DNA of 36,813 nucleotides from Patescibacteria group bacterium. Lineage in GTDB: Bacteria; Patescibacteriota; Patescibacteriia; JACQRZ01. Below the pieces are notes generated by a model. That model was not told the DNA's origin. It worked only from the letters and a program-made list of their open reading frames with translations, and searched no databases. Where the stretch lies: NCBI GenBank assembly GCA_038065255.1, contig JBBTRI010000025.1:1-36813 (forward strand). Reading direction: 5' to 3'. Positions 1 through 36,813 of this stretch are shown here, piece by piece. Each line of letters opens with the position of its first letter. Within the stretch, counting starts at the first letter, position 1. The position numbers and the translations under genes were made by a program.

Positions 1-50
1 GTTTCAATCGGGATACAATTTCCGGCCAGAATTCGGATTTTGATTTTCTT

Positions 51-138
51 CGGTGGGGGAGGGATTCGAACCCTCGAGACCCTTGCGGGTCTAGCAGTTT
101 TCAAGACTGCTCGTTTCAGCCAGCTCACGCACCCCACC
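51..138 (-). tRNA. tRNA-Ser (anticodon UGA)
   Basis: A full class II tRNA folds on the minus strand. The acceptor stem is GGTGGGG paired with CCCCACC, with discriminator G73. The D stem is CGT/ACG with loop GAGCTGGCTGAA. The anticodon arm GCAGT-CTTGAAA-ACTGC gives anticodon TGA. The long variable arm AGACCC-GCAA-GGGTCT is typical of serine tRNAs, and the T arm is GAGGG-TTCGAAT-CCCTC. The 3' CCA is not encoded. It reads UCA and, by wobble, other UCN serine codons. The first base, position 138, directly follows the body of the endonuclease reading frame, which overlaps the first 48 nt of the tRNA. No strong promoter of its own is visible, so it may depend on transcription through the upstream ORF. 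Confidence 0.95.
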
Positions 139-1128
139 AACAAATGATTCGTATCTCTTCTTGTGTTTAGGATTATGCGTACCTATTAAAGTGAAGTAGC
201 GAATAATGTCATCGCGCCTTTCTAGAGTGACAGCCCGATTATTACGTATATTAGGAAAAAAATCAAGTTTTTTCAATGCTTTATGCACTGACACTCGAAG
301 TGGTTGCGAATAACTTACAAATGTTAATCTTGGATAACAATAGCGTTTCGTCTTTATTTTATGACATTCCTGAAAAATACAACCATCAGTATCCATAAGT
401 CCGCGAATGCACGCCAGTAAATAATCTTTATTTTTCTTGACCCAATCAGGCATGTCTATCTCTTGCTTTACCTTATTACCTATACAAAGCCCTAATGATA
501 CACAATAATGAACAAATTCCTTACTTGAAAACTGCAGGGTAATAGTAGACTTTTTACGATAATATACTGCGGGCTTCATTTGAAAAAGCTTCAATAAAAA
601 ATGATGTAAAAATTCACTATACTTCCTGTCAGCCTTATATCCCAAAGTAATTGTGGTTTGAAAAGGAGTAATCCCCCCATCACCAAGCATAATGCCAATA
701 AACTCTGCCAAATTTTCTGACTGTATTGGTTTATAAATTTTTCGTGGAAGTAAAATTTTATTTCTATGAAATGTCCCTATTTTATCCCACCATTCTTTCC
801 ATTTTTTCTTACGATATGCCTCATTGGAAATGAATCCGTATTTTCTATATTTGTTAATACCGCCAATCTTACCCGCTTTTGTACTAGACCAAAAAGATTC
901 TTTAATTTCAACAGGTCTTGGAAATGGCACTTTCCCAAGAAAACATGCTCGATGTACTATTTTTAGTGGTAAAGAATATTTTCCCCTTTTCCAATCTGAA
1001 TAAGTTCTTTTGTGTACTTTGAGTAATTGAGGAAGGTCAACTTGTGTCAACGAAAGCTTTGTTTCGATATTTTTGAGAAAATTAGCTTGTTTCCCCCTTG
1101 GGAAAATAACTCTTCTATCCTTTTTCAT
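91..1128 (-). CDS. LAGLIDADG homing endonuclease with N-terminal HTH-like region, reading into tRNA-Ser
   Basis: A 345-residue protein with two LAGLIDADG motifs, LAEFIGIMLGDG (140-151, acidic residue D150) and LACIRGLMDTDG (238-249, D248). This is the monomeric two-repeat form that cuts long asymmetric DNA sites. Residues 25-55 (LTQVDLPQLLKVHKRTYSDW) look like a helix-turn-helix, and residues 80-115 are basic and aromatic, probably a DNA-binding linker. The conserved body seems to end near KHKKRYESF (321-329). Codons 331-345 and the TAG stop are tRNA-Ser sequence read in frame. The gene is visibly richer in A+T than its neighbours, consistent with mobility. No group I intron core was recognised around it, and the tRNA is intact, so it looks free-standing rather than intron-encoded. 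The ATG at 1128 has no clear Shine-Dalgarno (SD) sequence. Confidence 0.85.
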   Translation of the reverse strand: MKKDRRVIFPRGKQANFLKNIETKLSLTQVDLPQLLKVHKRTYSDWKRGKYSLPLKIVHRACFLGKVPFPRPVEIKESFWSSTKAGKIGGINKYRKYGFISNEAYRKKKWKEWWDKIGTFHRNKILLPRKIYKPIQSENLAEFIGIMLGDGGITPFQTTITLGYKADRKYSEFLHHFLLKLFQMKPAVYYRKKSTITLQFSSKEFVHYCVSLGLCIGNKVKQEIDMPDWVKKNKDYLLACIRGLMDTDGCIFQECHKIKTKRYCYPRLTFVSYSQPLRVSVHKALKKLDFFPNIRNNRAVTLERRDDIIRYFTLIGTHNPKHKKRYESFVGGVRELAETSSLENC

Positions 1129-1186
1129 AAACTACTCTGTCATGCCACTATTACAACATAAAAAAAGTAATAACAAAATTAATCCT

Positions 1187-1837
1187 TTAAAACACTTTTT
1201 CTTTTTTGCCCAATACAGGTTGGCGGACTATGCCGCGGACATTGAACCAAGCAAGTAATGATGCGCCAATCTCCCGAAGTTCTCGCTGAATCATTCCTTG
1301 ATACTCCCTTTTATCAGCGCTCACGCCTACTGCTTCAATTCCAAGTTTATTACAGAGATACAGCGCTCGCGGCAAATGGTAGCCCTGTGTAACAACTATA
1401 AGGGAGGTCAGATCGAAAATCTCCTTAGCCCGATAGCAGCTATCGTATGTGCGCCTGCCAGCATAATCAAGAATGATATCTTTTTCCGGTATCCCCTTCT
1501 CCAACAAAAACTGCTTCATTGCAAGCGGCTCGTTATAATCCGCACTGCGGTTATCACCGCTCACAAGAAGTTTCTTGGTCTTCTTGGCATGGTACAAATC
1601 GATGCCGGTAAGAAGCCTGTCTTCAAGACTGGTGTTTGGCCTGCCACCTTTGAGACTTGCGCCAAGAATAAGCGTAACCGGATGTGCTTCTACGGCATCA
1701 AGTACATGTATGCCATCTGAATATGAATTCTTAACTTCACTCACAACAAAACCGGAACCAAAAAAGAAGGCACCGGTAACCATAATAAGAAAAAAATTTC
1801 TTATAATCCTCATGAGCATACGGTATGAGAATAGCAT
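1187..1837 (-). CDS. SanA/YdcF-like DUF218 family membrane protein
   Basis: A 216-residue protein with one N-terminal membrane segment (about 9-32) and an extracytoplasmic DUF218 domain. Family signatures visible are VTLILGASLKGGRPNTSLEDR (family GA-x5-G.PS..L..R), LLVSGDNRSADYNEP with the following ALAMKQFLLEKGIP, and VTQGYHLPRALY. SanA-type proteins affect envelope barrier function and lipid-linked precursors; the biochemical reaction is not settled. It begins 16 nt after copA and is probably the last gene of the metal/thiol operon, though its role there is unclear. Starts at 1837, 1819 and 1813 are all possible; the later ones give a more usual signal-anchor length. No convincing terminator follows the gene, so transcripts may continue into the endonuclease and tRNA. 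Confidence 0.8.
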   Translation of the reverse strand: MLFSYRMLMRIIRNFFLIMVTGAFFFGSGFVVSEVKNSYSDGIHVLDAVEAHPVTLILGASLKGGRPNTSLEDRLLTGIDLYHAKKTKKLLVSGDNRSADYNEPLAMKQFLLEKGIPEKDIILDYAGRRTYDSCYRAKEIFDLTSLIVVTQGYHLPRALYLCNKLGIEAVGVSADKREYQGMIQRELREIGASLLAWFNVRGIVRQPVLGKKEKVF

Positions 1838-1853
1838 AGCTATGCCTGCTATT

Positions 1854-4034
1854 CTAGACCAGGAGTTTGCTTTTCTTTTGTATGCGGAGACTATTCAATA
1901 TAACACTTATACTTGAGAATGCCATCGCACCCGCGGCAATAATAGGATTAAGAAGCCCGAATGCTGCCAGAGGAATTGCGGCAATATTATAGAAAAAAGC
2001 CCAGAATAAGTTCTGTTTGATGGTCTTGAATGTCAGTTGTGCGAGTAATAATGCTTCAAACACTTTTGAGGGGCTTCCTTTCACAAGGACAATACTGCCT
2101 GCTTCAATCGCAATATCCGTCCCGGTACCGATTGCAATGCCAAGATCCGCCTTCACAAGCGCAGGAGCATCATTAATGCCATCGCCTACAAACGCAACAT
2201 GTTCACCTTTTTTCTGAAGTTCAGCTACGATCATATGCTTTTCTTCCGGCAGTACCCGGGCGTAGACTTTTTGGATTCCTAACACATTGGCAATCGCTTG
2301 GGCTGTCCCTTCATTATCGCCTGTCACCAGCATAGTAGTAATGCCATGACTCTGGAGATTTCCTACCGCCTCCTTTGCATCTTCTTTTAGTGTGTCGGCA
2401 ATGCCGATATACCCAATAAGAAGATTCTTTTTTATAACACAGATTATGGTTTTTCCCTGCTGCTCAAGGCTGATCATATCGCTCCTCCACTGCTCGTATA
2501 AAATGCCTTGCTCTTTTATAAAGCGTACACTTCCAACAAAATACTCATCACTTTCGATAGTGCCCTGCACGCCCTTGCCAGGTAGTACAGTGAATTTGAC
2601 AACATCATACAGGGTAAGATTTCGTTTCCCGCATTCTTTTACAACAGCTCGCGCAAGCGGATGCTCAGAAAAATGTTCAAGACTTCCGGCAATTTTTAAT
2701 AATTCATCCGGTGAAATGTTGGGTTGGACTGAATGAGTATCTGTGACATTCGGCTTTCCTTGCGTAAGTGTTCCGGTTTTATCAAAAAGCACGATGGTAA
2801 TTTTTTTTGCACGCTCGAGTGCTTCCCCTGTTTTGATGAGGATACCCCTCTTTGCCCCTGTTCCTGTTCCTACCATAAGCGCCGTTGGAGTGGCAAGGCC
2901 AAGTGCACAGGGACATGCAATAACAAGAACAGCGATTGCCGCGAGAAAACTTTGAGAAACATCACTGGTTGTCCAATACCACCCCAGAAGTGTTGCAAGG
3001 GCAATCACAATGACTATCGGCACAAAAATACCTGAGATTGTATCGGCAAGTTTTTGAATGGGCGCTTTTGTTGTTTGCGCTTCGGTTACCATTTTCACAA
3101 TTTGCGCAAGCACCGTTTCGCTTCCAACTTTTGTTGCGCGCATCTCTACTGCACCATCGATATTCATGGTCGCTCCAAACACTTCGTCAGACATCCCCTT
3201 ACCAATGGGCATACTTTCACCCGTGAGCATTGATTCATCAATATGCGTCTCTCCCGCAACAATAATCCCATCAGTAGGGATTTTTTCTCCAGGACGCACT
3301 ACAAGAATATCTCCTACTTTTATATCCGAAATAGCAACATCTTCTTCTTTTCCGTCTTTTTTGCGATGCGCTGTTTTTGCGCCAAGCTCCAACAACTTTT
3401 CAATCGCTGCACTTGCTCTGCCGCGGCTCAGCGCCTCAAAATACCGTCCCAAGAGAATAAGAGCTGTTATAATAGATCCTGTTTCGAAATAAAACGCATC
3501 ACCACCCAAAACAAGCATCCACGCACTATACCCCCATGCGGCAAGTGTACCAAGTGAAATAAGCGTATCCATGTTTGCACTCACTGTTCGCAGTTGCCGT
3601 ACCATACCGCTATGAAATTCCCAGCCGAATCCGAGAATAATAATACTCCCCAAGACCCCCTGTACGGCGGTGCTTCCGTTTATACCAAACAATTCAAATG
3701 GCAAGCGAATACCCGCCATTGCCAAAATAAGCACGGGTACCGACAGTATAAGGGATATGAATGCCTTATTGCGGGTAATACTATGTTCTTTTTTCGATTC
3801 GGCATGCATATGAGCATGGTCAGTGCCTGCAATAACACTATATCCGTTTTTTTTAATAACTGAGTGAAATTCATGCTCTGATGTGCGCGATTCATCATAA
3901 TCAACTTTTGCACTGCGTGTAGCAAAATTCACTACGGCATTTGTTACACCATCAATACTCTTGAGGCTTTTTTCATTGCGAACTGAGCATGATGCGCAAT
4001 GCATCCCGCCGATAGTAAAGGTTATAGTTTTCAT
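1854..4034 (-). CDS. copA: Copper-translocating P1B-type ATPase
   Basis: A 726-residue heavy-metal ATPase that exports Cu(I) (or Ag(I)) across the cytoplasmic membrane using ATP. Seen in order: an HMA domain with GMHCASC (C13, C16); a His-rich linker (about 72-85) before the first membrane helices; actuator motif TGES (271-274); the membrane metal site CPC (374-376) in VIACPCALGLATPTAL; phosphorylation motif DKTGT (D418); the HP motif in SEHPLA (H458); and the hinge motif GDGINDAP near the C-terminus. CPC together with the HP motif fits the IB-1 copper class. Only one HMA domain is present. It follows the HMA/TauE-SafE/cupredoxin gene by 12 nt, so the two are very probably co-transcribed and handle the same metal. 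No strong SD is seen before the ATG at 4034. Confidence 0.95.
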   Translation of the reverse strand: MKTITFTIGGMHCASCSVRNEKSLKSIDGVTNAVVNFATRSAKVDYDESRTSEHEFHSVIKKNGYSVIAGTDHAHMHAESKKEHSITRNKAFISLILSVPVLILAMAGIRLPFELFGINGSTAVQGVLGSIIILGFGWEFHSGMVRQLRTVSANMDTLISLGTLAAWGYSAWMLVLGGDAFYFETGSIITALILLGRYFEALSRGRASAAIEKLLELGAKTAHRKKDGKEEDVAISDIKVGDILVVRPGEKIPTDGIIVAGETHIDESMLTGESMPIGKGMSDEVFGATMNIDGAVEMRATKVGSETVLAQIVKMVTEAQTTKAPIQKLADTISGIFVPIVIVIALATLLGWYWTTSDVSQSFLAAIAVLVIACPCALGLATPTALMVGTGTGAKRGILIKTGEALERAKKITIVLFDKTGTLTQGKPNVTDTHSVQPNISPDELLKIAGSLEHFSEHPLARAVVKECGKRNLTLYDVVKFTVLPGKGVQGTIESDEYFVGSVRFIKEQGILYEQWRSDMISLEQQGKTIICVIKKNLLIGYIGIADTLKEDAKEAVGNLQSHGITTMLVTGDNEGTAQAIANVLGIQKVYARVLPEEKHMIVAELQKKGEHVAFVGDGINDAPALVKADLGIAIGTGTDIAIEAGSIVLVKGSPSKVFEALLLAQLTFKTIKQNLFWAFFYNIAAIPLAAFGLLNPIIAAGAMAFSSISVILNSLRIQKKSKLLV

Positions 4035-4046
4035 ATAATGATGTTG

Positions 4047-5627
4047 TTATGTACTGGGTACAACAGTAATACGTCCCCGATACATGCCCATCGAACAACT
4101 AAATGCATACGTACCGGGCTCTCGCGGAGTAAATTCAAATACATTATCACCGCGAGAAAGAAGTTTTTTGATGCCAAGCTGGGGCGCCTGAAACACTGAT
4201 ACACATCCTTCGGCGTTTGTGCCATCGACAATCCATTTTACAGGAATGCCTGCCCGCACGGTAAAACGGTCCGGTGAGTATCCTCGCGATCCTGCACTCA
4301 TGCGTACAATTTGCGCAGTACCATCAAATACAACATTCGGATCAGTACTGTCTGCTGCGCGCGCACTCCATTCTATACGCGGAAAAGATAACGGGTATCC
4401 TGCTGCAGTAAAACCGTTTTGTATATTCCAAAATCCCAAGAGAAGAACGACAACCCCGGAAAACTGAAAAAAGAACGTCCCCACTCTACCTTTAAGTGAT
4501 GTTGACGCCCAGCCAAGAGCAAACAATGCCGGTGCCGTTCCCAAAGCAAAGCCGAACAGAAGAAGACCGCTTGTAAGAATGCTCCCGGTTGAAAGTGCAT
4601 AGAGTTGCAAGCTTTGGGTAAATCCGCATGGCAGAAAAAATGTAGCAGCACCTAGTAAAAATGGTGTTACTGGGGAATGAAATGACTCAGCTTTCAACAT
4701 TGTATGAGAAATGCGTTTTGGCATGCGAGGCAGAAGACGTTTTAACCATCCCGGTGCCATGCCAAGCATATCCAATCCCATAACGATCATGAATAGCGCT
4801 GCGGCAATCGTAATAAGACCTGTAACAAATGGTGATGGGGAAAGTGCTTTGCCAACGACACCGATAAGCGCGCCAAAACCAAGGTATGCCAAAAGCCTAC
4901 CGGCAATAAAAAAAAGTACCGGCTGCATACGGGCTATCCCATTGATAGTGGCATACCGCTCGTTCCATTTTGCAGCTGACGAAAGCAACAACCCTCCAGA
5001 TACTGCGATACACGATGAGCTTGCTGCAAGAAGCCCAATAAGGAATACTGCTCCAAAACTAAGGCCGCTTCCGATTGAAATGGATGGAGTAAGAAGTTGG
5101 AATCTATCCAAAACAGCACCGATGGCAATCGCAAGGACTATAAAACCTACCAGTCGAACAACTGGCGGTCGCTGTGTGTGCTGTATAAACGTACCGGCTC
5201 GTTCTGATTTTCCTATCGATGTAAACTCATACCCCTTTGATGCAATTGCTTCGCGCACGAGCTCCTCCGAAGGCTTATGAGAGTAGGTAATACGCGCAAT
5301 ACCGCGCGTAGCATCAACCTCAACTTGTTCCACTCCCTCTATTTTTTGCAGCTCCCGCTCAAGAGTTATTTCGCAGCTCTGACAGGTCATTCCTTTAATA
5401 GTAATAACCGCAGATTGCCGCAAAGCAGCTTCATAGGGGATAAGTGCTATACTGTATTCGTGCGCCAAAGCTACGAGTGTGTCCGCCGTATGCTGATCGC
5501 TGATGATGCGTACGATGCACTTAGAAACATTGATGTCTATTTGCGCAATGCCTTCGTGATTTTTTTGCTTAAAAGACTCAAGTTGTGCATGATCAGCGGA
5601 ACGAAAATGAAATTTAAAAACATTCAT
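4047..5627 (-). CDS. HMA / TauE-SafE-like membrane domain / cupredoxin fusion protein
   Basis: A 526-residue fusion. Residues 1-68 resemble a degenerate HMA fold without CxxC. Residues 72-135 are a true HMA domain with GMTCQSC (C82, C85). Residues about 155-402 hold six or seven membrane helices of the TauE/SafE or UreH-TM (DsbD-like) type, with membrane cysteines C206 (SSSCIAVSGG) and C334 (FLPCGF). Residues about 432-526 form a cupredoxin-like domain with C475 (EGCVSVFQAP) and a C-x-M-G-M site (C511-M515, SCSMGM). The likely role is taking copper from the cytoplasmic HMA to an external cupredoxin, or moving electrons through the paired cysteines; this is inference. Neighbours are copA (12 nt downstream) and a DsbA-like gene (15 nt upstream). 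Membrane topology was judged by eye. Confidence 0.85.
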   Translation of the reverse strand: MNVFKFHFRSADHAQLESFKQKNHEGIAQIDINVSKCIVRIISDQHTADTLVALAHEYSIALIPYEAALRQSAVITIKGMTCQSCEITLERELQKIEGVEQVEVDATRGIARITYSHKPSEELVREAIASKGYEFTSIGKSERAGTFIQHTQRPPVVRLVGFIVLAIAIGAVLDRFQLLTPSISIGSGLSFGAVFLIGLLAASSSCIAVSGGLLLSSAAKWNERYATINGIARMQPVLFFIAGRLLAYLGFGALIGVVGKALSPSPFVTGLITIAAALFMIVMGLDMLGMAPGWLKRLLPRMPKRISHTMLKAESFHSPVTPFLLGAATFFLPCGFTQSLQLYALSTGSILTSGLLLFGFALGTAPALFALGWASTSLKGRVGTFFFQFSGVVVLLLGFWNIQNGFTAAGYPLSFPRIEWSARAADSTDPNVVFDGTAQIVRMSAGSRGYSPDRFTVRAGIPVKWIVDGTNAEGCVSVFQAPQLGIKKLLSRGDNVFEFTPREPGTYAFSCSMGMYRGRITVVPST

Positions 5628-5642
5628 CGGTAGTTATATATA

Positions 5643-6461
5643 CTATTCTTTAAGAAGCGCTTCAAGTGACGACTTCAATTCTTCAAAGGGAACTGCTCCT
5701 GATACCAATCGTGTTTTGCCGTCTTTACGAACCAAAATTGTTCCGGGAGTGCCGTCAACGCCCGCAGACTGTCCATCGGAAATACTCTGCTGAATTTTCT
5801 GAGCATATTTACCGCTATCAAGGCACTGTTTGAACTTTCCTTCGTTCAATCCAAATTCTTTTGCCAGTGGGGTAAGCTGGTCAAGCGCAAATCCTGTGCC
5901 ATTCGATGTCGTACGCTCATTGATTGTATCAATAAATTTCCAATATTTATCGGATCCTCCAAGTTCACCTGCGCATTCTGCCGCTTCAGCTTCCTTTTGA
6001 GCATTGGCATGAAAACTCAATGGAAAGTGCCGATACACCCAGGCAACCTTGCCGTCATATTCTTTCATAAGCTGTTGAACGGTTGGATGAAACCGCTTAC
6101 AGAATGGGCACTCAAGATCTGAATATTCTACTACTGTTACATCTGCATTTTTAGGGCCGCGGACATAATCGTCTTTGGATATCGGTTTTACCTTTCCTGC
6201 GGGTTGGGGTGCAGATGGAGCATCGGATGGCGAAGGAGATGGCTGTACAGCGCCATTGCCAAGAGCAACAGACGGACTGCCAGCAGATAAACCAACGCCT
6301 GATCGAGCTGCAACATATGCCATTGGAACACCCATAACAAGAAGACCGATTGCAAATCCTGCAAAGAAAAGTGTCTTTGGTGTAATACTTAAGGTAAGTG
6401 ATTGCGAACGTTTTTGATCGAAATCAGGATCGTAGGGAACATACGGCTGCTGGTCTGACAT
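5643..6461 (-). CDS. Membrane-anchored DsbA-like thiol oxidoreductase
   Basis: From the ATG at 6461 the product is 272 residues: a cytoplasmic tail (MSDQQPYVPYDPDFD), one membrane helix (about residues 31-50), a Pro/Ser/Ala-rich linker, then a thioredoxin-fold domain of the DsbA/BdbD type. The active site is CPFC in YSDLECPFCKRFHP, and the cis-proline loop is GTPG in VDGTPGTILV. It would form or shuffle disulfides in extracytoplasmic proteins. The reading frame extends upstream to an ATG at 6584, but a consensus promoter (6498-6526) would start transcription near 6491, so starts at 6497 and 6584 are outside the message. No SD is visible before 6461. It is the first gene of the metal/thiol operon. 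Confidence 0.9.
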   Translation of the reverse strand: MSDQQPYVPYDPDFDQKRSQSLTLSITPKTLFFAGFAIGLLVMGVPMAYVAARSGVGLSAGSPSVALGNGAVQPSPSPSDAPSAPQPAGKVKPISKDDYVRGPKNADVTVVEYSDLECPFCKRFHPTVQQLMKEYDGKVAWVYRHFPLSFHANAQKEAEAAECAGELGGSDKYWKFIDTINERTTSNGTGFALDQLTPLAKEFGLNEGKFKQCLDSGKYAQKIQQSISDGQSAGVDGTPGTILVRKDGKTRLVSGAVPFEELKSSLEALLKE

Positions 6462-6497
6462 AGAGAATTGCGTTATGAAATAGAATATCTTCTTCAT

Positions 6498-6526
6498 TAT
6501 TATACAAACAGTACTGCGAGTGTCAA
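6498..6526 (-). promoter_or_regulatory. Consensus sigma-70 promoter of the dsbA-like/copA operon
   Basis: On the minus strand TTGACA (6526-6521) and TATAAT (6503-6498) are separated by exactly 17 nt, which is a perfect match to the consensus. The expected start point is near 6491, giving a 5' leader of about 30 nt before the ATG at 6461. It begins 5 nt after the stop codon of the upstream membrane protein gene. No operator was recognised between -35 and the start codon, so metal control cannot be argued from the sequence. Confidence 0.85.
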
Positions 6527-6531
6527 GCGCA

Positions 6532-6987
6532 TTACAACACTCCAAATTCATGGAGAGCATCACGAAAACGACGTATGGCATCACGCGCTGTTGAGCCGCT
6601 CAAGTGGTAGGACGCTTCATGAACCATGCGATTCCGGGCAAGATGAGCAGGCCATACATTGCGTATCTTTGGATACCGATATGCGGCGAGTTTAAGCCGC
6701 TCCGCAAGCGTTGTACCCCCAAACCCAAGGGCTTTGAGAACGTGATCAAGAAGTTTGTCTGCTTCCATGAGAGCCAATTTGTGACTCATCTCATCATTGC
6801 GCTGTGCCATTTCTTCGATCAGCTGCCATTTCTTCTTGATTTCCTCCTTACTCATTCCATAGAGCTCCGTCCGACGAAACATTTTTTTTACAGCAACAAC
6901 AATGATAATCAATACAATACAGACAACGATGCCGCCAACAATCCAGAAAACGGTCGGGGAAATGCCAGATGATGTGATTTCTTCCAT
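6532..6987 (-). CDS. Membrane-anchored protein with HEPN-like motif, function unknown
   Basis: A 151-residue protein with a short external N-terminus, one membrane helix (about 12-33), a basic stop-transfer KKMFRR, a charged helical stretch (about 45-75) and an all-helical C-terminal domain. Near residues 117-123 is ARNRMVHE, which fits the R-x4-H motif with a polar residue after Arg typical of HEPN ribonucleases; the following region (ARDAIRRFRDALHEFG) could be the last HEPN helix. Assignment to HEPN is inference. It starts 24 nt after the gatA stop and is preceded by GGAG 12 nt before the ATG, so it probably belongs to the gatC-gatA transcript. The family looks familiar from other Patescibacteria, but I cannot name it. 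Confidence 0.75.
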   Translation of the reverse strand: MEEITSSGISPTVFWIVGGIVVCIVLIIIVVAVKKMFRRTELYGMSKEEIKKKWQLIEEMAQRNDEMSHKLALMEADKLLDHVLKALGFGGTTLAERLKLAAYRYPKIRNVWPAHLARNRMVHEASYHLSGSTARDAIRRFRDALHEFGVL

Positions 6988-7011
6988 AGTCTAGTGCTCC
7001 GTTAATTTAGT

Positions 7012-8490
7012 TTAGTACATCATGCTTTTCCGTAAGTGCCAATCTGTTGCTTGCTGATACTGGTGCCCTACACGCAAAATTGTTTCCTCATCAAAATGCT
7101 TCCCGAGTATTTGAAGTCCGACCGGAAGATCTTTACCGTCTTTCGCCGCAAATCCACATGGTACGGAAAGCGCAGGAACACCGGCAATATTTGCCGATAC
7201 CGTAAAAATATCCGCCAAATACATCGCGAGTGGATCTGAGGCTTTTTCACCGATGGGAAATGCCGGAATAGGAGATGTCGGGCACACGATACAATCAACA
7301 TCAAGAAGTGCAGTGTCAAAATCTCTTCGCACAAGCTCGCGAACTTTTTGAGCTTGCTTATAGTAGGCATCATAGTATCCCGAAGCAAGCACATAGGAAC
7401 CAAGCATAATACGCCGCCGTACTTCGCGGCCCAAACCCTTCGTACGTGATTGTGTATACACATCGGAAAGCGTAAGCGCATCCGGAGAAGAATATCCATA
7501 GCGAATGCCGTCAAAACGCGCAAGATTTGCAGATACTTCCGCCGGCATAATAACGTAGTATGTCGACAGGGCATACTGTGTATGCGGCAATGAAATATCT
7601 ACGAGTATTGCGCCAAGTCGTTCAAGGTCTTTGAGCGCATTGCCCACATTCAATGCAACAGCATCATCTATACCATCAATGAAATACTCTTTGGGTACGC
7701 CAATCTTCATTCCTTCAATAGATGTATGGAGCGCTGAATGAGTCCGTGTTGCGCGCGAGGGCGCCTGTGCACTGCTTGAATCGCGAGTATCAGATCCTTT
7801 AATTGCATCAAATATAATACTTGCATCTTCAACTGTTTTTCCAAACGGCCCAATTTGATCGAGAGATGACGCCATGGCGATGAGACCATATCGCGACACC
7901 GAACCGTAGGTCGGTTTCAAGCCGGTAACGCCGCACAGGCTTGCAGGCTGCCGGATGGATCCGCCGGTATCCGACCCCAGAGAAAATATGCATTCATCGG
8001 CAGCCAACGCCGCTGCTGAGCCACCTGACGATCCGCCGGGAACGCGAGTTGTGTCCCACGGATTCCGCGTAACCCAGTATCCGGAATTTTCCGTTGAAGA
8101 GCCCATGGCGTATTCATCCATGTTTGTTTTGCCCAACAGCACGGATCCCTCCTTCTCAAGCAAATCAACAACTGTTGCACTGTACGAAGCATGATACGCA
8201 TCAAGTATTTTTGATCCTGCAGTCGTCCTCTCTCCTTGCACCATCATATTATCTTTAAGCGCACATGGAATTCCTTCAAGAATACCAAGATCACCGCCAT
8301 GTGCGATTTTTTTATCAACATGCGCAGCTTGAACAAGCGCTCGCTCTCCCAGTACAGTCAAAAATGCTTGGATATCACCGTCAACTGAAGTAATACGGTC
8401 GAGGCATTCTTGAGTAAGCTCAACGGATGAACACTTTTTTGCTACAAGCGCATCGTGCGCTTCTCTAATAGTAAATGTATTGAGTGCCAT
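7012..8490 (-). CDS. gatA: Asp/Glu-tRNA amidotransferase subunit A
   Basis: A 492-residue amidase-signature protein, the usual length for GatA. It releases ammonia from glutamine for conversion of Asp-tRNA(Asn) and/or Glu-tRNA(Gln) to the amidated forms. The Lys-cisSer-Ser catalytic triad is seen as K79 (CALKDNMMV), S154 (PGGSSGGS) and S178 (GSDTGGSIRQPAS). It follows gatC by 6 nt. gatB, the kinase subunit, is not in the window and must lie elsewhere if the complex works. Its presence implies that this organism makes Asn-tRNA or Gln-tRNA indirectly, so the AspRS or GluRS would be non-discriminating. Confidence 0.97.
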   Translation of the reverse strand: MALNTFTIREAHDALVAKKCSSVELTQECLDRITSVDGDIQAFLTVLGERALVQAAHVDKKIAHGGDLGILEGIPCALKDNMMVQGERTTAGSKILDAYHASYSATVVDLLEKEGSVLLGKTNMDEYAMGSSTENSGYWVTRNPWDTTRVPGGSSGGSAAALAADECIFSLGSDTGGSIRQPASLCGVTGLKPTYGSVSRYGLIAMASSLDQIGPFGKTVEDASIIFDAIKGSDTRDSSSAQAPSRATRTHSALHTSIEGMKIGVPKEYFIDGIDDAVALNVGNALKDLERLGAILVDISLPHTQYALSTYYVIMPAEVSANLARFDGIRYGYSSPDALTLSDVYTQSRTKGLGREVRRRIMLGSYVLASGYYDAYYKQAQKVRELVRRDFDTALLDVDCIVCPTSPIPAFPIGEKASDPLAMYLADIFTVSANIAGVPALSVPCGFAAKDGKDLPVGLQILGKHFDEETILRVGHQYQQATDWHLRKSMMY

Positions 8491-8496
8491 ATATGC

Positions 8497-8793
8497 TCAA
8501 TCCCTGAATACACCCTTTACTTTAAGAAAGTCACCAACATGAGCCGGCATAGCATTAAGGAGTAGCGCACGCTCTTCTTCGCTGCATTGGCGGACACTGT
8601 CATCATCATATATATTTTCTAATCCGGGTACTTGATAGTGATAGGTGATACTCTTCGTATCAACTTCTTTGAGTTGTGCAACATATTCGAGAATTGAAGA
8701 AAGCTGCTGAGTAAACGCTTCCAACTCCTCGCCGGAAAGCTCAAGGCGTGAAAGCCGCGCAATATGCTCAATGTCTTGCTGGGTAAGCGCCAT
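8497..8793 (-). CDS. gatC: Asp/Glu-tRNA amidotransferase subunit C
   Basis: A 98-residue protein, the usual GatC size. The N-terminus MALTQQDIEHIARLSRLELS is the family signature, and GatC wraps between GatA and GatB to hold the complex together. The C-terminal stretch with DDSVRQCSEEERALLLNAMP is also typical (D.V......E.LL.NAP). It is the first gene of gatC-gatA. The 67 nt upstream contain a nested hairpin and a possible -10 element (TATACT) with a poor -35, so it may have its own weak promoter. Confidence 0.95.
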   Translation of the reverse strand: MALTQQDIEHIARLSRLELSGEELEAFTQQLSSILEYVAQLKEVDTKSITYHYQVPGLENIYDDDSVRQCSEEERALLLNAMPAHVGDFLKVKGVFRD

Positions 8794-8822
8794 ACTGACA
8801 AAAGTATGAATAAGAATATGTG

Positions 8823-8870
8823 AGGGCAGTATAGCGCAGTTCTGCGCAAAAGAAAAGACCTCACTGCCCT
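8823..8870 (-). promoter_or_regulatory. Nested hairpins between subtilase and gatC, with possible -10 element
   Basis: An 8-bp outer stem AGGGCAGT/ACTGCCCT (8870-8863 with 8830-8823) encloses a perfect 6-bp hairpin GCGCAG-AA-CTGCGC (8847-8834). The outer stem overlaps the subtilase stop codon. There is no U-tract on the minus strand, so it is not a standard intrinsic terminator. A TATACT (8833-8828) could be a -10 for gatC with a start point near 8821, but the -35 17 nt upstream is only TTTTCT. The structure could protect the 3' end or limit read-through. Confidence 0.4.
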
Positions 8871-11263
8871 ATTGGTATTTTATTGAGATTCGCATTAGAA
8901 ATGCCCAGACTTAACTGTCTCATAATCCTATATGCTTCATCGCCGTTTTTCAAATAATACCGGAGGCCGTCTTTGGGATTCACATACCAGGCTTGTCCAT
9001 GATGTTGGACATCAAGGACAATCTTACCTTTTAAACGATCGCGTAAAGAATTTTTCTTTATACTCTTTGATCCCTCTATGGGGAGTTTTGCAAGGTCTGC
9101 AGCGCTGATGCCTGTGCCAAATCGCCTCAAAAGCTCAAATGCCGCACTGCCATCTTTAAGATAGTAGCGTTTTGCATCAATAGAGTTCACATACCATGCC
9201 TGTCCCTGTTCTTCGACTTGCAGCAAAATTTTACCCTTCATTTTTTGAGAAAATGCGGCATCAATACTACTTGGTTGTTGTACGACAGACACGTGAGCAA
9301 TCGGCAACGCCTCAACTGAAGGTTGCAGGGAAAGAGGTTGAGCAGGTTGCTGCACGGGAATGAGAGGCACTTGAACACTCTGTTGAGGCGGGCGATTTAT
9401 TGTGAGCTGCATACTACTTGCCGCAAGTGCAGTGCCAGACTCACCCACAACGGCAATACGATAGTTCCCTTCGGGTGCATCGGAGGGAATGGTTACCTCA
9501 AATGTGTCGGCGGCTAACGGAGTAATATGTGAAGGATTTAGTGGAATTGCTATTTGTTCATTCACAAGGCGGAGTGAATTGTTTGACGTATACTGTTTTA
9601 TGGTAACGCGCACTGTTCCTTCGGGAATACTTTGAAATGGTTCAATATCACCAACTGACGCTTCCATTCCACCTGCAGCGAGAGACTTAAACGCATTCAC
9701 TCTTCCACCAATAGCATGTTCGAAGCCGCGATTAGCCACATCAAGAGAATCGGCACTACCGACAATCCTGCTCATTATTTCCCAATGCGGCATTGTTGGA
9801 TGTGTTGCCTTCATCATTGCCGCTACTCCTGCAACAATCGGTGTTGCAAATGACGTGCCGCTTGACTGGTCGTAATAGGAATTACGGTCACTACTATACT
9901 CTGGTGGCACTGCTCCGGGAATGCGCACACCCGGCGCCGCAAGTGAAACACAATTACTCCCATAGCTTGACCACCGCGCTCGAACCATACCCTCTGATTG
10001 GGAATCAGTATTATCCAATGCAGCGACACCCAAAAGAAGGAAGCGTTTTTTATTGTTGCATACGGGTGATTGCGGAACAACATTGAGATCTGTTCCGTCT
10101 TTACTTAAAAGATCGTCGTTGCCGGCTGCAGCTACCACAATCGCTCCCTTGGTAAATGCATATTGAATTGCTTCATCGTATTCACTCGCATATCCTATCG
10201 TCCCCCCGCTCCCAAAGCTTGCATTAATGATATTCGCACCATTATCTGCTGCGTATTTTATCGCCTTAATGACGCTCTCTTTTGTCGGTATAACCCCGTT
10301 TGCATCTGCAACAACCAGCGGCATGATTCGCACAGATGAACGTGTGCCAGCCATGCCAGATTGCGCTGTAGAGAGAATAATACTCGCAACGCGGGTTCCA
10401 TGACTTCCGGTCGGATCCACACTCGCATTCCCTTTTATAAAATTGTAGCCGTACACATCATCGATATACCCATTACCGTCATCATCTTTGGCATTGCCTG
10501 CCTGCTCTTTTGGATTTTTCCAAATCGATGACTTCAGCGCAGGATGATTGACATAGACTCCGTCATCAATAACTGCAACTGTTACAGCTCCATTCCCCAA
10601 CAAAGACCATGCCCTGCCTGCTTGAATCTGATCAAGATAGGAAAAAAGGTCAAAAACCGTACGTGTTCCATTTGGAGATTGGATAGTAATGCGTTTCACA
10701 ATGCCATCAGCGGGAGCACGCACATTCAACTCCTTGTCACTCCATTGAGCGACCGAAGCATTAAGATCATCAAAAAGCACACTGCCTGTTGCTTCTCCAA
10801 ATCCAGCGCCCTTAATGGCAATAGTGCCGTCACGCACCCACATCAGCGGATTCACGCTTCGTATCAACGGCTTAATGCGATACGATAAGCGGGCAAGTTC
10901 CAGTATGGTATCTTGGATAGTGCAGCGCGTACCCACGCACACCGACTTTTTTCCCGTATTATACACGATGATTGATCCACTGATCGGAATATCTCCCGGC
11001 ACGCCAAATGTGATTTTGGTATCTGACCATTCAAACCCTTTCTGCACAAAGGATTCCTTGTTATAGCATTTACTATTGATGTTAAAACATAAAAAACTGC
11101 CATCAGAAAGAATCCCTAATTCAGAACCGGTAATCTCTCCAAATGCATCGGGAATAAGTTGATCATTTGTTAGTATCGCAGCGTCAACCCTTTGCACTAC
11201 CATCCATACTGCTATCCCCAGAATAAAGAAAAGTATACGTATAAAGCACCTAAAGGTGATCAT
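8861..11263 (-). CDS. Secreted S8 (subtilisin-like) serine protease with paired C-terminal repeats
   Basis: An 800-residue extracellular protease. It has a signal peptide (about 1-29, RILFFILGIAVWMVVQRVDA), an N-terminal region with an IPT/TIG-like fold (about 133-200, KGAGFGEATGSVLF) and a peptidase S8 domain (about 215-530). The catalytic triad is D233 (VAVIDDGV), H288 (GSHGTRVA) and S471 (SSGTSFATP), with oxyanion N382 (AAGND). A Pro/Gln-rich linker (about 630-665) leads to two repeats (677-731 and 746-800) sharing GKI-L-V--GQAWYVN and RYYLK. These repeats are frequent in secreted Patescibacteria proteins and may bind the cell surface; their function is not known to me. The gene starts 4 nt after ligA, so it is probably the last gene of that operon. 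Confidence 0.93.
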   Translation of the reverse strand: MITFRCFIRILFFILGIAVWMVVQRVDAAILTNDQLIPDAFGEITGSELGILSDGSFLCFNINSKCYNKESFVQKGFEWSDTKITFGVPGDIPISGSIIVYNTGKKSVCVGTRCTIQDTILELARLSYRIKPLIRSVNPLMWVRDGTIAIKGAGFGEATGSVLFDDLNASVAQWSDKELNVRAPADGIVKRITIQSPNGTRTVFDLFSYLDQIQAGRAWSLLGNGAVTVAVIDDGVYVNHPALKSSIWKNPKEQAGNAKDDDGNGYIDDVYGYNFIKGNASVDPTGSHGTRVASIILSTAQSGMAGTRSSVRIMPLVVADANGVIPTKESVIKAIKYAADNGANIINASFGSGGTIGYASEYDEAIQYAFTKGAIVVAAAGNDDLLSKDGTDLNVVPQSPVCNNKKRFLLLGVAALDNTDSQSEGMVRARWSSYGSNCVSLAAPGVRIPGAVPPEYSSDRNSYYDQSSGTSFATPIVAGVAAMMKATHPTMPHWEIMSRIVGSADSLDVANRGFEHAIGGRVNAFKSLAAGGMEASVGDIEPFQSIPEGTVRVTIKQYTSNNSLRLVNEQIAIPLNPSHITPLAADTFEVTIPSDAPEGNYRIAVVGESGTALAASSMQLTINRPPQQSVQVPLIPVQQPAQPLSLQPSVEALPIAHVSVVQQPSSIDAAFSQKMKGKILLQVEEQGQAWYVNSIDAKRYYLKDGSAAFELLRRFGTGISAADLAKLPIEGSKSIKKNSLRDRLKGKIVLDVQHHGQAWYVNPKDGLRYYLKNGDEAYRIMRQLSLGISNANLNKIPIGQ

Positions 11264-11267
11264 AGTA

Positions 11268-13364
<2,097 letters not shown>

Positions 13365-13373
13365 TCATTGGAA

Positions 13374-14261
13374 TTATTTAGTAATCTGATCCTGTGAGAA
13401 TAGAACAAAATCAAACACGCTCGATGCTGCGTCTTGGTCTGCAAACGTCGACTTGAGTTCATCGCGCGAAACTCCTTTATACACACCCTTGGGATTGATA
13501 TAAAAATAATTTGGTATATCCAATTGATTTCCTGTCCCATCAAGATCAGTATAAAGAGTAAGCTTCAGGCCCGCCACATCACAATAAAACACTTTTACAC
13601 GCACGATCATTGGTTTATTAATGGGATTTCCCTGTTCGTCCGTGAAATTAAAAAATATCTGTTTAACACCTGCATCCTGCTCGGGTGCGCTCTGGATATC
13701 TTTTTTCAGTTGGGTATTCGGATCATCCCACAAAATCGTTCCTCCATCAGTAAACTCCAGTGCCGTCATTTCAAACGTTGGACGTTGAGAGGGACACGAT
13801 TCGGAACTCCAAAGAACCTTCATTGACTTAAGACCTTGAACCGCCCTATACCCGTTCTGTTGTGTATTGCGATACAAGCTTGCCTGCACTGCATCGCTTG
13901 CCCGAAGCGTTGAGCGCTGCAATTCACTGATACTATCTCGGAATACTCCCACAATCGTATCCGGCTCATGGTATTCCTGCACGCTCCATGTTGCTTCATC
14001 AAATGTATCGGTTTTTTTCCTCAGATCATCAAATGTCGTTAACCCTTCTTTGCGTACCTGATGCATAATATGCTCTGCTCCTGTTTCGGCTGCATAGTAA
14101 GCAACAATCGAATGATCAATGGTTCTGCTCTGTCGAATGGAACTCATCACAAACATAGCAATTTCCACACCGACAATAGTTATGGCGCTTCCGATAAGAA
14201 GCGACATAATAAGAATGGCTCCTTTGGTTGCGGTTGATTTATTTTTGGAAAAGTATCGCAT
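13374..14261 (-). CDS. PilX-like type IV pilus minor pilin/assembly protein
   Basis: A 295-residue protein with a short basic N-terminus, then TKGAILIMSLLIGSAITIVG and a hydrophobic helix (about 13-40). The possible prepilin cleavage site lacks the usual Glu at +5. The following YYAAETGAEHIMHQVR resembles the A-x-ETG stretch common after the helix in PilX/GspK-like proteins. It starts 8 nt after the preceding prepilin gene. The rest is a poorly conserved globular head with few cysteines. It would sit at a pilus or pseudopilus tip and help start assembly; this role comes from the family and context. Confidence 0.7.
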   Translation of the reverse strand: MRYFSKNKSTATKGAILIMSLLIGSAITIVGVEIAMFVMSSIRQSRTIDHSIVAYYAAETGAEHIMHQVRKEGLTTFDDLRKKTDTFDEATWSVQEYHEPDTIVGVFRDSISELQRSTLRASDAVQASLYRNTQQNGYRAVQGLKSMKVLWSSESCPSQRPTFEMTALEFTDGGTILWDDPNTQLKKDIQSAPEQDAGVKQIFFNFTDEQGNPINKPMIVRVKVFYCDVAGLKLTLYTDLDGTGNQLDIPNYFYINPKGVYKGVSRDELKSTFADQDAASSVFDFVLFSQDQITK

Positions 14262-14269
14262 AGTATGCC

Positions 14270-14959
14270 TTATCGTTTATATTCACGGCTGGAAATCGTT
14301 GTCTGCACAGACAGAACAACCGGTTCTTTTGAGCCTGTAACAGTCGCTGATGCTCGCAGGGCAATGGTTACGCGAGGTTGAGTATCTCTCAAATATGTCG
14401 CTGATGCATCGCAGAATGTGAATGGATCTTTGTCCGGTGAAATATAAAATGTAAGCGATTCGACCTTCACGCCCTTGCTTGATGCTGAACTCCACGTTGC
14501 ATTGTCATCGCTCATCGCAAGACATGGGGTGCTTGTTTCGTCCACACAGACACCGGCTGTATCGTCTTTTTTAACATACAAACGGGAACCGTCAAAACGG
14601 CGCAGAACGAGTACCGCATTGCCATCTACCGGCGTTATCGCTGACGGGGCTGCCACATCACAGCTTTGCGCATTGGTATAAAGTGCGTTCGCATAATCAA
14701 TAGACCCTGCTTGAAGTTCAGATGTTATTTTTTGCGTAAGAAACCTTGTATCATCTTGTAATCGCTGGAGTGCTGCCGTCTTTCGTTGGGTGCGTTGTGC
14801 TCGCATAAAAATATCGCTGGTTGCCATCATAAGGATGCTGAATATCGTAACAACGACGATCATTTCCATAAAGGTAAACCCGCGCCTTACGCCCAATACG
14901 CGCCGCTGGCAGGGAGGCATGCCACTACAAAAAAAATATGGAGTATTATTGCCAATCAT
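14270..14959 (-). CDS. Prepilin with N-terminal methylation site (PilW/PilJ-like)
   Basis: A class III-signal prepilin: basic leader ending RRG, cleavage before FTFMEMIVVVTIFSILMM, with Glu at +5 of the mature protein. Then comes a helix with RAQRTQRKTAALQRLQDDTRFL and a variable head containing DGNAVLVLRRFDG. Full length from the ATG at 14959 is 229 residues with a 27-residue leader, overlapping the upstream gene by 14 nt. A later ATG at 14920 would give a 14-residue leader, matching the neighbouring pilin, and may be the real start. The product needs a prepilin peptidase encoded elsewhere. Confidence 0.8.
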   Translation of the reverse strand: MIGNNTPYFFCSGMPPCQRRVLGVRRGFTFMEMIVVVTIFSILMMATSDIFMRAQRTQRKTAALQRLQDDTRFLTQKITSELQAGSIDYANALYTNAQSCDVAAPSAITPVDGNAVLVLRRFDGSRLYVKKDDTAGVCVDETSTPCLAMSDDNATWSSASSKGVKVESLTFYISPDKDPFTFCDASATYLRDTQPRVTIALRASATVTGSKEPVVLSVQTTISSREYKR

Positions 14960-15545
14960 AGATCTGTTCTGTTAGTACAACGGTCATTTTTTGCCCAGCA
15001 TAATACCACCCGACTTCACCTTTTACTTGAAGACCTATTTTTGTGCCCGGGTCACATGCCGTATCGGTTTTAATTGATTGGACATTGGATGCATCGAGAC
15101 AGATAGGATCAAGTCGAATGTTGCGAAATATCTGTGAAAGGTTTCCGAACGCCGCATCGGCAGAATAGCGCCCATCGGCAGACTGGTATAATTGGAAAGA
15201 TGCATCAAAACCATCCTTGCATTCCAGAAATGTAAAATGGTCGACAAACGGTTGGTTTGCCTGTGCGCTCAAAACCGCACAATGATTAGTATCTGACAAG
15301 CCATCGTCAAAAGCGCGGCTGCTCAACCAGTTGCTATCCCGTATCGAGCGTGCAAGCTCTACTCCCTCCCGTGCAAGATTTGTTGCTACAAGGCGAGAAG
15401 ATCCAATACCCTCAAGTCTGAAATTCGAATTGGTAAGCGCCAGTGCTCCAACAAGAACAAGGCTCAACACAAAAAGCGCTGTTAAAAGCTCCAATAACGT
15501 CTGGCCGCGGCGGACACGGAATGTTCGAAAATGGCTCTGTCTCAT
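14946..15545 (-). CDS. Prepilin (PilV-like) minor pilin
   Basis: A 199-residue prepilin with a 14-residue leader (MRQSHFRTFRVRRG), cleavage before QTLLELLTALFVLSLVLVGA, and Glu at +5. After the helix is TNLAREGVELARSIRDSNWL, a pattern (LAREG-E-ARS-RDSNW) common in Patescibacteria and Firmicutes minor pilins. It overlaps scpA by 4 nt (ATGA), which suggests translational coupling. Together with the next two genes it forms a three-gene minor pilin set, probably for a type IV pilus whose motor and major pilin are encoded elsewhere. Confidence 0.85.
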   Translation of the reverse strand: MRQSHFRTFRVRRGQTLLELLTALFVLSLVLVGALALTNSNFRLEGIGSSRLVATNLAREGVELARSIRDSNWLSSRAFDDGLSDTNHCAVLSAQANQPFVDHFTFLECKDGFDASFQLYQSADGRYSADAAFGNLSQIFRNIRLDPICLDASNVQSIKTDTACDPGTKIGLQVKGEVGWYYAGQKMTVVLTEQIYDWQ

Positions 15546-16255
15546 TGCTGTTTATGTATCTTAAAAGTAATTTCAGAAAATAGGCTCTCTTGATGGGCAA
15601 CAATGGACCTCTGTTTCACGAGTTCAAGTATAGCTAAGAAACTTACAATGATTTCCGCCCTATTCTTTGCCGACGCAATGACGTGGTTGAACAAAAGACT
15701 TGCTCTCTGAGAAAGAAGTTGCCTGATGTGATCCATTCTTTCCCCAATAGTCATGCGGCTTTCAAACGCAATTGAGACCGGAACAGTAAGAATTGTTTTT
15801 ACATACCGGGAGAGGGTGTTAGCACACAATGAACGCAGTTGCTCCGCTGTAAGGCGGCTTGGGGGAGAAAATCGTATCGTCTCTGATACCAATGAACGCG
15901 GACGCGTATACATATTCCTTCCCGCATTCCATAATTGCTCAATATGCTTTCCTGCTTTTACAAATTCTTTGTACAACCGAAGACGTTCTTCAAATTCTCC
16001 AATTTCCTGCTCTTCTTCCTCTGTAATAGAGGGCAGCAGCGATCGGGATTTGATGAGTAATAGTTTTGCCGCTACTACTAAAAAATCAGCTAACTCCTCC
16101 ATGCGCACATGGGGCTGCATGGCGCTTAATGACGTAAGGTACTGATCGGTCACGAGTGAAAGAGAAACAGATGAAATATCTAGTTTCTCCCGCTCAATAA
16201 GCTGCAAAAGGAGGTCAAGCGGACCTTCAAATTGTTCCAACGATACGGTAAGCAT
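15542..16255 (-). CDS. scpA: Segregation and condensation protein A
   Basis: A 237-residue ScpA kleisin that bridges SMC heads in chromosome condensation. The N-terminal signature is FEGPLDLLLQLIEREKLDIS, followed by LADFLVVAAKLLLIKSRSLLP, both strong family motifs. The C-terminal winged helix (VIASAKNRAEIIVSFLAILEL then VKQRSIVAHQ) is present. It starts on the last base of the upstream deacylase stop (TAATG) and overlaps the downstream pilin gene by ATGA. scpB, often adjacent in other bacteria, is not here. Confidence 0.93.
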   Translation of the reverse strand: MLTVSLEQFEGPLDLLLQLIEREKLDISSVSLSLVTDQYLTSLSAMQPHVRMEELADFLVVAAKLLLIKSRSLLPSITEEEEQEIGEFEERLRLYKEFVKAGKHIEQLWNAGRNMYTRPRSLVSETIRFSPPSRLTAEQLRSLCANTLSRYVKTILTVPVSIAFESRMTIGERMDHIRQLLSQRASLLFNHVIASAKNRAEIIVSFLAILELVKQRSIVAHQESLFSEITFKIHKQQ

Positions 16256-16749
16256 TATTTTTTCTTCTTTTTTACAATCTTTTTAATAATGGCTATGAGA
16301 GCGATTTGGGGTTTTTCATGCTTTACAAAATCTTTCATCGCCATATGAATGGAGTGCGTAAAGCTTCCGGCGGAAAAAAGGGCTTTCTTCTGTTTTGCAA
16401 AGGCTTTATCGACAAGCACCGGCAAGGCATAGATACTTCCAAATGATGCGAGTGACGCCTTTGCGCCCATCTTCAGTCGCTTGAGCATGTCTTTTTCTTT
16501 TACAAACTGTATGGCCGGCACTTTCAACGCCTTTGCTAATTTCTTACTGTCGATCATATGGCCAGCAGAAACAACAACTATAGCACATAGTTTCCCGGCC
16601 TTAACAAGGAGTGTTTTTGCCACTCGTAGAAGGGGTGTCTTTGTGGTAGCCGCTATGTCAAATGCTGTGAACACTTTTTTGTGTTCGATAATTGCATGGG
16701 GGATATTCTTTGCGGCAAAGCTTGAAAGAAGTTTTTTTGGAAGTGGCAT
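16255..16749 (-). CDS. YbaK/ProX-type aminoacyl-tRNA deacylase
   Basis: A 164-residue single-domain protein of the YbaK/EbsC/ProX superfamily, which hydrolyses mischarged tRNAs in trans. Supporting features are the N-terminal IPHAIIEHKKVFTAFDIAATT with LLVKAGKLCAIVVVSAGHMID, the later LKMGAKASLASFGSIYALPV, and the GSFTHSIHMAMKDF region. The Lys near position 49 (KTLLVKA) matches the conserved catalytic or binding lysine of the family. The C-terminus is lysine-rich (KKIVKKKKK). It lies 34 nt downstream of aspS, which suggests but does not prove a link to synthetase quality control. The substrate cannot be read from the sequence. Confidence 0.8.
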   Translation of the reverse strand: MPLPKKLLSSFAAKNIPHAIIEHKKVFTAFDIAATTKTPLLRVAKTLLVKAGKLCAIVVVSAGHMIDSKKLAKALKVPAIQFVKEKDMLKRLKMGAKASLASFGSIYALPVLVDKAFAKQKKALFSAGSFTHSIHMAMKDFVKHEKPQIALIAIIKKIVKKKKK

Positions 16750-16783
16750 GGGAATGTGTAATTTAAGATTAAGAGTGCTCCAT

Positions 16784-18553
16784 TTAAGGATTTTTTACCT
16801 TCAAAAGAGCAATGCCTAATTCTTTGAGTTGTTTTTCACTTACCTGCGCAGGAGCTCCCATAAGTACATCCTGTGCTCGCCCGTTTTTTGGAAATGCATA
16901 AATATCGCGGATACTCGGACATTCCCACAGTACCATCATAAGCCGGTCAACGCCCGGCGCAATGCCTCCATGGGGCGGCGCACCATACTGAAACGCGCGA
17001 ATCATGCCGCCGAATTTAGTGTCGACATCTTCCTGTGTGTATCCTGCGATTTCAAACGCTCGATACATAATATCTGGGCGATGATTACGAATAGCGCCTG
17101 AGCTAATTTCAAATCCGTTGCACACCAAATCATATTGATAGGCAAGAATTTCTTTGGGGTCTTTTGCATTCAATGCTTCCATTCCCCCTTGAGGCATAGA
17201 AAAGGGGTTATGAGAAAAATCAATTTTACCTTCTTCCTCATTCCAGTCATACATGGGAAAATCTACGATCCATGCCCATGCGGCTTTCTTGGGATCAATG
17301 AGGTTCATTTTTCTTGCCACTGATGAACGCACTGCGCCCAACGAACGGCAGACAATATCCCAGGAATCCGCGCCGAAGAAAACGCTATCTCCATTCTGTG
17401 CTCCGAGCGTTTCAAAGATATTCTTGGCACAATCGACTCCAAGATACTTGAGGATCGGTGATTGCAGCTCGCTGTCTTTCATGGTGATATACGCCAGTCC
17501 CTTCGCGCCAAAGATTTTTGCGCTCTCGGTAAGTTCATCAATATCTTTTCTGCTTAATATACTTCCCTCAGGCACTCGAATGGCATGCACCACACCGCCC
17601 CGTTGTAACGCAGAAGTAAAAACAGAAAAACCACAACCATCAACAAGCGTTGATACATTCTGTATAGGAAGTTCATAGCGCACATCGGGTTTGTCCGAAC
17701 CATAGGTCGTCATCGCCTCTCTCCATGCAATACGAGGAAACGGGGTTGACGTGACTTTTTTGTCGCTAAAGGTATGCGTAAGTTCAATCATCAACTGCTC
17801 GGTTACTGCAAACACGTCCTCCTGTTCAACAAAACTCATCTCAAGATCAAGTTGGTAAAATTCTCCAGGATGCCTGTCTGCCCGCGGATCTTCATCGCGA
17901 AAGCATGGAGCAATTTGAAAATAGCGATCGAAACCCGCAACCATCAAGAGTTGTTTGAATTGCTGCGGTGCCTGCGGCAACGCATAAAACTCTCCTTTAT
18001 GAATACGGCTAGGAACAAGGAAATCGCGCGCGCCTTCCGGTGAGGAATTTGTGAGTATGGGTGTTTGCACTTCCACAAATCCGCGAGCATGCATGTAGGC
18101 GCGGATGTGCATAAGGAATGTATCGCGCTTTAGTATGATATCTCTCGCTGACGGTCGCCTTAAATCCAAAAAGCGGTATTGGAGACGGATGTCTTCTCCA
18201 ACACCATCTTGATCAATTTCAAAAGGAAGCGTCTTTGCTTCGCTAAGTACTTCTATTCCTTCAACAACAAGTTCAATCATTCCCGTAGGCATATCTTTTC
18301 GTTCCGTTCCTTCCAAACGCCTATGTACGTTTCCCGTTACTTTGAGTACCCATTCAGATCGAAGTTTTTCTGCTTGTGAAAATGCGCTGTGCCGCTCCGG
18401 GTGAATAACACATTGCGTAATTCCATACCGATCGCGTAAATCGATAAAAATAAGTCCTCCATGATCGCGCCGCGAAGAAACCCAGCCACAAAGCACCGCG
18501 CGCACTCCCTCGTCCTGTACTGAAAGCTCATTGCATGTATGTGTCCGAAGCAT
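16784..18553 (-). CDS. aspS: Aspartate--tRNA ligase (bacterial type)
   Basis: A 589-residue class IIb synthetase of bacterial length. It has an N-terminal OB anticodon-binding domain (CGWVSSRRDHGGLIFIDLRD), class II motif 1/2 region with FRDEDPRADRHPGEFYQLD, the bacterial GAD insertion (about 285-415), and motif 3 GIAPGVDRLMM. It charges tRNA(Asp). As gatC and gatA are nearby, it may also charge tRNA(Asn) with Asp; the residues that decide this could not be judged reliably by eye. No SD is seen at the ATG (18553); a possible promoter lies at 18590-18617. It heads the aspS-ybaK-scpA-pilin-ligA-protease run. Confidence 0.96.
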   Translation of the reverse strand: MLRTHTCNELSVQDEGVRAVLCGWVSSRRDHGGLIFIDLRDRYGITQCVIHPERHSAFSQAEKLRSEWVLKVTGNVHRRLEGTERKDMPTGMIELVVEGIEVLSEAKTLPFEIDQDGVGEDIRLQYRFLDLRRPSARDIILKRDTFLMHIRAYMHARGFVEVQTPILTNSSPEGARDFLVPSRIHKGEFYALPQAPQQFKQLLMVAGFDRYFQIAPCFRDEDPRADRHPGEFYQLDLEMSFVEQEDVFAVTEQLMIELTHTFSDKKVTSTPFPRIAWREAMTTYGSDKPDVRYELPIQNVSTLVDGCGFSVFTSALQRGGVVHAIRVPEGSILSRKDIDELTESAKIFGAKGLAYITMKDSELQSPILKYLGVDCAKNIFETLGAQNGDSVFFGADSWDIVCRSLGAVRSSVARKMNLIDPKKAAWAWIVDFPMYDWNEEEGKIDFSHNPFSMPQGGMEALNAKDPKEILAYQYDLVCNGFEISSGAIRNHRPDIMYRAFEIAGYTQEDVDTKFGGMIRAFQYGAPPHGGIAPGVDRLMMVLWECPSIRDIYAFPKNGRAQDVLMGAPAQVSEKQLKELGIALLKVKNP

Positions 18554-18589
18554 ACCAAAATTCTTACAATTAAGTGACTGTTCCTTTGT

Positions 18590-18617
18590 ATTCTACTCTT
18601 TTTATGGGAAAAAGCAA
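18590..18617 (-). promoter_or_regulatory. Possible sigma-70 promoter of aspS
   Basis: TTGCTT (18617-18612) and TAGAAT (18595-18590) with a 16-nt spacer lie in the 69-nt gap between recO and aspS. The predicted start point is near 18583, giving a leader of about 30 nt. The -10 matches 5 of 6 consensus bases and the -35 matches 3 of 6. It would make aspS the first gene of a new transcript rather than an extension of the ribosomal operon. Confidence 0.5.
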
Positions 18618-18622
18618 CTCAT

Positions 18623-19255
18623 TTATGAGAGGGCGCCAGAGGCGTAAAAATCAAAAAAATCTTTTGAGCGAAGGGGGCGATCACACATATTCTCAAGAAA
18701 TGCAGTCATGCGAGCTGAGAGATTATGGTAATCCGCTTTTGTCCTTCCGCGACTAAACGCCAAGAGAGATTGCGAGCGCATAAGACTCTGGGTGATCCCC
18801 TTTGAATAGGGCTGATGGCCAAGAATACAGCTCAATTTTACAAGAGCAGCTATGCCGATGGTGTATGCCTTCCCGGCTTTCGCGTCTTGAAGCGATGAAA
18901 AAAAATCTTGCAAAAGTCTAAACAAAGCATCATCGCGCATATCCTCTTTGATAAGCTGATTGATAACATCAAAGAAAAAAAATGCAATAGCGCATTTTTC
19001 AAGCTGTTCCTTAATGACAAGAAAGCGATCGCGCATTTCCACGCTTGCAATCCTGTTAATGGATCGCCCCCGCGCAATCATGCATACCACTTCACTCAAT
19101 GGCTCAAGGTTACCGCAGAGTTTGCTGTTGATTTTCCGTACTCCCTGCGCCAGAACAACTATCTTGCCATACTCTTTGGTATAAAGAGTAAATGTCCGAT
19201 CGTATTCCCTCCAATCTTCCTTGTCAACAATAAATCCGTGAACAGAAAAAGTCAT
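18623..19255 (-). CDS. recO: DNA repair protein RecO
   Basis: A 210-residue RecO that loads RecA onto SSB-coated DNA with RecR. The N-terminal OB fold is clear: VHGFIVDKEDWREYDRTFTL, then YGKIVVLAQGVRKINSKLCG and LEPLSEVVCMIARGR. The helical C-terminal domain is shortened and the zinc-binding cysteine cluster of many RecO proteins is missing, with only isolated cysteines left. It follows ruvX by 15 nt, so two recombination genes sit together at the end of the ribosomal operon. Confidence 0.85.
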   Translation of the reverse strand: MTFSVHGFIVDKEDWREYDRTFTLYTKEYGKIVVLAQGVRKINSKLCGNLEPLSEVVCMIARGRSINRIASVEMRDRFLVIKEQLEKCAIAFFFFDVINQLIKEDMRDDALFRLLQDFFSSLQDAKAGKAYTIGIAALVKLSCILGHQPYSKGITQSLMRSQSLLAFSRGRTKADYHNLSARMTAFLENMCDRPLRSKDFFDFYASGALS

Positions 19256-19270
19256 ACACTACAATAGGCA

Positions 19271-19663
19271 CTATGCCAACCTATCAAGCACTTGCTGTAC
19301 CAGGAGCATGGCAGCAACTGCATCATCACGCCCGCGTGCTTTGGCACCCAGCAAATGCCCTGCTTGTTTTGTTGTAAAACTTTCATCAACTTCAATGACG
19401 GGGATAGTGACATTTTTTTGTATACTATTGCTGAATGCTTTTACTTTTTCATAATGCTGCCCGTACTGCTCTTTTGAAAACTCCGGAATGCCAATAACAA
19501 GCGTCCCGATTTCTTCGCGCTTAATAAGAGTATTAAGATACGCGGCAAATGCTTGCTGATTTTCTTCTTCAACTATTTCAAGGGGTGTTGCAATGCGCGT
19601 CTCGTCATCGCCAATCGCAAGGCCTATTTTTTTGGTTCCGTAATCAATGCCGAGATAGCGCAT
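19271..19663 (-). CDS. ruvX: RuvX/YqgF RNase H-fold nuclease
   Basis: A 130-residue YqgF family protein, the usual length (about 138). The RNase H-fold acidic residues are visible: D7 in GIDYGTKKIGLAIGD, the acidic stretch VIEVDESFTT, and the Asp pair in GRDDAVAAMLL. The family is linked to Holliday junction resolution and to pre-16S rRNA 5' end maturation; the rRNA role fits its place behind ribosomal genes. The start is 2 nt after the map stop codon. Confidence 0.92.
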   Translation of the reverse strand: MRYLGIDYGTKKIGLAIGDDETRIATPLEIVEEENQQAFAAYLNTLIKREEIGTLVIGIPEFSKEQYGQHYEKVKAFSNSIQKNVTIPVIEVDESFTTKQAGHLLGAKARGRDDAVAAMLLVQQVLDRLA

Positions 19664-19665
19664 AC

Positions 19666-20448
19666 CTAGTCGAGTTGAGTAAGAACTTCATGGCCGTTTG
19701 CCGTAACAGCAATCGTATGCTCGTAATGAGATGCAAGCGACCCGTCTGCAGATCGAATCGTCCAGCCATCAGCATCAGTCGTGACGCGCCAATCCCCCGC
19801 CAGTATCATCGGTTCAATGCACAAGACCATTCCTTCTTTTAATTCAACGCTTGGCAACCGAGGATCATCGTAACAGAATAGAGGCGGCTCTTCATGGAGT
19901 GAGCGGCCGATGCCATGCCCGGTGAGATCACGAACGGGGCTAACCTTTTCTTGCCGGCATATGGCTTGAATGGCTCGAGCAAGTTCGCGCGTTTGAACTG
20001 CAGGACGAACCAATGCGATACTTGCATCAAGTGCGGATTTTGCAGTAGCAATCAGTCTCTGTGCTTCTTTGTTTATTGATCCAACGCCTACCGTCACGGC
20101 CATATCTACACAGAGGCCGTTTTTTGCCGGATAGCGCAATCCAATATCAAGACCAACGATATCCCCTTCTTTTAATACGATGTCTCGAGTGCCAACCCCA
20201 TGAACCACTTCATCATTTATCGATACACAGAGTGTTGCGGGATACGGAATACCTCTTTTTGAACTGCGGTATCCCAGAAAAATCGGGTCACCACCGCTTG
20301 TGCGAATTTCTTGTTCTGCCAATGCATCCAATTCCTTAATCGCAATACCCGGTTGTACGCGAGAAACGACATGCGAAAGCACGGTAGCAAGTCGATGTCC
20401 CCCTTCGCGCATGATGCTAATTTCCTCTTGTGTTTTAATGGTGATCAT
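19666..20448 (-). CDS. map: Methionine aminopeptidase, type I
   Basis: A 260-residue type I enzyme that removes the initiator Met from nascent proteins. The metal ligands are seen in order: D in VGLDIGLRY (D101 by count), D115 (CVDMAV), His in GHGIGRSLHEEP, Glu in EGMVLCIEPM and Glu in HYEHTIAV. The substrate-side His is in EVVHGVGTRD. No N-terminal zinc finger is present. It overlaps the secY stop by 1 nt (TAATG). In many bacteria adk lies between secY and map; here it is absent. Confidence 0.97.
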   Translation of the reverse strand: MITIKTQEEISIMREGGHRLATVLSHVVSRVQPGIAIKELDALAEQEIRTSGGDPIFLGYRSSKRGIPYPATLCVSINDEVVHGVGTRDIVLKEGDIVGLDIGLRYPAKNGLCVDMAVTVGVGSINKEAQRLIATAKSALDASIALVRPAVQTRELARAIQAICRQEKVSPVRDLTGHGIGRSLHEEPPLFCYDDPRLPSVELKEGMVLCIEPMILAGDWRVTTDADGWTIRSADGSLASHYEHTIAVTANGHEVLTQLD

Positions 20449-21722
20449 TAGAGAAACTCTTCGTAATCGCGCATGGTGAGTTGCGCTTGCACTTGCTTCA
20501 TGATTTCAAGAACAACGCTTACCACGATCAGAAGGCTCGTTCCGCCAACGACCAATGTTTGTATACCCGTGATCTGTTGCATTGCAATCGGCAGTACAGC
20601 AACAAGGGCTAAAAAGGTGGAACCGGGAAGGTTAATGCGATTCACAATCGATTGCAGGTACTCAGCTGTTGATTTACCCGGCCGAATACCAGGGACAAAT
20701 CCTCCTTGTTTCTGGAGATTTTCCGCAATTTGATCCGGCTTAAACACGACTGCACTGTAGAAATAGGTGAAACCGACAACAAGAAGAAAATAAATGATGC
20801 CGTATGCGGTTGTATTATTGAAAAACGATAGTGTGGCTTGTGCCATATCAACAAGCCACTGCGTCTTTGCACGAACAAAAAACTGGGCAATTGTCGGAGG
20901 GAATAAAATCATCGATATGGCGAAGATAATTGGAATAACTCCACCCTGATTCACGCGAAGCGGCAAGTAGGTATCAATACCTCCGACTAAACGCATACCG
21001 CGCATCTGGCGCGCATACGACACGGGGATATTGCGCTGCGCTTCTGTCATAAGAACAACAAGCACGACGGTGATGATTGAAATAATAGCAAAGGCTCCTA
21101 TGTTAAAAATTTGAGTACTATCAAGAACTTGAATGGATTGCGCAACTTTTGGCAGAGAAGCGACGATACCAGCGAAGATAAGAAGTGAAATGCCATTGCC
21201 AATCTTCTTTTCAGAAATAAGCTCGCCGATCCACATGAGAAAAATCGTACCGCCGGTAAGCGTTACTATCATGAGTGCAAGGTTAAATGGATCCATATGC
21301 GACACAATGCGCGTTGGCGTATTTTGAAGCAATGTAATCATTCCATATGACTGCAATATCGACAGAGGAACGGCAAGATAGCGCGTATATTGATTGATTT
21401 TCTGCCTGCCATACTCCCCTTCCTTCGAAAGGTTCTCAAGCGCAGGAATAATCATAGTGAGAAGCTGCACGATAATGGAGGCAGTGATGTATGGCGCAAC
21501 ACCCATGGCAACGATGGAAAAATTTTCCAACCCGCCGCCTGAGAAAATATTCATAAGCCCGAGAAGTTGGTTGTTTCGGAAGAGTGCCTTAAGACTCTCA
21601 AGATCGACTCCGGGCAATGGAATGGATGCGGCAAAACGAAATATTACGAGCATCGCAAGCACAAACAATACTCGATTGCGAAGATCGGGAAGTTTCCAAA
21701 TTTGTGTAAAAAACCTCAGCAT
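20448..21722 (-). CDS. secY: Preprotein translocase subunit SecY
   Basis: A 424-residue polytopic membrane protein forming the protein-conducting channel, with about ten membrane helices. Signatures are the N-terminal DLRNRVLFVLAMLVIFRFAASIPLPGVD region, the plug region with GLMNIFSGGGLENFSIVAMG, and ISYARQMRG-like cytoplasmic loop (IPVSYARQMRG) used for ribosome and SecA contact. It overlaps rplO by 7 nt. Ribosome-linked secretion is needed for the pilins, DsbA-like protein and subtilase in this window. Confidence 0.97.
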   Translation of the reverse strand: MLRFFTQIWKLPDLRNRVLFVLAMLVIFRFAASIPLPGVDLESLKALFRNNQLLGLMNIFSGGGLENFSIVAMGVAPYITASIIVQLLTMIIPALENLSKEGEYGRQKINQYTRYLAVPLSILQSYGMITLLQNTPTRIVSHMDPFNLALMIVTLTGGTIFLMWIGELISEKKIGNGISLLIFAGIVASLPKVAQSIQVLDSTQIFNIGAFAIISIITVVLVVLMTEAQRNIPVSYARQMRGMRLVGGIDTYLPLRVNQGGVIPIIFAISMILFPPTIAQFFVRAKTQWLVDMAQATLSFFNNTTAYGIIYFLLVVGFTYFYSAVVFKPDQIAENLQKQGGFVPGIRPGKSTAEYLQSIVNRINLPGSTFLALVAVLPIAMQQITGIQTLVVGGTSLLIVVSVVLEIMKQVQAQLTMRDYEEFL

Positions 21723-22165
21723 ACTGTTCCGCCTGCTTTTTCAATTTTCTCTTTTGCTGTTGCAGAAACAGAACAATCTTTGAATGTGAGTGGCTTTGTC
21801 AAGGTGCCATCTCCAAGTATTTTAACATCCACAAGTTTACCGCTTTTTGGAGATTTTATTATCCCCTTTCGGACAAGAGTGCGCGGACTTACCGTTTCTC
21901 CAAGTGTGAATTGCTCTTCGATTCTAGAAAGATTAACGCCTTTACTTTTCTCATGAATACTGCGGAAACCGCCAAGTTTCGGGATGCGCAAAACAATCTG
22001 CTTCATACCGCGTGCTTTCAGGCCATGGGATCCGCCACTTCGCGCTCTCTGGCCTTTAACGCCACGGGTTGAATACGCCCCATGACCCGAACCAAGTCCG
22101 CGCCCGATGCGTTTTGCTTTTTTTCGTGATCCTCGAAATGGTGTGAGTTGATGGAGTTCTGCCAT
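21716..22165 (-). CDS. rplO: 50S ribosomal protein L15
   Basis: A 149-residue L15 of usual length. The glycine-rich basic N-terminus is clear: LTPFRGSRKKAKRIGRGLGS, then GHGAYSTRGVKGQRARSG, and the C-terminal globular part ends KEKIEKAGGTVC. It follows rpsE directly with only 6 nt between, so rpmD (L30), normally found here, is missing. The start is TAAGAATGTATG, with no SD. Confidence 0.97.
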   Translation of the reverse strand: MAELHQLTPFRGSRKKAKRIGRGLGSGHGAYSTRGVKGQRARSGGSHGLKARGMKQIVLRIPKLGGFRSIHEKSKGVNLSRIEEQFTLGETVSPRTLVRKGIIKSPKSGKLVDVKILGDGTLTKPLTFKDCSVSATAKEKIEKAGGTVC

Positions 22166-22171
22166 ACATTC

Positions 22172-22708
22172 TTATACCTCTTCTGTTTTCTCCTTCTTTA
22201 TACGATGGAGATGATGCCTTAGAACTGACTGTTTTTTGACTGAAGATTGCAATACATCAAAAGCTGAAAACAGCGCCTTGATATTATTAATCTTATTTTT
22301 TGATCCATACACCTTTGCAACAATATTATGGATTCCTGATATTTCTAGCGCTTCGCGCACGGCACCTCCTGCTACAATTCCCGTACCGCTTGGCGCAGGC
22401 TTAAGAATAATGCGAGCAGCTTTAAACTTAATGCGCAATTCATGCGGAATTGTTTCCCGCTCGATAGGAATAGTTACCATATCGCGCCGCGCACGGGTTG
22501 TAGCTTTTGAAATAGCCAATGAAACATCAGCGCCTTTTCCAATGCCATACCCAACGCCACCCTTGCGATTGCCAATAACAACACATGCACGAAATCGCAT
22601 GCGTTTTCCTCCAGCCATAACACGCGTTACGCGCGCAACTTCAATAGTTCGCTGGTCGAATTCTTGCTCTGTCGGTCGTGTTCGTGATGATCCTCTGCGT
22701 TCAGCCAT
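22172..22708 (-). CDS. rpsE: 30S ribosomal protein S5
   Basis: A 178-residue S5, which helps decoding accuracy and mRNA entry. It has the dsRBD-like N-terminal domain (RVTRVMAGGKRMRFRACVV) and the S5 signature GNRKGGVGYGIGKGADVSLA. The C-terminal domain includes GTGIVAGGAVREALEISGI. It is slightly longer than E. coli S5 (167). It lies 14 nt after rplR in normal spc order. Confidence 0.97.
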   Translation of the reverse strand: MAERRGSSRTRPTEQEFDQRTIEVARVTRVMAGGKRMRFRACVVIGNRKGGVGYGIGKGADVSLAISKATTRARRDMVTIPIERETIPHELRIKFKAARIILKPAPSGTGIVAGGAVREALEISGIHNIVAKVYGSKNKINNIKALFSAFDVLQSSVKKQSVLRHHLHRIKKEKTEEV

Positions 22709-22722
22709 ACAATAGTGTGTAC

Positions 22723-23082
22723 TTAAAATTCAAGTCCTCCCTCCCGTGCCGCATCTGCAAACGCTTTCACACGGCCATGGTATTTGTTACCTCGACGATC
22801 AAAAACAATGCGGGTAATATGTTTATCTTTTGCTTTTTTTGCTAAGAGTGCGCCAATAACTTGAGCACGCTCGGTCTTTGTTCCTTTTCGCTGTTGAGCT
22901 GAAAGTTCGCGTTCAGCTGCAGCGCAAAGCGTTGTGCCGCTTCCGTCATCAATGAGCTGTGCGCTTATTGTTTTCAGACCGCGGTGAACTGCCAAGCGAG
23001 GTACATCGTGAGTACCTGTGATGCGCGCTCGCGAACGTTTCACGCGAAGAAGAGCTGTTTGATTGTGAAGAATGGGACGCAT
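22723..23082 (-). CDS. rplR: 50S ribosomal protein L18
   Basis: A 119-residue L18 that binds 5S rRNA in the central protuberance. The N-terminal RVKRSRARITGTHDVPRLAV and the C-terminal IVFDRRGNKYHGRVKAFADA with AREGGLEF are typical. The start is a 1-nt gap after rplF (TAATATG), suggesting coupled translation. Confidence 0.97.
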   Translation of the reverse strand: MRPILHNQTALLRVKRSRARITGTHDVPRLAVHRGLKTISAQLIDDGSGTTLCAAAERELSAQQRKGTKTERAQVIGALLAKKAKDKHITRIVFDRRGNKYHGRVKAFADAAREGGLEF

Positions 23083-23083
23083 A

Positions 23084-23632
23084 TTATTTTGCTCCTGCCT
23101 TTCCGGCCTTACCCGCTTTCATGCGCACAACCTCTCCGGCATAGCGAATTCCCTTACCCTTATACGGTTCGGGTTTCCGAAGGCTTCGGATGCGCGCTGC
23201 AGTTTGTCCGACAAGTTGTTTATCAATGCCTTTGAGTATAATAGTATTTTTTTCAACAAGTACTTCAATGCCTGCCGGCAATGGCATTTCAACCGGATGA
23301 GAGTAGCCAAGATTGAGTACCAAGCCTTTGTCACTTGTCGCAACGCGATATCCTACACCCTGAAGTTCTAATTTTTTTTCAAAACCTTTCGAAACTCCCT
23401 CTACCATATTTGCAATCAATCTCTGCCATAATCCCCAAAGAGCGCGATGATCTTTATCTGTCGGGTCTGCAACTGTTACCTGAAGAGAGGAATCCGTTTG
23501 TGCAACTCGTACAACAGGATGAAGAGTGGCATCAAGTGTTCCTTTGGGTCCCTTAATACTAACATGCCCATCAGAAATAACGGCAGTGACGCCTGAAGGG
23601 ACTTCGATGGGTTGTTTTCCTACACGAGACAT
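23084..23632 (-). CDS. rplF: 50S ribosomal protein L6
   Basis: A 182-residue L6 with the two duplicated domains. MSRVGKQPIEVPSGVTAVI opens it, and the C-terminal signature is RSLRKPEPYKGKGIRYAGE. It binds 23S rRNA near the sarcin-ricin loop and the factor-binding site used by EF-Tu and EF-G. The C-terminus is Lys/Ala/Gly-rich (KAGKAGKAGAK), slightly longer than usual. Confidence 0.97.
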   Translation of the reverse strand: MSRVGKQPIEVPSGVTAVISDGHVSIKGPKGTLDATLHPVVRVAQTDSSLQVTVADPTDKDHRALWGLWQRLIANMVEGVSKGFEKKLELQGVGYRVATSDKGLVLNLGYSHPVEMPLPAGIEVLVEKNTIILKGIDKQLVGQTAARIRSLRKPEPYKGKGIRYAGEVVRMKAGKAGKAGAK

Positions 23633-23637
23633 ACTAT

Positions 23638-24030
23638 TTAGCTTACTTCACAGATTATTTCGCCCCCAATAGAAAGGCGTTTTGCGGTTTTATTCGTCAT
23701 AACACCCTTTGACGTTGAGAGAATTGCAATACCGCGGTTATTAAGGACAATTGGCAATACGTCTGACTTAGCATAAATACGGCAACCGGGCTTACTTATT
23801 CGCTTTACAGCATGGATAACCGGCGTACGTCCGACATATCTCAACGTTACGTCAAGCATTTTCCGCGCGCCTTCACCCGAAGGTGCATACTCTTCAATAT
23901 AGCCCTCTTGTTTGAGTATCTCAAGGATATCCTGCTTCATGCGGGAAAATGGAACCTCAATACGCCCCTTGCGGACCATGCAGGCATTCCGTATGCGCGT
24001 AAGTAAATCTGAAATTGGATCTGTCATCAT
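23638..24030 (-). CDS. rpsH: 30S ribosomal protein S8
   Basis: S8 binds the central domain of 16S rRNA and in E. coli represses the spc operon. From the ATG at 24030 the product is 130 residues (MMTDPISDLLTRIRNACMVR), equal to E. coli S8. The open frame extends to a TTG at 24045, next to the rpsN stop, which is less likely as the start. A further ATG at 24027 is also possible. The C-terminal signature NNRGIAILSTSKGVMTNKTA is conserved. The sequence between rpsN and the ATG reads ACCACCTTT, with no SD. Confidence 0.96.
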   Translation of the reverse strand: MMTDPISDLLTRIRNACMVRKGRIEVPFSRMKQDILEILKQEGYIEEYAPSGEGARKMLDVTLRYVGRTPVIHAVKRISKPGCRIYAKSDVLPIVLNNRGIAILSTSKGVMTNKTAKRLSIGGEIICEVS

Positions 24031-24045
24031 AAAGGTGGTTATCAA

Positions 24046-24231
24046 TTACCAACTGCTTTTTCGAATGCCGGGTATTGCGCCTTGCATTGCGAGCTCTCGG
24101 AAACAAATGCGGCAGATGTCGAATTTCCGCATATAGCCATGGCGTCGACCGCAGCGCCAACAGCGTCTCACTTTTCGAGTCGAGAATTTCGGTTTGCGTT
24201 TTGCTTTTGCTTCTTGTGCAGCCGTAGACAT
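24046..24231 (-). CDS. rpsN: 30S ribosomal protein S14, zinc-binding short form
   Basis: A 61-residue S14 of the type Z (rpsZ) form. The zinc site is C-x2-C and C-x2-[21 protein letters not shown] followed by ICFRELA. The C-terminus PGIRKSSW is the S14 signature. The N-terminal 15 residues ([15 protein letters not shown]) are basic. Its zinc dependence distinguishes it from the longer zinc-free form. Confidence 0.97.
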
Positions 24232-24233
24232 AG

Positions 24234-24788
24234 TTATTTCTTATGACCTTCTTTTTTAAAGGGAAATCCGATATAGGTGAATAATGCGAGTCCCTCTTGG
24301 CGCGAATGGGCATTTGTTGTGATGCTTATCTCAAGGCCATGAATGCGTTCGAGCTCATCCGACTTCATTTCGGGAAATGCAATATTTTCCTTAAACCCTA
24401 CATTACAATTACCCTGTTTGTCAACGACCGTCTCGTCTATACCATGAAAATCGCGCGTACGCGGAAATGCAAACGTAAGTAATTTTGCCAGAAAATCATA
24501 CATATACTTCTTTCGCAACGTCACTTTCATGCCAACAACCATCCCTTCTCGAATCTTAAATGTTGCGATAGATTGTTTTGCTTTTGTTTTTACAGGACGC
24601 TGACCGGTGATGCGCGTGAGATTATCTTCAACGGTCTGTAAAAATTGTGCATCTTTCAATGCTCGTCCAACGCCAACATTAAGCGTTACTTTTGTGATGC
24701 GCGGCACCGCCAAGCTATTTGCATAGCCAAATTGCTTCATCATCTTTGGTACGATTTCTTTTGTGTAGTATATTCCAAGATCAGTCAT
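24234..24788 (-). CDS. rplE: 50S ribosomal protein L5
   Basis: A 184-residue L5 that binds 5S rRNA and contacts the P-site tRNA. I placed the start at the ATG at 24788 ([20 protein letters not shown]), 5 nt after the rplX stop. A longer frame to 24875 overlaps rplX by 83 nt and adds 29 residues not seen in L5. Typical motifs are [38 protein letters not shown] and the C-terminal [19 protein letters not shown]. Confidence 0.96.
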
Positions 24789-24792
24789 AGAT

Positions 24793-25125
24793 TTATGCGC
24801 CAAGAAGCGCTTTACACTTCTTGCATACGCGTTCTTTCTTTTTTCTAAAATCTCCTTCCAGGGTCTGGTATCCAACTCGTGTCGGTGCGGTACATTTAGG
24901 ACAGATAAGCATTACTTTTGAGATAGCCAGCGGGGCAGGGAAATAAATTTTTTGGCCTTTCTCGCCGCCTTTGCGGGGCCGAATATGGCGCGCAACGACA
25001 TTTACTCCTTCAATGGCAACTTTCCTCTCTTCCCGAAGCACGCGCACAACCTTGCCCGTTTTCCCCTTCTCTTTGCCGGCAATAACTTTGACGGTATCCT
25101 GTTTGTGTATTTTGAGATTATTCAT
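24793..25125 (-). CDS. rplX: 50S ribosomal protein L24
   Basis: A 110-residue L24, an early assembly protein. The KOW motif is in KIHKQDTVKVIAGKEKGKTG. The C-terminal half has two Cys pairs, CPKC and CKKC (LICPKCTAPTRVG and RVCKKCKALLGA), a probable zinc ribbon found in many but not all L24 proteins. It follows rplN by 18 nt. Confidence 0.96.
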   Translation of the reverse strand: MNNLKIHKQDTVKVIAGKEKGKTGKVVRVLREERKVAIEGVNVVARHIRPRKGGEKGQKIYFPAPLAISKVMLICPKCTAPTRVGYQTLEGDFRKKKERVCKKCKALLGA

Positions 25126-25143
25126 ATGAAGTATAAGTCACTC

Positions 25144-25515
25144 TTACAAAACTTCTTGGGCAAGAGAAATAATCTTAGTAAATCCTTTGGCTCGCAATTC
25201 GCGAGCGACGGGTCCGAAAATACGACTTGCGATCGGCTCTTTGCTTTTTTTGTCGATAAGCACAATAGCATTATCTCCAAAACGGATATACGTGCCGTCT
25301 TTGCGACGCGTTTCTTTTCGTGTCCGAACCATAACACCGTGGCGCACCTCACCTTTTTTTACTTGGCTATAGGGCTGCGCTTCTTTAATAGAAATAGTAA
25401 CAATATCCCCAATTCGCGCATAGCGTTTTTGATAGCCGCCAGTTACGCGAATACACTGGATTCGTCGTGCTCCAGAATTATCTGCGGGTGTAAGCATTGA
25501 TCGGTGTTGGATCAT
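25144..25515 (-). CDS. rplN: 50S ribosomal protein L14
   Basis: A 123-residue L14, matching the family length. [20 protein letters not shown] is the family N-terminus, followed by [20 protein letters not shown] and [20 protein letters not shown]. It forms a bridge to the 30S subunit and binds silencing factor RsfS in other bacteria. Confidence 0.97.
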
Positions 25516-25525
25516 ATCTATGGTG

Positions 25526-25795
25526 TTACGATAGTGCCTTTGCTGATGGCGTAAGTTTTTCTGTAAGCCTCCACCGTTTCAACTTGGAAAGCGGGCGCGT
25601 TTCGCAAAAACGAACTCGATCGCCGGTTCTACATTCGTTTTTTTCATCATGCACTAAATAACGCTTCGATGTAATCGCTCGTTTTCTATATTTCGGATGC
25701 ACTTTGGTGCGATCAACACGAACAACAATTGTCTTGTTCATTTTTGTGCTGACAACAGTTCCTTCAAAGTTGCGTTGTATTCGTTCGTGTTCCAT
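25526..25795 (-). CDS. rpsQ: 30S ribosomal protein S17
   Basis: An 89-residue S17 with an OB fold that binds the 5' domain of 16S r[23 protein letters not shown] is the family signature, followed by [20 protein letters not shown] and the [15 protein letters not shown] ending. Length is normal. It lies 11 nt after rpmC. Confidence 0.97.
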
Positions 25796-25806
25796 AGTGG
25801 GGAATA

Positions 25807-25998
25807 TTAATGTGATTTCTTTTCTCGTAAGAGGGTAAGGATACGGGAAACAAGCAGGCGTTTTTCGCGCAACTCCCTAACGTCCTTCAGTTCTTTGACG
25901 GCAATGCGGAAGCGCAATATGCGAATAGCCTCACGGCTTTCTGTAAGGAGAAGCTTGAGTTCATGCTCTGTCTTTTCACGTAGTTCTTTGATCTTCAT
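25807..25998 (-). CDS. rpmC: 50S ribosomal protein L29
   Basis: A 63-residue, fully helical L29 at the peptide exit tunnel. MKIKELREKTEHELKLLLTE and the later RILRFRIAVKELKDVRELRE match the family; the length is the same as E. coli. It is a docking site for trigger factor and SRP together with L23. Confidence 0.95.
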   Translation of the reverse strand: MKIKELREKTEHELKLLLTESREAIRILRFRIAVKELKDVRELREKRLLVSRILTLLREKKSH

Positions 25999-26008
25999 AT
26001 GCGTATAT

Positions 26009-26428
26009 CTAGTGGGCTCGTTTCACAAATGTTGTTTTGACGGCAAACTTATACCCGGCCAACCGAAATGCTTCGCGAGCTGCTTTTTCATCAACGCCTG
26101 ACATTTCCAATAATACCGTACCCGGGCGCACAATGGTGACATAGTGATCAACGGCGCCTTTGCCGCCACCCATAGTATTTTCATTGCCATGAAACGTAAC
26201 GGGCTTATCGGGAAAAACGCGTATCCAAATCTTTCCTCCTCGCTTGACGAATCGGGCGATTGCGCGCCGAGCCGCTTCGATCTGGCGGGCGGTAATCCAA
26301 CATTCTTCAAGCGACTTCAATCCAAAATCGCCAAAACTCACGCGCGCACGACTCGTAGCCGCATGATTCATATTGCGACTGCGCCCCTTATGCCATTTTC
26401 GATGTTTTACTTTTTTTGGAAACAGCAT
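26009..26428 (-). CDS. rplP: 50S ribosomal protein L16
   Basis: A 139-residue L16 that shapes the A-site tRNA corridor. [19 protein letters not shown] and the [20 protein letters not shown] region are typical, followed by [20 protein letters not shown] and [20 protein letters not shown]. Length is close to E. coli L16 (136). It is 10 nt after rpsC. Confidence 0.97.
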
Positions 26429-26437
26429 AGTTTGATA

Positions 26438-27103
26438 TTATTCTTTGGATCGTTTTTCCTTTTCATTAAAAACCTCGCCTTTGTAAATCCATACTTTTAT
26501 GCCGATAGCGCCAGCTGCAGTTCGTGCAACGCCACGGGAAAAATCGATATTCGCACGCAGCGTATGAAGCGGGATTTTCCCCCAAGCAAGTGTTTCAGTA
26601 TTCGCAATTTCTGCACCGTTCAATCTGCCGCCAATGGTCGCTTTCACGCCAAGCGCGCCGGCTTTCTGGACACGATCGAGTGTTTGTTTCAGTATGCGGC
26701 GGTAAGGCATGCGTTTCTCCAAATCTTCAATCATTTGTTGGCCAACGAGTTGGGCATTGAGCATGGGACGGTCAACTTCGACAATGGAAATATTCACAGC
26801 AATTTTTGTTGATGCAAAAAATATCTGCTTCAACTTTTTCTTAAGCTCATCAATACCCGCACCCTGACGACCTATAATAACGCCTGGTTTTGCAGAATGA
26901 ATGATAATAGTGATAGCATTGGGTGTCCGTTCGATTTCAATGCGCGCGACTGATGCTTTCTGAAGTTCTTTTTTGAAAAACTTTTTGATCAGCAAATCTT
27001 CTTTGAGCACTGCGCCGAACTGAGAGCCACTGACAAACCACTTGGAATCCCATGTCCACAATATGCCTGTCCGAAAAATTTTAGGATTTACTTTTTGACC
27101 CAT
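26438..27103 (-). CDS. rpsC: 30S ribosomal protein S3
   Basis: A 221-residue S3 at the mRNA entry tunnel. It has the N-terminal MGQKVNPKIFRTGILWTWDS, a KH domain with the GxxG loop in GVIIGRQGAGIDELKKKLK, and the C-terminal S3 signature with RLNGAEIANTETLAWGKIPL and HTLRANIDFSRGVARTAAG. It joins rplV through the sequence TAATGTATG. Confidence 0.97.
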   Translation of the reverse strand: MGQKVNPKIFRTGILWTWDSKWFVSGSQFGAVLKEDLLIKKFFKKELQKASVARIEIERTPNAITIIIHSAKPGVIIGRQGAGIDELKKKLKQIFFASTKIAVNISIVEVDRPMLNAQLVGQQMIEDLEKRMPYRRILKQTLDRVQKAGALGVKATIGGRLNGAEIANTETLAWGKIPLHTLRANIDFSRGVARTAAGAIGIKVWIYKGEVFNEKEKRSKE

Positions 27104-27106
27104 ACA

Positions 27107-27709
27107 TTATGATCCGCTTTTGCGGTTGAAGAATGTTTTTACAAAACCTTTTTTTGCATGCAATTCTTTTCTGTCGGTATTTTGCTGATTGCGATGTTTG
27201 CCAAGCCTTCGAGGATCGAGACTTTCCGGTGCGTGTCCCTCACTGTCAGCTTTCATATTTTTTTGCGTCGGAGAATTCTCAGCCTTAGGAGTGTCGTGTG
27301 CCACATCAACTGTTGCTGACATGGTTTTTCCTTTTTTACCGCTTGTTTTCTTGGCTGCTTGTTTCTTTGCAGCACCTGCGCGCTCATCCAATACGATTGT
27401 GATATGGCATGAATGTTTTCTGATAGGAGCTGCTCTGCCATATGCGCGGGCCCGCCATCGCTTCAATGCCATGCCCTCATCTACGGCAATCTTCTTAATA
27501 AAAAGTAAGTTCTTATCCAAACGAAAGTTATGCTCAGCATTTGCCAATGCCGATAATACAAGCTTTTCGAGAGGCACGCGGCTCGCTTTTGCAATCACAT
27601 GAAGCCTGGCAAGCGCAGTGGTGGCGTCAAGTCCTCGGATTGAATCCGCGACAAGACGCACTTTTCGTGCCGACATTCTCAGATTGCGTGTTTTTGCTGT
27701 AACTTCCAT
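27107..27709 (-). CDS. rplV: 50S ribosomal protein L22 with long C-terminal extension
   Basis: A 200-residue L22; the usual length is about 110. Residues 1-112 are a normal L22 with ARKVRLVADSIRGLDA, the tunnel-wall beta hairpin (MALKRWRARAYGRAAPIRKH) and CHITIVLDE. Residues 113-200 are a low-complexity tail rich in Lys, Ala, Ser and Thr (AAKKQAAKKTSGKKGK, then acidic/polar, then basic again, ending KTFFNRKSGS). The tail should be on the ribosome surface near the tunnel exit. It is in frame, has no stop and reads as coding sequence, so I do not regard it as a frameshift. Confidence 0.95.
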   Translation of the reverse strand: MEVTAKTRNLRMSARKVRLVADSIRGLDATTALARLHVIAKASRVPLEKLVLSALANAEHNFRLDKNLLFIKKIAVDEGMALKRWRARAYGRAAPIRKHSCHITIVLDERAGAAKKQAAKKTSGKKGKTMSATVDVAHDTPKAENSPTQKNMKADSEGHAPESLDPRRLGKHRNQQNTDRKELHAKKGFVKTFFNRKSGS

Positions 27710-27718
27710 AGATATGCG

Positions 27719-28054
27719 TTATTTCTTTGGCGTTTGCATGGTGCTCTGGGCTGTTTCGGAAGCCTTTTGCGCCGATTTTTGCTCGATATCTTTTTGAATC
27801 TTACCGCCATGACGGACAAATTTCCGCGTTGGAGAAAACTCGCCAAGACGATGGCCAACCATTTGTTCGGTAACATGCACAGAGATATGGTCTTTGCCAT
27901 TGTGTACACCGAACGTAAAACCTACCATTTCCGGAACAATATTGCAATCACGTGACCATGTCTTAATAACAGTCTTATCACCTACCTTCACCTGTGCCAT
28001 CTTCTTGATGAGGCGCGGATCAATATATGGGCCTTTTTTGAGACTTCGAGACAT
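27719..28054 (-). CDS. rpsS: 30S ribosomal protein S19
   Basis: A 111-residue S19, about 19 residues longer than E. coli. [20 protein letters not shown] and [20 protein letters not shown] with [20 protein letters not shown] are the S19 signatures. The C-terminal extension (about 90-111) is rich in Lys, Gln, Ser and Ala. S19 sits in the 30S head and contacts the A-site finger. It starts through TAATGTATG after rplB. Confidence 0.97.
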
Positions 28055-28057
28055 ACA

Positions 28058-28894
28058 TTATTTCTTTCTTCGGCTTTTGAGAATAAGTGAATTTGATGCC
28101 TTCTTTCTTTTGCGCGTTCTCACACCCAACGCAGGGCGACCCTGAGGCGTCTTTGGATGCGGCAAGCCAATAGGCTGATTGCCTTCACCACCGCCATGAG
28201 GATGGTCAACGGGATTCATTGCCTTACCTCGAACAGAGGGGCGCCAACCTTTGAGGCGCATGCGTCCGGCTTTACCCCATCGGATATTCTGATGATCGAT
28301 ATTGCCTACTTGACCGATTGTCGCCATGCACTGCTGATCGAACATTCGAACCTCACCGGAAGGCAGTTTGACATGCGCCATGCCGGCATCAAGGGCCATA
28401 AGAGAAGCGGCTGTACCTGCGGCACGGATAAGCTGCGCACCGCGACGTGGAACGAGTTCGAGCGCGTGCACAAGCGTACCCACCGGCACATGTGCCAATG
28501 GCAACCGATTCCCCACTTTGATATCTACTTTTGACTGTGATGAAAGAATTATATCTCCTACGGACAACCCTTGCGGGACAAGAATATATGTTTTACTGCC
28601 GTCGTCGTATTGCAACAATGCAATACGTGCTGAACGATTTGGATCATATTCTATGGCAATAACTTTTGCAAATTGATCGAATCGCAAGCGTTTGAAATCG
28701 ATGATGCGGTAGTATCGTTTTGTTCCTCCGCCACGGTGGCGAACGGTGATTTTTCCTTGATTATTGCGTCCGGCTTTCTGTTTTTTAATTTCAATAAGGG
28801 ATTTCTCAGGACGATATTTGGTAATATCAGAAAAGTCAGAAACACTTGATTTGCGCCTGCCGGGACTTGTTGGTTTGTATATTCTTACCGCCAT
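28058..28894 (-). CDS. rplB: 50S ribosomal protein L2
   Basis: A 278-residue L2 of normal length, needed for subunit joining and the peptidyl transferase centre. It begins [20 protein letters not shown] and has [20 protein letters not shown]. The conserved C-terminal loop with the critical His is in [19 protein letters not shown]. It starts 3 nt after rplW (TAATGTATG). Confidence 0.98.
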
Positions 28895-28897
28895 ACA

Positions 28898-29335
28898 TTA
28901 TATACCTATGTCTACTGATACTCCTTTTTTAACCGTAATAATTGCCTTCTTCACATGGCGACGCCTGCCTGAATGTTTTCCGTACCGCACTTCTTTGCCG
29001 TCCTGTCGGATGACAGCTATTTTTGTCGGCATAACGCCATACACATTGAAAAAAGCCTTCCTGATGGATAACTTTGTCGCTTGACGGCCAACCTCGAAAA
29101 CATACTTCCCGCTCGCGCTTAATTGCATCGCTTTTTCGGTAAGAAGTGGGTGTATCAAAATAGATTCAGACTGGAGGGGAAATTGGTTCCATGTTTTCTT
29201 TTGTGCGCTCGCGGCTTTTTTCTCGCTCCCCTTCACTGGTTGATCGTCTGCAATAGGAACGAGCGTATCCTTTTTTGGAGATACGTTTTTTGGCGGAGGT
29301 GCTGCCTGCTTTTTGCGGAATAATGAAAATGCCAT
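28898..29335 (-). CDS. rplW: 50S ribosomal protein L23 with N-terminal extension
   Basis: A 145-residue L23; the family is usually 95-100. The core is about residues 52-145: SILIHPLLTEKAMQLSASGK, then FEVGRQATKLSIRKAFFNVY and the C-terminal KKAIITVKKGVSVDIG. Residues 1-50 are a Lys/Ala/Pro-rich extension (LFRKKQAAPPPKNVSPKKD). L23 docks trigger factor and SRP at the tunnel exit, so the extra N-terminal part would lie near nascent chains. No internal start gives a better fit to the family. Confidence 0.94.
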   Translation of the reverse strand: MAFSLFRKKQAAPPPKNVSPKKDTLVPIADDQPVKGSEKKAASAQKKTWNQFPLQSESILIHPLLTEKAMQLSASGKYVFEVGRQATKLSIRKAFFNVYGVMPTKIAVIRQDGKEVRYGKHSGRRRHVKKAIITVKKGVSVDIGI

Positions 29336-29344
29336 ACGGGGTAG

Positions 29345-30019
29345 TTAGGTTGATGTTCCAAAACGCTGCTCAATCTGTTCAAGACTTTTGAGCGGCATAA
29401 CAAGATAGCGCATGTTGAGTGCCGAAGCAACATTCAAACTTGCGGCCGGCAGAATGTGCACGGTTGGAATATTCCGCAGACTTCGATTGAGAAGCGTGGC
29501 TCCCAAAGGAGAAATGACGCCGACTTTAGGAGTTTTTTTGTTCTGCTGTTGAATCGGAAGTTTCTGCAATACACCGAGTGCCTCTTTTGTTTTGCCAGTA
29601 GTATTTGAAAAATCATCCATCAAAAGCAATCTTCCTTCGCGTACTTTTTGCGACAGCACCATGCACATCGCTTTTTGTCGCGCTTTTTTATTGATCTTAA
29701 GGCTGTAGTTGCGATCTGTTCGAGGACCAAACGTAATGCCGCCCTTCCGCCATAATGGTGATCGAATAGAACCGTGCCGCGCGCGCCCCGTTCCTTTCTG
29801 TTTCCATGGTTTCTTGCCGCCTCCGCGAACTTCGCCCCGTGTTTTTGTGGATGCATGGACAGTGCGCGCATTTGCAGCTTGAGCAACAACGGCCAAGTGT
29901 ACAAGCCCTTCTTTCATGGGAACGCCAAACACAGCCGGCTGTAATTCGCGTGTTGCAACTTTTGCGCCGCTTATATCGTAGACATCCAGCGTGATTGGTT
30001 TGTGGGTTGGTTCATTCAT
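29345..30019 (-). CDS. rplD: 50S ribosomal protein L4
   Basis: A 224-residue L4, slightly longer than E. coli (201). The tunnel loop is seen in TRGEVRGGGKKPWKQKGTGR and ARHGSIRSPLWRKGGITFGP. L4 is also a regulator of the S10 operon in gammaproteobacteria; nothing here shows it does so in this organism, but a leader-like structure lies two genes upstream before rplC. It starts 3 nt after the rplC stop. Confidence 0.96.
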   Translation of the reverse strand: MNEPTHKPITLDVYDISGAKVATRELQPAVFGVPMKEGLVHLAVVAQAANARTVHASTKTRGEVRGGGKKPWKQKGTGRARHGSIRSPLWRKGGITFGPRTDRNYSLKINKKARQKAMCMVLSQKVREGRLLLMDDFSNTTGKTKEALGVLQKLPIQQQNKKTPKVGVISPLGATLLNRSLRNIPTVHILPAASLNVASALNMRYLVMPLKSLEQIEQRFGTST

Positions 30020-30022
30020 ATG

Positions 30023-30763
30023 CTATTCTTGTGGTTTTTGTTCTTCAGCTTCCGACGTTTCTAACATTTCTGACGGGGTATCTACTGAAGGTGTTGGCGC
30101 TTGTTCAGCTGGTTGCGTTGAAGATTTTTTTGACACAATCGTTCCTGCCGCACGGATAAGAACAAGACCATTGAAGCTGCCTGGCACACCGCCTCGAACA
30201 TAGAGAACATTCTGATCAAGATCTATACGGACAACTTCGAGATTTTTTACTGTTACGCGACTATCTCCCATGTGGCCAGCCATGCGCTTACCTTTAAACA
30301 CATGCTGCACGCCGCCGGCGCCAATGGATCCAGGCATGCGTTCCTGGTCCTTGTGACCATGTGATGCCTTCTGTCCATGAAAGTGATGGCGTTTTACGAC
30401 ACCAGCATATCCTCGCCCCTTTGACCAGCCGATAACATCGACGTGATCGCCGACTGCAAAAAGCGAGAGATCAATGCTATTCCCCCGCTCAATGCCGGCA
30501 TGCTCGGTACGCACTTCTTTCAATCTCCAAAATGAACGCCCTTCATGCAATGACGGAATGTCTTTGAGGTGGCCGCAAAGCGCTTTTGACGCACGCTTTT
30601 TTTCGCCACAGCCAAGCTGCAGCGCATCATAACCGTCTTTTTCTTTTGTCTTCACTTGGGTAACAATATTCGGAACAGCATGAATTGCCGTAACAGATTG
30701 TACTCTGCCTGCGGCATCGAATAACTGCGTCATACTCTTCTTTTTACCCAAAATGAGTTTCAT
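30023..30763 (-). CDS. rplC: 50S ribosomal protein L3 with acidic C-terminal tail
   Basis: A 246-residue L3; usual length is about 209. The core has the signature KASHGHKDQERMPGSIGAGG followed by VFKGKRMAGHMGDSRVTVKN and LEVVRIDLD. The residues after about 212 are a Ser/Pro/Glu-rich acidic tail (TPSVDTPSEMLETSEAEEQ). L3 reaches the peptidyl transferase centre. It is preceded by a 176-nt gap holding a hairpin and a small ORF; AGGAAAG about 10 nt before the ATG is a plausible SD, clearer than at most starts in this window. Confidence 0.96.
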   Translation of the reverse strand: MKLILGKKKSMTQLFDAAGRVQSVTAIHAVPNIVTQVKTKEKDGYDALQLGCGEKKRASKALCGHLKDIPSLHEGRSFWRLKEVRTEHAGIERGNSIDLSLFAVGDHVDVIGWSKGRGYAGVVKRHHFHGQKASHGHKDQERMPGSIGAGGVQHVFKGKRMAGHMGDSRVTVKNLEVVRIDLDQNVLYVRGGVPGSFNGLVLIRAAGTIVSKKSSTQPAEQAPTPSVDTPSEMLETSEAEEQKPQE

Positions 30764-30780
30764 AATTCTTCTTTCCTAAT

Positions 30781-30813
30781 ACAAAACCGAGCTTCAAGGA
30801 CACTCGGTTTTGT
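30781..30813 (-). promoter_or_regulatory. 11-bp hairpin in the rplC leader
   Basis: ACAAAACCGAG (30781-30791) and CTCGGTTTTGT (30803-30813) are perfect inverted repeats with an 11-nt loop. On the minus-strand RNA the hairpin ends 17 nt before the rplC ATG and just upstream of the AGGAAAG SD-like sequence. No run of U follows, so it is not a standard terminator. It could control rplC translation or stabilise a processed mRNA end. The stop codon of a 43-codon ORF lies inside the loop. Confidence 0.6.
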
Positions 30814-30925
30814 CTTTGAAAACACGTACATGATGAATGATAATGGTAATGTTCTTAACCCTGATTTCTCCACCTTGCTTCGCGTGCGTATGGACACTTC
30901 CCGTAGAAGGGGTTATCCGCATCAT
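30794..30925 (-). CDS. Possible 43-residue leader peptide upstream of rplC
   Basis: An ATG at 30925 (followed by a second ATG) opens a 43-codon frame ending with TGA at 30796-30794, within the 30764-30939 gap between rpsJ and rplC. It begins 14 nt after the rpsJ stop. The product would start MMRITPSTGS, with His and Ile runs in the middle, and resembles no protein I know. No SD precedes it. Its last codons (KTE) are the 5' arm of the hairpin at 30781-30813, and the stop is in the loop, so translation would open that hairpin. A frame of this size can arise by chance. Confidence 0.25.
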   Translation of the reverse strand: MMRITPSTGSVHTHAKQGGEIRVKNITIIIHHVRVFKDKTECP

Positions 30926-30939
30926 GCGATGCAAGTCGT

Positions 30940-31311
30940 TCAAAGCATTTTGATCTCAAGAAAAACGCCTGCCGGAAGGCTCAGATTTGTCAGCATGTCG
31001 GTGGTTTTAGCTGTCGGATCAACAATATCTATGAGTCGTTTGTGAGTGCGCATTTCATACTGGTCGCGCGCATCTTTTCTTATAAATGAAGACTTGAGGA
31101 CGGTGTACTTATTCTTCTCTGTCGGAAGCGGAATGGGACCCTTCACTGTAGCGCCACTGCGGCTTGCCGCCTCAATAATGCTCTGCGCAGATTGATCGAT
31201 GATCTTGTGATCGTATGCGCGAAGCTTGATGCGGATTCTTGGCTTCTCATCATTTGCTTTATCCTTTGCTTTCGGTTCGATCTTTGCCTTTGTTGTTTTC
31301 GTCGTTGCCAC
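30940..31311 (-). CDS. rpsJ: 30S ribosomal protein S10 with N-terminal extension
   Basis: A 123-residue S10; the usual length is about 102. The first 22 residues are Lys/Ala/Thr-rich ([18 protein letters not shown]). The core is [20 protein letters not shown] and [17 protein letters not shown], then [13 protein letters not shown]. The start is a GTG at 31311: an in-frame TAG lies 9 to 7 nt before it and there is no later ATG before the core. S10 also acts in transcription antitermination with NusB. It follows tuf by 14 nt, an order also seen in other bacteria. Confidence 0.95.
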
Positions 31312-31325
31312 AGCAGCCTATGATA

Positions 31326-32519
31326 TTAATTAACAATCTTCGTAACAACGCCGGCGCCAACCGTCAGTCCGCCTTCACGGATAGCAAAGCGCTGTTTTTC
31401 TTCCAGTGCAACGGGTGCAATCAATTTCACGGTCATCTTAACAGTGTCGCCAGGCATAACCATTTCAACGCCTTCAGGTAATGCAGTGATATCGCCTGTC
31501 ACATCAGTTGTGCGGATATAGAATTGCGGTTTGTAGCCCTTGAAAAAGGGTTTATGTCGCCCGCCTTCTTCTTTCGAAAGAATGTAGACTTCTGATTCGA
31601 ATTCGGTATGCGGTGTGACGGTTCCCGGCTTGGCAAGCACTTGGCCTCGTTCCACATCATCTTTCTTGGTACCGCGGAGAAGCAAGCCTGCGTTATCGCC
31701 CGCTCGACCTTCATCAAGCGACTTGTTGAACATTTCAACACCGGTAACAACTGTTTTTGCCGTATCCTTAAGACCGATGATTTCAACTTCTTCGTTAACA
31801 TGAATGATACCGCGTTCAATTCTGCCGGTTACAACCGTTCCGCGTCCTTCAATTGAGAAGATATCCTCCACAGGCATTAAGAATGGTTTTTCCGTATCGC
31901 GTACCGGTTCGGGGATAAACTCATCCAGCGCCTTCATTAAATCCATGATTGGCTGTGAGCTCTCTGCGTCATTTGGGTTCTGGAGCGCTTTGAGCGCTGA
32001 ACCGCGAATGATCGGCGTTGTATCGCCGGGGAATTCGTATTTTTTCAATAGATCGCGAACTTCTTCCTCTACAAGATCGATAAGTTCCTTATCTGAAACC
32101 ATATCGACTTTATTCAAAAAGACGACAATAGAAGGAACACCGACTTGGCGCGCCAACAGAATGTGTTCGCGTGTCTGAGGCATTGGGCCATCGGTTGCTG
32201 AAACAACCAAAATAGCGCCGTCCATCTGAGCGGCACCCGTAATCATGTTTTTGATATAATCGGCATGCCCCGGACAATCCACATGCGCATAGTGGCGGTT
32301 CTCACTCTCATACTCGACGTGCGCTGTATTAATGGTAATACCACGCGCTTTTTCTTCCGGCGCTGAATCGATTTGATCAACCGACCTGTCAGACGCAGTC
32401 AAGCCTTTTGCGCGAAGGACCGTCAAAATAGAAGCGGTCAAGGTCGTTTTTCCATGGTCTACGTGACCGATGGTGCCAACATTGACATGTGGTTTTGTTC
32501 GTTCAAATTTCCCTGCCAT
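31326..32519 (-). CDS. tuf: Elongation factor Tu
   Basis: A 397-residue GTPase that delivers aminoacyl-tRNA to the ribosome. G1 is GHVDHGKT (18-25), G3 DCPGHADY, G4 NKVD, then domains 2 and 3 with [13 protein letters not shown] and the C-terminal [16 protein letters not shown]-like ending ([18 protein letters not shown]). Length is normal. It is separated from fusA by a small unknown gene rather than following it directly. A weak promoter-like sequence is possible in the 36 nt before it, but I did not accept it. Confidence 0.98.
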
Positions 32520-32555
32520 ATGTATGCTATATTATGAATTTAATGATGATTGTGA

Positions 32556-32825
32556 TCAAAGTGCGTTCTGGAGTATATCAGATTGTTCGGGGGTGTCAAC
32601 AAAAAGCTCCTTCTGACTTTCATGCCAGAGGGCTATCTGTGCGTTAATCTTATCGAGGAGTCCTGAATCTGTCAAGTGAGAAACATGCAATTCCCTCTCA
32701 AGCAGCATTGCGCGGTATTTCTTTATATCCATAAGTACAAATGATTTTTCAGTATCTGCAACAATACAGGTATCCCCTGTTTTTACCACAACATCAATGA
32801 TTTCATTCCATCTCCGCGTATCCAT
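32556..32825 (-). CDS. Small unknown protein between fusA and tuf, Phd/YefM-antitoxin-like in part
   Basis: An 89-residue protein with no confident family. The stretch CIVADTEKSFVLMDIKKYRA resembles the beta-strand/helix part of Phd/YefM antitoxins (a short strand, then V-L-M-x-x-x-x-Y), and WNEIIDVVVKTGDTCIVAD could be the DNA-binding front half. The C-terminal half (LLDKINAQIALWHESQKELF) is helical and acidic. No toxin gene is adjacent, which argues against a standard toxin-antitoxin pair. It starts 6 nt after fusA and must be co-transcribed with it, so it is expressed with the translation factors. Confidence 0.7.
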   Translation of the reverse strand: MDTRRWNEIIDVVVKTGDTCIVADTEKSFVLMDIKKYRAMLLERELHVSHLTDSGLLDKINAQIALWHESQKELFVDTPEQSDILQNAL

Positions 32826-32831
32826 AGGGCA

Positions 32832-34904
32832 TTATTTTTTTGCTAATATTGTTTCGACAATATTCCTTGGCACTTCCGAATAGTGGTCGAATTCCATGTT
32901 GTAACTTGCTCTTCCTTGCGTCATGGAACGGAGCTGAGTTGCATAACCAAACATTTCTGCCAACGGCACAAATGCGCTGATAATGCGCACGCCGGAACGC
33001 TCAGACATTTCACGAACTTGGCCGCGCTTCGAGTTGAGATCACCAATAACCTCTCCCATAAAGCTTTCCGGAGTAATTACTTCCACCTTCATCAATGGCT
33101 CCAACAAAATAAGTCCCGCTTTTCTGCATGCATCCTGGAATGCCATTGAACCTGCAATTTTAAACGCCGCTTCCGACGAGTCAACATCATGATAGGATCC
33201 ATCATAGACGGTTACTTTGACATCAATAACGGGATAGCCTGCAAGCACACCGCGAGTGGTTGCTTCTTTAACGCCCTTATTAATTGGTTGGATAAATTCT
33301 TTTGGAATAGCGCCACCCTTGATTTCTTCTTCAAACTCAAACCCCTTGCCAGCTTCAAGCGGCTCCACGCGCAGCCAGCAATGCCCATATTGCCCACGGC
33401 CGCCGGACTGCTTAATATACTTGCCTTCCGCTTCTGCAGTCCCTTTGATTGTTTCTTTGTACGCGACTTGGGGCTTGCCAACATTCGCTTCAACTTTAAA
33501 CTCGCGCTTCATGCGGTCGATAATGATTTCCAAATGCAACTCACCCATGCCGGAAATAATAGTCTGGAGGGTTTCTTCATCGGTTCGTACGCGGAATGTC
33601 GGATCTTCTTCAGCAAGTTTCTGCATTGCAATTCCCATACGCTCCTGATCGGCTTTTGTTTTTGGCTCAATGGCAACGGAAATAACAGGTTCCGGAAACG
33701 TGATGGATTCCAATACAACAGGTTTATCGGGATCACAAAGCGTATCGCCGGTAAAGGTATTTTTCAACCCCACAGCCGCACCGATATCACCCGCGCGGAT
33801 TTCTTCGATATCTTCACGGTCATTGGCATACATACGTACGATGCGACCGATGCGCTCCCGTTCGCCTGTTGTTGTATTGAGCACATAGGAACCCGCTTTC
33901 AGTGTTCCGGAATAGACCCGGAAGAAACAGAGTTTTCCGATATAGGGATCAGCTGCGATTTTGAATGCAAGCGCGGCAAAGGGCTGATTGTCATCCGGAA
34001 GACGCTCAACTTCTTTATCGGGATCGTTAAGATCGAAACCATGCACCGGAGGAATATCCAACGGGGAGGGCAGATAATCGTTTACTGCATCAAGCAGGTA
34101 TTGTACGCCCTTATTTTTCAGAGCGCTGCCGCAGAGCACCGGAATAACATCGCGAGAAATGCAGCATTTTCGCAGAACCCGTTTAAGATCGGCTACACTC
34201 ACTTCTTCACCTGCCAAATACTTCGACATGAGCTGTTCATCGTTTTCACAAATAGCTTCCACGAGCTGTGCGCGATAGCTTTCCGTCTTTTCTTTCATAT
34301 CATCAGGAATCGGACATTCAGTGATCTTGGTACCCAGATCATCTTCATAGAAAAATGCTGTTCGGTTGAGAAGATCGATAATTCCTTTGAATGAATCTTC
34401 AATGCCGATAGGAAGCTGAATTGGGTGCGCTTTTTTGGTCAAACGTTCGTGAATGGAATCCAAGTCTTTATAAAAATCAGCGCCGGTACGGTCTAATTTA
34501 TTAATAAAACACATACGGGGCACTTCGTACTTATCGGCCTGGTGCCACACCGTCTCCGACTGCGGTTCAACGCCTGCAACGCCGTCAAACACAACAACGC
34601 CGCCGTCGAGCACGCGCAAGGAGCGCTGCACTTCGACGGTAAAATCAATATGTCCCGGAGTGTCGATGATATTAAATTTATGCTCCTTCCAAAAACATGT
34701 TGTTGCCGCTGCGGTGATGGTGATGCCGCGTTCACGTTCTTGAGCCATCCAGTCCATGGTCGCTTCTCCCTCGTGCACTTCGCCGATTTTGTGCTTTTTG
34801 CCTGTATAAAACAAAATGCGCTCGGTTACAGTAGTTTTACCGGCGTCAATATGGGCAATAATGCCGAAATTACGTGTTTTTTCCAAAGAATAATCTCGAG
34901 ACAT
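32832..34904 (-). CDS. fusA: Elongation factor G
   Basis: A 690-residue GTPase that drives translocation and, with RRF, ribosome recycling. G1 is AHIDAGKTT (18-26), G2/G3 [11 protein letters not shown] and [10 protein letters not shown]4 NKLD. Domain IV has the [15 protein letters not shown] loop, and domain V ends with the [20 protein letters not shown] signature typical of EF-G. The length is close to E. coli (704). It follows rpsG by 33 nt in the usual str order. Confidence 0.98.
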
Positions 34905-34937
34905 AGACTGTTTCGTGGTTAGATGTTGGTAGAAGTT

Positions 34938-35414
34938 TTATCGTGAAAACCGAGCAAAATGGGCAAACGCGCGATTGGCTTCCGCCATGCGATGCACATC
35001 ATTGCGTTTTTTGATTGCATCCCCTTCTTTTTGTGCGGCAGCCATGAGTTCGTCAGCAAGGCGTTCGAACATAGCACGCTTTTTCTTCCCGCGAGCACCT
35101 GCAAGCATCCAGCGGAACGCAAGCGCATATTTCCGTTCACCGCGTACGGGAATAGGAATCTGGTAATTTGCGCCGCCAATACGACGCCCTCGCACTTCGA
35201 CGAGAGGCATGACGTTTTTGACCGCTTCATCAAAAATATCCAAGGGATTTTTTCCCGTCTTCTTTTCTATTACTTGAAACGCCTTGTAGACAATGCGTTC
35301 TGCAAGGAGTTTTTTGCCGTCCTCCATGACGTAATTGATAAACTTTGCCAATACGGTATTGCCGTATTTCGGATCAGGAATCAGCGGATGTTTTGGTGAT
35401 GGTCCTCGTCTCAT
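34938..35414 (-). CDS. rpsG: 30S ribosomal protein S7
   Basis: A 158-residue S7 that nucleates the 30S head and lines the E site. MRRGPSPKHPLIPDPKYGN opens it, then KFINYVMEDGKKLLAERIVY, VEVRGRRIGGANYQIPIPV and the C-terminal KKRNDVHRMAEANRAFAHF. It follows rpsL by 6 nt. Confidence 0.98.
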   Translation of the reverse strand: MRRGPSPKHPLIPDPKYGNTVLAKFINYVMEDGKKLLAERIVYKAFQVIEKKTGKNPLDIFDEAVKNVMPLVEVRGRRIGGANYQIPIPVRGERKYALAFRWMLAGARGKKKRAMFERLADELMAAAQKEGDAIKKRNDVHRMAEANRAFAHFARFSR

Positions 35415-35420
35415 ACTGGT

Positions 35421-35837
35421 TTAAGATTTTTTAGGTCGTTTTGCGCCATAGAGCGATCGGCCCTGGCGGCGCGTGGCAACTCCGGACGTATCATACACGC
35501 CGCGGACAATGTGATAGCGCACACCCGGAAGGTCTTTTACGCGCCCACCTCGGATAAGCACGATGGAGTGCTCTTGGAGGTTATGGCCAATACCCGGAAT
35601 ATATGCCGTTACTTCCATGCCGTTCGACAAACGAACACGGGCGATTTTGCGCAATGCGGAGTTCGGTTTCTTTGGCGTCATTGTCGTTACTTTGACACAG
35701 ACTCCTCGTTTGAACGGCGCTGCCACGGTCGTGCGCCTGCGATGGAGCGTATCAAGAGTGAATTGCAATGCCGGCGATTTTGATTTTTTCGCTATTCGCG
35801 TTCTTCCGTGCCTGATAAGCTGGTTGACTGTTGACAT
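35421..35837 (-). CDS. rpsL: 30S ribosomal protein S12
   Basis: A 138-residue S12, a decoding-site protein. The streptomycin loop is [13 protein letters not shown] with the sensitive-type Lys, and the second loop is [13 protein letters not shown], with the Asp that is methylthiolated in many bacteria. The N-terminal part includes a segment ([16 protein letters not shown]) absent from E. coli S12 but found in several other lineages. There is no SD; the ATG follows a U/A-rich leader. A strong promoter lies at 35916-35944. Confidence 0.97.
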
Positions 35838-35851
35838 ACGAAAATATAAAA

Positions 35852-35880
35852 ACTAATAGAAAAGCCCCTCAAGGGAGCTT
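35852..35880 (-). terminator. Terminator-like hairpin in the rpsL leader
   Basis: On the minus strand AGCTCC (35879-35874) pairs with GGGGCT (35868-35863), including one G-T pair, around loop CTTGA; the stem extends by an A-T pair outside. It is followed by TTTTCTATT and a U-rich stretch to about 35847. It lies between the rpsL promoter and rpsL, so it is either an attenuator of the str operon or a terminator for the upstream coiled-coil gene that rpsL transcripts must pass. Confidence 0.55.
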
Positions 35881-35915
35881 CCGGTGGGTAAACCCTTTGT
35901 TGATTACTTGAAAGC

Positions 35916-35944
35916 AGTATACGGGGATACCAAAAATGTGTCAA
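35916..35944 (-). promoter_or_regulatory. Strong sigma-70 promoter of the rpsL (str) operon
   Basis: TTGACA (35944-35939) and TATACT (35921-35916) with a 17-nt spacer form a near-consensus promoter (11 of 12 bases). The expected start is near 35909, giving a leader of about 72 nt before the rpsL ATG. The -35 overlaps the stop codon of the upstream coiled-coil gene. This is the only strong promoter I see for the long block of ribosomal genes. Confidence 0.85.
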
Positions 35945-36255
35945 GCGGTCGCTGGTTGGAGACCTTCGAGTTTTGTAATGCGGATCTCGAGCTCATGATA
36001 TTTCACTTTAAGCTCTACATATTCTGTGTCTTGTTTTTTCACAACTGCGACAAACTCCTTTACTTCAGCGGCTAATTGACCCACGGCAAACTCTAAACCG
36101 GAAACTCTCTTGTTCACTCCTTGGATCTCTTGCTTAAGTTCCTGACGCACTTCATCCAGTTCTTTCTTTGATGCGGTAGCGTCAAAACCCTCCTTTACCG
36201 CCCGAATAAGATCATCAAAGTGTTGGTCAAAATATTCTTGCGAAAGTTCACTCAT
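35941..36255 (-). CDS. Small coiled-coil protein, function unknown
   Basis: A 104-residue protein starting MSELSQEYFDQHFDDLIRAV. A long amphipathic coiled coil covers about residues 25-100 (KKELDEVRQELKQEIQGVNK, RVSGLEFAVGQLAAEVKEF, ELKVKYHELEIRITKLEGL). No membrane segment or catalytic motif is visible. Short coiled-coil proteins with this opening are familiar from Patescibacteria, but I cannot give a function. I moved the start from the upstream ATG at 36288, which lies in the promoter -35, to the ATG at 36255, preceded by AAGGA. Confidence 0.75.
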   Translation of the reverse strand: MSELSQEYFDQHFDDLIRAVKEGFDATASKKELDEVRQELKQEIQGVNKRVSGLEFAVGQLAAEVKEFVAVVKKQDTEYVELKVKYHELEIRITKLEGLQPATA

Positions 36256-36264
36256 AGTATCCTT

Positions 36265-36293
36265 AGTGTATCGTAGCAAAACAACCATGTCAA
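36265..36293 (-). promoter_or_regulatory. Sigma-70 promoter of the coiled-coil gene
   Basis: TTGACA (36293-36288) and TACACT (36270-36265) with a 17-nt spacer. The predicted start, near 36258, is only about 3 nt before the ATG at 36255, so the mRNA would be almost leaderless and the AAGGA at 36264-36260 would lie at or upstream of the start point. Start-site choice could shift by a few bases. Confidence 0.7.
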
Positions 36294-36330
36294 TTATTCA
36301 ATGCTTGTCATTCCTTATCATTGTGAGGAT

Positions 36331-36356
36331 ATAAAAAAGCCACTCTAGTGAGTAGC
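36331..36356 (-). terminator. Intrinsic terminator after the partial gene at the right edge
   Basis: On the minus strand GCTACTC (36356-36350) pairs with GAGTGGC (36345-36339), one G-T pair, around a 4-nt loop ACTA, followed by TTTTTTAT (36338-36331). This is a textbook intrinsic terminator, 27 nt after the stop codon of the partial gene, and separates it from the coiled-coil gene. Confidence 0.88.
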
Positions 36357-36383
36357 GGACGGCGCTTCTGCGACTCCTCGCGT

Positions 36384-36813
36384 CTACTCTTTTTTCTTGA
36401 ACATATCCGAAGAAGGCATGCCGTATGAAAACAATTCGCCCCCGTCATAAGGATTTTTCATGGAAGCATAGGGACTATCGTTTTCAAGCCACATGAAAGC
36501 CCTTTCTTCATCTCCTAATTCTTTAGTCTTTTTGATAAGATCGGTTGTTATCTGACGTACCAACTGGCGGTCGGAACTTAATATATTAAGATCCATAATG
36601 TCTTTACCTACATAGAGCGCGTAATAATTTGCCTTATCGCCACGCACTATTCCGCCTGAATCAGCCTTAACAGATATAATCATATCCTTACTGCGCACAA
36701 GAATTTGATCAATTTTATCTTGATTGCCTTTTGAATCGACTCGACTCAATTGAAAATCTCCTATCACGACTTTATCGGATTTTCTGCCCTCATTTTCAAT
36801 CTTAGTCGCTGCC
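36384..36813 (-). CDS. C-terminal part of an unknown protein, cut by the window edge
   Basis: The reading frame is open from the right edge to a TAG at 36386-36384, giving at least 142 residues. A GTG at 36767 could be taken as a start, but codons before it continue without a stop to the edge, so the real start is probably outside. The visible part is soluble and mixed alpha/beta: VVIGDFQLSRVDSKGNQDKI, DMIISVKADSGGIVRGDKAN, YYALYVGKDIMDLNILSSDR, then a helix and a Gly/Tyr/Ser-rich end (YASMKNPYDGGELFSYGMP). I do not recognise the family. Confidence 0.6.
   Translation of the reverse strand, partial: AATKIENEGRKSDKVVIGDFQLSRVDSKGNQDKIDQILVRSKDMIISVKADSGGIVRGDKANYYALYVGKDIMDLNILSSDRQLVRQITTDLIKKTKELGDEERAFMWLENDSPYASMKNPYDGGELFSYGMPSSDMFKKKE

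Follow-up and report, generated by a model that had tools for sequence, protein, structure and literature searches.

Why should the reading frame of a homing endonuclease end inside an intact tRNA gene? The question arises at one end of the window, by which we mean the whole 36,813-nucleotide (nt) stretch of Patescibacteria group bacterium DNA analyzed here. A LAGLIDADG homing-endonuclease-like ORF (HEG; positions 91 to 1128, minus strand; 345 amino acids) begins with an ATG at position 1128 and terminates within the tRNA-Ser(UGA) gene that is its 3' neighbor (51 to 138, minus strand). An earlier, sequence-only reading of this locus raised two possibilities: that tRNA maturation limits endonuclease synthesis and that the element targets tRNA-Ser and has inserted in a manner that keeps it whole.

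A LAGLIDADG reading frame that ends within tRNA-Ser(UGA)

The geometry of the junction, as first read from the letters, is confirmed. ORF coordinates, Rfam bounds, and acceptor pairing all place the first base of codon 331 (GGT, 138 to 136) on nt 1 of the tRNA, and the sole stop of the ORF is the TAG at 93 to 91 (minus strand), which corresponds to tRNA nt 46 to 48 and lies directly 3' of the anticodon stem. The ARAGORN call for the tRNA (139 to 50) is one base too wide at either end; the bounds of 138 to 51 derive from the match to Rfam RF00005 (51.9 bits) and from the seven acceptor pairs, GGTGGGG/CCCCACC. The predicted fold is that of a class II tRNA (−41.4 kcal/mol, z = −4.2). It is presumably essential, because this 1.09-Mb genome yielded four tRNA-Ser genes (UGA, CGA, GCU, and GGA), of which just one is a UGA gene.

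For all four of these tRNA-Ser genes, the contig ends at the 3' side of the tRNA or within about 130 nt of it (C25 start, C7 end, C9 end, and C20; positions 1 to 50 in the window; L095 and L103), and the contig of a relative considered below (G002) likewise ends 51 nt beyond its tRNA-Ser. Breaks in the assembly at tRNA 3' ends, or variation within the population, may underlie these contig ends.

The ORF product matches Pfam PF14528 at 25.8 bits (cutoff, 22.5) and contains two LAGLIDADG motifs. The first, LAEFIGIMLGDG, spans residues 140 to 151 (676 to 711, minus strand) and includes the catalytic-type Asp150; the second, LACIRGLMDTDG, spans residues 238 to 249 (382 to 417, minus strand) and includes Asp246 and Asp248. 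All three aspartates are invariant in alignments of 27 and 36 homologues. The AlphaFold2 model has a mean pLDDT of 90, and its top Foldseek match is I-Tsp061I (2dch; E = 1.2e-11), which is also the nearest solved relative by sequence. As modeled, the product is a double-motif LAGLIDADG homing endonuclease with a confident fold and a predicted capacity for cleavage. The N-terminal region is helical and weakly helix-turn-helix-like (HTH-like; E = 0.05). The C-terminal tail that is encoded by the tRNA (codons 331 to 345; 94 to 138, minus strand) is predicted to be disordered: it falls outside the confident fold, with a pLDDT of <50 over residues 334 to 345, and is without conservation among homologues. 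A domain search found no intein splicing domain in the ORF. Elsewhere in the same genome, a LAGLIDADG intein resides within a TraG/VirB4-type P-loop ATPase (L001, G000:C9).

Relatives are dedicated to tRNA-Ser and tRNA-Tyr genes

Querying genome contigs with the single protein recovered no relatives, and a family profile was needed; a scan of GTDB genomes with this profile returned at least 475. Among the best 80 of these, which were found by the protein profile alone with the tRNA not used as a criterion, 76 have a tRNA-Ser gene directly 3' on the same strand. The adjacency of HEG and tRNA is far beyond chance. Hosts of the best 80 are mostly Parcubacteria-type Patescibacteria, along with a few Omnitrophota, one Woesearchaeota, and one "Nitrospirae" bin. 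Within the GTDB family of the window, relatives occur in 5 of 11 genomes, each with a tRNA just 3'. One of them, from a Candidatus Uhrbacteria metagenome-assembled genome (MAG; G002, contig JACQRZ010000029), is 58% identical to the window HEG and has its stop 13 nt into tRNA-Ser(UGA), in another phase.

Surveys of the class and the phylum detected relatives in 18 of 381 and 22 of 380 genomes, respectively, and nearly all of the strong ones lie directly 5' of tRNA-Ser(UGA, GCU, GGA, or CGA) or tRNA-Tyr. Homologues beside other tRNA genes, which had been proposed as a check on the locus, thus exist. On a maximum-likelihood tree of 32 endonucleases, the associated isoacceptor changes five times, which is the minimum possible, versus 19.9 times with shuffled labels. 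Full support unites the GCU endonucleases in one group and the Tyr endonucleases in another, although the hosts come from many families. Sorting of clades by isoacceptor across host families is, on the strength of this tree, a signature of site-specific homing.

Viral contigs yielded 13 relatives, all weak (about 31% identity or less over any long stretch), and therefore no phage vehicle was found. A single strong relative, at a contig end, is convergent with its tRNA, a tRNA-Ser(GGA) (L051, G661). More distant LAGLIDADG ORFs lie 4 to 19 nt before tRNA-Gln(CUG) (L016, L056, and L057). At the first of these, a tRNA-Gln 5' fragment, TGCGGGATCGTCTAATGGTAGAT, lies upstream of the ORF, from which the arrangement may extend to tRNAs beyond Ser and Tyr.

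Stop position and reading phase vary among loci

Over 100 loci, the HEG stop precedes the tRNA in 59 and falls inside it in 41, and among these 41, phases 0, 1, and 2 are represented 24, 13, and 4 times. (Some of the matches used in this survey to measure how far the conserved Asn lies from the tRNA were mis-anchored, at distances above ~76 nt, and only the stop and phase counts are used.) Given this spread of phases and the variable position of the stop, a codon-boundary fusion as a conserved feature is rejected.

The same counts bear on the idea that RNase P, in processing the tRNA, removes the stop codon of the endonuclease message and so limits the level of endonuclease, with tRNA maturation and translation excluding each other on one transcript. 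The stop does lie inside the tRNA in the window and at the other loci of this type, and the two genes share an orientation and are not separated by a terminator; but an ordinary stop before the tRNA is found in the majority of homologues, an outcome that the sequence-only reading had itself named as refuting, the stop and phase vary from locus to locus, and the tail contributed by the tRNA is the unconserved, disordered segment described above. As a conserved or selected device the limit is unsupported, and we regard it as quite improbable. What survives of the idea is its biochemical half: RNase P probably cuts any HEG-tRNA cotranscript at these loci, and this cutting appears to follow incidentally from the element's position. 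The overlap itself is the outcome expected where an ORF needs no stop of its own at the junction. Because a TATAAT of the gene's own precedes the start codon by about 6 nt in many relatives, control of endonuclease expression more probably resides at the 5' end.

The locus is empty in five relatives and holds a broken copy in another

Comparison of tRNA-Ser(UGA) loci with and without the upstream ORF, in genomes sampled at one per species, shows a stand-alone HEG that is present or absent at a single locus. A DUF218 gene forms its conserved left flank by neighborhood comparison (1187 to 1837 in the window, minus strand). In five relatives from the same family (G003, G004, G005, G008, and G010), the interval from DUF218 to tRNA-Ser(UGA) contains no HEG and measures 41, 12, 136, 15, and 68 nt, respectively; in the genome of the window (G000) and in G006, that interval is precisely where the HEG is found. 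The G006 copy (L005/L013) is broken in its N-terminal part and its tRNA is intact, which is consistent with decay after invasion.

Strict linkage to a tRNA, together with the weakly HTH-like N-terminal region, could instead denote a domesticated HEG that now regulates its tRNA or takes part in processing it. The patchy distribution in the class and phylum surveys fits a mobile nuclease, as do the broken copy in G006 and the conserved catalytic Asp pairs, making domestication exceedingly unlikely.

A displaced 5' piece of tRNA-Ser lies at the start of the ORF

The tRNA is represented on the other side of the HEG as well. A tRNA-Ser 5' fragment (nt 1 to ~22) occurs upstream of the HEG and often spans its start codon. 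In the window, this fragment, GGCATGACAGAGTAGTTTATG (1126 to 1146, minus strand), matches tRNA nt 4 to 24 and includes the ORF start codon; it is short and decayed (P = 0.020 on its own), and fragments at the homologous place occur in G002 (P = 0.033) and G006 (P = 0.017). Scored against the 5' halves of HEG-free tRNA-Ser, the fragment reaches a P value of ≤0.05 in 11 of 30 loci, with no significant fragment in about 19; the combined probability over all 30 is 1e-8 (Fisher), and scores exceed those of control windows (Mann-Whitney test, P = 7e-8). In the GCU clade, the consensus TATAAT-GGAGAT-ATGGCTGAATCGTTTAAA matches tRNA-Ser nt 1 to 24 and is read as a 5' leader plus MAESF. There, 13.2 of 24 positions are identical in register versus 6.1 elsewhere, and 31 of 44 loci score above the best of 70 other offsets. 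The ORF therefore starts within a tRNA fragment and terminates in, or at the edge of, a second tRNA sequence, and the 5' part of the tRNA flanks the HEG on both sides, as a fragment upstream and within the full tRNA downstream. In sequence, the displaced fragments resemble HEG-free tRNAs more than they do the restored tRNA of the same locus (P = 0.004 to 0.009).

A TATAAT-like box (≤1 mismatch) ends 5 to 9 nt before the start codon at 43 of 69 loci versus 6.6 expected, and its position suggests that it serves as the element's own near-leaderless promoter. The window has a weak −10-like hexamer, TGTAAT (1150 to 1155, minus strand), just upstream of the displaced fragment where relatives have TATAAT. 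By analogy with I-TevI, the displaced fragment at this promoter could act as an operator. At the other end of the ORF, where a hidden promoter for the tRNA was sought, the sigma70-like score of the HEG 3' end is 8.65 versus 8.36 for synonymous-codon shuffles (P = 7e-6), and the −10 box alone is not above these shuffles (P = 0.11).

A tRNA piece preceding the HEG is also what would be seen if a degenerate or misread group I intron in the D-loop carried the endonuclease, and LAGLIDADG genes are common in CPR rRNA introns (PMC11270868, PMC7143001). Group I introns in tRNA genes of Patescibacteria are the subject of a preprint cited in PMC12641178. The downstream tRNA is, however, complete from nt 1, and therefore no splicing is needed; just a few dozen noncoding nucleotides flank the ORF, and group I and group II intron models have no match in the window even at an E value of ≤10, nor in ten relatives at the gathering threshold. 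An intron-encoded HEG is accordingly disfavored, and we consider it very unlikely.

The restored tRNA differs in its D-arm

Compared within isoacceptors, HEG-bearing and HEG-free tRNA-Ser differ over nt 8 to 26 (0.396 versus 0.296; P = 0.0002), with no difference in the acceptor strand (P = 0.30) or from nt 27 to the end (P = 0.16). The altered segment corresponds to the D-arm, which in the window occupies linear nt 8 to 28 (111 to 131, minus strand). At equal sample sizes, the diversity of D-arm classes in tRNA-Ser(GCU) is 16.2 with the HEG and 9 without it (P = 0.0015). These tRNAs retain their pairing: the acceptor stem is intact in 29 of 29 HEG-bearing tRNA-Ser, and 24 of these have a complete three-pair D-stem.

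With isoacceptor removed, HEG distance correlates with D-arm distance (Mantel test, P = 0.002), and likewise with distance over the acceptor strand (P = 0.001) and over the rest of the tRNA (P = 0.03); because other parts of the tRNA correlate too, this test of whether the D-arm travels with the HEG is confounded by host relatedness.

These patterns are best explained by a site-specific homing element, consisting of little beyond the LAGLIDADG gene, that splits tRNA-Ser in the D-arm and rebuilds it with a 5' half of its own, an account that we consider probable, with cleavage and mobility deduced from the arrangement of the sequences. The enzyme would cleave tRNA-Ser genes that lack the HEG, within or beside the D-arm, the predicted site being near tRNA nt 20 to 26, and repair from a HEG-bearing copy would then insert the gene by way of short homology arms, the 5' fragment on the left and the tRNA body on the right. 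The 3' end of the element would bring a replacement tRNA 5' half, comprising the acceptor strand and a recoded D-arm, and the displaced 5' piece (about nt 1 to 22) supplies the start region of the ORF. With the replacement half carried in, the essential tRNA would therefore be functional without splicing and no longer cut. Because the ORF ends where the restored tRNA begins, the tRNA often provides the stop codon of the ORF, the window being an example. Of what the sequence-only reading put forward, the proposal that the element targets tRNA-Ser and keeps it whole is thus the part with strong support, in the form of empty sites, displaced 5' fragments, isoacceptor-specific clades, and an altered D-arm.

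Another history would have the HEG enter just 5' of an intact tRNA gene and bring with it a short duplicate of the tRNA 5' end, with selection later changing the D-arm to escape cleavage and no replacement half being involved. Alteration of the D-arm alone accords with this, as does the correlation of the HEG, the D-arm, and the rest of the tRNA with host relatedness, and tRNA 5' duplications with hairpins occur also without a HEG (L035, L093, and L135). Against it, the displaced fragment resembles HEG-free tRNAs more closely than it does the tRNA that follows it; moreover, the sequence upstream runs on unbroken into the fragment, and similar D-arms recur with related HEGs across families (L025 and L049; L021 and L022). 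We therefore judge later escape to be unlikely.

Candidate scars of lost elements

Several of the unusual D-arms are frequent among tRNA-Ser genes that lack a HEG as well, and therefore replacement of the 5' half by a homing element needs an added assumption, namely, past invasions. One pair of genomes from the same family bears on such a history. In G221, the order is upstream gene, fragment, HEG, and tRNA-Ser(GGA) with the D-arm TCGGATAACGGTTATTCC. In G255, the equivalent upstream gene (76% identity over 104 amino acids) is followed by a 5' fragment matching that of G221, no HEG, and a tRNA whose D-arm, TCGGATAATGGTTATTCC, is of the unusual kind shared with G221. By sequence comparison, it is as if G255 had lost the HEG and retained its repair.

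HEG-free tRNA-Ser genes with tRNA-Ser 5' fragments 14 to 60 nt upstream occur at L137 (G037), L085 (G147), L165 (G255), and L065 (G001), and some of these fragments are interrupted by short palindromes. Such loci are candidate scars of lost HEGs. In G004, a hairpin-containing element of ~115 bp lies 5' of tRNA-Ser(CGA) and of tRNA-Ser(GCU) (L093 and L135), flanked by two copies of ACCGAGTAAT plus tRNA-Ser nt 1 to 18, and a similar hairpin element lies 5' of tRNA-Ser(UGA) in G005 (L035). These are possibly a small non-autonomous element that uses the same D-loop site without a HEG.

We give an even chance to the broader reading that the family constitutes a natural "recode-and-rescue" homing drive, mostly of Patescibacteria, that cuts tRNA-Ser or tRNA-Tyr in the D-arm, inserts, and rebuilds the gene with a cut-resistant 5' half, with repeated invasion and loss leaving resistant D-arm scars.

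Relation to known systems

The arrangement points to a homing strategy that uses neither intron nor intein, in which the target, here a tRNA gene, would be rescued by gene sequence that the element carries in. Full-text literature searches found no earlier description of this HEG-tRNA arrangement. Its scale is considerable, extending over hundreds of genomes, mostly of the uncultured and ultra-small Patescibacteria and occasionally of other phyla. The elements would be natural examples of the cut-plus-recoded-rescue design of engineered homing drives. If true, this would offer a cause for the odd and unusually diverse tRNA-Ser D-arms of these bacteria, and the family would be a source of hundreds of endonucleases with predicted isoacceptor-specific targets.

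Integrative elements that target tRNA genes carry a copy of the part of the tRNA that is lost, usually the 3' half, and use site-specific recombinases. The tRNA-Ser element would likewise enter a tRNA gene and keep the tRNA functional by means of a carried copy; it differs in pairing a homing endonuclease with a 5' half. LAGLIDADG genes are also known in CPR rRNA insertions (PMC11270868, PMC7143001), and these, like the archaeal I-Tsp061I (PDB 2dch), belong to the same nuclease superfamily as the element described here. They are described as intron encoded or situated in rRNA insertions, whereas the tRNA-Ser element has no intron and its target is a tRNA gene.

Among phages, T4 SegB (in a tRNA region), SegF, and MobE are free-standing homing endonucleases that practice intronless homing, and the operator of I-TevI resembles its homing site (PMC2988022). 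The tRNA-Ser element shares with such free-standing HEGs a stand-alone gene beside its presumed target, a putative endonuclease-specific promoter, and possible control by an operator resembling the homing site, as described for I-TevI. SegB is a GIY-YIG enzyme whose gene is flanked by tRNA genes and whose target is intergenic DNA of the tRNA region; the tRNA-Ser element, in contrast, encodes a LAGLIDADG enzyme, is joined at both of its ends to tRNA sequence, and is spread through cellular genomes.

The closest logic is that of the mobile ORFs (mORFs) of fungal mitochondria, which sit in atp6, atp9, cox2, and nad3 (Allomyces macrogynus and Glomus sp.; PMC3630166). An mORF combines a LAGLIDADG or GIY-YIG gene with a replacement gene end, thereby forming a hybrid functional gene and displacing the native end beyond the ORF, and this displaced end resembles HEG-free relatives (PMC3630166). 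The tRNA-Ser element would likewise be an endonuclease gene that enters an essential gene and brings a replacement for a gene end; mORFs do so at the C terminus of mitochondrial protein genes, and the tRNA-Ser element would do so at the 5' half of bacterial tRNA genes. The order of the latter (displaced 5' piece, HEG, restored gene) is thus the mirror image of that of an mORF, and, unlike mORFs, the tRNA-Ser element belongs to a large family sorted by tRNA isoacceptor.
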